In this document: positions 1 to 36,268 of the stretch, piece after piece
Position numbering within the stretch: position 1 is the first letter of the stretch
Layout of the letters: each line of letters opens with the position of its first letter
Assembly (NCBI GenBank): GCA_021780475.1
Contig: JAJXYR010000014.1
Coordinates: forward strand, 1 to 36,268
Source: Pseudomonadota bacterium
GTDB taxonomy: Bacteria; Pseudomonadota; Gammaproteobacteria; Steroidobacterales; Steroidobacteraceae
Length of the DNA: 36,268 nucleotides
Direction of reading: 5' to 3'
Translations under genes and position numbers: made by a program
Notes under the pieces: generated by a model
What the model saw: the letters and a program-made list of their open reading frames with translations, nothing else
Databases searched by the model: none
What the model was told of the DNA's origin: nothing

Positions 1-1
1 C

Positions 2-799
2 GCGATCGAGGGTGTGCAAGAGGACGTCGTCGACATCCTGTTGAATCTCAAGGCGGTCGCGATCCGCATGCACTCCCGGGACTCGGCCGAGATCCGACTA
101 CACAAGAAGGGCCCCGGACCGGTCAAGGCCGGCGACATCGCCACGGACCATGACATCGAGATCCTCAATCCGGAACTGGTCATCGCGAATCTGACCAAGG
201 CGGGAGAACTGGCGATGTCGCTGAAGGTCGAGCGGGGACGCGGCTACCGTCCCGCGGCGCAGCGCCTGGCTTTCGAGGAGCAGACCCGCGCCATCGGCCG
301 GCTGCAGCTCGACGCGTCGTTCAGTCCGGTGCGCAAGGTCACGTACAACGTCGAAAGCGCCCGCGTCGAGCAGCGCACCGACCTCGACAAGCTCATATTG
401 GACATCGAGACGAACGGCACGATCGATCCGGAAGAGGCCATCCGCCGCGCCGGCGGCATCCTGAAGGATCAGCTGTCGGTGTTCGTGGACCTGCAAGGTC
501 AGGATGAATCGACCGCCAAGGCGACCGAGACCCAGTTCGACCCGATCCTGCTGCGTCCGGTGGACGAACTCGAGCTGACGGTGCGCAGTGCGAACTGCCT
601 CAAGGCGGAGAACATCCATTACATCGGCGATCTGGTGCAGCGGACCGAAGTGGAATTGCTGCGCACGCCGAACCTCGGTAAGAAGTCGCTGACCGAGATC
701 AAGGAAGTCCTCGAGAGCCATGGGCTGACGCTCGGCATGCGAATCGACAACTGGCCGCCTCCCGGATTGAAGCGGGACGACGAGCGCGACGGCATCTGA
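2..799 (+). CDS. rpoA: DNA-directed RNA polymerase subunit alpha (5'-truncated)
   Basis: This is the RNA polymerase alpha subunit, which scaffolds the core enzyme and contacts activators and UP elements. The window begins inside the gene: the open frame runs in from base 2 with no start, leaving 265 of the usual ~330 residues. The end of the N-terminal dimerisation domain is visible ([14 protein letters not shown] and RGRGYRPA), then a linker, then the complete C-terminal domain. That domain contains [11 protein letters not shown], the segment holding the DNA-contacting arginine, and [14 protein letters not shown]. rplQ follows after 25 bases, which is the normal end of the alpha operon. Identification is from family knowledge and is very secure. 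A GTG at 14 is an internal valine codon, not a start. Confidence 0.98.
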
Positions 800-824
800 A
801 TTGCGAATCTAGGGTCTCAACACC

Positions 825-1265
825 ATGCGTCATAGAAACAGCGGTCGTCAGTTATCGCGAAACTCCTCCCACAGGCACGCCATGCTGCGAAACATGGCCG
901 CCTCCCTGCTGCGTCACGAGACCATCCGCACCACGGTGCCGAAGGCCAAGGAACTGCGGCGTGTCGTCGAGCCGCTGATCACCCTCGCGAAGGTGGACTC
1001 GCAGGCCAAGCGTCGGCTCGCGCTGGCGCGTCTGCGCGACGTGGCGGTCGTGGAAAAATTATTCAGCGACATCGGACCCCGGTTCAAGACCCGGGCCGGC
1101 GGCTATACGCGGATCCTGAAAATGGAGCCGCGCCCGGGAGACTCCGCCGACATGGCGTTGATGCAATTCGTCGAAGCGCTCGTCGTACCGGCGGCCAAGG
1201 CGGAAGGCGATGCGGCCGCCGACGCGAAGCCGAAGCGCCGCAAGGCGAAAGCCGCCGCGGCCTGA
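825..1265 (+). CDS. rplQ: 50S ribosomal protein L17
   Basis: This is large-subunit ribosomal protein L17 (bL17), 146 residues. The N-terminus [17 protein letters not shown] is the family signature, followed by the usual [18 protein letters not shown] segment. The core ends around residue 120. After it comes a lysine/alanine-rich tail ([17 protein letters not shown]); such basic low-complexity tails are common in L17 of GC-rich proteobacteria. The ATG at 825 is the only sensible start. The gene lies directly behind rpoA, as in the conserved alpha operon, and is probably co-transcribed with it. Confidence 0.98.
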
Positions 1266-1329
1266 GGCTCGGCCGGCCGCGTTCCGGCAGGTATAACGAG
1301 GGACACTCGAAAGCCAGAGGGAGTTGACC

Positions 1330-1728
1330 ATGAGTATCACCAGCGAATTCAAAGAATTTGCGATGAAGGGCAATGTCGTCGACATGGCCGTCGGCGTCGT
1401 CGTCGGCGCGGCATTCGGCAAGATCGTTTCGTCCCTGGTCGGCGACGTGATCACACCGGTGATCGGCAAACTGATCGGCGGCGTGAATTTCAGCGACCTC
1501 GCGGTGAGCCTCGGTGCCGACCCGAAGGGCGTGCAGGTGCTGGTCAAGTACGGCGTATTCCTGCAGTCGATTTTCGATTTCCTGATCATCGCTTTCGTGC
1601 TGTTCCTGGCTTTGCGCGGGATCAACCGGCTCAAGAAGCCGGCGCCTGCCGCCGCCGCCGCTCCGGCGCCGACCCGTCAGGAAGTGCTGCTCGAAGAGAT
1701 TCGCGACGCGCTGAAAGCTCAGCGCTGA
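1330..1728 (+). CDS. mscL: large-conductance mechanosensitive channel MscL
   Basis: This is the homopentameric inner-membrane channel that opens under membrane tension to release solutes during hypo-osmotic shock. The protein has 132 residues, close to the 136 of E. coli. The N-terminal helix [20 protein letters not shown] runs into TM1, which carries the small-residue pore-lining pattern [13 protein letters not shown] periplasmic loop follows, then TM2 ([21 protein letters not shown]), an alanine/proline linker and the C-terminal helix [12 protein letters not shown] chose the ATG at 1330 because AGAGGGA lies about 8 bases upstream; a TTG two codons earlier is possible but less likely. A TATAAC at 1292-1297 could serve as a -10, so it may have its own promoter after rplQ. 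Confidence 0.97.
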
Positions 1729-1739
1729 GCCCAGGCGGG

Positions 1740-1760
1740 CGCGCCGCTCCCCGCGGCGCG
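1740..1760. terminator. hairpin between convergent mscL and pepQ
   Basis: A perfect 8-bp inverted repeat (CGCGCCGC at 1740-1747, GCGGCGCG at 1753-1760) with a 5-base loop fills most of the 34-base gap between the converging ends of mscL and pepQ. There is no T-run on either side, so it is not a textbook intrinsic terminator. Its position suggests it blocks read-through or protects 3' ends for both genes. Confidence 0.5.
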
Positions 1761-1762
1761 AT

Positions 1763-3091
1763 TCACCCGCCGCACTGGGCGAAGGCGTCGCGGGTCAGAT
1801 TCTCCGGTGTCGATGACGTCGTCACCACGTTGTCCTCTATGCGAATCCCGCCAAAGGGCCGCAACGCCGCGATCCGCTCCCAGTCTATGTACGCCGCCCG
1901 CGCGTCCGTGGCGGCGGCCCGCAGCAGCGAATCGATGAAATAGACGCCGGGTTCGACCGTGACGACCACGCCGGGCTCCAAGCGGCGCGTCAGACGCAGG
2001 TAAGGGTGGCCGACGGGCCGCGGGTTCTCATGACCCTGAGGATCGGCCAGCAGGCCGCCCACATCGTGCACCTGCAATCCCAGGAGGTGGCCGATCCCAT
2101 GGGGGAAAAACACGCTCGTGACCCCGAGCTCCAGCGCCGCGCTTCCGGTCAGCTTGGTGATGCCCGCCTCCCGCAACAGATCGCCGATGCGCCGGTGCGC
2201 GCTCAGATGCACGTCGCGATAGTCCCGGCCCGCGACGATTTCGCCGCACAGCGCCCGTTGAACCGCATCGAGAGCGGCGATCAGATCGGCGTATGCGCCC
2301 GGGCCCGCCGAGTGGGTTCGTGTGATATCGGCGGCGTACCCGCGAAACGCCGCGCCGGCATCGATCAGCAGGGCGCGCAGCTGCGGCGGAGGCGCCCGGT
2401 CCAGATGCTGATAATGCAGCGTAGAGGCGTGTTCGTTGTAGGCGACGATGTTGTTGTAGGGCATCTCCTCGTCGCGCTGCGCACAGGCCGCGAGGTAGCG
2501 CTGAGCCGCGCCGTATTCGGACAGGCCGTCCCGAAACGCCGCGGCAGCGGCGACATGGCCGCGGACCGCCAGACGATTGGCGCGACGCATGCACTCGAGC
2601 TCGTAATCCGTCTTCACCGCCCGGTCGAAATGCAGGCGCGTCATCAGGCCGGCCGGGTTCAATTCGCCCGTCGACGGGCCGTCCAAGGCGCCAGGCGGCG
2701 CGATGACCGCCGTCCGGCCGAGTTGCCGCCAATATCGCGCGACCGGGTCCGCCGGCACCCAGGGGATGACCTCGAACCGTTCGGCCCAGCCGCCGCGAGG
2801 CAGGGGCGCCGGCCTATGCCAGTAGTCGTCGGATTGCGGGAACAGGAGCTTGGGTTTGGCACCGGGGGTGTAGAGCAGCACGCATCCCGGCGTGTCGGTC
2901 AGCGGCACCCAGGCCTTGAACTGCGGGTTTACCTTGAATGGGTATTCTTGGTCGTCCAGAAACTGCATCGGCGGAACGCCGGAATGAATCGCCAAGGCGT
3001 CGAAGCCCGTCTCCGCAAGTGCGAGATCCGCGCGGTGCATCGTCGTACGCAAATGCGTCTCAAAGAGGCCGTCCAGTCCGTCGCCGTCCAC
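1763..3091 (-). CDS. pepQ: Xaa-Pro dipeptidase PepQ
   Basis: This is a cytoplasmic two-metal prolidase of the M24 (pita-bread) family that hydrolyses dipeptides with C-terminal proline. The sequence tracks PepQ throughout: DDQEYPFKVNPQFKAW near the N-terminus, VAYNEHASTLHYQHLD in the middle, and the metal-ligand segments LLIDAG and GYAADITRT (two Asp), FPHGIGHLLGLQVHD (His), VEPGVYF (Glu) and GGIRIEDNVV (Glu). I place the start at the GTG ending at 3091. It has a GGGAG about 7 bases upstream and gives 442 residues against 443 in E. coli. The in-frame ATG at 3124 lacks a ribosome binding site and would add 11 residues unlike the family. Confidence 0.93.
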   Translation of the reverse strand: MDGDGLDGLFETHLRTTMHRADLALAETGFDALAIHSGVPPMQFLDDQEYPFKVNPQFKAWVPLTDTPGCVLLYTPGAKPKLLFPQSDDYWHRPAPLPRGGWAERFEVIPWVPADPVARYWRQLGRTAVIAPPGALDGPSTGELNPAGLMTRLHFDRAVKTDYELECMRRANRLAVRGHVAAAAAFRDGLSEYGAAQRYLAACAQRDEEMPYNNIVAYNEHASTLHYQHLDRAPPPQLRALLIDAGAAFRGYAADITRTHSAGPGAYADLIAALDAVQRALCGEIVAGRDYRDVHLSAHRRIGDLLREAGITKLTGSAALELGVTSVFFPHGIGHLLGLQVHDVGGLLADPQGHENPRPVGHPYLRLTRRLEPGVVVTVEPGVYFIDSLLRAAATDARAAYIDWERIAALRPFGGIRIEDNVVTTSSTPENLTRDAFAQCGG

Positions 3092-3353
3092 GTCCGCTCC
3101 CGTCGTACACTTATTGACCCACATTAAGAATACTTTAACCGCGTCCGCGTGTTCGGGACTCTCGGGAATCGCACCGCATGGCTTAACCCCGTCACGGTTC
3201 TGCTGCGTTCAAGTACTGGAGTGCCAGCGGAAAGTGATAGGAAAGTATCCCGAAACACTCTAAACTTCAGGGCGAAATCTTGGGGAAGGTCCAAGACCAG
3301 CCAGTCTGCCTACGTTCATTCAATCACTAAAACTCATTTTGGGGTATCGATAG

Positions 3354-3587
3354 ATGAAGACCAAACTCGTTCTCAGCGCGATCGCCGCCGCCGTCATTTT
3401 GAGCGCCTGCGGCAAGAAGGCCGAAGCTCCTGCTCCGGCCGATACGACGGCGACGGCCCCGGCCCCTGCCGCCTCGGACACGGCTTCCGCCCCGGCGGCG
3501 AGCGATGCGTCCGCGGCGAGCGCTGCGGCCAGCTCGGCGGCTGACGCGACCGCGTCGGCGGCCCCGGCTGCATCCGCTGCGCCGTAA
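3354..3587 (+). CDS. small alanine-rich lipoprotein
   Basis: This encodes a 77-residue protein of unknown function. Residues 1-18 form a signal peptide and the lipobox LSAC places the lipidated cysteine at 19, so it should be a membrane-anchored lipoprotein. The ~58 mature residues start GKKAEAPAPAD and are otherwise almost entirely Ala, Ser, Asp, Pro and Thr, with no predicted fold. Short lipoproteins with Ala/Pro-rich tails often span or organise the cell envelope, but nothing here shows that directly. A GGGGT ten bases before the ATG may be the ribosome binding site. The gene stands alone: pepQ diverges upstream across about 260 bases, and a strong terminator follows. Confidence 0.8.
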   Translation: MKTKLVLSAIAAAVILSACGKKAEAPAPADTTATAPAPAASDTASAPAASDASAASAAASSAADATASAAPAASAAP

Positions 3588-3610
3588 TACGCGACGCCTT
3601 TGATCGCGTG

Positions 3611-3661
3611 AGGTCCGGGCGGGCCGCCGCATGGCGTGTCTGCCCGGACCTTTGTGTTTTT
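3611..3661 (+). terminator. intrinsic terminator after the lipoprotein gene
   Basis: A perfect 10-bp stem (AGGTCCGGGC at 3611-3620 and GCCCGGACCT at 3642-3651) is followed by TTGTGTTTTT. A nested hairpin (CGCC-GCAT-GGCG, 3625-3636) lies in the loop. It sits 23 bases after the lipoprotein stop codon and is the clearest rho-independent terminator in the window. It also means that start codons before about 3660 are unlikely for the next gene. Confidence 0.88.
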
Positions 3662-3689
3662 GGGCCGTCCAAAGGATGCGGGTGGTGCC

Positions 3690-4208
3690 GTGTCGATCAG
3701 CATTCGCGACTGCAAATACTCCAAGGCCGACAGGCAGTGGATCCAAGATGTGTACGGCGAGTACCTTGACTCCCTGTCGGACCTGAACACCGGTTTTTTT
3801 TCGATCATTGGAGCCGAGAGTCCCCAAAGGGACGGCATCTTCGCGAGCTGGTTCTCGAGCGAACATTCCCATCCCCTGGTGATCGCCCATGGCGCCGAGC
3901 CGGTGGGATTCGCGCTGGTCATGCGGCCGCAAATACCGGTCGGGCGCGAACCGCCGCCGGACTATCGGATGGCCGAATTCTTCGTCCGCAAGCAGAGCCG
4001 CCGCAACGGCTATGGGCGCCATGCGGCGCGACTCGCCTTCGACCGTTTCGCCGGCGAGTGGGAAATCGTCGAATATTTGCGCAACCCCGTATCGGTGCGC
4101 TTCTGGCGCAGCGTCATCGCCGACTATTGTGGCGCCGCTTACGCCGAACTGTCCCGCGACGGGGAAATCCGGCACCGTTTTCGCAGCCGCTCCCGGCCGC
4201 CGGCCTGA
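3690..4208 (+). CDS. GNAT-like N-acetyltransferase
   Basis: The 172-residue product looks like a GNAT-fold acetyltransferase, which would use acetyl-CoA to acetylate an amine of unknown identity. The visible pattern is: a central strand PVGFALVM; MAEFFVRKQSRRNGYGRHAARLAFD, which fits motif A (strand beta4, then a basic R-x-x-G-x-G/A-like pyrophosphate loop and helix); and EIVEYLRNPVSVRFWRSVI, which fits motif B with its N-x-x-x-x-x-F-W signature. The GTG at 3690 is my choice because an earlier in-frame GTG (3636) lies inside the upstream terminator. AAAGGA is about 12 bases upstream of 3690. A run of eight T (3794-3801) sits early in the gene. Substrate cannot be inferred from context. Confidence 0.7.
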   Translation: MSISIRDCKYSKADRQWIQDVYGEYLDSLSDLNTGFFSIIGAESPQRDGIFASWFSSEHSHPLVIAHGAEPVGFALVMRPQIPVGREPPPDYRMAEFFVRKQSRRNGYGRHAARLAFDRFAGEWEIVEYLRNPVSVRFWRSVIADYCGAAYAELSRDGEIRHRFRSRSRPPA

Positions 4209-4312
4209 TCCCGTCCTCTTGCGCCGGGCAATCTGCGCCGGCGGTCACGATCCGCGAATCCGGGGTCTCAAGTATTCCGTGTTGCGGTCGAATTCATCTG
4301 GTTGACGCGGGC

Positions 4313-5206
4313 ATGAGAATGAACCAGGTGGCATCAGCAAACACGCAGCCCAATTCGGCGACGGAAATCGCGTTCGAATTCGTCCGCGCCCTCGCGAATG
4401 AATTGTCCGCGGGCCGCGTCGACCTACCGTCCTTTCCGGAAGTGGCGATACGCGTGCGGCGGGTCCTCGCGGATGAGAAGTCGAATCTCGAAAAGGTCGT
4501 GCGCGTCGTCGGATCGGAACCCGCGCTGGCCGCCAGACTCCTGCGGATCGCGAATTCCGCATCCTTGAACACGCTCGGCCGCCAGATCACCGACCTGCGC
4601 ACCGCGATCAATCGCATGGGCTATAACATGGTCCGCAGCGCGTCGATGTCGTTCGCGATGGCCCAGATCCGCAACAACAACAAGCTCGCCGGCGTAAAGC
4701 CCTATCTGGACGAGCTATGGGAGCGCAGCACCCTGGTGGCGGCCATTGCCTTCGTGCTCGCGCGCAAATGCACGCGCATCAACGCCGACGAGGCGATGTT
4801 GACCGGCATGATGCACGGTATCGGCAAGCTCTACGTGCTGACCCGGGTTGCGGATCACCCGGAGCTGTTCGACAGCACCGCGACGGTCAATCGGATCATC
4901 GACGAATGGCATGCGCAGATCGGCCGCGCGATCCTCGAGAACTGGGAGTTCGCCGAAGAAATGGTGGCGGCGGTCGGTGACCAAGACGACGTCGACCGGG
5001 AGGGGCCGGAGTCGGCCGATCTCAGCGACGTGATCGCGGTTGCCAACCTGATGGCCTCGTTCGCGACCGATGATGAGGGCCTGCAGGTGGCCTGCGCGGG
5101 TCGGGCCTCGATCGCGCGGCTGGGTCTCGACCATGAAAAGATGACGGCGATCATGAAGGACACGGCGGTCGAAGTGGCCGCGCTGCGCAGCGCGCTCGGC
5201 GGTTGA
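4313..5206 (+). CDS. HDOD-domain protein
   Basis: This 297-residue protein belongs to the HDOD family, relatives of HD phosphohydrolases that usually lack the metal-binding residues and act in signalling or regulation. The family pattern is clear: LPSFPEVAIRVRRVLAD (about 38-54), then EPALAARLLRIANSA (69-83), then a helical core with LTGMMHGIGKLYVL (163-176), where the classical HD pair is replaced by HG. Loss of that pair makes hydrolase activity unlikely. I start at the ATG at 4313 (MRMNQ); six bases later lies a second ATG. The open frame extends upstream, but that part has no family similarity. No partner kinase or diguanylate cyclase is adjacent, so the pathway is unknown. Confidence 0.85.
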   Translation: MRMNQVASANTQPNSATEIAFEFVRALANELSAGRVDLPSFPEVAIRVRRVLADEKSNLEKVVRVVGSEPALAARLLRIANSASLNTLGRQITDLRTAINRMGYNMVRSASMSFAMAQIRNNNKLAGVKPYLDELWERSTLVAAIAFVLARKCTRINADEAMLTGMMHGIGKLYVLTRVADHPELFDSTATVNRIIDEWHAQIGRAILENWEFAEEMVAAVGDQDDVDREGPESADLSDVIAVANLMASFATDDEGLQVACAGRASIARLGLDHEKMTAIMKDTAVEVAALRSALGG

Positions 5207-5241
5207 GCGCAGCCTCGCGCCGACGCTCGGCTCGGCTCGGC

Positions 5242-6435
5242 TCAGCTCATGACGCGGCAAATCGCCCCGGCTAGATAAGCCGCATTGCCGGGAAGGACGC
5301 CGGCGAGGTTCATGCGGCTGTCCGCGGTCATGTAGACGTGGTGTTCGACCCGCAGCCGCTCCACGGCGTCCGGCGGCGCGCCGAGCAGCGAAAACATCCC
5401 CCGCTGACGCTCCAGGAAGCCGAACGCGTCGTCGCCGCGCAATTGGCGCAAATGCCGCGCCAGCAGCGCGCGCATGTCGCGTATGCGATCGCGCATGGCC
5501 GACAACTCCCCGAGCCAGGTCCGACGCAGGTCGGCATCAGCCAGAATCAATGCCGCGATTGCTGCGCCGTGGTCCGGAGGCATCGAGTAAATGCTGCGTG
5601 CGACCTGCAATACGTGGCTCTTCACCGCCGCCGCGCGCTCCTCGTTCTCGCAAACCGCCAGCAGCGCGCCGACGCGCTCACGGTACAGGCCGAGGTTCTT
5701 CGAGAACGAGACGGCGATCAGGCATTCCGGCACGCCGCCTGCGACGAGCCGCACCGCGGCCGCGTCGGCTTCCAAGTCCCCGCCGAACCCCTGATAGGCG
5801 AGGTCGAGGAACGGAACCAAGCGGCGGCGGTGCAGGACCTCGAGCACGGCGTCCCACTGGGCCGCGTCGAGATCGGCGCCAGTGGGGTTATGGCAGCAGG
5901 CGTGAATCAGCACGACATCGCCGGCCGGCGCGCGCTCCAGGTGGTCGATCATCGCGTCGAACGTGAGCCGATGGGCGGTCGCGTCGTAATACGGGTAGCG
6001 CCGCAGCTCGAACCCCGAACTGCCGAGCAGCGGAACGTGATTTCCCCAGGTTGGATCGCTGACATGAACGGATGCCGCGCGCGATGCCGTGCGGATCAGT
6101 TCGGCGCCGACCCGCAGCGCACCGCAGCCACCGGGCGCCTGAACCGCGACCGTGCGCCGATCCAACAGGGCGGGGTGGGCGGGCCCGAGCACGAGGCCGG
6201 CCACGAGTTCGTTGAACTCGGCGCGCCCGGCGGGAGCAACGTAGGCTTTCGTGGTTTGCGCGTCGATCACCGCCCGTTCGGCGCGCCGCACGCAGTCTAG
6301 GACCGGCGTGTCGCCGTTGGCGTCCCGGAATACCCCGACGCCGAGATCGACCTTGAGCGGCGACGGGTCTGCCCGGTACCGTGCCATGACGCCGAGGATC
6401 GCGTCCTCGTTCAGGCGATTCAAACTTTGGAACAC
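5242..6435 (-). CDS. tyrB: aromatic/aspartate aminotransferase, TyrB/AspC family
   Basis: This is a PLP-dependent class I aminotransferase that moves amino groups between aspartate or aromatic amino acids and 2-oxoglutarate. It has 397 residues, the same length as E. coli TyrB. Family positions are intact: PGGCGALRVG (about 101-110), CCHNPTG with N183, D211 and Y214 in DLAYQGF, the PLP lysine K246 in SFSKNLGLYRERVGA, R254, and R374 near the C-terminus. The GTG start at 6435 has AGGAGGG upstream. Whether aromatic or aspartate substrates are preferred cannot be read from sequence, so the symbol is tentative. It ends facing the HDOD gene and is divergent from the outer-membrane barrel gene. Confidence 0.9.
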   Translation of the reverse strand: MFQSLNRLNEDAILGVMARYRADPSPLKVDLGVGVFRDANGDTPVLDCVRRAERAVIDAQTTKAYVAPAGRAEFNELVAGLVLGPAHPALLDRRTVAVQAPGGCGALRVGAELIRTASRAASVHVSDPTWGNHVPLLGSSGFELRRYPYYDATAHRLTFDAMIDHLERAPAGDVVLIHACCHNPTGADLDAAQWDAVLEVLHRRRLVPFLDLAYQGFGGDLEADAAAVRLVAGGVPECLIAVSFSKNLGLYRERVGALLAVCENEERAAAVKSHVLQVARSIYSMPPDHGAAIAALILADADLRRTWLGELSAMRDRIRDMRALLARHLRQLRGDDAFGFLERQRGMFSLLGAPPDAVERLRVEHHVYMTADSRMNLAGVLPGNAAYLAGAICRVMS

Positions 6436-6459
6436 CGCCGACCCTCCTGGGAGGCCGGC

Positions 6460-6483
6460 ATTATACGGGCTCGTCGCGAGCCC
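6460..6483 (-). promoter_or_regulatory. candidate tyrB promoter with palindrome upstream of the -10
   Basis: Read on the minus strand, a consensus TATAAT (6465 to 6460) lies about 24 bases before the tyrB start codon. One base further upstream is a perfect 7-bp inverted repeat, GGGCTCG-TCG-CGAGCCC (6467-6483), which fills the space where the -10/-35 spacer would be. No good -35 hexamer is visible. That arrangement would fit an activator- or repressor-controlled promoter, but no binding protein is identified. Confidence 0.5.
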
Positions 6484-6557
6484 TTGGAGGCTGAATTCGT
6501 GCGATTTGCCCCGGAAAGTTGCTAAGCTCGCTGCCCGGATTTTGCGGAGGAACTCGA

Positions 6558-7817
6558 TTGGTCGGACGCGCGCATTGGGGGCTGCGGATGCTGGCGCTCG
6601 GCGCCGCCGGATGGGCGTTTTCCGGGACGGCCGCTGCCGTGCCGACCAGCGCCTTCGCTCGCTGGCTCGATCCCGCAACCGCGCCGTTCATTCCGGTGCC
6701 GGAAATCGACGTCGATCCGAACAGCGGCACGACGCTCGGACTGATCCCCACCTGGCTGGTGACCGACGACAAGGCGCAAATCCGCAAGATCATCGCACCG
6801 GACATCATCCACAACCCCAACTTTGGCTGGGGCGCGCGCGGACGGATCTTTTCCTATCCGTCGGATGACACGCAGTGGTCGCTGGTGGCGGGCGCCAAAC
6901 AGCGCGTGGAGAGCGAATTCGACTTCGAGTACGAAACCGGGCGGCTGCGTGCTTCCACCTGGTCGTTCAATGCGAGCGTCGTCTACGACCGCAGCGGCAC
7001 GCCGCGATTCTATGGGATCGGCAACAATTCACGCATTTTCAACGAAACCAACTACACGGATCAGCAGAAATACGTGCAGACGACGCTCGGCTGGAATCTG
7101 TCGCACGCATGGCAGATCTCCTACACGCTGAGGATCCGGTCGGTCGCCATCCAACCCGGGTCGCTCGCGCGCTTCGCCTCGATTCAGACCCGATTCCAGG
7201 GATTGCTCGGCATCGGCGTCAATCATGAAGTCCTGAGCCGGATGCAGGTCGCCTACGACACCCGCAACGACACGACCGTGCCGACGAAGGGCGGCGCGTA
7301 CGTGATATTCGGTGGCGTCGCCTCGAGCCGGGGATTCATGAACGATTCGCTGTACAGCGTCGCCGGATTCGACGGCCGTCAGTTTTGGTCGGCCGGACCG
7401 GACGCCGTCATCGCGGCGCACGTCGCACTGCGCTACATGCCGGGCGAATCGAACGTGCCGTTCTGGAGCCTGTCCAGCATCGGCGGCGACCGCAGTGTGC
7501 TCGGCGAGGCGCAGCCCTTGCGCGGTTTCGGCGACGGCCGGTTCTACGGACGGAATTCGTTTTCCTCGAGCATCGAGTATCGCCGCCGCGTGCTGTCGCT
7601 CAACGCGATGTCCACGCACATCGACGTCGAGTTGGCGCCGTTCATAGATTTGGGCGACGTGTTCGCCCATTCCCGCACGACGCCGCTCGCGCACCTGCAC
7701 CGGGTCGTCGGCCTGGGCTTCCGCGGCATCGCGCCGCCGTTCGTCGTCGGCTACGTCGATTTTGGGTACGGCAGCGAAGGCGCTGCGGTATTCACCGGCA
7801 TCAACTACCCCTTCTAG
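6558..7817 (+). CDS. BamA/TamA-like outer-membrane beta-barrel protein (surface antigen family)
   Basis: The 419-residue product has an N-terminal signal (hydrophobic MLALGAAGWAFSG, cleavage probably after TAAA) followed directly by a beta-barrel rich in alternating aromatic and polar strands. It ends in GINYPF, with the terminal phenylalanine typical of Bam substrates. Features such as EIDVDPNSGTTLG at the start and QPLRGFGDGRFYGRNS near the end, the latter like the Omp85 loop-6 region, point to the bacterial surface antigen (D15/Omp85) barrel. There is no room for POTRA domains. I chose the TTG at 6558, preceded by GCGGAGGA; ATG 6588 is an alternative but would shorten the signal. The gene is one base from an MMPL transporter and surely co-transcribed. 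Confidence 0.8.
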   Translation: MVGRAHWGLRMLALGAAGWAFSGTAAAVPTSAFARWLDPATAPFIPVPEIDVDPNSGTTLGLIPTWLVTDDKAQIRKIIAPDIIHNPNFGWGARGRIFSYPSDDTQWSLVAGAKQRVESEFDFEYETGRLRASTWSFNASVVYDRSGTPRFYGIGNNSRIFNETNYTDQQKYVQTTLGWNLSHAWQISYTLRIRSVAIQPGSLARFASIQTRFQGLLGIGVNHEVLSRMQVAYDTRNDTTVPTKGGAYVIFGGVASSRGFMNDSLYSVAGFDGRQFWSAGPDAVIAAHVALRYMPGESNVPFWSLSSIGGDRSVLGEAQPLRGFGDGRFYGRNSFSSSIEYRRRVLSLNAMSTHIDVELAPFIDLGDVFAHSRTTPLAHLHRVVGLGFRGIAPPFVVGYVDFGYGSEGAAVFTGINYPF

Positions 7818-7818
7818 C

Positions 7819-10020
7819 ATGCGCGATGCCCCCCTGTTTCTGCGCCTGGGACGGTTGATCGCCGGGAATCCGCGCACGGTCGTCGCGCTTTGGGCTGTCG
7901 CCATCGCGCTCGGATCCTGGGGCGCCTGGGTGTTCCCCGATGTCGCCATCGGCGGCGCGGCGAGCCTGTCGGGCAGCGCCTCCAAGGGCGTCGACGACGC
8001 TCTGCACACGGAGTTCCGCAATCCCTTTCTCGATCCGCTGCTCGTCGTCATTGCGACCCCCCGGTTGCCGATCGGGCAGGCCTCGTTCATCGCCTGGCAG
8101 GGGCGTGCCGTGCGGACGCTCGCGGCGTTGCCGGACGTAGGTGGCATCGACGCCGATGCCAACGCCGCCGATCCCGGCCGCCGTCCGGCGGATGAGCACA
8201 TGACGGCATTGATCGTCGGCATCACCGCCAAGGACGAGGCGGGACAGCATCGCTCGGTCATGCACGTCCGCGCGGCGCTGCAACCGCTGCGCCGCGCGCT
8301 GTTACGACTGGACCCGTCCGCGCGCATCGCGGTCACCGGCGGACCGGCAATCGATTACGACATCAACACGAGCAGCGCCGAGGGCGGCGACCGTGCCGAG
8401 AAGCGCGCCCTGCCGCTCACCCTCGTGATCCTGCTGCTCGCCTTCGGCACGGTCGTCGCCGCGTCGCTGCCGTTCTTGATGGGTCTGGCGTCCACCATGG
8501 TGGCGTTCGGCGCCGCTTTCGTGCTGGCCCGGCTGATGCCGGTGTCCAATCTGCTCGGCAACGTGGTGACGATGATCGGGCTCGCGGTCGGCATCGATTA
8601 CTCGTTGTTGATGGTCAAGGATTTTCGCGACTCGCTGCGGCGCGAGGACGTCACCACCGCCGTTGCGCTCACCGTCGCCGAGGCGGGTCTTACGATCTGT
8701 TGGTCCGGTTGCACGGTGGCGATCGGCATGCTCGGCCTGTTGTTCAGCCCGATCCTGGAGACCCGCAGCGTCGGCATCGGCGGCGCGCTCGTCGTGGTCG
8801 TCGCCGTGCTCGCGGCGCTGACGTTCCTGCCCGCCTGTCTCGCGCTCATCGGCCGGCATATCGAACGCTGGCCGATCGGTTTCGCGACGCTGCAACGCGC
8901 GGATCGCTCGAGTTTCTGGCGGCGCCTTGCCGCCTGGACCGTGCGCCGGCCGGTGCTGTGCCTCGCGCTGGCGGGCGGTGCCGTGCTGGCGATGTCCCTA
9001 CCGCTCGCCGGCGCCCGCAGCGGCTTCTCCGACGAGCCCTGGTTCCTGCCCAAGGGAATGGAAGCCCGTGTCGGCATGGAGATGCTGCAAGCGATGCAGC
9101 ACCACGATTCCGGACTGGACCTGCAAATCTTGGTGCGGACCACGGACGGGCAGCCGCTGCTCGCCGCGTCGCATCTGGCCGCGCTCCGCGCATTTTCCGA
9201 GCGCCTGGCCCGGGACTCTCGCACCGCGTCGCTGGTGTCCAGTTTGAGCACCGCCAAAACGGCCGCCGGCGCTCTTTATCTGAGTCGTGACGGGCGGGCC
9301 GGCTTGTTCGCGCTGACGCCGGCGGCCGCGTTGACACTGCCACAAGTGCAGGCGTTCGCGCGCGAACTGCGCGGCGTCGCGCCGGCCGGACCATTCACCG
9401 CTGAGGTTGGAGGCGCTCCGGTCTATTACAACGATTTCAGCGATTACATGTGGCGCAGTTTTCCCAAGGTGTTCGGTTTCGTCATCGTGGCGACGCTCGC
9501 GCTGCTGTTCGGCGCATTTCGATCCTATTTGTTGCCGATCAAGGCGGTGGCCGCCAATCTTCTCGCGATCGGCGCGGGTTACGGTGCGGTCGTCGCCGTG
9601 TTTCAGTACGGATGGTTCGATCGACTCGTCGGCCTGGAGCGGCCGTTCGGCGCGATCGCGCTGGAAGTGCCGATGATGATCTTCTGCCTGAGTTTCGGCC
9701 TGTCGATGGACTATGAACTGTTCCTGTTGTTCCGCATCCAGCGCGAATATCTGAAGCATGGCGACAATGACCGCGCGACCATCGACGGTTTAGCCGGGGT
9801 GGCGCCGGTCATCACCGGCGCGGGTCTCATCATGGCGGTGGTCTTCGGAGCCTTTGCCGGCGCCGATCTGCCGGCACTCAAGATGATCGGTGTCGGCTTG
9901 TGCGTCGCGGTACTCATCGACGCGACCCTGATTCGCGGCTTCGTGGTCCCGGCGTTCATGAGCCTCGCGGGCCGCTGGAATTGGTACCCCGGGCGCCGCG
10001 GAACCGACCGTCTCCAATAA
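7819..10020 (+). CDS. MMPL/RND-family transporter
   Basis: This 733-residue inner-membrane protein has the duplicated RND layout: TM1 (about 20-38), a large periplasmic domain, TM2-6 (about 195-350), TM7 (about 380), a second periplasmic domain and TM8-12 (about 545-720). Each half carries an Asp-Tyr pair in its central membrane helix, D260-Y261 in GIDYSLLMV and D631-Y632 in SMDYELFLLF. These match the proton-relay pairs known in MmpL proteins. MMPL transporters typically move lipids or other hydrophobic molecules; the substrate here is unknown. ATG 7819 follows the stop of the barrel gene after one base, so the two should work together or at least be made together. Upstream in-frame starts fall inside the barrel gene and were not used. 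Confidence 0.88.
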   Translation: MRDAPLFLRLGRLIAGNPRTVVALWAVAIALGSWGAWVFPDVAIGGAASLSGSASKGVDDALHTEFRNPFLDPLLVVIATPRLPIGQASFIAWQGRAVRTLAALPDVGGIDADANAADPGRRPADEHMTALIVGITAKDEAGQHRSVMHVRAALQPLRRALLRLDPSARIAVTGGPAIDYDINTSSAEGGDRAEKRALPLTLVILLLAFGTVVAASLPFLMGLASTMVAFGAAFVLARLMPVSNLLGNVVTMIGLAVGIDYSLLMVKDFRDSLRREDVTTAVALTVAEAGLTICWSGCTVAIGMLGLLFSPILETRSVGIGGALVVVVAVLAALTFLPACLALIGRHIERWPIGFATLQRADRSSFWRRLAAWTVRRPVLCLALAGGAVLAMSLPLAGARSGFSDEPWFLPKGMEARVGMEMLQAMQHHDSGLDLQILVRTTDGQPLLAASHLAALRAFSERLARDSRTASLVSSLSTAKTAAGALYLSRDGRAGLFALTPAAALTLPQVQAFARELRGVAPAGPFTAEVGGAPVYYNDFSDYMWRSFPKVFGFVIVATLALLFGAFRSYLLPIKAVAANLLAIGAGYGAVVAVFQYGWFDRLVGLERPFGAIALEVPMMIFCLSFGLSMDYELFLLFRIQREYLKHGDNDRATIDGLAGVAPVITGAGLIMAVVFGAFAGADLPALKMIGVGLCVAVLIDATLIRGFVVPAFMSLAGRWNWYPGRRGTDRLQ

Positions 10021-10055
10021 AAGACAACGTGAGGGCGCGCGTGCGCGGCGCTACC

Positions 10056-10079
10056 GTATAGGATTGCCCCAGGGCAATC
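10056..10079 (+). promoter_or_regulatory. perfect palindrome and possible -10 upstream of the bactofilin gene
   Basis: TATAGG (10057-10062) resembles a -10 box and runs into a perfect inverted repeat, GATTGCCC-CA-GGGCAATC (10062-10079). This lies 34 bases before the bactofilin ATG and 42 bases after the MMPL stop. It has no following T-run, so it looks more like an operator than a terminator, although an RNA hairpin in the leader is also possible. Confidence 0.45.
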
Positions 10080-10113
10080 GGTCCCACTCACCCCAGTCGA
10101 TGGAGACGAAATC

Positions 10114-10614
10114 ATGGCGCTTTGGAAAGAAACGACGACGAGCGGCCTTCCCGGCAGTCCGACCCCGGCCGGCGCAACGCCTCCAGATCGGCCCCTCGCG
10201 GAAGTCGGCGCGGTGCCCGCGCCGCGCAAGGCGCGTCCCGCCGCCGAGGGAGGCGAGTCCGTCATTGCGGCCAACCTCACGATCGAGGGCAAGATCGAGG
10301 GCGCCGGCAACGTGCGGATGGCCGGCCGTTTCAAAGGCGACGTGCGCATCGACGGCAACTTCAACATCGAAACGGGCGCCCACCTGACCGGGCAGGTGCT
10401 CGCCGCGGTCGTCGTCGTCGGCGGCGAACTGCAGGGGAACATCGAATCGGCCAAGCGCGTCGATGTGCTCGAGGGAGGCGTCATCGTCGGCGACGTCAAG
10501 GCCGGGTCGATCACGGTCGCGGCCGGTTCGCGCATGCGCGGTCACGTCGAATTCGGCTGGGATGACGATAAAACCGGAAAGATCGACGGTGGTCGCAAGG
10601 GTGACGGCGTCTAG
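10114..10614 (+). CDS. bactofilin (polymer-forming cytoskeletal protein)
   Basis: Bactofilins form nucleotide-independent filaments that act in cell shape, stalk or envelope organisation. This one has 166 residues. A disordered Pro/Ala-rich N-tail (1-48) is followed by the beta-helix core (about 50-150), visible as repeating short strands: VIAANLTIEGKIEGAGNVRM, GRFKGDVRIDGNF, IETGAHLTGQV, VVVGGELQGNIES, VDVLEGGVIVGDVKAGSI. A short charged C-tail (DDDKTGKIDGGRKG) ends it. The ATG at 10114 has GGAGA upstream. It is 2 bases from a zinc-ribbon gene and almost certainly co-transcribed with it. No M23 peptidase gene, a frequent bactofilin neighbour, is adjacent. Confidence 0.92.
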   Translation: MALWKETTTSGLPGSPTPAGATPPDRPLAEVGAVPAPRKARPAAEGGESVIAANLTIEGKIEGAGNVRMAGRFKGDVRIDGNFNIETGAHLTGQVLAAVVVVGGELQGNIESAKRVDVLEGGVIVGDVKAGSITVAAGSRMRGHVEFGWDDDKTGKIDGGRKGDGV

Positions 10615-10616
10615 CG

Positions 10617-10979
10617 ATGAGTGCCGCCCGTCAGGGATCGTTGGGCGCCACGCGCATCTGCCCCCATTGCAAAGCGACCGTGCTGGCGAGCGCCAGCATC
10701 TGTCCCGGCTGCCAGCATCACCTGAGATTCAACGTTGCCGCCGCGGAACAGCGTCCCGCCGGCCCCGCCGCGATGCGCATCGAGGGCACCATCGCCAACC
10801 CCGCGGCGGCCGATGGTTGCGAATACTGTGTCGTCGTGTCGATCTCGAATCAGCTCGGGGAGAAGATCGCACGCCAGGTCGTCGGGGTCGGCGCGCTCGC
10901 ACCGGGCGAGCGGCATAGTTATGCGTTCTCGGTCGAACTCATTCCGGCGCAATCCGCCGCTCAGCGCAACAAGGGCTGA
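10617..10979 (+). CDS. zinc-ribbon protein of unknown function next to bactofilin
   Basis: The 120-residue product begins with a compact zinc ribbon: C15-P-H-C18 and C29-P-G-C32, ten residues apart, enough to bind one zinc ion. After an Ala/Pro linker, residues 53-112 look like an all-beta domain (MRIEGTIANP, CEYCVVVSISNQLGEKIARQVVGV, HSYAFSVELIP), resembling an immunoglobulin-like or FxLYD-like sandwich. No signal peptide or membrane segment is seen, so it should be cytoplasmic. It starts 2 bases after the bactofilin stop and ends 3 bases before the converging folE stop. I do not recognise a named family; a role with the bactofilin filament is inference from the operon alone. Confidence 0.75.
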   Translation: MSAARQGSLGATRICPHCKATVLASASICPGCQHHLRFNVAAAEQRPAGPAAMRIEGTIANPAAADGCEYCVVVSISNQLGEKIARQVVGVGALAPGERHSYAFSVELIPAQSAAQRNKG

Positions 10980-10982
10980 GGC

Positions 10983-11597
10983 TCAGGCGCCGCCCTTGCC
11001 CTCGATGTCGATGAACCGCAGGAACTCCGCGCGCGTGCTCGCGTCCTTGCGAAACGCGCCGAGCATGCTGCTCGTCACCATCGAAACGCCGCGCTTGTGC
11101 ACGCCGCGCGTCGTCATGCATTGATGCACCGCGTCGATGACGACGCCGACGCCGCGCGGCTTGAGGACCTCGTTGATGCAGTTCGCGATCTGCGCGGTGA
11201 GCTTTTCCTGGACCTGGAACCGGCGCGAGTAGCCGTCGACGACTCGCGCGAGCTTGCTGATTCCGACGACGCGGTCCGTGGGGAGATAGCCGATGTGCGC
11301 GCGCCCGATGATCGGAGCCATGTGATGTTCACAGTACGATTCGAAGGAGATGTCGCGCAGAATGACCATCTCGTCGTAGCCGTCCACCTCCTCGAACGTG
11401 CGCCGCAAATAATCGCCCGGATCGGTCCCATAGCCGGAAAACCAGTCGCCGTAGGCGTTGACGACCCGCTTCGGCGTGTCCCGCAGGCCCTCCCGTCCGG
11501 GATCCTCGCCGGCCCATTGAAGCAGCGTGCGAACCGCCGCTTCGGCGCTCGCGCGGCTGACGGCACGGCGAACGGGACGTTTTTTCATTTTGTTCAT
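10983..11597 (-). CDS. folE: GTP cyclohydrolase I
   Basis: FolE converts GTP to 7,8-dihydroneopterin triphosphate, the first step of folate (and queuosine precursor) synthesis. The 204-residue protein contains [14 protein letters not shown], the zinc-binding CEHH (C89, H92) and the third ligand C160 in HQCMTTRG, plus [16 protein letters not shown]. All are hallmarks of the classical type I enzyme. The start is uncertain: ATG 11597 gives [11 protein letters not shown] and is my choice, while ATG codons up to 11636 would add up to 13 residues but overlap the divergent gene. No clear Shine-Dalgarno is visible at any of them. Confidence 0.95.
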
Positions 11598-11620
11598 GGC
11601 GGGATCCCGGGGCATCGCGG

Positions 11621-12607
11621 ATGTTGAGGAGTGCATACCATAACATCCCGGTACGCGGACCGGGCCCGGCGCGGGTCGCGCTCGGCGTGCTCGTCTTCCT
11701 GTTGGTCGCGGCCGCGCCGGCGCGGGCGGCCGATGCGATGCCGGATGTCGTCATCACCGGCGTGCGGGCGGGGCCCGGACTGTGGCGCGTGCATCGGGGC
11801 TCCGCGCAGTTGTGGATCCTCGGCACGGTCGCGCCGCTGCCGAAGGACATGACCTGGCGCTCGCGGCGCATCGACCGAATCATCGGCGCGACGGACACCG
11901 TGCTCGTCGGCAAGCCGTTCAACGTCGGAATATTGCGCATTCTTTGGCTGCTGATCACGCAGCGGGACCTGGTGATGGTACCCGGGGGCCGACGGCTGCG
12001 TGACGTCCTGCCGCCGGCCCTGTATGCGCGCTTTGCGGCGGATCGGTCGAAGTTCACGCGCAGCGGCGACAAGTGGGAGCGCTACCGGCCGATCATCGCG
12101 GCCGGGCTTCTGCAGGAGGCCGCGCTGCGCAGCGTCGGCCTGTCGACGCGGCTCGAAGTCGGGGCGGTCGTGCGCAAGCTCGCACGCAGTCGCGGCGTGC
12201 GCGTCGAGGAGTTCCAGTCGGCGGGCGTCGGCGCCGCGCTGGACGCACTGCGCACGCTGCCCGTCGTCACGGAACAGAAATGCGTGGCCGCGATGTTGGC
12301 GACGGTCGAAAGCGGCCTGCCGCGCCTGGTCGCGCGCGCCGACGCCTGGGCGGTCGGGGACATCGCGCGCATCCAATCGCTGCCGGAGGCGGCGGAAGTC
12401 GGTGAGTGCCGGGCGGCCGTCGAGGGCGGGGGCGGCCCGGCGGTCCTTTTGCGACGCATCCAGGCCGGCTGGCTCGAGCGTCTGGACGCACAGCTGCAAG
12501 CCGGTGGCCGCGCGCTTGCGGTCGTCAACATGGATCTGCTGTTGCAGCCCGGCGGGCTGCTCGACCGACTGCGCGCCCAAGGGTACCGGGTCGACGCCCC
12601 GCAGTAG
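11621..12607 (+). CDS. TraB/GumN-family protein with degenerate metal site
   Basis: The 328-residue protein has an N-terminal hydrophobic signal (about 18-37, ending APARA) and then a TraB/GumN (TIKI-like) layout: [21 protein letters not shown] at 54-74, a helical middle and a C-terminal [18 protein letters not shown] segment followed by [14 protein letters not shown]. Catalytic members carry GTxH near the N-terminus, a glutamate shortly after and a GxxH near the C-terminus. Here these positions read GTVA (68-71), VLVGKPF (94-100) and [12 protein letters not shown] (303-314), so the expected ligands appear to be missing. It may be a non-enzymatic envelope protein. The gene is divergent from folE by 23 bases and converges on pyrD. 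Confidence 0.75.
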
Positions 12608-12612
12608 CGCCC

Positions 12613-13656
12613 TCAGGCCGCGCCGCGCGCCTGCGTGAGCCGGCCGAGAATCTCGTCGAGCAGGAAGTGGCCGCGGTACGCGAAGCCGGTATAGATCTGG
12701 ATCAGGTCGGCGCCGGCGGCCAGCATCTGCAGCGCATCGTCGGCGCTCAATATGCCGCCGACGCCGATAATCGGAAACCCGGGGCCGAGCCGCGTGCGCA
12801 AGCGCCGGATCACCGGCAGCGAGCGCGCGTGCAGCGGCCGCCCGCTGAGGCCGCCGCTGGCGCCGGGAGGCAGCTGCGACGCGAAGTCCTCCAGGCGGTT
12901 CGAGGTGTTGGTGGCGATCACGCCGTCGACCGCGAGCGCAGGCAGCTGCAGCGCGAGCGAGTCGATCCGCTCCGGGTCGAGGTCGGGGGCGATCTTCACG
13001 AAAATCGGAACCCGCGTGCCGAAGCGCCGCGCCAGCAGGAGCCGCTCCTCGGCGAGCGGTTCGACGATGCGCGCGAGGGCCTCGCGGTCCTGCAACTCGC
13101 GTAGATGGGCCGTGTTCGGCGAGGAGACGTTGACGGCGAAGTAGTCGGCGAACTCGTACAGCCGGCGCAGGCAGGCGAGGTAATCGTCGCCGGCATTTGC
13201 GAGCGGCGTGTCGAAATTCTTGCCGATGCTGATGCCGCGAATCCCGCGGTAGCGGCTCGCGGCCAGGCGTGCGGCCAGATGATCCGCGCCCTTGTTGTTG
13301 AAACCCATCCGGTTGACCAGTGCGTCGGCGTCGCGCAGCCGGAACATGCGCGGCCGCTCGTTCCCCGGCTGCGGCCGCGGCGTCACCGTTCCCAACTCGA
13401 TATGGCTGAAGCCGACCGCGCCGAGCGCGTCCAGATAATCGCCGTTCTTGTCGAAGCCGGCGGCGAGCCCCACCGGATGCGCGAAGTGCAATCCGGCGCA
13501 GTCCACGGCCAGGGACGACGGCGTCCGCGGCGGCGGCCACAGCGGCCGCAGCAGCTTCAGGCCGGCGAGCCCCAAGCGATGCGCGGTCTCGGGGTCCATG
13601 CGTGTAAGGATCGGCAACGCCGCGCCGGCGATCGCGCCCGTGAATAGCCTCCTCAT
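12613..13656 (-). CDS. pyrD: dihydroorotate dehydrogenase (quinone), class 2
   Basis: PyrD oxidises dihydroorotate to orotate in pyrimidine synthesis and passes electrons to membrane quinones. The 347-residue length and the N-terminal helix (RRLFTGAIAGAALPILTRMDPETAHRL), which forms the membrane-associated quinone tunnel, identify class 2. Also visible are GLAAGFDKNG (63-72), GFSHIELGTVTPRPQPGN, NRMGFNN, NVSSPNT (176-182, with the catalytic serine), ATNTSNR, SGGLSGRPL and the FMN-phosphate segment IIGVGGI. The ATG at 13656 overlaps the stop of the upstream phosphatase gene by 4 bases (ATGA), so the two are translationally coupled in an operon led by uvrA. Confidence 0.96.
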   Translation of the reverse strand: MRRLFTGAIAGAALPILTRMDPETAHRLGLAGLKLLRPLWPPPRTPSSLAVDCAGLHFAHPVGLAAGFDKNGDYLDALGAVGFSHIELGTVTPRPQPGNERPRMFRLRDADALVNRMGFNNKGADHLAARLAASRYRGIRGISIGKNFDTPLANAGDDYLACLRRLYEFADYFAVNVSSPNTAHLRELQDREALARIVEPLAEERLLLARRFGTRVPIFVKIAPDLDPERIDSLALQLPALAVDGVIATNTSNRLEDFASQLPPGASGGLSGRPLHARSLPVIRRLRTRLGPGFPIIGVGGILSADDALQMLAAGADLIQIYTGFAYRGHFLLDEILGRLTQARGAA

Positions 13657-14237
13657 GGGACCGCCGCCGGGTAGGTGTTCGAGTACTCCAGTCTCCATCC
13701 GCCCGTCGCGTCGGAGATCTTCGTCATTCCGCCGTAGCCCAATTGAAAGCGGACGAAGGTCTCGGCCGGCAGTTCCAGCGCGATCGTGATCAAGGCGCGC
13801 AACGGTCCGGCGTGACCAATCAGCGCCAGCGCATCGTACGATCCCGCGAGCATCGCCTCCCAGGCCGCAAGGACGCGGCCGTGCATCGCCGCGTACGACT
13901 CGCCGCCCGGCGCCGATCTATTCCATACGTCCCGCGTCCACGCATCCGTCTGTGCGCGCGGAATATCGCACCAGGCCACGCCCTCCCATCGACCGAAGTC
14001 CAACTCACGCAGGCGGTCATCGACGATCAGTCGGGAGCCCAGCCGGCCGGCGACAAGTTCGGCGAGGGGCCGGCAGCGACGGGCCTGGGTCGTCATCACC
14101 GGCACGGCACGCGGCAGCGCCGCCGCCACGCGCTCCGCGACGATCTCGAAATCCGGCGCCAACGCGACATCGAGGCTGCCGTAGCAGATGTCGGGACCAA
14201 GGTCCGGGCGGGTGTGGCGGATCAGATAAACGTCCAT
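13653..14237 (-). CDS. histidine phosphatase family protein (CobC-like)
   Basis: This 194-residue protein belongs to the histidine phosphatase (phosphoglycerate-mutase-like) superfamily. The phosphate-accepting histidine is H8 in LIRHTRPD. A conserved arginine follows in TTQARRC (49-55), E79 lies in LRELDFGRWEG, and the second histidine is H142 in IGHAGPLRAL. The IRHTRPDLGPDICYGSLDVAL stretch most resembles alpha-ribazole phosphatases (CobC) of cobalamin synthesis, but no cobalamin gene is nearby, so the substrate is open. ATG 14237 is the family-like start; the open frame upstream overlaps uvrA and is not family-like. It lies 19 bases after uvrA and overlaps pyrD by 4 bases. Confidence 0.82.
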   Translation of the reverse strand: MDVYLIRHTRPDLGPDICYGSLDVALAPDFEIVAERVAAALPRAVPVMTTQARRCRPLAELVAGRLGSRLIVDDRLRELDFGRWEGVAWCDIPRAQTDAWTRDVWNRSAPGGESYAAMHGRVLAAWEAMLAGSYDALALIGHAGPLRALITIALELPAETFVRFQLGYGGMTKISDATGGWRLEYSNTYPAAVP

Positions 14238-14256
14238 CGACGAGGTCCCCGCCCGG

Positions 14257-17133
<2,877 letters not shown>

Positions 17134-17287
17134 GGGACCGGATATGATACCCGCTGCGCCGCGGCGCCGTAAAACGGCGGTGGACCGCATCCTGGGATGC
17201 CGCGGCCCCAGCGACTATTTGAGCGAACCCGCCCGATTTGCGCCGTCGCCGGACGGCACGCGGCCCACAGGGCGCGCGGGGCGCGTG

Positions 17288-17293
17288 TACAAT
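17288..17293 (+). promoter_or_regulatory. possible -10 box of ssb
   Basis: TACAAT lies 32 bases before the ssb ATG and would give a short leader containing CGGAG. No convincing -35 is seen at 16-18 bases upstream, so this rests on the -10 alone. Confidence 0.35.
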
Positions 17294-17325
17294 GTCGGCC
17301 CACGGAACGCAATGCGGAGTTGGTC

Positions 17326-17790
17326 ATGGCGCGCGGAGTCAACAAGGTCATTTTGGTCGGCAATCTGGGGGCGGATCCGGAGACGCGCTCGATGCCGAGC
17401 GGCATGACGGTCACGAACATCCGCATCGCGACCAGCGAGTCGTGGAAGGACAAGGCTTCGGGCGCGCAACAGGAGCGCACCGAGTGGCATAACATCGCCT
17501 TTTTCGGGCGGCTGGGCGAGATCGCCGCCGAATACCTGCGCAAGGGTTCCCAGGTATATGTCGAGGGGAAGTTGCGCACCCGCAAGTGGCAGGACAAGCA
17601 GGGCAACGACCGATACACGACCGAAATCATCGCCGACAACATGCAGATGCTCGGCGCGCGCGGTGGCGCGGCCGGTGGCGGCGGCGGCGGGGATCGCGCC
17701 GCGGGTTCGCCGCCACCCCGGGAAGATTACGATCAGTCGCCGGCGCCGGCCGGCGGCAAGGAAGATTTCGACGACGACATTCCGTTCTAG
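17326..17790 (+). CDS. ssb: single-stranded DNA-binding protein
   Basis: SSB coats single-stranded DNA in replication and repair and recruits partners through its C-terminal tip. The 154-residue protein has the OB-fold N-terminal part ([66 protein letters not shown]; about 4-110). A Gly/Pro-rich linker follows, then the acidic tip DDDIPF. ATG 17326 has CGGAG upstream, and the [15 protein letters not shown] start is the family norm; the longer open frame upstream is out of family. It is divergent from uvrA across 192 bases and converges with def, leaving a 15-base gap. Confidence 0.98.
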
Positions 17791-17805
17791 GGCGTTTTCA
17801 CGCCG

Positions 17806-18339
17806 TCAGTCGTCGCCGAGATCCTGATCCGGGAACAGCACGTCGCTGAAGCCGAAACGAGTCAAGTCGCGTATCCGCCGCGGGTACAAGATGCCGTCGA
17901 GATGGTCCACCTCGTGCTGAACGACGCGGGCGTGAAAACCCCGGACCGTGCGGTCGATCGGTTTGCCGTCCGCGGCAATGCCCTGATAGCGCAATTCGCG
18001 GTAGCGCGGCACGAGGCCGCGCATTCCGGGCACCGACAAACAGCCTTCCCATCCGTCTTCCTGGGCCTTGCCGACCGGGGTCAGCACCGGATTGATCAAG
18101 ATGGTGAAGGGCACGGACTCGGCGTCCGGGTAGCGTGGGTTTTGATCGACGCCGAAGATCACGACGCGCAGCCCGACGCCGATTTGCGGCGCCGCGAGGC
18201 CGGCGCCGCGCAGGTGCCGCATCGTATCCTGCATGTCCGTCAGCAGTTCGCGAAGCGCCGCCGTTCCGACCCGGGCCACCGGCGCCGCGACTTCGAGAAG
18301 CCGCGGATCGCCCATTTTCAGAACTTCGCGAATTGTCAT
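17806..18339 (-). CDS. def: peptide deformylase
   Basis: Def removes the formyl group from the initiator methionine of new proteins using a metal held by one cysteine and two histidines. All three family motifs are present in this 177-residue protein: [10 protein letters not shown] (45-54), EGCLSVPG with C100, and QHEVDHLDG with H142, E143 and H146. The ATG at 18339 gives [14 protein letters not shown], a typical start. In many bacteria def sits with fmt; here it stands alone between ssb and miaB, 38 bases from the divergent miaB. A second def elsewhere in the genome is common and cannot be excluded. Confidence 0.97.
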
Positions 18340-18377
18340 GGTTGCGAGTATCTTATCGGCCTTTTCGACGCGAGCCT

Positions 18378-19714
18378 ATGCCTGGACTTTTATACATAAA
18401 GACGTTCGGCTGCCAGATGAACGAGTACGACTCCGACAAGATGCGGGACGTGCTGCGCGCCATCGACGGCATGGCGGTGACCCAGGATCCGGCCGCGGCC
18501 GACGTGCTGCTCGTCAACACCTGTTCCGTGCGTGAAAAGGCGCAGGAGAAGGTCTTTTCGCTGCTCGGCGAATGGCGGCTCCTCAAACAACGGCGCCCCG
18601 AGGTCATCATCGGGGTCGGCGGGTGCGTGGCGAGCCAGGAGGGGGAGGGAATCACCGCGCGCGCGCCGTTCGTCGACCTGGTATTCGGTCCGCAGACGCT
18701 GCACCGGTTGCCGGAGATGATCCGCGGACTGAAGCGTTCAGGCCGTCCGCAGATCGACATCAGCTTTCCGGAGATCGAGAAGTTCGACCGCATGCCGGAG
18801 CCGCGGTCCGAAGGGTCCACCGCGTTCGTGTCGATCATGGAAGGATGCAGCAAGTACTGCAGCTTTTGCGTCGTTCCCTACACCCGCGGCGAAGAGGTCA
18901 GCCGTCCGTTCGAACAGGTCCTCGCCGAGGTGCGGCAGCTGGCGGCGCAGGGCGTGCGCGAGGTGACCTTGCTCGGGCAGAACGTCAACGCCTATGCCGG
19001 GCCGATGGCCGATGGCACCGCCGCGGACCTGGCGACGCTGATCCATTACGTCGCGGCGATCGGTTCCGTCGAACGCATCCGCTTCACCACGTCGCATCCG
19101 CTGAATTTCGACGACAGCCTGATCGAGGCGTATGCCAGCGTGCCGAAGCTGAACGACTTTCTGCACCTGCCGGTGCAGAGCGGATCGGATCGCATTTTGG
19201 CGGCGATGAAGCGCGGTCACACCGTGCTCGAATACAAGCAAAAGCTGCGCAAATTGCGCGCGGTGCGCCCGCATATCTGCATCTCGACGGACCTCATCGT
19301 CGGCTTTCCGGGGGAGACCGACGCGGATTTCCAGGCGACCATGAACCTGGTGGCCGAGGCTGGATTCGATCAGTCCTACAGCTTCCTCTACAGCCGCAGG
19401 CCGGGCACGCCGGCGGCCGCGCTGGACGACGAAGTGCCGCACGAGACCAAACAGCGGCGCCTCGAAGCGCTGCAGCAGCGCCTTAACACCCAGGCGCGGG
19501 CCATCTCCGAGGGGATGGTCGGCAGCACGCAGCGCGTGCTGGTGGAGCGGCCCGCGAAGCGCGATCCGCGGCAGTTGGCGGGGCGGACCGACAACAACCG
19601 CTGGGTGAACTTCGACGGGCCGGCGGACCGGCTGATCGACCGCTTCGTCGACGTCGTCATCACCGAGGCCATGCCGAATTCCCTGCGGGGCCGGCTGGTC
19701 GGCGGACCGCTACG

Positions 19715-19718
<4 letters not shown>
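18378..19718 (+). CDS. miaB: tRNA-2-methylthio-N6-dimethylallyladenosine synthase
   Basis: MiaB is a radical-SAM methylthiotransferase that adds a methylthio group to N6-isopentenyl-A37 of tRNAs reading UNN codons. Visible in order are: the UPF0004 domain with its auxiliary-cluster cysteines C12 ([12 protein letters not shown]), C49 (NTCSVRE) and C83 (GGCVAS); the radical-SAM CxxxCxxC at C157, C161 and C164 (CSKYCSFC); [28 protein letters not shown]; and a C-terminal TRAM domain. The 446-residue length is close to the family's 440-475. ATG 18378 ([15 protein letters not shown]) is the family-like start. It leads the miaB-phoH-ybeY-corC cluster and overlaps phoH by 4 bases. Confidence 0.97.
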
Positions 19719-20707
<989 letters not shown>

Positions 20708-21176
20708 ACCCGCGCTCGAACTCGACGTCACCTTCGCCGCGCGCCGGCCCTGGGTGCCGCGGCGTTCGGAGTTTGCCGTCTGGGCCCGCGCCGCGCTCGC
20801 CGCATCCGGCCCGCCGGTGCGGCTGTCGATCCGCGTCGTCGGGGCGGCCCGCAGTCGGCGGTTGAATCGCGACTACCGCGGCAAGCCCAAACCGACCAAC
20901 GTGCTGTCATTTGCCGGTGCGGGGCTCTGCCCCGACCGCAGGCTCGATCTCGGCGAACTGGTGATCTGCGCGCCGGTCGTTGCGCGCGAGGCCGAAGCCG
21001 CGGGCGTCGCGCCACGGGCGCACTGGGCGCACCTGACGGTCCACGGCGTGCTGCATCTGCGGGGTTTTGACCACGAGCTCGACTCGCAGGCCCGCAGGAT
21101 GATGGCGGCGGAGGTTCAAATCCTTGATCTGCTTGGTTTTTCCGACCCATACCTGTGATCGAGTATGCTTGCGACG

Positions 21177-22043
21177 ATGTCTGATCAGTCACACGGCGGT
21201 ACCGGCCGCTGGTTAAAGCGAATCACCAAGTCGATGTCCGGGGAGCCGCGCGATCTATCCGAGTTGATCGAGGACCTGGGCGAGGCCAGCGCAAGGGGCT
21301 TGTTCGATGCCGACGCGCTCGCGATGCTCGAGGGCGTGCTGTCGGTCGCCGAGACCCAGGTGCGCGACATCATGGTGCCGCGGTCACAGATCGTCTTCGT
21401 CGAACGCGACGAGTCGCCGGAACGCATCGTCCAGCATGTGGTCGAGTCCGGCCATTCGCGTTTCCCGGTCATCGGCGAGGATCGCGACGAGATTCTCGGC
21501 ATCCTGCTCGCCAAGGATTTGCTGCGGCTGCAGATCGCGGGCGCGCCCCCGTTCGACATGCGCGAATACATGCGGGCGGCGGTGTTCGTGCCCGAGAGCA
21601 AGCGCCTGAACGTGCTGCTGAAGGAATTCCGCCGCAGCCACAACCACCTGGCGATCGTGGTCGACGAGTACGGCGGCGTCTGTGGACTGGTCACGATCGA
21701 GGACGTGATCGAGCAGATCGTCGGCGAAATCGACGATGAACACGACGTGGACGACGATCAGTCGATCCGCAAAGAGGGGGCCAGGGAGTTTTCGGTCCGG
21801 GCACTGACGCCGATCGAGATGTTCAACCGATATTTCGGCACCGCCTACTCGGACGAGGAATACGACACGATCAGCGGACTCGTGATGCACGAGTTCGGCC
21901 GCCTGCCGCGGCGCGGCGAGTCGATACACGTCGGACAGATGGAATTTCGCGTGGTCCGCGCCGATCGCCGCCGGATCGACATGCTGCGCGTGATCACTCC
22001 GGCCGACTATGAACCGCCGGCCGACGAAGGGCTGGGGGGCTGA
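21177..22043 (+). CDS. corC: CorC/YbeX CBS-domain protein
   Basis: CorC-family proteins (YbeX) are cytoplasmic, with a paired CBS domain and a C-terminal CorC/HlyC (transporter-associated) domain. They have been linked to magnesium/cobalt homeostasis and, in E. coli, to ribosome metabolism. The 288-residue protein shows VRDIMVPRSQIVFVE, HSRFPVIGEDRDEILGILLAKDLL, VVDEYGGVCGLVTIEDVIEQIVGEI and the CorC domain with YDTISGLVMHEFGRLPRRGE. I favour ATG 21177 (MSDQSHG) because it matches the family N-terminus; ATG 21165 is in frame 4 codons earlier. Next to it one would expect lnt, which is absent here. Confidence 0.94.
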   Translation: MSDQSHGGTGRWLKRITKSMSGEPRDLSELIEDLGEASARGLFDADALAMLEGVLSVAETQVRDIMVPRSQIVFVERDESPERIVQHVVESGHSRFPVIGEDRDEILGILLAKDLLRLQIAGAPPFDMREYMRAAVFVPESKRLNVLLKEFRRSHNHLAIVVDEYGGVCGLVTIEDVIEQIVGEIDDEHDVDDDQSIRKEGAREFSVRALTPIEMFNRYFGTAYSDEEYDTISGLVMHEFGRLPRRGESIHVGQMEFRVVRADRRRIDMLRVITPADYEPPADEGLGG

Positions 22044-22103
22044 TTCACCGCGGCCCGACCGGATCGCCGCTTTTCTCCATCTCGGGTATTCTGCCCAACC
22101 ATC

Positions 22104-24695
22104 ATGCAAGAACGATACGAACCGGCCATCGTCGAGGCCGACGCTCAGAAGTTTTGGGACGAACGGCGCTGCTTCGAGGCCCGGGAGGAGCCGGGCCGGG
22201 ACAAGTATTACTGCCTGTCGATGTTCCCCTATCCCAGCGGCCGCTGCCACATGGGGCACGTGCGCAATTACACGATCGGCGACGTTCTCGCGCGCTTCAT
22301 GCGGATGAACGGCAGGAACGTGCTGCAGCCGATGGGATGGGACGCCTTCGGTCTGCCGGCGGAAAATGCCGCTATCGCGAACGGCGTGCCGCCGGCGAAG
22401 TGGACCTACGACAACATCGCCTACATGCGCACACAGCTCAAGTCCCTCGGGCTCGCGATCGATTGGAGCCGGGAACTGGCGACCTGCCGGCCGGAATATT
22501 ACCGCTGGAACCAATGGCTGTTCCTGCGGATGCTGGAGCACGGGATCGCCTATCGCCGCACCGGCGTCGTCAACTGGGACCCCGTCGATCAGACCGTGCT
22601 CGCGAACGAGCAGGTCATCGACGGCCGCGGCTGGCGGACCGGAGCCACGGTGGAAAAGCGCGAAATTCCGATGTACTACCTGCGGATCACCGCCTTCGCC
22701 GAGGACCTGCTCGGCGCGCTTCAGGACCTGCCGGGCTGGCCCGAGCGCGTGCGCGCGATGCAGGCGAACTGGATCGGCAAGAGCGAGGGCGTGAACATCG
22801 GTTTTCCGTACGACCTCGCCGGCGAAACCGGCGTTCTGCGCGCGTTCACGACGCGCGCGGACACGATCATGGGGGTCAGCTTTTGCGCGGTCGCCGCGGA
22901 GCATCCGCTCGCGGCGCACGCCGCGGCCGCGAATCCGGCGCTCGCGGACTTCATCGAAGAGTGCAAGCGGGGGCCCGCGATCGAAGCGGAGCTCGCGACC
23001 CAGGAGAAGAAGGGCATGGCCACGGGTCTGTCCGTGCGCCATCCCTTGAGCGGCCAGGATGTGCCGGTGTGGGTCGGCAACTACGTGTTGATGTCCTATG
23101 GTTCGGGTGCGGTCATGGGCGTTCCCGCGCACGATGAGCGGGATTTCGCGTTCGCGAAGAAATATGGGCTGGCGATCCAGCCGGTCATCGACGTCGAAGG
23201 GCGGCCGTTTTCGACCGACGCATGGCAGCCCTGGTACGAGGAGCGGGGCCGCTGCATCAACTCAGGGCGCTACGACGGCCTCGACTACCGGGCCGCGGTC
23301 GATGCGGTCGCGGCGGATCTGGGTGCGGCGGGCCTGGGCGAGAAACAGACCACATGGCGGCTGCGCGATTGGGGAATTTCGCGCCAGCGCTATTGGGGCT
23401 GCCCGATTCCGATCATCCGCTGCGATGCCTGCGGGGCGGTGCCCGTGCCCGACGCGGACCTGCCAGTCCTGCTGCCCGAGGATCTGGTGCCCGACGGCAG
23501 CGGCAATCCGCTCGCGAAACACGCCGGTTTTCTCGCCTGCCGCTGTCCGCGTTGCGGCGGCGACGCGCGCCGCGAAACCGACACCATGGACACGTTCGTC
23601 GATTCCTCCTGGTATTTTCTGCGCTTCGCGTGCAGCGACAACGCCGGCGCGATGGTCGATGCACGCGTGGATCATTGGTTGCCGGTCGATCAATACATCG
23701 GGGGGATCGAGCACGCTATTCTGCATCTGCTGTATTCCCGCTTTTGGACGCGCGTGATGCACCGGCTCGGGTATGTGGGTTTCGATGAACCGTTCACGAA
23801 TCTGTTCACACAAGGGATGGTGCTCAACGAGGTTTTCTACCGCAAGCCGCCGTCCGGACGCGTCGAATACTTCAATCCGGCGGACGTCGAAATCACGATC
23901 GATCCCCGCGACAAGCAGCGCGTGGCGACGCTGCGCGCCGACGGCGACCCGGTGATATCCGGCGGGGTCGTGACGATGTCCAAGTCGAAGAACAACGGCG
24001 TCGATCCGCAAGCCCTGGTCACGGAGTTCGGCGCCGACACGGCGCGGCTGTTCACGATGTTCGCCGCACCGCCGGAACAGACTCTCGAATGGTCGGACGA
24101 AGGGGTCCAAGGCGCCTACCGGTTCATCAAGCGCCTCTGGAAGGCTGTCCACGACCACGTGTCGCGGGACGGCGCGACCGTGGCCGGCGAGGAATTCGAG
24201 GAGGGCCGGCGGGAAATGCGGCGCCAGGCGCACCTGACGCTCGCGAAGGTCACCGACGACATCGGACGCCGGCGTACCTTCAACACGGCGATCGCATCGG
24301 TCATGGAACTGATGAACTCGCTCTCGCGGTTCGACCCGCGGTCGGCGCGGGATCGGGCGGTCGTGCAGGAGTGCCTCGAGATCGCCGTGATCTGCCTGTC
24401 GCCGATCATTCCACACGCGACGCACGCTCTGTGGCACGCGCTCGGCCACCGGACGGCGATCATCGACGAGCCCTGGCCGGCCGTCGACGAGGCGGCGCTC
24501 GCGCAGTCGATGTTGGAGATCGTCGTCCAGGTCAACGGCAAGCTGCGCAGCCGCATCGCGGTGCCCGCGGGAGCCGGCGAAGACGCCGTGCGGGCCGCGG
24601 CGCTCGCGGATCCGAACGTGCGCAAATTCACCGGCGACACGATGATCAAGAAGGTGATCGTGGTCGCCGGAAAGCTCGTCAATGTCGTCGTTTGA
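22104..24695 (+). CDS. leuS: leucyl-tRNA synthetase
   Basis: LeuS charges tRNA-Leu with leucine. The 863-residue protein is full length (E. coli 860). It has the HIGH motif as HMGH (49-52), the LeuRS editing domain with [10 protein letters not shown] and [20 protein letters not shown], a cysteine-rich insertion ([17 protein letters not shown]), the catalytic core second half with [11 protein letters not shown], a KMSKS-like loop TMSKSKNNG (624-632), and the anticodon-binding and C-terminal domains ([11 protein letters not shown]). The first position of KMSKS is threonine rather than lysine. ATG 22104 (MQERYEP) is the family start. lptE begins 14 bases before the stop. Confidence 0.97.
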
Positions 24696-25206
24696 CATGC
24701 GGCGCATGGCGGCGCGACGGTTGGCGCCGCCGATCCTGGCCGCGCTCGCGGCGCTCACCGCGCTCGCCGCCTGCGGGTTTCATCTCGCCGGCAGCGAGCC
24801 GCTGCCTTCGGTGCTGATGCGTCCGCACCTGTCGTTCACGGATCCGTATTCGGACTTCGCGCGCGACTTCGAACGGCAGCTGCAGGCCGCCGGTGCGGTG
24901 TTGCAGCCGCGCGGCGCCGGCGCTTCCGCGACGATCGAGGTGTCGCGGGACACCGTCGAACAACGGGTTCTGTCGGTATCCGCGCGCAACATCCCGACCG
25001 AGTATCTGCTCGTCTACACGGTCACCTACGCGGTGCGCAGCGTCAAGGGCGAACTGTTGCCGCCGCAGACCATCAGTCTGACCCAGGACTACAGCTTTTC
25101 GGAGCGGGCGGTGCTCGCGAAGGAGCACGAAGCGGACATGCTGAGGCGGCAGATGGCGCGGAACCTGGTCGAAATCGCGATGCGCCGGATCGCGAGCCTA
25201 AGGTGA
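24682..25206 (+). CDS. lptE: LPS assembly lipoprotein LptE
   Basis: LptE is the outer-membrane lipoprotein that plugs the LptD barrel and helps insert lipopolysaccharide. The 174-residue product has a signal peptide with lipobox ALAAC (cysteine 31), then CGFHLAG, the characteristic first motif of the mature protein. [22 protein letters not shown] and a C-terminal helix ([21 protein letters not shown]) also fit the family. ATG 24682 overlaps leuS by 14 bases and has GGAAAG 8 bases upstream; ATG 24697 is a weaker alternative. The leuS-lptE order is conserved, but holA, which usually follows, is replaced here by a HEAAH-motif gene. Confidence 0.93.
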
Positions 25207-25212
25207 GCCGGC

Positions 25213-25713
25213 GTGGCCGCCGATGAAGCGGCCGTCCTGCTGCTGAGCGGCATCGATCGCGTCGGCGTTGGTGTGCTGCTGGCGCGGTACGGACTTGCGA
25301 TGCAGATCGTGGCGCCGGAGGAAGCCATACCGGGATCCTATTGGGGCGAGCGCGAAGCGGGCTTGATCGGCAGCACGATCCATGTGCGCCTGGACACGCC
25401 GGTGCACTCGGTGCTGCACGAGGCGGCCCATTTCATCTGCATGAGCGCCGAGCGCAGGGTGGGGCTCGACACGGACGCGGGCGGCGACCATGCGGAGGAA
25501 AACGGCGTCTGTTATCTGCAGATCGTGCTGGCCGGCTTGCTGCACCAGGTCGGCCGCGCGCGCATGCTTCGCGACATGGATTCCTGGGGATATACCTTCC
25601 GTCTGGGCAGCGCTTCGCAATGGTTTCACGACGATGCCGACGACGCGCGGGCCTGGCTGATCGACCGGGGCATCCTCGATGCCGCCGGCCGACCCACTTT
25701 TCAATGCCGTTGA
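25213..25713 (+). CDS. uncharacterised HEAAH (zincin-like) protein
   Basis: I do not recognise a named family. The 166-residue protein has no signal peptide or membrane helix and should be cytoplasmic. Its core is VLHEAAHFICM with H69-E70-x-x-H73, the HExxH zinc-protease motif. It is followed about 20 residues later by DHAEENGVCYLQIVL, where E95/E96 could be a third ligand as in gluzincins. The remainder is alpha-helical with tryptophan- and aspartate-rich stretches (MDSWGYTF, WFHDDADDARAWLIDRG). GTG 25213 is preceded by AAGGTGAG overlapping the lptE stop, so it belongs to the leuS-lptE operon. It could be a metallopeptidase or a protein that only keeps the fold. Confidence 0.75.
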   Translation: MAADEAAVLLLSGIDRVGVGVLLARYGLAMQIVAPEEAIPGSYWGEREAGLIGSTIHVRLDTPVHSVLHEAAHFICMSAERRVGLDTDAGGDHAEENGVCYLQIVLAGLLHQVGRARMLRDMDSWGYTFRLGSASQWFHDDADDARAWLIDRGILDAAGRPTFQCR

Positions 25714-25716
25714 CGC

Positions 25717-26823
25717 CTACGCCGCGTTTGCGTTCGATTTCGGCGGCGCCATCGAATAACAGCGGCCGAAGCGGTTGGCCAGGAACTTCGGCAGCGCGAT
25801 CTCTTCCTGGCGGATCAACCCGGATTGCGGGAGATCGCCGGACGCAAGCATGTCGAGCACCGCGCAAATCCCGCCCGCCGTGGTGATCTGGATCGCGCTG
25901 CGCACCCGGCCGCCGACCGGCGCCGCGTAGATCTTGTTCGCGTAGGTTTCCTGAAGGAGCTGCCCGCCGCGCATGCCGCTGACGGTGACGAAGACGATGA
26001 CCACGTCCTGCAGCGTGATGGGAACGGCGTTCTCCAAGATATCCTTGAGCAGCTCGCGCCGGTCGCGCAGGCGCAGATCGTTCAGCAGCGCCTTCATGAT
26101 CGCGGCGTGACCCGGGTACCGGATGGTCCGATAGTTGAGATTGCGCACTTTGCCGGCGAGCGTCTCGCACAGGGTGCCCAGGCCTCCGGAGGTGTTGAAC
26201 GCCTCGTACAGCACGCCGTCGAGCGAGAATTCCTCGCACTCCTCGAGCGGCTGCGTCTCGCGCAGCTGGCCGTTGACGATTGCCTCGCAGGGCTCGCAGT
26301 ACTCGTTGATTACTCCGTCGGTGCTCCACGTCAGATTGTAGTTGAGCGCATTGGACGGGAATTCCGGCAGTGCGCCGACACGCATGCGAACGTCGTGCAA
26401 CTCGTCGAATCGCGAGGCGAGATCGCTCGCGACGATCGTGATGAACCCGGGCGCCAGCCCGCATTGCGGAATGAACGCGGTGCGCGCGCCGGCCGCAAGC
26501 TGTTTGACGATGCGGGTGCTGGCGACGTCCTCGGTCAGATCCAGGTAATTCGCGCCGGCCGCTTTGGCCGCTTCGGCGATCATGCGGGTCGCGTGATAGG
26601 GGGCCGCGCTCAGCACGGCGAATTGGCCGTCGAGAAGGCGCCGCAGAGCGGTGCCGTCGACGATATCCACGGCCACCTTGTTCACCGGGCGTGAGGTCTC
26701 CAGTCGATCCAATTGCATCTTCGAGCGGTCCGCGACCGTCACGGAATAGTCTCCGCTGCCGGCCAACAGCTCCGCGATCATCGAACCGATTTTCCCCGCC
26801 CCGACAATGACGACTTTTTTCAT
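25717..26823 (-). CDS. saccharopine dehydrogenase family oxidoreductase
   Basis: This is a 368-residue NAD(P)-dependent dehydrogenase of the saccharopine dehydrogenase/lysine dehydrogenase family. The Rossmann fold starts at once: VVIVGAGKIGSMIAELL with GxGxxG at 8-13. The segments VLSAAPYHATRMIAEAAKAAGANYLDLTED, IPQCGLAPGF and FNTSGGLGTLCETLAG are typical of the family. Such enzymes form or cleave saccharopine or oxidise lysine; which one applies is not readable here. ATG 26823 has GAGAGGA upstream; the longer frame to 26883 is not supported. It is divergent from an Lrp/AsnC regulator, which supports a role in amino-acid catabolism, most likely lysine. Confidence 0.85.
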   Translation of the reverse strand: MKKVVIVGAGKIGSMIAELLAGSGDYSVTVADRSKMQLDRLETSRPVNKVAVDIVDGTALRRLLDGQFAVLSAAPYHATRMIAEAAKAAGANYLDLTEDVASTRIVKQLAAGARTAFIPQCGLAPGFITIVASDLASRFDELHDVRMRVGALPEFPSNALNYNLTWSTDGVINEYCEPCEAIVNGQLRETQPLEECEEFSLDGVLYEAFNTSGGLGTLCETLAGKVRNLNYRTIRYPGHAAIMKALLNDLRLRDRRELLKDILENAVPITLQDVVIVFVTVSGMRGGQLLQETYANKIYAAPVGGRVRSAIQITTAGGICAVLDMLASGDLPQSGLIRQEEIALPKFLANRFGRCYSMAPPKSNANAA

Positions 26824-26882
26824 GATTCCTCTCCGCTGTGGCCCGGTATTTTTCGGCATCAGCCTGTCGAATGGTAGGTGCA

Positions 26883-26896
26883 AATTAGATATAATT
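26883..26896. promoter_or_regulatory. palindrome overlapping a -10 box in the divergent dehydrogenase/Lrp promoter region
   Basis: AATTA-GATA-TAATT (26883-26896) is a perfect 5-bp inverted repeat around a 4-base centre, in an AT-rich patch of an otherwise GC-rich window. It overlaps TATAAT (26890-26895), a consensus -10 for the regulator gene, with a weak TCGAAT -35 (26867-26872) at a 17-base spacing. AT-rich palindromes are typical Lrp/AsnC sites, so this is a candidate autoregulatory operator. Confidence 0.55.
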
Positions 26897-26927
26897 ACAG
26901 GGTTGGTTATGCGTTATTACTATCTGG

Positions 26928-27365
26928 ATGCGCACTATGCTCGATCCGGTCGATGAGAAGCTGTTGGCGATCCTGCGCGACGAGGGCCGGGCGAGCATTG
27001 CGCAGCTGGCGCGCACCGTCGGGCGTTCCCGGACCAGCGTGCAAAGCCGGCTCGAGCGGCTCGAGCGGCAAGGCGTGATCCAGGGCTATACGGTGCGCAT
27101 CGCACCGGAACATGCGGCGGGCGCCGTGCGGGCGCACGTCATGATCGCGGTCGGGCCGAAGGAAGCGCGCGCGGTCATCGCGGCGCTCTTCAAGGTCAAA
27201 CAGGTGCGGGTATTGCATTCGGTCAGCGGCGACGTCGATTTGATCGCGATTGCCGCGACGGCGACCGTAGCCGAAATGGATGAGGTGATCGACCGCATCG
27301 GCGCGATCGCGGGGGTCGAGCGAACCACCTCGTCGATCATCCTGTCGACGAAGTTCGAACGCTGA
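26928..27365 (+). CDS. Lrp/AsnC family transcriptional regulator
   Basis: The 145-residue protein has the Lrp/AsnC layout. An N-terminal winged helix-turn-helix (about 8-55; LDPVDEKLLAILRDEGR, IAQLARTVGRSRTSVQSRLERLERQGVI) is followed by a C-terminal ligand-sensing RAM domain (about 68-140) with VRVLHSVSGDVDLIAIAA. Members bind an amino acid or keto acid, usually the substrate or product of a divergent neighbour. Here that neighbour is the saccharopine-dehydrogenase-family gene, so lysine or a derivative is a reasonable guess. ATG 26928 is used; ATG 26937 (MLDPVDEK) is nearly as good, and neither has a strong ribosome binding site. Confidence 0.93.
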   Translation: MRTMLDPVDEKLLAILRDEGRASIAQLARTVGRSRTSVQSRLERLERQGVIQGYTVRIAPEHAAGAVRAHVMIAVGPKEARAVIAALFKVKQVRVLHSVSGDVDLIAIAATATVAEMDEVIDRIGAIAGVERTTSSIILSTKFER

Positions 27366-27437
27366 TCGCGCGTCGCGCCCGGTCCGGGCCGCAATGTTAA
27401 GCTAGCGGCGGCCTCACCAACGTCCCAGGATTCAACC

Positions 27438-28553
27438 ATGAACTCACCGAAACGATTCACCCTGCTGGCCTGTTTTCTCACGCTGTTGGCCGGCGGCGCG
27501 CAATCTCAAGTGGGCACCGGCACCGCCGCCTCCGCCGCGGCTCCGCCGATCGGCCACGTATTCCTGATCGTGCTGGAAAACGAACCCTTCCACGCGAGCT
27601 TCGGTCCGCACTCGCCGGCGGCGTACCTGGCGCGGGAGCTGCCGCGTCAGGGAGCGCTGTTGACCCAATACTATGGGATCGGCCATTACAGCCTCGACAA
27701 CTACATCGCGATGATCAGCGGTCAGGCGCCGAACCCGGATACCCAGCAGGACTGCCCGGTGTTCAACGAGTTCGTCGCCAGCGGTCCGGTCGGCGCCTAT
27801 GGGCAATTGCCCGGCACGGGCTGCGTCTATCCGGCGGCCGTGCCGACAATCGCCGATCAGCTCGAGGCAAGGCACCTCGGTTGGATGGCTTACATGGAGG
27901 ACATGGGCAACGATCCACGGCGCGAAGGGGCGACCTGCGCGCATGCCGCCGTGGGAGCGCGCGATGAAACGGAACGGGCCAGTGCCGGCGACGAATACGC
28001 CGCCAAGCATGATCCCTTCGTTTATTTCCACGCCCTCATCGACGACGCCCCGCGCTGCAACGCGCACGTGGTCAACCTGCAACGCTTGACCGAAGATCTT
28101 GCGCACGCCGCGACGACGCCGAATTTCGCGTTCATCACGCCGAACCTTTGTCACGACGGCCACAATCCACGCTGCGTCGACGGTGCGCCGGGCGGTTTGG
28201 CGGGAGTCGATGCGTTCCTCAAGATCTGGGTGCCGCGGATCATGGCTTCGCCTGCGTATCGCAAGGACGGCTTGATCGTGGTCACGTTCGACGAGGGGTT
28301 GACCGGCGCGGCTTGCTGCGACGAGCAGGGCCTGCCCGGAGGCCCGCTACCCGGTCAATTCGGGCCCGGCGGCGGCCGCGTCGGCGCCGTGCTGTTGTCG
28401 CCGTTCATCCGCGGCGGCACCGTGTCCCGTCGGCCCTACAATCATTACAGTCTGCTGCACAGCGTCGAGGATTATTTCGGGCTGGCGCCCTTGGGCTACG
28501 CGGCGGCTCCGGGAGCGCGGCCCTTCGGGCGCGACGTCTTCGCGCGGCCGTAA
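27438..28553 (+). CDS. secreted phosphoesterase (phospholipase C/acid phosphatase family)
   Basis: This 371-residue protein has a signal peptide (residues 1-23, likely cleaved after AQS) and the alkaline-phosphatase-like phosphoesterase fold of bacterial phospholipase C and AcpA-type acid phosphatases. Visible are VFLIVLENEPF (41-51, metal-ligand Glu and Asn), GIGHYSLDNYIAMISGQ, NFAFITPNLCHDGHN, LIVVTFDEG, GRVGAVLLSPFI and the C-terminal NHYSLLHSVEDYFGL. Several cysteine pairs fit an exported protein. The substrate (phospholipid head group or phosphomonoester) is unknown. ATG 27438 has AGGA upstream. It stands alone and converges with the acyl-CoA dehydrogenase operon. Confidence 0.88.
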   Translation: MNSPKRFTLLACFLTLLAGGAQSQVGTGTAASAAAPPIGHVFLIVLENEPFHASFGPHSPAAYLARELPRQGALLTQYYGIGHYSLDNYIAMISGQAPNPDTQQDCPVFNEFVASGPVGAYGQLPGTGCVYPAAVPTIADQLEARHLGWMAYMEDMGNDPRREGATCAHAAVGARDETERASAGDEYAAKHDPFVYFHALIDDAPRCNAHVVNLQRLTEDLAHAATTPNFAFITPNLCHDGHNPRCVDGAPGGLAGVDAFLKIWVPRIMASPAYRKDGLIVVTFDEGLTGAACCDEQGLPGGPLPGQFGPGGGRVGAVLLSPFIRGGTVSRRPYNHYSLLHSVEDYFGLAPLGYAAAPGARPFGRDVFARP

Positions 28554-28581
28554 GGACCAATCGCTCGACGTCGGTCGCCGG

Positions 28582-29742
28582 TCAATCGCCGTCGTCGTCG
28601 ACGAAGAGGCCGCCGGCGCGCGCGAGCGCCGCGAGCTGCCAGTCCGCGTCGCCGAAGCTGCGGTCGATCAGGGTCATGCGCTTGAAGTAGTGACCGACCT
28701 CGTATTCCATCGTCATGCCGATGCCGCCGTGCAGCTGGATCGCCTCTTCGCCGATGCGGCGCCCCGAACGGCCGATCTGCACCTTGGCCGCGGCGATCGT
28801 CCGGCGGCGCTCGGCGGCGTCCGGCGCGTCGACCATCATCGCCGCGAGCAGCGCCATGCTGCGGGCCAGTTCGAGCGCGATCAATTGATCGACGGCCCGA
28901 TGCTGCAGCGCCTGAAAATCGCCGATCGGCCGGCCGAACTGCCGGCGCGTCTTGAGATGATCCACGGTGAGCCGCTGCATCGCCGCCATGACGCCCACCG
29001 CCTCGGCACAACGCGCGGCAATCGCCTCGTCCAGCACGCGTTCGATCAAGGCCGCGTCATTGCCGGGCTCGCCAAGCACGAACTGTGCATCGACGCGCAC
29101 ATCCTCGAGCGTGATTTCGGCCGCACCGATCCCGTCCTGGCTCCGATAGGCGGTGCGGCGCAAGCCGGCCGAGGCGCCCTCGACCAGGAAAACGCCGAGG
29201 CCCGCGCGCTCCCTCGGGCCGCCGGCGACGCGCGCGGTGACGATGATCTTATCCGCGACGTCGCCGTGCATCACGAGACTCTTGGCGCCATTCAGGATCC
29301 ACGAGCCGCCGTCGCGCCGCGCCGTCGTCGTTACATCGACCGGATCGTAGCGCGACTGACGCTCGGTCCACCCGAATGCCAATAACAGCGAACCCGCGGC
29401 GATGCGCGGTACGAGTTCGGCGCGCAGCGCGGCGGGCGCGCCGAGTCGCAGGCAGGCGCCGCCAAGAACCACCGTTGCGAAATACGGCTCGAGCACCAGG
29501 CCGCGGCCGAGCGCCTCCATGACGATCATCGTCTCCGCCGGTCCGCCGCCGATGCCGCCGTCCGCCTCGGCGAACGGCAGACCGAGGAATCCAAGTGCCG
29601 CGAACTTCTCCCACAGTTCGCGGCTCCAGCCATCCGGCAGCGCGGCGCCGCGCCTTCGATGCGCCATGTCGCTCTCCAGCGCGATCAGGCGGTCGATGGA
29701 GTCACGCAGCAGGCGCTGATCATCGCTCGGATCGAAATTCAT
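28582..29742 (-). CDS. acyl-CoA dehydrogenase, pimeloyl-CoA dehydrogenase small-subunit type
   Basis: This 386-residue FAD-dependent dehydrogenase resembles the small subunit (PimD-type) of pimeloyl-CoA dehydrogenase. It starts MNFDPSDDQRLLRDSIDRL and contains GFLGLPFAEADGGIGGGP, AFGWTERQSRYD, TVDHLKTRRQFGRPIGDFQ and the C-terminal IQLHGGIGMTMEYEVGHYFK. Such enzymes introduce the first double bond into dicarboxylyl- or medium-chain acyl-CoAs as half of a two-subunit complex. ATG 29742 overlaps the stop of the large-subunit gene by 4 bases (ATGA), which fits equal production. Open frame beyond 29742 is antisense-like and was discarded. Confidence 0.87.
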   Translation of the reverse strand: MNFDPSDDQRLLRDSIDRLIALESDMAHRRRGAALPDGWSRELWEKFAALGFLGLPFAEADGGIGGGPAETMIVMEALGRGLVLEPYFATVVLGGACLRLGAPAALRAELVPRIAAGSLLLAFGWTERQSRYDPVDVTTTARRDGGSWILNGAKSLVMHGDVADKIIVTARVAGGPRERAGLGVFLVEGASAGLRRTAYRSQDGIGAAEITLEDVRVDAQFVLGEPGNDAALIERVLDEAIAARCAEAVGVMAAMQRLTVDHLKTRRQFGRPIGDFQALQHRAVDQLIALELARSMALLAAMMVDAPDAAERRRTIAAAKVQIGRSGRRIGEEAIQLHGGIGMTMEYEVGHYFKRMTLIDRSFGDADWQLAALARAGGLFVDDDGD

Positions 29743-30911
29743 AATCCGAGGATCGCCTTGGCGATGATGTTGCGCTGAATCTCGTTCGAGCCGCCGTAAA
29801 TCGACAGCTTGCGCCAGTTGAAGTAGGTCGGTGCCGCGGCCGCGGCGTAGCCGGGTCCGATCGCGGGATCGGCCGGCATGCAATACGGACCCACGACGTC
29901 CATCAGCAACTCGGTCGTGGCCTGTTGGATCTCGGAGCCTTTGATCTTGAGGATGGACGAGAAGGGGTCCGGTCCCGCTCGCGATCCGTGGCGATCGGAT
30001 GCCACGGCGCGGAGCAGGGTTAGCTCCAGCGCCTTCAGTTCCACCTCCACGGCCGCGATCTTCTCGCGCAGTCGCGGGTCCTCGGAGAGCGGCACGCCGC
30101 CGGCACGCTCGAACGCGGCGAGCCGCTTGATGCGGCGGATGCGCTCCTTGGAAACGCCGATGCGCGCGATGCTCGTGCGCTCGTTGCTCAGCAGATATTT
30201 CGCGTAGTCCCAACCCTTGTTCTCCGCGCCCACCAGGTTTTCGGCGGGGACTCGCACGTCGTCGAAGAAAACCTCGTTGATTTCGCGGCCGCCGTCGATG
30301 GTCTGGATCGGACGCCACGTGATCCCCGGAGACTTCATGTCGATCAGCAGGAAGGAGATTCCCTCCTGCTTCCTGGCGGCCGCCGACGTGCGTACCAGGC
30401 AGAAAATCCAATCGGCGTATTGGGCGAGGCTCGTCCAGGTCTTCTGGCCGTTGACGACGTAGTGCCCGCCGTCGCGCCGGGCGACGGTCGCGAGCGACGC
30501 GAGGTCGGAACCGGATCCCGGCTCCGAGAATCCCTGGCAGAACCAGAGGTCGAGATTCGCGATCGCCGGCAGAAAGCGCCTCTTCTGAGCGTCGTTGCCG
30601 AACGCCGCGATCACCGGACCGACCATGGTGACGTTGAAGGGCAGCGGCGGAGGGACCCCGGCCTGTTCCATCTCGTCGTGGTACAGGTAGGTCTGCACGG
30701 CGCTCCAATCCCGGCCGCCCCACTCGACCGGCCACTGCGGCACGGCCCAGCCGCGCGCATTCATGAGGCGATGCGCGGTGACGAGATCCTCGCGGCTGAG
30801 ATCGCGCCCCTCGAGCGTCTTGTCGCGGATCGACCGTGGTATTTCATCGCGGAAGAAGCGCCGCGCCTCGGCGCGGAACGCGCGCTCCTGTTCCGTGAAG
30901 TTCAATTCCAT
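29739..30911 (-). CDS. acyl-CoA dehydrogenase, pimeloyl-CoA dehydrogenase large-subunit type
   Basis: The 390-residue partner of the downstream small subunit is an acyl-CoA dehydrogenase. It starts MELNFTEQERAFRAEARRFF and shows WPVEWGGRDW, FCQGFSEPGSGSDLAS (FAD-binding), YVVNGQKTWTS, FLLIDMKSPGI, EVFFDDVRVP and the C-terminal YGGSNEIQRNIIAKAILGL. The pair resembles PimC-PimD, which oxidise pimeloyl-CoA and related dicarboxylic or alicyclic acyl-CoAs; that substrate is inference. ATG 30911 is 7 bases after the bicupin gene, so the order is bicupin - large - small. A long in-frame upstream extension overlaps the cupin gene and is not real. Confidence 0.89.
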   Translation of the reverse strand: MELNFTEQERAFRAEARRFFRDEIPRSIRDKTLEGRDLSREDLVTAHRLMNARGWAVPQWPVEWGGRDWSAVQTYLYHDEMEQAGVPPPLPFNVTMVGPVIAAFGNDAQKRRFLPAIANLDLWFCQGFSEPGSGSDLASLATVARRDGGHYVVNGQKTWTSLAQYADWIFCLVRTSAAARKQEGISFLLIDMKSPGITWRPIQTIDGGREINEVFFDDVRVPAENLVGAENKGWDYAKYLLSNERTSIARIGVSKERIRRIKRLAAFERAGGVPLSEDPRLREKIAAVEVELKALELTLLRAVASDRHGSRAGPDPFSSILKIKGSEIQQATTELLMDVVGPYCMPADPAIGPGYAAAAAPTYFNWRKLSIYGGSNEIQRNIIAKAILGL

Positions 30912-30918
30912 CCCGGCG

Positions 30919-31572
30919 CTAACCCAGGTGCCCGGTCTTGCGGTATACGAGCGCGCCGATGCGGCTCGCCAGCCGGGGTGAACTTCCGGCTGGAAATCGC
31001 ATCCACGCGCCCTTTGCCCGCGGCGCGCCATCGACGACGAGTTCGCCGTCGACCACGAACAGCTCGATGCCGCGCGGCCATTTGACGGGGGGTTCTTCGT
31101 GGCCGGGGGGGAATCGCAACATCGCGACCCGTTCCCACGGTGCATCGAACAGTGTCGCGCTTGCGAGCCCGCCGGCGGCGTCGGTCCATAGCGAGGCATC
31201 GTGGGTGTCGAGGCGCAGCGCGGCGGACTCCTGCGGTGGCATCTGGCGCAGCTTCACCAGGATCACCGCCCCTGGCCCGCTCGACGGCTGGTGCCGGGAG
31301 CCCGGAGGATTGCGGACGTAGGAACCCGCGGGGAAGTCGCCGGACTCGTCCGAAAACACGCCGTCGAGAACGAGGATTTCCTCGCCGGCGCCGTGACTGT
31401 GCGCGGGAAAGAGCGAATTCGGGGCATACCGGACCAGGGAGGTCGCGCGGGCGATTTCGTCGCCATCGCGCTCCAACATGCGTCGTTCCACACCGGCGGT
31501 GGGCGAGGCCACCCACTCCATCGCGGCACTGTCGACGGCGGCGGCCATTGATGTATCCGCATTCAGCCGCAT
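30919..31572 (-). CDS. bicupin protein (ChrR-like cupin)
   Basis: The 217-residue protein has two cupin domains in tandem. The first (about 35-110) carries a metal-site pattern, H58 and H60 in FPAHSHGAGEEILVLDG, E64, and H94 in NPPGSRHQP. It resembles the ChrR C-terminal cupin, which is also found free-standing. The second (about 140-212) has FPPGHEEPP and GIELFVVDGELVVDG. No ChrR zinc-binding anti-sigma domain is present and no sigma factor is adjacent, so it is probably an enzyme or small-molecule binder. It heads the dehydrogenase operon. ATG 31572 is used; ATG 31548 is an alternative. Neither has a strong ribosome binding site. Confidence 0.78.
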   Translation of the reverse strand: MRLNADTSMAAAVDSAAMEWVASPTAGVERRMLERDGDEIARATSLVRYAPNSLFPAHSHGAGEEILVLDGVFSDESGDFPAGSYVRNPPGSRHQPSSGPGAVILVKLRQMPPQESAALRLDTHDASLWTDAAGGLASATLFDAPWERVAMLRFPPGHEEPPVKWPRGIELFVVDGELVVDGAPRAKGAWMRFPAGSSPRLASRIGALVYRKTGHLG

Positions 31573-31685
31573 ATCGGCTTCGGGTCCTGATTTGATCGAT
31601 TACTCTATGGATCGGCAACAGCGGGCGTTGCGCCAGTGTCCGACAGATCGGACGGATCGGCAAGCGCCGCAGATGAGCGTGGCAC

Positions 31686-32552
31686 ATGATCGACGTGGAT
31701 GAAGCCGCCTTCGCGCGCGAGGTTCTCGAGGCATCGCAGTCTATGCCGGTGCTCGTGGATTTCTGGGCGCCGTGGTGCGCGCCCTGCCGGACTCTGGGGC
31801 CGTTGCTCGAGCGGCTGGAAATTCAATACGCCGGGCGCTTCAAGCTGGTCAAGGTCGATTCGGACGCGAACGGCGCACTCGCCGCGCGCTACCAGGTTCG
31901 CAGCATTCCTTATGTGGTCGCGTTCAGCGGCGGTGCGGTCGCCGATTCGTTCGTCGGCGCGCTGCCGGAGCGGCAATTGCGCGAGTTCATCGAGCGCGTG
32001 GCGCCCGCACCCGCCGAGCGCATGCGACGCGACGGGTTGGCGCTGGTCGCGGCCGGACAGACCGACGCCGGGGCCGCGCTATTGCGCGCCGCACTCGCGC
32101 AAGACGCCGAGTTGGCCGGGACGCGCCTCGACCTTGCCGAATTGCTGCTCGATCAAATGCCCCCGGTCGATGCGGCCAAAACCGCGGAGGTGGCCGCCCT
32201 GCTGGAGGCCGCGGGCCCGGCGGACCGCGCCGACAGCCGCGCCGCGGCGATGCAAACGCGTTTGGCGAGCTTGCGGGATTCGGCAACATTGGCCGCTGCG
32301 GCCGTCCTGCGCGATCGCATCGCGGCCGAGCCGCGGGATCTCGCGGCGCGTTTCGATCTGGCGCGGCGCTGCATCGCGGAGCGCGATTTCGGCGGCGCAT
32401 TGGAGCAACTGACCGAGATCGTCGCGCGCGACCGCAAAGCGGACGGCGATGCGGCGCGGCGGTTGATGCTCTCGGTGTTCGATCTGGCCGCGGACGACGC
32501 GCCATTGGTCTCCTCGTACCGCCGTCGATTATCCGCGCTGATCAATCGCTGA
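31686..32552 (+). CDS. cnoX: CnoX/YbbN-like thioredoxin with TPR-like tail
   Basis: The 288-residue protein joins an N-terminal thioredoxin domain (about 1-110) to a helical, TPR-like tail (about 115-288), the architecture of CnoX (YbbN), a chaperedoxin that protects proteins during oxidative stress and hands them to GroEL. The active site is WCAPC (30-34) and the cis-proline is P75 in SIPYVVAF. E. coli CnoX has lost the canonical pair (SQHC), whereas this protein keeps CxxC, as many other CnoX proteins do, and so should be redox-active. The helical part contains repeated AxxxLLRAALA-like segments. ATG 31686 is divergent from the bicupin gene. Confidence 0.87.
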   Translation: MIDVDEAAFAREVLEASQSMPVLVDFWAPWCAPCRTLGPLLERLEIQYAGRFKLVKVDSDANGALAARYQVRSIPYVVAFSGGAVADSFVGALPERQLREFIERVAPAPAERMRRDGLALVAAGQTDAGAALLRAALAQDAELAGTRLDLAELLLDQMPPVDAAKTAEVAALLEAAGPADRADSRAAAMQTRLASLRDSATLAAAAVLRDRIAAEPRDLAARFDLARRCIAERDFGGALEQLTEIVARDRKADGDAARRLMLSVFDLAADDAPLVSSYRRRLSALINR

Positions 32553-32664
32553 GCGGCGCTCATTCGGCCTGTCGGCGGACGCCGACAGCCGATTGAATTT
32601 CGTTCCGGCGAGCCTATCATCGCCGTCGTTGAGCGACGGCTCGTTCCGCGAGGAGGACGGATCT

Positions 32665-33192
32665 ATGAACAGATCGATGATGATGGGATCCATTTTGGGC
32701 GCGATCGCCGTCTCGGCGGGCGGCGCATTTGCCGGGTATCGCATGATGGGTGGGCCGGCGGGAGCCGAAGTCGTCAGCGTCAAGGCTCTGACTCGCACGA
32801 TCAGGACGCCGCGGCAGGAGTGTCACGATGAACAAGTGACCCGGGTCAAGCAGGCCAGGGACACCCGTCAACTCGCCGGTACCGGAATAGGTGCCGTCAT
32901 CGGCGGTCTGCTCGGGAACCGGATAGGTGGGGGCAACGGCAAGGTATTGGCGACCGTCGCCGGAGCCGCGGCCGGCGGTTACGCCGGCAACCGAATCGAA
33001 CAACGAGTACAGCAGGGAAATACCTATACGACGACCGAGCGCCGCTGCATGACGGCGTACGATATTCGTGAAGTGCCGGCGGGCTACGATGTCGTCTACC
33101 TGTTGAACGGCAAGCGCCATCATGTTCACCTGGCGCACGATCCCGGCAAGCGGATCCCACTGCACGACGGCAAGGTGCTCGCGAGCACCTGA
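32665..33192 (+). CDS. glycine-zipper 2TM-domain envelope protein
   Basis: The 175-residue product has an N-terminal hydrophobic segment (about 5-30) that is either a signal or an anchor. The glycine-zipper domain of the 17-kDa surface-antigen type spans about 71-110 (AGTGIGAVIGGLLGNRIGGG, then AGAAAGGYAGNRI). A C-terminal beta-rich region (RRCMTAYDIREVPAGYDVVYLLNGK) follows. C53 and C128 could form a disulphide in the periplasm. There is no lipobox. AGGAGG (32651-32656) lies 8 bases upstream of the ATG at 32665, an excellent ribosome binding site that fixes the start. Function is unknown; the family is associated with envelope stress and integrity. Confidence 0.85.
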   Translation: MNRSMMMGSILGAIAVSAGGAFAGYRMMGGPAGAEVVSVKALTRTIRTPRQECHDEQVTRVKQARDTRQLAGTGIGAVIGGLLGNRIGGGNGKVLATVAGAAAGGYAGNRIEQRVQQGNTYTTTERRCMTAYDIREVPAGYDVVYLLNGKRHHVHLAHDPGKRIPLHDGKVLAST

Positions 33193-33321
33193 ACGGGCGC
33201 CGGATGCCCCGGCGCCCCGCGGTGAACCGGACCGGGGCCAGGATTCCGATCGGGGTCAACCGCGCGGGCGCCGTCGCGTTAGTCACTCCAGCGCCGGGCA
33301 TATCGACGAGGAGTGCAGCCG

Positions 33322-34791
33322 ATGGACAGTGATCGATTCCGGGCGGCCGCGAGCGCCGTCAATCGGTTCGGCTTGGGCGCTCGCCCGGGGGACCTTGCCC
33401 AAGTGACGGATCCACCGGCCTGGCTGCTCGCGCAGGTCCAGCAGCCGCTCGCGGGTGCGTCAGAGTTCGCCGGCCTGCCGACGAGCCTCGAGTATCTGCG
33501 CCGTGAGGGCGTGGTCAACCGGAAGCGGCGCGAGTTACGGATCGAAAACCGCGAAGTACCCGAAAAGACGCCCGGCCCCGGCGGAAAGCCGGTCAATCCC
33601 CTTGCCGAGATCTACCGCCAGGAATTCGGCGCCGACCTGCGGCGCGAAGCGGTCGCGCGATGGCGCGTGGCTGCCGGCACCGACACGCCGTTCGCCGAGC
33701 GCTTGGTGCGTTTCTGGTCGAATCATTTCGCGGTGTCGGTCGACAAGGGGCCCGCGCGTCTGTACGCGGCACCGTTCGAGCGGGAGGCGATCCGGCCGCA
33801 TTGGAACGGCCGCTTCATCGACTTGTTGCTGGCGGTGGAGACTCATCCGGCGATGTTGCGCTACCTCGATCAAGCGCAGTCCGTCGGACCGGACTCGATG
33901 CTTGCGCGGCGCGCGGACCGGCGCCTCGCGCGCCGTGCGCGCCGCGCGGATCAGCCGCCGCGGCAGCTCGGCCTCAACGAGAATCTCGCGCGCGAAATCA
34001 TGGAGCTGCACACGCTCGGCCTCGACGCGCATTACAGCCAGGGCGACGTGACCGAATTTGCGCGGGCGCTGACCGGTTGGAGCACGCCGTTTCCGGGTCA
34101 GCTCGAGCGGGGCGACTTCGACAGCGCTTTCCTCTATCGACCCGCCGCGCACGAGCCCGGCACCCGCACGGTCCTGGGCAGGCGTTACGAGGACACGGGC
34201 TTCGATCAAGCCCGCGCGATCCTCGCGGATTTCGCGCTGCACCCGGCGACCGCCCGACATCTCTCGCTGCAGCTCGCGCGGCACCTGGTCGCCGATGATC
34301 CGCCGCCGTCCTTGGTCGATCGCCTGGCGGCTGCCTACCTGCGCGGCGGCGGTTATCTGCCCGCGGTGTACGCTGAGCTGATTCGTGCGCCGGAGTCGTG
34401 GGATGCCAAGGCGGTCAAATTCAGGACCCCGCAGGACTATCTCGTCGCGGGGGTACGCGGCGGCGGCATCTCGATCGGCGACAGCCCGCAGCCGTTCGAG
34501 GCTTGGGCCAACCGGCTGGGTCAGCCGACGTTCAAGCCGCGCTCTCCGGCCGGCTTCAGCGACGTTGCCATGGACTGGATCGGCGCGGACGCGCTGTGGA
34601 AGCGTATCCAGACGGCCGAAGGCCTGGCCGTGCGGGTGCCGCGGGCGGGGCTCGACCCGCATGCCTTCGGCCGCGCGTTGCTGGGGCCGAATTTGCGCGG
34701 CGACACGGTGACCGCCATGGCGCGGGCCGAAGCTCCGCAACAAGCGATCGCGATCGCGTTCGCCAGTCCCGAATTTCAATGGAGGGCTTGA
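33322..34791 (+). CDS. DUF1800 family protein
   Basis: This 489-residue protein belongs to the DUF1800 family: VNRFGLGARPGDL at the start, VRFWSNHFAVSVDKG, LNENLAREIMELHTLG, TEFARALTGW, and the C-terminal SPAGFSDVAMDWIGADALWKR. The family's biochemical role is not established. It is nearly always paired with a DUF1501 gene, as here (2 bases downstream). No signal peptide is seen. GAGGAG at 33308-33313 lies 8 bases before ATG 33322 and fixes the start over the upstream GTG (33313). The paired DUF1501 protein has a Tat-type signal, so this one may be carried along in a complex, which is speculation. Confidence 0.88.
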   Translation: MDSDRFRAAASAVNRFGLGARPGDLAQVTDPPAWLLAQVQQPLAGASEFAGLPTSLEYLRREGVVNRKRRELRIENREVPEKTPGPGGKPVNPLAEIYRQEFGADLRREAVARWRVAAGTDTPFAERLVRFWSNHFAVSVDKGPARLYAAPFEREAIRPHWNGRFIDLLLAVETHPAMLRYLDQAQSVGPDSMLARRADRRLARRARRADQPPRQLGLNENLAREIMELHTLGLDAHYSQGDVTEFARALTGWSTPFPGQLERGDFDSAFLYRPAAHEPGTRTVLGRRYEDTGFDQARAILADFALHPATARHLSLQLARHLVADDPPPSLVDRLAAAYLRGGGYLPAVYAELIRAPESWDAKAVKFRTPQDYLVAGVRGGGISIGDSPQPFEAWANRLGQPTFKPRSPAGFSDVAMDWIGADALWKRIQTAEGLAVRVPRAGLDPHAFGRALLGPNLRGDTVTAMARAEAPQQAIAIAFASPEFQWRA

Positions 34792-34793
34792 GC

Positions 34794-36047
34794 ATGACCA
34801 CTCGCCGCCACGTCATTGCGATGCTCGGTGCGGGGGCGGGCGCGTCCGCGCTGACGCTGTGGCCCAGATTGACCCGTGCGTCCACCGGCGCCGACACGAG
34901 GCTGCTCGTGTTGATGCTGCGCGGCGGATTGGACGGATTGCACGCGATCCCGCCGTATGGCGATCCGGGCTACGCGGCGCTGCGCGGACCGCTCGCGCTG
35001 TCGCCCGCGGGCCCGACCGCGGCGGGCGCGGCGGCACTCAAACTCGACGCCACGTTCGCCTTACACCCCGCGCTCGCGTTCGCCGCCAGCCTGTATGCGC
35101 GTGGCGAGTGCCTGCCGATCGTCGCGGCCGCACCGCCTTATTGGGGAAGGTCTCACTTCGAGGCTCAGGATTGCGTCGAAAACGGCACCGCGTCGCCTGA
35201 TGGAGCCGAAACCGGCTGGTTGAATCGTGCCGTCGGCGCGCTGCACGGCGAGGGCCTGTCGTTGACGACGGTCATGCCCTTGATGATGCGTGGACCCGTC
35301 AAGGTGAACAGTTGGTCGCCGCCGCTCGCGATGCGCGTCGGGCCCATCCTGCTGCAGCGGCTGGAACCCCTGTACGGTGACGACCCGCGGCTCGCCCGAG
35401 CGTTCGCGGAGGCGATCGCGCAACAGGGCGACGATATCAGTGTCGATGAGGCGATGAGCGGGCCGGCGCCGGGCGTGGGCATGGGCATGGGCGCGGGTGG
35501 AAACGCCAAGCCGCATCCTCCGATCGGCGCGCAATTACCCGGATTGATGCGTGCCGCGGGCGCGTTTCTGGCCCCTGCCGATGGTCCCCGAATCGCATTC
35601 CTGGAGGACTATGGCTGGGACACTCACGCGAATCAGGCACCGATTCTCGCGCGCAAGCTCAAGGAATTGGACGACGGATTGGCCGCATTTCACGCGGCGG
35701 CGGCGACGGTGTGGGACCGCAGCGTCGTCGTCGTCGTCACGGAATTCGGCCGGACGGCCCGGATCAATGGTACGAACGGCACGGACCACGGGACCGGCGG
35801 CGGGATGTTCCTGGTCGGTGGCGCGGTCCGCGGGGGGCGGGTCGCCGGAGAGTGGTCCGGCATGGGATCGGGCCGGCTCTATCAGGACCGGGATATCCTC
35901 GCCACCACCGATCAGCGCGCGGTGTTCAAAGGGGTGCTTGCGCAGCACCTAGGCCTTGCCGAGGGGGTGCTGGCGTCCGCCGTGTTCCCGAACAGTGCGA
36001 AGCTGGCCCCGAGCGAGGGATTGGTGCGGGCCCGGCGGCCGGGATAA
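34794..36047 (+). CDS. DUF1501 family protein, Tat-type signal
   Basis: The 417-residue protein is a DUF1501 member, related to the alkaline-phosphatase/sulfatase fold. An N-terminal TTRRHVIAML with a hydrophobic stretch and basic region looks like a twin-arginine export signal (about 1-30). Then come LRGGLDGLHAIPPYGD (41-56), SHFEAQDCVENG, FLEDYGWDTHANQ, VTEFGRTARINGTNGTDHG and a C-terminal QDRDILATTDQRAVF. The Asp/His/Glu pattern suggests a metal site, but activity is unknown. GGAGGG (34781-34786) precedes ATG 34794. It follows DUF1800 by 2 bases. A Gly/Met-rich segment (GVGMGMGAGG) sits mid-protein. Confidence 0.87.
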   Translation: MTTRRHVIAMLGAGAGASALTLWPRLTRASTGADTRLLVLMLRGGLDGLHAIPPYGDPGYAALRGPLALSPAGPTAAGAAALKLDATFALHPALAFAASLYARGECLPIVAAAPPYWGRSHFEAQDCVENGTASPDGAETGWLNRAVGALHGEGLSLTTVMPLMMRGPVKVNSWSPPLAMRVGPILLQRLEPLYGDDPRLARAFAEAIAQQGDDISVDEAMSGPAPGVGMGMGAGGNAKPHPPIGAQLPGLMRAAGAFLAPADGPRIAFLEDYGWDTHANQAPILARKLKELDDGLAAFHAAAATVWDRSVVVVVTEFGRTARINGTNGTDHGTGGGMFLVGGAVRGGRVAGEWSGMGSGRLYQDRDILATTDQRAVFKGVLAQHLGLAEGVLASAVFPNSAKLAPSEGLVRARRPG

Positions 36048-36053
36048 AATACG

Positions 36054-36078
36054 GCGCGAGACGGTTAAGTGCTCGCGC
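36054..36078 (+). terminator. hairpin after the DUF1501 gene
   Basis: A perfect 7-bp stem (GCGCGAG at 36054-36060, CTCGCGC at 36072-36078) with an 11-base loop follows the DUF1501 stop codon by 6 bases. The downstream sequence reads CGGTGGATTTT, with only a short T-run, so this is a weak terminator candidate. The remaining ~190 bases to the window end show no convincing gene. Confidence 0.45.
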
Positions 36079-36268
36079 CGGTGGATTTTCGCGCCGACGG
36101 GGGAGTTGGCTGGCTTGCCGGGGCGAATGGATCCAAAAACCTGGGTTGTCTCGTCGGCGTTCATGATGCCAAAAACGCCCCCGGACGCGAGGTACTCTTT
36201 CTCACCGGCGCTGAAAATTTTCTCAACTTGCCGGTTTGACCGACCGCGGGACGGTTCCAGTCTGCCTG

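Follow-up and report, generated by a model that had tools for sequence, protein, structure and literature searches.

The stretch of DNA analysed here (the window, 36,268 nucleotides) carries on its forward strand a gene for an Omp85-type outer-membrane barrel followed by a gene for an MMPL/RND inner-membrane transporter. The two reading frames lie one base apart, as the first-pass annotation had reported, with the barrel stop codon ending at 7817 and the transporter ATG at 7819. Third-position GC is coding-like in both frames and relatives reach down to 42% identity for the barrel and 48% for the MMPL protein, so the two are not chance open reading frames. The features of the locus and its borders are as follows:

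5242–6420, reverse strand: aminotransferase gene, left border, outside the pair (PF00155; start provisional; syntenic in relatives)
6546–6550, forward strand: ribosome-binding site GGAGG of the barrel gene, read by eye, 7 nt before the TTG at 6558
6558–7817, forward strand: gene for the POTRA-less Omp85-type outer-membrane barrel, 419 aa, TTG start (PF01103, 57.5 bits; 24-member alignment; low-confidence model)
6558–6638, forward strand: apparent signal peptide, barrel residues 1–27, judged by eye from the sequence
7521–7529, forward strand: R322-G323-F324 of the barrel (R322 and G323 invariant in 24/24 aligned barrels)
7641–7655, forward strand: F362-x-D364-x-G366 of the barrel (F362, D364 and G366 invariant in 24/24 aligned barrels)
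7819–10020, forward strand: gene for the MMPL/RND inner-membrane transporter, 733 aa, ATG at 7819 (PF03176, 263.7 bits)
8596–8601, forward strand: D260-Y261, first membrane Asp-Tyr pair (invariant in 11/11 aligned transporters)
9709–9714, forward strand: D631-Y632, second membrane Asp-Tyr pair (invariant in 11/11 aligned transporters)
10114–10614, forward strand: bactofilin gene, right border, outside the pair (PF04519; syntenic in relatives)

The barrel protein exceeded the Pfam Omp85 cut-off of 24 bits and stayed under that of the NCBIfam Omp85_fam model (110.6 against 200). R322-G323-F324 is a motif that we take to be the L6-type RGF motif of Omp85 proteins, and F362-x-D364-x-G366 is presumably the second Omp85 signature. 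The C-terminal residue was Phe in 23 of the 24 aligned barrels and Tyr in one, so that both the Omp85-like features and the terminal Phe noticed in the first reading were borne out. No POTRA family, nor any Pfam family other than Omp85, matched the protein at E up to 0.1. Fewer than 40 residues separate the apparent signal peptide from the first modelled strand (residue 66 in a low-confidence model), which is less than the size of a POTRA domain; the barrel therefore lacks one, in agreement with the earlier view that it was too short. The single-protein models were poor (mean pLDDT 49 and pTM 0.50 for the barrel, pLDDT 65 for the MMPL protein) and were taken for fold class only. The barrel model had 16 strands of at least three residues, and the 50 PDB matches listed for its fold were Omp85-superfamily chains, mostly BamA, TamA and Sam50; the barrel profile gave no match to PDB sequences at E up to 1.

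The transporter matched the Pfam MMPL family over two stretches (cut-off 20.5 bits), and the two membrane Asp-Tyr pairs seen in the first reading were both present. Its nearest solved relative by sequence is MmpL3 (E 1.3e-63). Scores lay below the cut-offs of both the HpnN model TIGR03480 (57.5 against 751.85 bits) and the MmpL3 model NF052608 (198.4 against 1400 bits), and the protein is closer to MmpL3 than to HpnN, which counts against its being a substitute for HpnN.

The barrel family seems to be confined to one gammaproteobacterial family, probably Steroidobacteraceae, where it was present in 81 of 217 genomes. A class-wide search of 276 genomes gave matches in three, one of them the window and the remaining two weak (E 3.5e-9 and 8.6e-9), and a stricter search at E 1e-20 left the window as the sole match. 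The tandem barrel-MMPL order occurred in 10 of the 217 family genomes, every one in a single clade of the window's genus, and these distributions rule out the pair as a universal unit. The first-pass annotation had named adjacency in close relatives only as evidence against its proposal, and for the tandem order this is partly what we found. An MMPL orthologue was present in 17 genomes: in tandem with the barrel in 10, within 6 kb of a barrel in three more (G009, G018 and G340), and, in one further genome (G368), next to HpnA, so that 14 of the 17 have it close to a barrel or to hopanoid genes. In G009, G018 and G340 the same MMPL lineage lies near a different barrel lineage, and in G340 it is beside HpnA as well. 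In all, 13 of the 17 genomes have the MMPL gene near a barrel. Among the 81 barrel genomes, the MMPL profile matched nothing in 63 and only a distant copy in two more.

There were 110 barrel matches in the family, and neighbours were examined at 99 loci besides the window, several of them cut by contig ends. The remaining matches are the second fragment of the G027 gene plus nine short fragments, most of them at contig ends (G348, G352, G353, G356, G357 twice, G361, G364 and G441). The barrel tree was built from the window's sequence and those of 60 loci among the 99, one for each locus with a match of more than 330 residues, and excluded later-fetched loci, G028, the split G027 gene and the tandem members G002, G008, G011, G012 and G022; the MMPL tree excluded G002 and G022, in which the gene is divided between contigs.

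Hopanoids are bacterial sterol-like lipids, and an hpn gene was close by at 59 of the 99 other barrel loci, in several arrangements that are spread over separate branches of the barrel tree. These included HpnB-barrel-HpnA, HpnL-barrel, HpnL-nucleotidyltransferase-barrel and barrel-HpnJ-HpnI-HpnL, as well as a barrel beside squalene synthase, a name that rests on Pfam SQS_PSY with NCBIfam scores under the cut-off. The assignments of FPP synthase and phosphonopyruvate decarboxylase held on testing. Some strains have an operon of PEP mutase, decarboxylase and AEP transaminase genes. In relatives without the MMPL gene, HpnL was the inner-membrane protein most often linked to the barrel. One neighbour cluster of five genes encodes a Rieske oxygenase, a CDP-alcohol transferase, a 2OG oxygenase/halogenase-like protein, HpnL and a nucleotidyltransferase; these Pfam and NCBIfam identities ruled out a place for the barrel in a phospholipid (Mla/MCE) system. 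At 15 of the 99 loci no neighbour of the kinds sought was found, in some cases owing to contig ends. The counts cover the fetched stretch, and in G342, G379 and G381 the cyclase lies about 9–10 kb from the barrel, beyond it. In the window's clade no hopanoid gene stands beside the pair, which counts against a hopanoid role. Of the 99 barrels, 11 directly follow a gene of about 820 aa; this had been considered as a second MMPL gene, but the example tested proved to be a TonB-dependent receptor, and the rest match that protein.

Across the 217 family genomes, barrel and squalene-hopene cyclase occurred together in 69, the barrel only in 12, the cyclase only in four and neither in 132, with the reservation that the Fisher tests take no account of common descent and that the assemblies are for the most part incomplete. 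Barrels of the TonB-receptor type do not go with the cyclase: among the 12 genomes with only that type, four have the cyclase and eight do not. With these genomes left out, the counts become 65, 4, 8 and 140. Within the window's genus (n = 23), 19 genomes have both genes, two the barrel only (G000 and G008) and two neither (G006 and G016). The latter are 98 and 99% complete, and a probe joined from four other hopanoid proteins gave no match in G006 and no more than an HpnA-like one of 35% in G016. The MMPL gene is associated with the cyclase no better than chance in the same genus (both 12, MMPL only 2, cyclase only 7, neither 2).

HpnN is the established inner-membrane hopanoid pump. Its canonical form was found in 5 of the 217 family genomes and in 4 of the 73 with a cyclase, leaving 69 of the 73 in which it was not found by a search at E up to 1e-60, which a much more divergent form would escape. 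Among cyclase genomes, HpnN occurred in 1 of 65 with a barrel other than the TonB-receptor type versus 3 of 8 without. For Alphaproteobacteria, hpnN has been reported in all predicted hopanoid producers (PMC12583986). The window's own genome encodes HpnH (438 bits, cut-off 225) and HpnB (449 bits, cut-off 379). Cyclase and HpnA were not found in this broken assembly; its squalene/phytoene synthase match runs to base 7029 on a contig 7031 bases long, at the place where relatives carry the cyclase, and the missing cyclase is therefore weak counter-evidence.

Considering the identity of the genes, their linkage to hopanoid genes in relatives, the co-occurrence with the cyclase and the scarcity of HpnN, we propose that the MMPL protein, in the inner membrane, and the barrel, in the outer membrane, are the two ends of a route for hopanoid export, and we give this reading a probability of about 0.47, transport being inferred from gene linkage. 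The two proteins are good candidates for carrying hopanoids to the outer membrane because the barrel and hopanoid genes are, for the most part, present or absent together. The MMPL pump, which would draw on the proton gradient by way of both Asp-Tyr pairs, would stand in for HpnN and lift a hopanoid or head-group-modified hopanoid from the inner membrane. The barrel would then take over the lipid, possibly by contact with the pump, and admit it to the outer membrane, perhaps through a lateral seam such as is known from Omp85 barrels. In relatives without the MMPL gene, the barrel may pair with other inner-membrane proteins, HpnL being the likeliest by linkage. No periplasmic carrier was seen beside the pair, consistent with the adaptor gap noted at the outset, and this counts against the route. 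The 63 barrel genomes without an MMPL match and the barrels of the TonB-receptor type, untied to the cyclase, likewise weigh against it. The original idea of a lipid route was thus backed and sharpened to hopanoids, with the barrel and a few MMPL genes beside hopanoid genes and the barrel following the cyclase, whereas that of one conserved pair was sustained only partly.

The fold matches to Omp85-superfamily chains would also suit a barrel that, like other Omp85 proteins, helps particular outer-membrane proteins to assemble or insert while the MMPL protein has a separate job; such a barrel would be kept in hopanoid producers because a stiffer outer membrane needs a helper. The TonB-dependent receptors directly preceding 11 barrels are possible clients, and the Omp85 'noNterm' group, which the window's barrel resembles in architecture by having no N-terminal extension, might serve membrane-protein biogenesis, the passages cited giving it no lipid setting (PMC4104836). 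However, it is precisely the TonB-receptor type that fails to track the cyclase, and the flanking genes elsewhere are HpnB and HpnA in the hopanoid arrangement, or the aminotransferase and MMPL genes in the window's clade. A client may be unlinked or unannotated, since only part of the neighbours is annotated, and overall we consider this role fairly unlikely.

It is also unlikely, in our view, that the barrel belongs to the hopanoid system while the MMPL protein is an unrelated exporter that came to lie beside it in the common ancestor of the window's clade. The restriction of the tandem order to one clade, the many barrel genomes lacking an MMPL match and the independence of MMPL and cyclase within the genus fit such an event, but the proximity of the same MMPL lineage to a different barrel lineage in three genomes, its position beside HpnA in two and the 13 of 17 orthologues near a barrel speak against it. 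Very improbable is an uptake or efflux function for an exogenous hydrophobic compound, with the hopanoid link reflecting shared ancestry of two gene sets. One barrel subclade is indeed coupled to TonB receptors, which import, and the co-occurrence counts ignore phylogeny; however, the several different gene orders with hpn genes, the joint absence of barrel and cyclase in G006 and G016 and the scarcity of HpnN oppose this explanation.

The proposed hopanoid route bears on how these lipids get across the periplasm and into the outer membrane, and would mean that an Omp85 barrel handles lipid instead of protein. In a cyclase-bearing family mostly without recognisable HpnN, whose barrel tracks the cyclase, the question of hopanoid delivery becomes testable. 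More tentatively, and with considerable doubt on our part, the barrel could be the first outer-membrane component of hopanoid delivery, with interchangeable inner partners (MMPL, HpnL), having replaced HpnN in one family; in part of the family it might deliver hopanoids with a CDP-activated, aminoethylphosphonate-type head group from an operon closed by the barrel gene. The delivery protein would then be new, the terpene-phosphonate idea itself having been suggested earlier for Acetobacteraceae from a hopene cyclase next to PEP mutase (PMC8776678).

No outer-membrane barrel partner for hopanoid transport appeared among the titles and abstract openings listed by our literature searches. The window's transporter resembles HpnN (TIGR03480) as an inner-membrane MMPL/RND pump tied to hopanoids and differs in its far lower score on that model and its greater nearness to MmpL3; we know of no barrel partner of HpnN. 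Hopanoids reportedly depend on HpnN for their arrival in the outer membrane (Doughty 2011, via PMC10942540 and PMC12583986). The sterol transport proteins BstA, BstB and BstC of Methylococcus likewise combine an MMPL-family pump with envelope parts, encoded with triterpenoid synthesis genes; there, however, BstB is described as periplasmic and BstC as outer-membrane-associated, whereas for the window an Omp85 barrel was seen but no periplasmic part (PMC10942540). Mycobacterial MmpL3, the nearest solved structure by sequence, is likewise a lipid mover. Its substrate is trehalose monomycolate, and another lipid is expected for the window's transporter, which is shorter and far under the MmpL3 model cut-off.

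The two genes occupy the following positions in the window:

6558-7817, barrel gene, TTG start with GGAGG upstream
7819-10020, transporter (MMPL) gene, ATG start, one base after the end of the barrel gene

The barrel–MMPL pair was confirmed as real. The first-pass annotation had described an Omp85-like barrel with a terminal Phe, one base from a transporter keeping both membrane Asp-Tyr pairs, and these features were borne out by the coordinates (7817 and 7819) and by homologues. The barrel matched the Pfam Omp85 domain (57.5 bits, cut-off 24) and no second Pfam domain, its RG and FxDxG residues were unchanged in all 24 aligned barrels, and the C-terminal Phe was present in 23 of these. The transporter matched MMPL (263.7 bits, cut-off 20.5), with both Asp-Tyr pairs unchanged in all 11 aligned sequences. 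The predicted barrel model had 16 strands at low confidence (pLDDT 49, pTM 0.50), and the PDB matches listed for this low-confidence model were Omp85-superfamily chains, with BamA and TamA on top. MmpL3 structures were the best solved relatives of the transporter; HpnN, the known hopanoid pump, ranked only 42 at 13% identity.

The barrel was found in 81 of the 217 genomes of the family (E up to 1e-6), and a class-wide sample of 276 genomes gave the window's own match and two weak ones; barrel identity at one related locus (L058) was 84%. MMPL was matched in 19 family genomes (E up to 1e-30), of which 17 carried an orthologue and two (G020 and G430) a distant copy only, outside the orthologue clade; in the MMPL tree the 16 orthologues included grouped together as one clade (support 100/100), with four distant copies falling outside it. 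The tandem order occurred in 10 genomes at 11 loci, all within the window's genus, and the six tandem barrels included in the barrel tree (the window, G019 twice, G005, G015 and G004) formed one clade (support 100/98). Thus the tandem pair is a feature of close relatives and its form is local. Conserved adjacency had been proposed as the check on a lipid route through the pair; as a wider feature the adjacency failed, being limited to 10 genomes of one genus, but the lipid setting in relatives stood, with 59 of 99 barrel loci linked to hopanoid (hpn) genes. G019 carried two versions of the whole aminotransferase–barrel–MMPL–bactofilin locus on separate contigs (L084 and L085), reflecting either duplication or a mixed assembly. 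When L083 and L074 were compared, the aminotransferase–bactofilin site held MMPL without the barrel in G014, whereas in G003 it held the barrel and a Rieske gene but no MMPL; the gene content of this site has thus changed repeatedly.

The neighbour survey covered 99 barrel loci besides the window, in 80 genomes. An hpn gene lay within the set distance limits at 59 loci; the count rises to 61 with G018 and one locus of G443, which have nothing but remnants or a part of the phosphonate operon. A TonB-dependent receptor directly preceded the barrel at 11 loci, tandem MMPL and nothing else was found at 10, a Rieske gene was the sole neighbour of the kinds sought at two, and none of these four kinds was found in the surveyed stretch at 15. 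The hpn-linked loci varied in gene order and were spread over separate branches of the barrel tree. The barrel lay between HpnB and HpnA (cluster HpnH–FPP synthase–squalene synthase–cyclase–HpnG–HpnA), immediately behind HpnL where it is a second copy, behind an HpnL–nucleotidyltransferase pair, next to squalene synthase (G435, G436, G437), or before HpnJ-HpnI-HpnL (G368); in G342, G379 and G381 match coordinates placed the squalene-hopene cyclase on the barrel's contig at a distance of about 9-10 kb. These genes were identified with NCBIfam models (bits over cut-off: cyclase 832 over 431, HpnA 502 over 368, HpnB 491 over 379, HpnH 428 over 225, HpnL 307 over 196, HpnJ 796 over 578, HpnI 399 over 310, FPP synthase 345 over 275); HpnG fell below threshold (164, cut-off 187), and squalene synthase, below every NCBIfam cut-off (117 against 287), was named from Pfam SQS_PSY (202 over 26). 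The lipid setting of the pair in relatives is robust.

Barrel and cyclase were both present in 69 family genomes, the barrel alone in 12, the cyclase alone in four and neither in 132 (Fisher p 1e-38, which ignores shared ancestry and has descriptive value only). The exceptions are more telling. The only two barrel-less genomes of the window's genus, G006 (98% complete) and G016 (99% complete), also lacked the cyclase; when probed jointly for squalene synthase, HpnA, HpnB and HpnH, G006 gave no match and G016 one 35% HpnA-like match. Eight of the 12 barrel-only genomes had the TonB-receptor type alone, and the remaining four were G000 and G008, with HpnH, and G028 and G443, 74% and 62% complete. 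Among the cyclase-only genomes, contigs of G350 and G332 stop 80 and 344 bases past the HpnA match, so that the HpnA flank, the barrel's place in many relatives, is unseen there; G425 had HpnN, and no explanation was found for G427. The TonB-receptor type was seen at these loci:

L169:6565-10299, L148, L153, L165, L168, L170, L171, L184-L186, L268, barrel directly after a TonB-dependent receptor gene

This type did not track the cyclase, present in 4 of 12 genomes (G336, whose locus is cut short, being counted by tree position), which argues that the barrel family has at least two roles. Without these 12 TonB-receptor-type-only genomes, the counts were 65 both, four barrel only, eight cyclase only and 140 neither.

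Canonical HpnN was found in 5 of 217 family genomes (E up to 1e-60), four scoring over the cut-off and the fifth, G344, interrupted by a contig end; four of the 73 cyclase genomes had it. Of these 73, 65 have a non-TonB-type barrel, and one of them has HpnN; of the eight that lack such a barrel, three have it (Fisher p 0.003, ignoring the tree). By contrast, in the part of PMC12583986 consulted, all predicted hopanoid producers of Alphaproteobacteria are reported to have hpnN; hpnA, hpnB and hpnL are described there as genes of unknown role.

MMPL followed the cyclase across the whole family (both 15, MMPL only 4, cyclase only 58, neither 140), with no following within the window's genus (12, 2, 7 and 2). 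Of the 17 genomes with an orthologue, 10 had MMPL in tandem with a barrel. In G009, G018 and G340 a barrel lay no more than 6 kb from it, in G368 and G340 it adjoined HpnA, and in G014, G343 and G503 it was near neither. In G503, where neither barrel nor cyclase was matched, a same-strand gene one gene away from MMPL resembled HMG-CoA reductase (L175:6626-10844; best model 313 bits, below the cut-off of 442); HMG-CoA reductase is an isoprenoid enzyme. HpnL was linked to 26 of the 99 barrel loci and MMPL to 13, and at the 33 loci with core hpn genes as the only sought neighbours, none of the inner-membrane partners looked for was linked. MMPL would be one inner-membrane partner among several, with HpnL showing the most frequent linkage.

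Related MMPL pumps such as MmpL3 and HpnN use proton flow via Asp-Tyr pairs to extract lipids from the inner membrane, and by analogy the MMPL here would do likewise through its own two pairs. More speculatively, the periplasm would be spanned by the porter domains of the pump or by a carrier encoded elsewhere, and the barrel would accept hopanoids, perhaps at its lateral seam. The observed basis of this proposal is gene identity, linkage in relatives, co-occurrence and HpnN scarcity, from which hopanoid transport by the pair is plausible. Among known systems HpnN and BstABC come nearest, and the pair would add a new form of RND-type triterpenoid export. A literature search on both terms, judged by title and abstract start, gave no hopanoid–Omp85 link, nor did related searches among the matches listed (best 25 of 37; best 20 of 24).

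In many relatives, the barrel is the last gene of an operon that also encodes a CDP-alcohol transferase, a 2OG oxygenase, HpnL and a nucleotidyltransferase, and a Rieske oxygenase (nearest model SdmA, 150 bits, cut-off 600) is often present as well:

L071:9731-14112, operon ending in barrel
L138:2-6943, operon ending in barrel
L072:362-7800, operon ending in barrel

Some operons add PEP mutase fused to nucleotidyltransferase (395 over 320 bits), a fusion already known (PMC6697681, seen in part), phosphonopyruvate decarboxylase (427 over 313) and AEP transaminase (378 over 361). Operon parts adjoin HpnA or squalene synthase in G001, G027 and G380, and lie near them in G340 with MMPL in between, which points to a CDP-activated head group on a hopanoid, perhaps a phosphonate in some genomes; the operon that ends in the barrel possibly supplies phosphonate or phosphate head groups. 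The hopanoid–phosphonate gene link is not new, since an excerpt of PMC8776678 notes PEP mutase by hopene cyclase in several Roseomonas species and suggests an undiscovered terpene-phosphonate. In G018 (L081:5948-10097), the MMPL and barrel genes are separated only by small pieces of CDP-alcohol transferase (residues 1-95) and AEP transaminase (residues 304-359), resembling a scar left by operon deletion.

The window's own genome encodes HpnH (438 over 225 bits) and an FPP synthase match on contig C61, HpnB (449 over 379 bits) on C126, and a squalene/phytoene synthase gene running off the end of C87; cyclase and HpnA had no match in this assembly. Gene order in G005 and G015 is squalene synthase–cyclase–HpnG–HpnA, so the gap falls at the expected cyclase position, and hopanoid synthesis in the organism is likely on its gene content. 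The other window ORFs scanned (part of the ORFs, 10983-34791) look ordinary: GTP cyclohydrolase, TraB-like, DHO dehydrogenase, UvrA, PhoH, acyl-CoA dehydrogenase and DUF1800.
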